Source of the DNA: Oscillospiraceae bacterium
GTDB taxonomy: Bacteria; Bacillota; Clostridia; Oscillospirales; QAMX01
DNA: 6,596 nucleotides
Assembly (NCBI GenBank): GCA_902772625.1
Contig: CACYBP010000226.1
Span: 1-6,596 of the forward strand
Reading direction: 5' to 3'
Shown here: one piece after another, positions 1-6,596 of the stretch
Position numbering within the stretch: position 1 is the stretch's first letter
How the letters are laid out: each line of letters begins with the position of its first letter
Position numbers and translations under genes: made by a program
Notes under the pieces: model-generated
Told to the model about the DNA's origin: nothing
The model's input: only the letters and a program-made list of their open reading frames with translations
Database searches by the model: none

Positions 1-20
1 AGCGAAGGAGGGATACGGAT

Positions 21-1097
21 ATGCCGGTCCATTTTACCCGGAAGCGCATGGAAGAGGTCATGGAAAACCACGAAAAATGGTGGAAGGGGGAGCTTCCCAG
101 GCCCTTGATGAAGCTCTCCCTTTCGGACTTCTACCCCGCGGAAAAAAAGGCGAGGGCGCCCCTTCTGACTCAGGCGACCTGCGCCGATTTCCGGTGGTCG
201 CCGGAGGAGCTGATCGAAAAAATCGACGAGGGGCTTTCCACCCTGGAATTCATCGGCGACGGATACCCGAGCGTCAACATGGACGTGTTCGGCCCCGGGG
301 TGCTTTCGGCCTTTTCCGGCGCGAGGCTTGACAATTCCTCCGGCCAGGTGTGGTTTTTCCCCAAAGAAGAACGCGAGATCGCCGATATCCACGTTTCCTA
401 CGATCCGGACAACGTCTGGTCGAAAAGGATCCGGGCCTTGTATAAAGCCGGATACGAGCGCTGGGGCGGCGCGGTGGCCATGGGGATGCCCGATCTCGGC
501 GGCGTTATGGACGTGGCCGCCACCTTCTGCGGAACCGAAAACCTTCTCATGGATCTCTACGACGAGCCGGAGGAGGTCCTGAGGCTGGTCTCGGAGATCG
601 AAAAGGCCTGGTACGACGCCTACGAGGACTTTTCCTCGGTTTTGAATCCCCCGGGACGGAAGGGACTCTGGACCGACTGGAGCGGGCTTCTCTCCCCCGT
701 GCCCTCCTATATCATCCAGTGCGATTTCAGCTATATGATCGGAAACGACATGTTTCAGCGATTCGTTCTGCCGACCCTGAAAAGGGACACCGAACGGCTT
801 TCCCACACCATCTATCACCTGGACGGGATCGGGGAGCTCACCCACCTGGATTCGGTGCTCTCGCTTCCCGGTCTGGAGGCGGTGCAATGGGTCTACGGCG
901 CGGGAAAGCCGGGGCCGATGCACTGGCTTCACGTGTACGAGAAGATCCGGGCGGCGGGAAAGCGCATGATGCTCATCGGGACTCCGGAGGAAACGCTGGA
1001 CACCTTCCGCGCCATCGGGACAGGGGGCTTTTACTGCCATCTCGGGCTGGACGCCCGGGACGAGAAGACCGCCGCGGCTCTGCTTGACGCGAGATAA
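21..1097 (+). CDS. Uroporphyrinogen decarboxylase-fold protein (corrinoid methyltransferase-like)
   Basis: The 358-residue protein reads as a member of the URO-D superfamily, a TIM-barrel fold that includes heme-pathway HemE and the MtaA/MtbA/CmuA methyltransferases, which move methyl groups between corrinoid proteins and thiols. The length fits the family. Supporting segments are the DVFGPG stretch (residues 88-93), MGMPDLGGVMD (154-164), the YHLDGIGELTHLD strand-loop (265-277), the VQWVYGAGKPGP segment (288-299) and the C-terminal GGFYCHLG (335-342). In MtaA/MtbA a zinc ion is held by an HxC pair and a later cysteine; here the pair would be H266-x-D268 with C339, so the middle ligand is changed. 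The ATG start is supported by AAGGAGG at 5-11, nine bases upstream. It is convergent with the minus-strand block and ends before a shared terminator. Its partners may lie left of the window. The superfamily is confident; the substrate is unknown and a HemE role is unlikely. Confidence 0.88.
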   Translation: MPVHFTRKRMEEVMENHEKWWKGELPRPLMKLSLSDFYPAEKKARAPLLTQATCADFRWSPEELIEKIDEGLSTLEFIGDGYPSVNMDVFGPGVLSAFSGARLDNSSGQVWFFPKEEREIADIHVSYDPDNVWSKRIRALYKAGYERWGGAVAMGMPDLGGVMDVAATFCGTENLLMDLYDEPEEVLRLVSEIEKAWYDAYEDFSSVLNPPGRKGLWTDWSGLLSPVPSYIIQCDFSYMIGNDMFQRFVLPTLKRDTERLSHTIYHLDGIGELTHLDSVLSLPGLEAVQWVYGAGKPGPMHWLHVYEKIRAAGKRMMLIGTPEETLDTFRAIGTGGFYCHLGLDARDEKTAAALLDAR

Positions 1098-1141
1098 GCG
1101 CCTCTTCGCGGAAAGCTCTTTTTTCCAAAGGCGGCGAAATA

Positions 1142-1190
1142 CAAAAAGAACCGGGACAGGGAAGCTTTCTCCTGTCCCGGTGTTTTTGCG
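1142..1190. terminator. Bidirectional rho-independent terminator
   Basis: A perfect 10-bp stem, CCGGGACAGG (1151-1160) with CCTGTCCCGG (1171-1180), encloses a 10-base loop. On the plus strand it is followed by TGTTTTTG; on the minus strand it is followed by TTCTTTTTGT, because the left flank is A-rich. It lies between the stops of two convergent genes, 53 bases after the plus-strand gene and 42 bases after the minus-strand methyltransferase, so it probably ends both transcripts. Confidence 0.9.
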
Positions 1191-1222
1191 TTTCGATCCC
1201 CAAGGATCCGGTTTTTCAGAAG

Positions 1223-2083
1223 TCAGACCGCTCCTCCGGGCTTTCCGGCGAACCTGATCTTTACGATCTTCATTTTCACGAGGCTGTCGCAGAAGCGGAT
1301 CATCAGCTTGTAAAGAGGTCTGACCTCCCCGTAAATATCCCTGTAGCCGCGCATATAGCTCTTGGCGGTGACCGAGGCAAACCGGTCGCTTACCGCCCGG
1401 AGCTCGCTTTCGTCCTCCAGAGAGAAGAAGGCGTTGACGTCGGTGATCCCGGCCTCCTTCAGCCAGGTCTTCCGCATCAGCTTCGCCCCGCGCCGGTTGC
1501 AGGAGTCGAAGGCGAGCGTCGCCCCGGGGAAACGGTGCGCCATGGCGGAAAAGAGCCGCTTTACCTCTTCGGTCCTGAAATAATAAAAGACGCCGGCGGC
1601 AAAGAACACCGCGCCGTTATCCGGATCGATCCGGTCCATCCAGCCGTGATCGTTCAGATCGAAGGCGATATTCGTCTCCCTTTCCCCGGGAGGCAGAAGC
1701 TCGTTTCGGATCGCGATGACCTCCGGAAGGTCGATGTTGAATCCCCTGGCAAGACCGTTGTCGCATTTCCGGAAGGTGTCGTCCAGCCCGCATCCCAGAT
1801 TGACCACCGCGGCCTTCGGATGCTCCCATAGCACGGCCTCCACTTCTTTTCTGAGGTCGTACTGCCTTTGCGCCACCTCCAGCGCACCGAACAGTCCCGC
1901 CGCCGATTCCATCTTCTTCCTCTTTTCGGCGAAATCGTAATCGAGGGAATCGCAGATCCGCTTCGCCTCGGGATCCGAAAACAGCGCCGGGAACCTTTCG
2001 GAGCACACCAGCCTTCCGAAGAGCGGAATGACCAGGGTCTCTTTGACCGTATTCTTTTCGATGTGGTATTTCACGTTCCGCAC
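1223..2083 (-). CDS. LCM/TcmP-type class I SAM-dependent methyltransferase
   Basis: A 286-residue protein with a class I methyltransferase fold of the leucine carboxyl methyltransferase (PPM1)/TcmP group. Motif I is VVNLGCGLDDTF (residues 93-104), with the family's long DDTF continuation. NIDLPEV (116-122) gives the acidic residue that should hold the SAM ribose (D118). FDLND (141-145) is the likely adenine contact. FFAAGVFYYF (160-169) is the motif-IV strand. Relatives methylate carboxyl or hydroxyl groups on proteins or small molecules; this substrate is unknown. The start is GTG at 2083-2081, preceded by GGAAAGGAAAGAAG. It overlaps the end of the ATPase gene by 13 bp, so the Shine-Dalgarno lies inside the upstream gene and translation is probably coupled. 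It is the last gene of the block and runs into the bidirectional terminator. Family confident; link to metal handling is inferred only from operon position. Confidence 0.88.
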   Translation of the reverse strand: MRNVKYHIEKNTVKETLVIPLFGRLVCSERFPALFSDPEAKRICDSLDYDFAEKRKKMESAAGLFGALEVAQRQYDLRKEVEAVLWEHPKAAVVNLGCGLDDTFRKCDNGLARGFNIDLPEVIAIRNELLPPGERETNIAFDLNDHGWMDRIDPDNGAVFFAAGVFYYFRTEEVKRLFSAMAHRFPGATLAFDSCNRRGAKLMRKTWLKEAGITDVNAFFSLEDESELRAVSDRFASVTAKSYMRGYRDIYGEVRPLYKLMIRFCDSLVKMKIVKIRFAGKPGGAV

Positions 2084-4185
2084 CTTCTTTCCTTTCCGGA
2101 GCCGTCTTCCGGCAAAAGCGGCGCAAGGCAGTCCATGCCGAGAAGCAGTGTGGATCCGTTGTGCAGAAGCGCCGACAGGGCCGGGGACAGCACGCCGAAG
2201 GCGCCCAGAAGAATCAAGGCGCCGTTGAAGCCCATCACGAACCGGTAATTCCGCTCGATCCGCTTCATCAGCCGCCCGGAAAGCGTACGGAGCAGGACCA
2301 GCTCTTCCAGATCCTCCGCGGCGATCGTGACGTCCGCCACCTCGCGCGCGACGCCGGCCCCGCTGCCGACGGCGATCCCCACGTCCGCCAGAGACAGGGC
2401 GGGCGCGTCGTTGATGCCGTCGCCGATCATGACGACGCGGCGGCCTTCCTCTTTCCTTGCGCGGATAAAGGCGGCCTTGTCCTCCGGAAGCACCTCTGCG
2501 CGGAACTCATCCACGCCAAGCTCTTTCGCCACGGCTTCCGCCGTCCGGAGGTTATCTCCGGTGAGCATGCAGATCTTTTCAAAGCCGGCCTCATGCAGAA
2601 GGCCGACGACCTTTTTCGCTTCGGCCCTGAGGGGATCCCGGATGCCGACGGCTGCGGCGAGCGTTCCGCCGACGGCGAGATACAGCCAGGAGTATTCCGG
2701 CTCCAGCGCGTCGAAGGCGGCCCTGTCCTCCGGAAGGATCTCCGCGCCCTCGTCCTCGAAGACGAAGTGGCGGCTTCCGATGACGGCGCGCTCCTTCCCG
2801 ATCCGGGTGGCGATGCCGTGGGCGACCACGTATTCCACCTCGCTGTGCATCTCCCGGTGATCAAGGCCCTGTTCTTCGGCCGCTCTGACCACCGCGTTGG
2901 CCACCGAATGCGGAAAATGCTCCTCCATGCACGCGGCCAGGCGCAGCATCTCTTTTTCGTCCCTTCCCTGAAACGCCGCCACTCTGGCCACCGTCGGGCA
3001 GGCGTTGGTGAGGGTGCCGGTCTTGTCAAAGATGATCACGTCGGCCTTGCTGAGGGTTTCCATGTATTTTCCGCCCTTGACGGTGATCTTGTGTTTTCCC
3101 GCCTCGCGCATGGCGGAAAGGACGCTCAGAGGCATGGAAAGCTTCAGGGCGCAGGAGAAATCCACCATCAGGACCGATACCGCCCGCGCCGCGTTCCCGG
3201 TCAGAAGCCAGGTCAGCGCGCTTCCGCCGAGGCACCAGGGCACCAGCCTGTCGGCCAGGTGATAGGCACGGTTTTCGGTGCCGGATTTCATGCGCTCCGA
3301 ATCCTCGATCATACGCACGATGCGGTCGTAACGGTTTTCCCCGGCGGTATGGGTCACCCGCAGCACGCAGTTCCCCTCCTCCACCACCGAGCCCGCATAA
3401 ACGGCCGCGCCGGGATACTTGGCCACCGGGACCGATTCCCCGGTCAGGGAGGCCTGATTGATCATCACCTCTCCCCGGTCGAGGATCCCGTCCAGTGGCA
3501 GGACGTGCCCGGTGTGGACCACGATCCGGTCCCCGACCTCCACCCTCGAAAGGGGAGTCAGCTCCTCCCTGCCGTCTTCGGCAAGCTTCCAGACCTCGTC
3601 TACCTGCAAAGACATGCTCCTTGCCAGGTCGTCCACCGACTTTTTGTGCGTCCATTCGTCCAGCGTCTCGCCGAGTCCCAGAAGGAAGCTGACCGATCCC
3701 GCGGTGGAAAAGTCCCCGGTCAAAAGCGACGCGCAGAGCGCCGCGCCATCCAGAACGTCCACCGTCAGTTTTCCCTGTCCGAGGGTCTTCAGGGCGAGCC
3801 ACAGGCGTGGAAGGGCGTTCAGCGTGTTGAGGAAGATCCGCGCCGGAAGCGGCAGGAACAGCCGCTTCGCGTAGTGCCCCAGCACCTGAAAAACCATCTT
3901 TTCTTTGTATTCCCGGTTGATCCGGCGGCTCTGCGGGCTGAGAACGCGGACCTCCTCCCGCGCCTTTTCATAGCGGAAGCCCGCCAGGCGCCGGTAAAGC
4001 TCCTTTCTGTCCCCGTGAAAAAAAATGATCACGCCCGAGATCCTTTCGTGAACCGTCACCCGGTCCACGCCCGGAAGACTCAGGATCCAGGCCTCCAGAA
4101 GGTCGGCCTCTTCCATGCTCATGCTGGGTCCCGCGGCGGAAAGGCGCACCCGTCCCCTGCTTTCGTGAAGGATCCGGAACCTCAT
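2071..4185 (-). CDS. fezB: P1B-type heavy-metal P-type ATPase, SCA-motif (P1B-6/FezB-like)
   Basis: A 704-residue ATP-driven metal transporter of the membrane, complete at both ends. In order: an N-terminal HMA-like ferredoxin fold (about 1-70) with no cysteines and an arginine-rich opening (R2, R4, R10, R12, R14); membrane helices around 97-175; the actuator loop with TGES (248-251); paired helices around 312-360 holding DFSCALKLSMP (342-352); the phosphorylation site DKTGTLT (387-393, D387); FPHSVANA (424-431) where zinc and copper pumps have HP; TGDN (542-545); the hinge GDGINDAPAL (588-597); and two C-terminal helices with FNGALILLGAFG and LLHNGSTLLLG. The CPC/CPx/SPC motif is absent and SCA takes its place, which I recall as the mark of P1B-6 ATPases, the group of ferrosome protein FezB, thought to move iron. 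The ATG overlaps the stop of the small upstream gene (ATGA), indicating coupling. P1B ATPase is near certain; the fezB name rests on the motif and neighbour, not on a search. Confidence 0.93.
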   Translation of the reverse strand: MRFRILHESRGRVRLSAAGPSMSMEEADLLEAWILSLPGVDRVTVHERISGVIIFFHGDRKELYRRLAGFRYEKAREEVRVLSPQSRRINREYKEKMVFQVLGHYAKRLFLPLPARIFLNTLNALPRLWLALKTLGQGKLTVDVLDGAALCASLLTGDFSTAGSVSFLLGLGETLDEWTHKKSVDDLARSMSLQVDEVWKLAEDGREELTPLSRVEVGDRIVVHTGHVLPLDGILDRGEVMINQASLTGESVPVAKYPGAAVYAGSVVEEGNCVLRVTHTAGENRYDRIVRMIEDSERMKSGTENRAYHLADRLVPWCLGGSALTWLLTGNAARAVSVLMVDFSCALKLSMPLSVLSAMREAGKHKITVKGGKYMETLSKADVIIFDKTGTLTNACPTVARVAAFQGRDEKEMLRLAACMEEHFPHSVANAVVRAAEEQGLDHREMHSEVEYVVAHGIATRIGKERAVIGSRHFVFEDEGAEILPEDRAAFDALEPEYSWLYLAVGGTLAAAVGIRDPLRAEAKKVVGLLHEAGFEKICMLTGDNLRTAEAVAKELGVDEFRAEVLPEDKAAFIRARKEEGRRVVMIGDGINDAPALSLADVGIAVGSGAGVAREVADVTIAAEDLEELVLLRTLSGRLMKRIERNYRFVMGFNGALILLGAFGVLSPALSALLHNGSTLLLGMDCLAPLLPEDGSGKERRCGT

Positions 4186-4445
4186 GCTTCTTCGCCGTCT
4201 TCGATGAATTTTGCCTTTTCGGCCTCGGATCTCTTTTCATTGATCTCTTTGGCGTCCGCCAGGATATCCGAGCAGCCCTCCTGTACGGCCTCCACCCCGC
4301 GCATCACCTGCTCCTTGCAGCGCAGGACGGCGGCGGTGACGTGAGAATAGACCTTGCGGGCGTCCTTGCTGGACAGCAGTTTGATCCCCGCGGATCCAAA
4401 AAGGGCTCCACCCACAAACAGGGCGATTTTTCCGGTGGTAGTCAT
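4182..4445 (-). CDS. Small single-helix membrane protein, DUF6110-like (FezA-like candidate)
   Basis: An 87-residue protein. Residues 5-25 form one hydrophobic helix with a glycine motif, GGALFGSAG (12-20), of the kind that packs helices together. This is followed by LSSKDARKVYSH (24-35) and a charged, probably helical tail (36-87) with single cysteines C43 and C58 and an acidic end. I recognise the pattern as that of DUF6110-type proteins found next to P-type ATPases in gut Clostridia, from memory. The ATG at 4445-4443 is well supported by AAGGAGG eight bases upstream; the same frame stays open further upstream but only across the neighbouring hydrolase gene. The stop overlaps the ATPase start by ATGA. 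In C. difficile the FezB ATPase is paired with a small membrane protein, FezA, needed for ferrosomes; this gene holds the same position. A role as assembly or membrane partner of the ATPase is inference. Confidence 0.85.
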   Translation of the reverse strand: MTTTGKIALFVGGALFGSAGIKLLSSKDARKVYSHVTAAVLRCKEQVMRGVEAVQEGCSDILADAKEINEKRSEAEKAKFIEDGEEA

Positions 4446-4582
4446 GTGTTTTCCTCCTTGTATTCTTCCGGGTCTCCCCGGTTTCTGACACTTTGATTTT
4501 TTGCTCCGCGCGGCGCGATCCGGCCTCTGCCCGCCGCGGGATGCTTCGTTTCTTTCTGAGGGCTGTGCCGAAATAAAAGCGC
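4446..4582 (-). other. Structured intergenic leader between hydrolase and small membrane protein genes
   Basis: This 137-base gap has no recognisable terminator or convincing promoter in the minus direction. Two inverted repeats would fold in the minus-strand RNA: CGCGGCG/CGCCGCG (4532-4538 with 4509-4515, 16-base loop), and CCGGG-GAGA-CCCGG (4481-4468), a five-pair hairpin with a GNRA-type tetraloop ending about 22 bases before the start codon of the small gene. No T-run follows either. They could affect RNA processing or differential expression inside the operon, or be chance in GC-rich DNA. Confidence 0.35.
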
Positions 4583-5494
4583 TCAGACGCCTTCTTTCAT
4601 CATAGCGACCATCCTGTCCCAGCCCTCCCTGGCCTCTTTGCACACCGGGAACACCGGATAGCAATGGAACATCCCCTCTCCCACGGTCATGCGGTAATCG
4701 ACCTTGTATTTCTTCATGGCCTTCTCGAAGGAAGGGGCGCAGGCGTAAAGGGTCTCGTCGCTTCCGTACATGAAGTCGACGTGAGGCGCGTTCGTGAAAT
4801 CGCCCTTCTGAAGCCAGATCATGTAATCGGGCACGTCTTTCGAGCCGTGCCGCATGATCCCCGCGGCGGTACGCATGTACTTTGCCGGGATCGCTACGTC
4901 GACTCTGTCCAGCTCCTTCATCCGCTCCCATTCCTCCGCGGTCGCCGCGCAGGTCCCCGGAGAGATCGCAAGGATCCTTCCCGGCATCGGAACGTCCGCG
5001 TGTCCGTCGTTGATGTAGGGGACCATGCCCAGAGCCAGATTTCCGCCCGAGGAGGTGCCGAGCACCGAGATATCCTCCGCCCGGTATTCTTCAAGCATCT
5101 TCTTATAGGTTTCGTGCACCATCGCGTAGGCCTTTGTGATGGGGTAATCGGTGCAGAGCGGATAGTAAGGCACGAAGAGATCCAGCCCCGTCTCCCTCGC
5201 GAAGCGAAGGGCTTTTCTGATCGAAGCGGGGCGCGGCGCGCTGATCATCCCGCCGCCGATCAGAAAGAGATTGGCTTTCTTCTTTTTCTCCCGGTGGATC
5301 ATCTTCAGCACCGGAAAGCCCATGACGTCGATCCGGCTGACTTCGATTTCCGGATCCCTGAGCGCCGGGATCCGGTTCCTCGCGTTCCGTCTTCTGCGGT
5401 TTTCCAGAAGCTCCGCGGTGCTCTTCGCGATCCAGCGCTTCTTCAGCCCAGACGCCTTCACCAGCCGTTTCAGGATCTCGTATTTTACCGTCAT
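4583..5494 (-). CDS. Alpha/beta hydrolase, HSL/acetyl-esterase-like
   Basis: A 303-residue serine hydrolase of the alpha/beta fold, closest in layout to the hormone-sensitive-lipase group (acetyl esterases, lipases). The nucleophile elbow is GTSSG (146-150, Ser148), followed by GNLALGM. The acid is probably D246 in MYGSDETLYA, and the base H277 in GMFHCYP, so the triad is complete. The oxyanion motif, normally HGGG, reads IGGG (79-82), lacking the histidine. No signal peptide is seen; the N terminus is basic and the protein is probably cytoplasmic. The ATG at 5494-5492 is preceded by AAAGAGGG with six bases between. It is the first gene after the promoter at 5651-5678 and lies 137 bases before the small membrane protein gene in the same direction, with no clear terminator between. 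Substrate unknown; membership in one operon with the ATPase is likely but not proven. Confidence 0.88.
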   Translation of the reverse strand: MTVKYEILKRLVKASGLKKRWIAKSTAELLENRRRRNARNRIPALRDPEIEVSRIDVMGFPVLKMIHREKKKKANLFLIGGGMISAPRPASIRKALRFARETGLDLFVPYYPLCTDYPITKAYAMVHETYKKMLEEYRAEDISVLGTSSGGNLALGMVPYINDGHADVPMPGRILAISPGTCAATAEEWERMKELDRVDVAIPAKYMRTAAGIMRHGSKDVPDYMIWLQKGDFTNAPHVDFMYGSDETLYACAPSFEKAMKKYKVDYRMTVGEGMFHCYPVFPVCKEAREGWDRMVAMMKEGV

Positions 5495-5519
5495 ACCGTG
5501 CCCTCTTTCAGTGAACGGC

Positions 5520-5535
5520 GTTAGCTATAACTAAC
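5520..5535. promoter_or_regulatory. Operator-like palindrome GTTAG-N6-CTAAC (proximal)
   Basis: The 16-base sequence GTTAGCTATAACTAAC is a near-perfect inverted repeat (seven of eight base pairs), 25 bases upstream of the hydrolase start. It shares its outer GTTAG and CTAAC arms and its 16-base length with a second palindrome about 100 bases upstream. It lies near a possible weak second promoter on the minus strand (TTGGCG, 17 bases, TACAGT), whose -10 abuts it. The TTAG/CTAA arms resemble sites of DtxR/IdeR/MntR-type metal-dependent repressors; the regulator is inferred. Confidence 0.6.
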
Positions 5536-5616
5536 TGTACCGTAAAAAATAAGGTCCGCCAAAGCGGGTCCCGTCTTCTTTTCACCCGGACTTTGCCTTT
5601 ATGGGGAAAAGCGCGC

Positions 5617-5648
5617 AAGGGACGGTTAGGCATTCCTAACCGTCCCTT
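5617..5648. promoter_or_regulatory. Long perfect inverted repeat at the transcription start, containing GTTAG-N6-CTAAC
   Basis: A perfect 14-bp inverted repeat, AAGGGACGGTTAGG (5617-5630) and CCTAACCGTCCCTT (5635-5648), with a four-base centre. Its core GTTAGGCATTCCTAAC (5625-5640) matches the proximal palindrome in arm sequence and spacing. It begins two bases downstream of a TATAAT -10 box on the minus strand, so the predicted start (about 5643-5645) lies inside the repeat. Bound by a repressor it would block the promoter; transcribed, it would put a hairpin at the 5' end of the mRNA. No T-run follows on the minus strand (GCGCGCTTTT), and nothing upstream on the plus strand needs ending, so a terminator role is less likely. 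Confidence 0.7.
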
Positions 5649-5650
5649 CT

Positions 5651-5678
5651 ATTATACCGCAAATTCTCCAAAAATCAA
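5651..5678 (-). promoter_or_regulatory. Sigma-70-type promoter of the hydrolase-ATPase block
   Basis: Read on the minus strand: TTGATT (5678-5673, four of six consensus bases), a 16-base spacer, and a perfect TATAAT (5656-5651), in a locally AT-rich stretch of an otherwise GC-rich region. It points at the hydrolase gene, giving a leader of about 150 bases that carries both palindromes. Confidence 0.7.
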
Positions 5679-5940
5679 GAGGGTTCCTCGCCTTCCGGGG
5701 TTTTACGCGGATCGAGCCGCGGAAAGCGGGCGGCGGCCGGTTTAGAGCGAAAGCCGGTTCGCTTTTCCTCTGTTTTGCCGCGCCGCCGCGTCACGGCGTC
5801 TTTTCTCCCGCGCGCTGCCCTTCCGGCTTTTCAGATCGTCCGGCCGGCGCCGGTCGCCCGGAGCGCCGCCATGCGGCGGAAAGCGCTCTTTTCACCGGCC
5901 GTCAGCTCCGCGCCTTTGCCTCCTGCTGCCTGAAGCCAAA
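5679..5940. other. Gene-free GC-rich spacer
   Basis: No supported gene is seen between the promoter and the terminator of the TetR-family gene. The stretch is very GC-rich and contains several short inverted repeats (for example around 5840-5853 and 5861-5888) and a short direct repeat GCCGGTT near 5736-5758. None has a clear partner or function. Confidence 0.4.
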
Positions 5941-5966
5941 CGCCTGTCCCGGAAAAGAGACAGGCG
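5933..5966 (-). terminator. Rho-independent terminator of the TetR-family gene
   Basis: A perfect 8-bp stem, CGCCTGTC (5941-5948) with GACAGGCG (5959-5966), has a 10-base loop and lies 21 bases past the regulator's stop codon. On the minus strand the tail is a short, interrupted T-tract (TTTGGCTT), so efficiency may be moderate. It separates the regulator from the downstream hydrolase-ATPase block. Confidence 0.65.
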
Positions 5967-5987
5967 GCGATTTCAGATTCTTCTGTT

Positions 5988-6596
5988 TTATATACCCAGC
6001 AGCTGTTTCCAGCCGGGAAGAAAGAAGGCTTCCACCGTTTCGAGATACCGGTAGGCTTCCTCCTCGGTATAGCCGTGGATCACCGGCTCGAACAGAGCCG
6101 TCGTGTAAGCGCTCAGGAGCAGATGCAGCGCCTTTTCGTCGAGATCGGGAACGCCGTGCCCCTTCTCGCGGAGCACCGGCAGGAATTCCGCAAGCTTCTT
6201 TTGATGTTTCACGGTGAGATCGTGCAGGAAACCGGAATACCCGGTCCCCCCGGATCCGGTGAGAAGGAGCCTGTACTCCTCCATGTGGGGATAGACGATC
6301 TCGCGCATCATGTCGATCTCCGAACCCTTCCAAAGCTCGGCCCCGCCGGTTTCCGGCGCGGCGTCGCTTCGGGACGCACGGGCCTCCAGCCAGGCGTCAA
6401 GCCTCTCGGCCGCCGGCGTCACCAGCTCCCGGAAAAGGTCCTCTTTATTCCGGCAGTGTCTGTAAAGGCCCGCCGCCGTCATCCCGCACCTCTTCCCGAT
6501 CCGGCGCATGGACGCGTTTTCAAACCCGTACGCGGCGAATTCCTCCCGCGCGGCCGCCAGGACCTTCTTATGCGACGTCGTCTTGTCTCTGGGCAC
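5988..6596 (-). CDS. TetR/AcrR-family transcriptional regulator (start at window edge)
   Basis: A 202-residue reading with the TetR DNA-binding domain at residues 9-56: KKVLAAAREEFAAYGFENASMRRIGKRCGMTAAGLYRHCRNKEDLF in outline, with recognition helix around 39-46 (MTAAGLYR) and the typical Y45-R46-H47 and K51-E52-D53-L54-F55 ending. Residues 60-202 form a helical ligand-binding and dimer domain without a recognisable ligand signature. Proteins of this family are usually repressors released by a small molecule. GTG at 6596-6594 gives a normal N terminus, but no upstream sequence is visible, so the true start may lie outside the window. It faces the same way as the hydrolase-ATPase block and has its own terminator, so it is probably a separate transcript. 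Whether it controls the block is unknown. Confidence 0.9.
   Translation of the reverse strand: MPRDKTTSHKKVLAAAREEFAAYGFENASMRRIGKRCGMTAAGLYRHCRNKEDLFRELVTPAAERLDAWLEARASRSDAAPETGGAELWKGSEIDMMREIVYPHMEEYRLLLTGSGGTGYSGFLHDLTVKHQKKLAEFLPVLREKGHGVPDLDEKALHLLLSAYTTALFEPVIHGYTEEEAYRYLETVEAFFLPGWKQLLGI

What the first reader, a model, noticed from the sequence alone, without database searches (positions are those of the whole stretch)
2071..4445. Candidate ferrosome-type (FezA-FezB-like) pair
Seen: an 87-residue glycine-motif membrane protein is translationally coupled (ATGA) to a P1B ATPase that has SCA instead of CPx and no cysteine metal-binding domain. Known, from memory: P1B-6 ATPases carry an SCA motif, and FezB proteins of ferrosomes belong to this group; C. 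difficile pairs FezB with a small membrane protein. Inference: this organism may form iron-storing membrane compartments using a divergent fez cluster that lacks the other known fez genes in this window.
Basis: partly seen in the sequence, partly recalled or inferred. Interest (0 to 1): 0.75.

Follow-up and report, generated by a model that had tools for sequence, protein, structure and literature searches.

The report
Ferrosome-type iron-storage gene pair
An uncultured bacterium carries a two-gene unit, a small membrane protein and a metal-pumping ATPase, that matches a Clostridioides difficile gene pair which is very likely fezAB, the genes reported to build iron-storing compartments, so it would probably store iron in the same way.

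Summary
An 87-aa glycine-motif protein (4182-4445, minus; Pfam DUF6110) overlaps by ATGA a 704-aa P1B-ATPase (2071-4185, minus) with SCA in TM4, HN in TM6 and no cysteine before residue 151. Three of four C. difficile genomes carry the same pair once and the fourth lacks both: ATPase 48% identical over 696 residues, small protein 43% over 79. Their order and published annotation fit CD630_05910/05920, named fezAB in print; that equation is inferred. The window ATPase sits in the C. difficile clade (100/100), apart from the copper, zinc/cadmium and DUF1490-linked pumps compared. DUF6110 is over the cut-off in 43 of 394 genomes of the order but in 0 of 20 others of the family; in loci read, the pair often adjoins AraC regulators and iron-type importers. 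Iron storage is untested, fezX was not identified and no Fur box was found. The main rival is an efflux platform, because DUF6110 is related to mycobacterial PacL. Most interesting: FezA, DUF6110 and PacL look like one family, and FezB-type ATPases share six nucleotide-domain histidines absent as a set from 17 other P1B ATPases compared. New member of a known kind.

The parts
4182..4445 (-). FezA-like small membrane protein, 87 aa, Pfam DUF6110; predicted helices 3-24 and 27-85 (low-confidence model)
2071..4185 (-). FezB-like P1B-ATPase, 704 aa
3148..3156 (-). codons of the SCA motif in TM4 (residues 344-346)
2158..2163 (-). codons of the HN motif in TM6 (residues 675-676)
2767..2919 (-). nucleotide-binding-domain stretch with the six histidines 423, 426, 443, 447, 456, 473
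   Evidence: invariant in 51 of 51 FezB-type ATPases; full set in 3 of 4 Gram-negative rows and 0 of 17 other P1B rows
1223..2083 (-). LCM-type methyltransferase; its start overlaps the ATPase end by 13 nt, so likely the same transcript; link to iron unknown
   Evidence: LCM-type genes near 5 of 43 relatives' loci
4583..5494 (-). alpha/beta hydrolase, likely first gene of the transcript; no homologue of it was found in the relatives' loci scanned
5651..5678 (-). sigma-70-like promoter match, 10 of 12
   Evidence: 3 matches found, 0.9 expected
5625..5640 (.). dyad GTTAG-N6-CTAAC inside a 14-nt perfect inverted repeat (5617-5648); candidate TetR operator
5520..5535 (.). second dyad GTTAG-N6-CTAAC; candidate TetR operator
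5988..6596 (-). TetR-family regulator, candidate regulator of the unit; a third dyad lies just upstream of it on contig C4
1150..1181 (.). terminator-like hairpin between the methyltransferase and the plus-strand gene

Best explanation
The two genes encode family members of a C. difficile pair that is very likely FezA-FezB, and together they are predicted to load iron into membrane-bound stores (ferrosomes). Shown here: the pair, its motifs, its place in the C. difficile ATPase clade, and a frequent association in relatives with iron-type importers and regulators. Inferred: FezA inserts by its glycine-motif helix and, through its long C-terminal helix, gathers FezB into a membrane patch that becomes a vesicle. 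FezB would then pump ferrous iron from the cytosol into the lumen through a site around Asp342, Ser344, Cys345 and His675-Asn676, where it would precipitate with phosphate. The N-domain histidines may sense or hand over cytosolic iron in place of the missing cysteine domain. In this genome the unit is likely transcribed with a hydrolase and a methyltransferase and controlled by the neighbouring TetR protein.
For: C. difficile homologues: ATPase 48% identical over 696 residues, small protein 43% over 79, E 1e-20; one such pair in 3 of 4 genomes, both genes missing in the fourth. Published tags fit: fezAB = CD630_05910-05920 (PMC11651100, passage), listed as 'ATPase' and 'hypothetical protein' in an iron/Fur study (PMC6311696, table passage). 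FezA and FezB are required for ferrosomes (review PMC12574912, passage). Trees. Shared invariant TM4, TM6 and N-domain residues. Iron-type neighbours in 29 of 43 loci of the order against 1 of 20 control stretches; FecCD operon; iron-dependent-repressor family gene, rubrerythrin and FeoA; YbtP/YbtQ-like ABC pair in the one locus compared. The assembly's only ferritin-superfamily match is a rubrerythrin.
Against: No granule, iron or transport data. The equation of the C. difficile pair with fezAB was not checked by locus tag. No Fur box in the window at up to 3 mismatches, and the window's own neighbours are not iron genes. fezX not identified. The ATPase passes the NCBIfam cadmium-family cut-off (359.2 against 313.5), as does the C. 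difficile one (346.3). DUF6110 is related to PacL, whose pump exports zinc. None of 20 other genomes of the family has DUF6110. The context seeds came partly from the loci counted, and AraC is not iron-specific.
Confidence: 0.7

Rival explanations
1. A PacL-like efflux platform: the small protein stabilises the ATPase in plasma-membrane foci and the pump exports surplus iron or another divalent metal from the cell, with no compartment formed.
For: PMC9374683 (passages) relates DUF6110 to PacL and suggests platforms for P1B6 ATPases; PMC13043812 (passage) calls DUF6110 PacL-like. My profile comparison of DUF6110 with DUF1490 gives 82% probability, E 1e-5. The DUF1490-linked ATPases share His423, His426, His447 and HN.
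Against: The window ATPase groups with C. difficile and not with DUF1490-linked CPC ATPases. The window's small protein ends in KFIEDGEEA, without the His/Asp metal-binding tail described for PacL1. Neighbours in relatives are importers and regulators, not metal-resistance genes, in the loci read.
Confidence: 0.22
2. An ordinary zinc, cadmium or copper exporter with a changed TM4 motif and an incidental small neighbour.
For: It passes the NCBIfam cadmium-family cut-off (359.2 against 313.5).
Against: It branches apart from CopA, SilP, ZntA and CadA with 100/100 support for the FezB-type group (100/99). Asp342, Ser344, Cys345, Lys348 and HN are invariant in 51 of 51. The small neighbour recurs in 50 of 54 loci. 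No cysteine before residue 151.
Confidence: 0.05

Closest known systems
C. difficile FezA-FezB (ferrosome; CD630_05920/05910, equation inferred)
   Same: Small DUF6110 protein encoded directly before an SCA/HN P1B-ATPase; 43% and 48% identity; same clade 100/100
   Different: C. difficile FezA is longer (131 aa) and lacks Cys43/Cys58 of the window subfamily; reported Fur control against a candidate TetR dyad here; fezX not identified in the window
PacL1-CtpC of mycobacteria and other DUF1490-linked ATPases
   Same: Small one-helix membrane protein plus P1B-ATPase with HN in TM6; weak profile similarity DUF6110-DUF1490
   Different: CPC in TM4, His/Asp tail on PacL, separate branch
Gram-negative SCA-group ATPases with a YtxH-like small protein (Azospirillum, Arcobacter plasmids) and their kin (Vibrio, Cereibacter plasmids)
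   Same: Sister branch, 99/97; SCA and the six histidines in 3 of 4; YtxH-like protein weakly similar to DUF6110, 81.5%; iron ABC transporter, FeoA or TonB receptors near some
   Different: Longer clusters with HMA2 and hypothetical genes where annotated; their equation with the published fez clusters was not tested

Membership tests
FezA-FezB ferrosome pair | ATPase in the same clade as the C. difficile SCA ATPase, apart from named Cu and Zn/Cd pumps | tested here: met
FezA-FezB ferrosome pair | small membrane protein of the same family encoded directly upstream | tested here: met
FezA-FezB ferrosome pair | Fur control | tested here: inconclusive
   no Fur box at up to 3 mismatches in the window, but the same scan was at chance level in two C. 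difficile loci, so it has little power; the genome has one Fur-family match
FezA-FezB ferrosome pair | fezX in the operon (name fezXAB, PMC11533511) | not tested
   no sequence of fezX was available
FezA-FezB ferrosome pair | iron-rich membrane-bound granules that need both genes | not testable with these tools
   needs microscopy
PacL (DUF1490)-CtpC efflux platform | DUF1490 protein with C-terminal His/Asp metal-binding motif | tested here: not met
   Pfam gives only DUF6110; C-terminus KFIEDGEEA
PacL (DUF1490)-CtpC efflux platform | CPC in TM4 and branching with DUF1490-linked ATPases | tested here: not met
CopA or ZntA/CadA exporters | CPx in TM4, cysteine metal-binding domain, branching with the named exporters | tested here: not met
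   against this, the cadmium-family model passes its cut-off

The most novel reading that the evidence does not exclude
FezA, DUF6110 and PacL are one family of membrane scaffolds, so ferrosomes and metal-efflux platforms are two outcomes of a single scaffold-plus-P1B-ATPase module. Which outcome results is set by the pump, whose iron-storing form carries a six-histidine iron gate in its nucleotide-binding domain. Uncultured anaerobes of this order would then widely bank the iron brought in by YbtPQ-like importers in such stores.
Probability: 0.4. Interest if true: 0.75.

Novelty: new member of a known kind. Interest (0 to 1): 0.5.

Why it matters
In Gram-positive bacteria ferrosomes are described from C. 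difficile; this places the same kind of pair in part of an order of mostly uncultured anaerobes and gives sequence markers for finding it. It also joins two lines of work that in the library searched do not use each other's terms: ferrosomes, and PacL/DUF6110 membrane platforms. That makes a testable prediction about how small glycine-motif proteins shape membrane around metal pumps.

Tried and rejected
Considered and rejected: a copper, zinc or cadmium pump (trees); contamination by this contig; a DtxR/IdeR reading of the dyads (spacing does not fit the consensus as I recall it). Weak or empty: no solved-structure match for the small protein at E<=1; its structure model is low in confidence (mean pLDDT 61.0, pTM 0.27), so no fold search was run; one viral-contig scan gave one 33% relative; the Fur-box scan in two C. 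difficile loci was at chance level (7 found, 6.3 expected; 9 found, 5.3 expected). The first tetranucleotide comparison was spoiled by contigs reading as N and was repeated with 14 of 20. My regular expression for HN matched 14 of 51 while the alignment shows HN in 51 of 51; the expression was too strict. The adjacency expression gave 35 of 39 loci, three of them repeats of one another; the misses were L009 and L012 (one place, the lone DUF6110) and L010 and L014, whose ATPases one search shows (L010) and one search shows (L014 as L049). L016 (22.6 bits, below cut-off) was dropped. The Fur-family match was scanned in the wrong orientation (no family), so it is not resolved into Fur, PerR or Zur.
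Full report
What is there. The window is the whole of contig C226 of a 2.08 Mb assembly that is 86% complete. On the minus strand, in order of transcription, lie a TetR regulator (6596-5988), an alpha/beta hydrolase (5494-4583), an 87-aa protein (4445-4182), a 704-aa P-type ATPase (4185-2071) and an LCM-type methyltransferase (2083-1223). A separate 358-aa gene without a Pfam match runs on the plus strand (21-1097). The small protein and the ATPase overlap by ATGA, and the methyltransferase start overlaps the ATPase end by 13 nt. The contig fits the assembly: GC 0.607, tetranucleotide correlation 0.980 against 14 usable contigs of 20, and an exact 87-base end overlap with contig C4.

What the small protein is. 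It is a clear member of Pfam DUF6110. Two held papers mention that family, and 'ferrosome' occurs in neither. PMC9374683 (passages) says DUF6110 proteins are related to DUF1490/PacL and are typically encoded with P1B6 ATPases; PMC13043812 (passage) calls them PacL-like. My profile comparison gives DUF6110 against DUF1490 82% probability (E 1e-5, 47 columns), DUF6110 against the YtxH-like small protein of Gram-negative clusters 81.5%, and DUF1490 against that protein 0.2%. These similarities are moderate, not decisive. A model of the window protein shows two helices, 3-24 and 27-85, at low confidence.

The link to ferrosomes. Four genomes named C. difficile were reached through a housekeeping primer pattern. 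Three carry one ATPase 47-48% identical to the window's over nearly its full length, while the next P1B ATPases match at about 32%. The same three carry one DUF6110 protein directly upstream, and the fourth genome has neither. PMC11651100 (passage) names fezAB as CD630_05910-05920, and PMC6311696 (table passage) lists these tags as 'ATPase' and 'hypothetical protein' in an iron and Fur study. This fits the order found, so the C. difficile pair is very likely fezAB. That step is inferred: no locus tags were available, and the two primary ferrosome papers are not held. That FezA and FezB are required for ferrosomes is taken from a review passage (PMC12574912). Another passage calls the operon fezXAB (PMC11533511); I did not identify fezX.

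Phylogeny. In a tree of 29 ATPases and a second of 34, the window falls with C. difficile and other DUF6110-linked ATPases: in the second, 100/100 for the close group of 9 and 100/99 for all 13 DUF6110-linked rows, next to four Gram-negative rows (99/97), with DUF1490-linked CPC ATPases, CopA, SilP, ZntA and CadA outside. Six rows of the first tree were dropped from the second as near-copies or long branches (C. difficile 452_842, 451_797, 452_SCA and KdpB, the second Deinococcus row, the E. faecium row). The tool warned of long branches (KdpB, Mycolicibacterium TPC and E. faecium in the first; Mycolicibacterium and Bosea in the second) and of uneven composition. No named cobalt or manganese pump was included, and CtpC is represented only by DUF1490-linked ATPases.

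A signature. In 51 FezB-type ATPases, chosen as hits above 450 bits to the window ATPase, Asp342, Ser344, Cys345, Lys348, His675 and Asn676 are invariant, and so are six histidines of the nucleotide-binding domain: 423, 426, 443, 447, 456, 473. The full six occur in 3 of 4 Gram-negative rows (Cereibacter lacks two, and SCA) and in 0 of 17 other P1B rows. Parts are shared more widely: His426 is present in all 17, and the DUF1490-linked rows also have His423, His447 and HN. I did not search the literature for this. That these histidines bind iron is a guess.

Distribution and context. DUF6110 is over the cut-off in 6 of 398 genomes sampled from the phylum and in 43 of 394 from the order (45 at E<=0.001), but in none of the 20 other genomes of the window's family. 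One search lists 51 places: the window, 43 that I read in wider context (40 newly fetched, 3 before) and 7 that I did not fetch. An AraC regulator lies within 500 nt upstream on the same strand in 27 of 43. An iron-type seed hit (strong AraC, iron-dependent repressor, FecCD, FeoA or exporter-fold ABC) is present in 29 of 43 against 1 of 20 control stretches. Some seeds were taken from loci among those counted, AraC and exporter-fold ABC are not iron-specific, and related genera are not independent, so this is association, not proof. For one locus (L153) the two ABC halves were compared with solved structures: among bacterial half-transporters listed the best were YbtP (319 bits) and YbtQ (299 bits), above IrtA/IrtB, MsbA or Sav1866, while full-length eukaryotic ABCB chains scored higher overall. 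One pair (L044) adjoins FecCD permeases with an SstD-like binding protein, below that model's own cut-off. Another (L047) is preceded by an iron-dependent-repressor family gene, closest to MntR, and has rubrerythrin and FeoA near by.

Regulation in the window. No Fur box was found at up to 3 mismatches, but the same scan was at chance level in two C. difficile loci, so it has little power. Two perfect GTTAG-N6-CTAAC dyads lie between the TetR gene and the hydrolase (0.02 expected), one just after a promoter-like match. The genome has six such sites against none for the reversed control; one lies just upstream of the TetR start on the adjoining contig. The simplest reading is an autoregulated TetR unit that includes the pair. 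The genome has one Fur-family match, and its only ferritin-superfamily match is a rubrerythrin, but about 14% of the genome may be missing.

Mechanism and odds. The best-supported account is a ferrosome-type store: a scaffold protein gathers an iron-pumping P1B-ATPase in membrane that becomes a vesicle. Membership of the C. difficile pair's family I hold at about 0.93; that this bacterium forms iron stores with it at about 0.7. The main rival is a PacL-like efflux platform. Microscopy with elemental mapping would decide.

Novelty. The pair is a new member of a known kind. Less expected are the bridge between ferrosome FezA and PacL-type scaffolds, which I found in no held paper (searches; the primary ferrosome papers are not held), and the N-domain histidine signature.

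Noticed in passing
window 4317-4319 and 4272-4274 (Cys43 and Cys58 codons of the small protein): The window's FezA subfamily has two invariant cysteines in 40 of 40 aligned sequences (window plus 39 of its 120 listed homologues), absent from C. difficile FezA.
   Followed up: no
window 1223-2083; L045, L125, L149, L160, L161: LCM-type methyltransferases lie near the pair or a lone DUF6110 in 5 of 43 loci of the order; role unknown.
   Followed up: partly
L059, L060 (MT836292, MT835525): Two unverified 'Bacteriophage sp.' contigs from human feces carry the whole pair; probably bacterial DNA in virus-like-particle assemblies.
   Followed up: partly
L040:450-8161, L041:1167-6377: Large P-loop, GTPase-like genes (831-1736 aa) lie beside the C. 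difficile pair on the other strand; only weak Pfam matches.
   Followed up: partly
L105 (contig C162) 3036-3126 and 3293-3308: A 91-bp stretch 97% identical to part of the window's methyltransferase gene lies near another GTTAG-N6-CTAAC dyad.
   Followed up: no
L054 (Mycolicibacterium aubagnense plasmid): A P1B-ATPase with TPC in TM4 is followed by a ferritin-family gene and a VIT-family gene: another possibly iron-linked pump.
   Followed up: no
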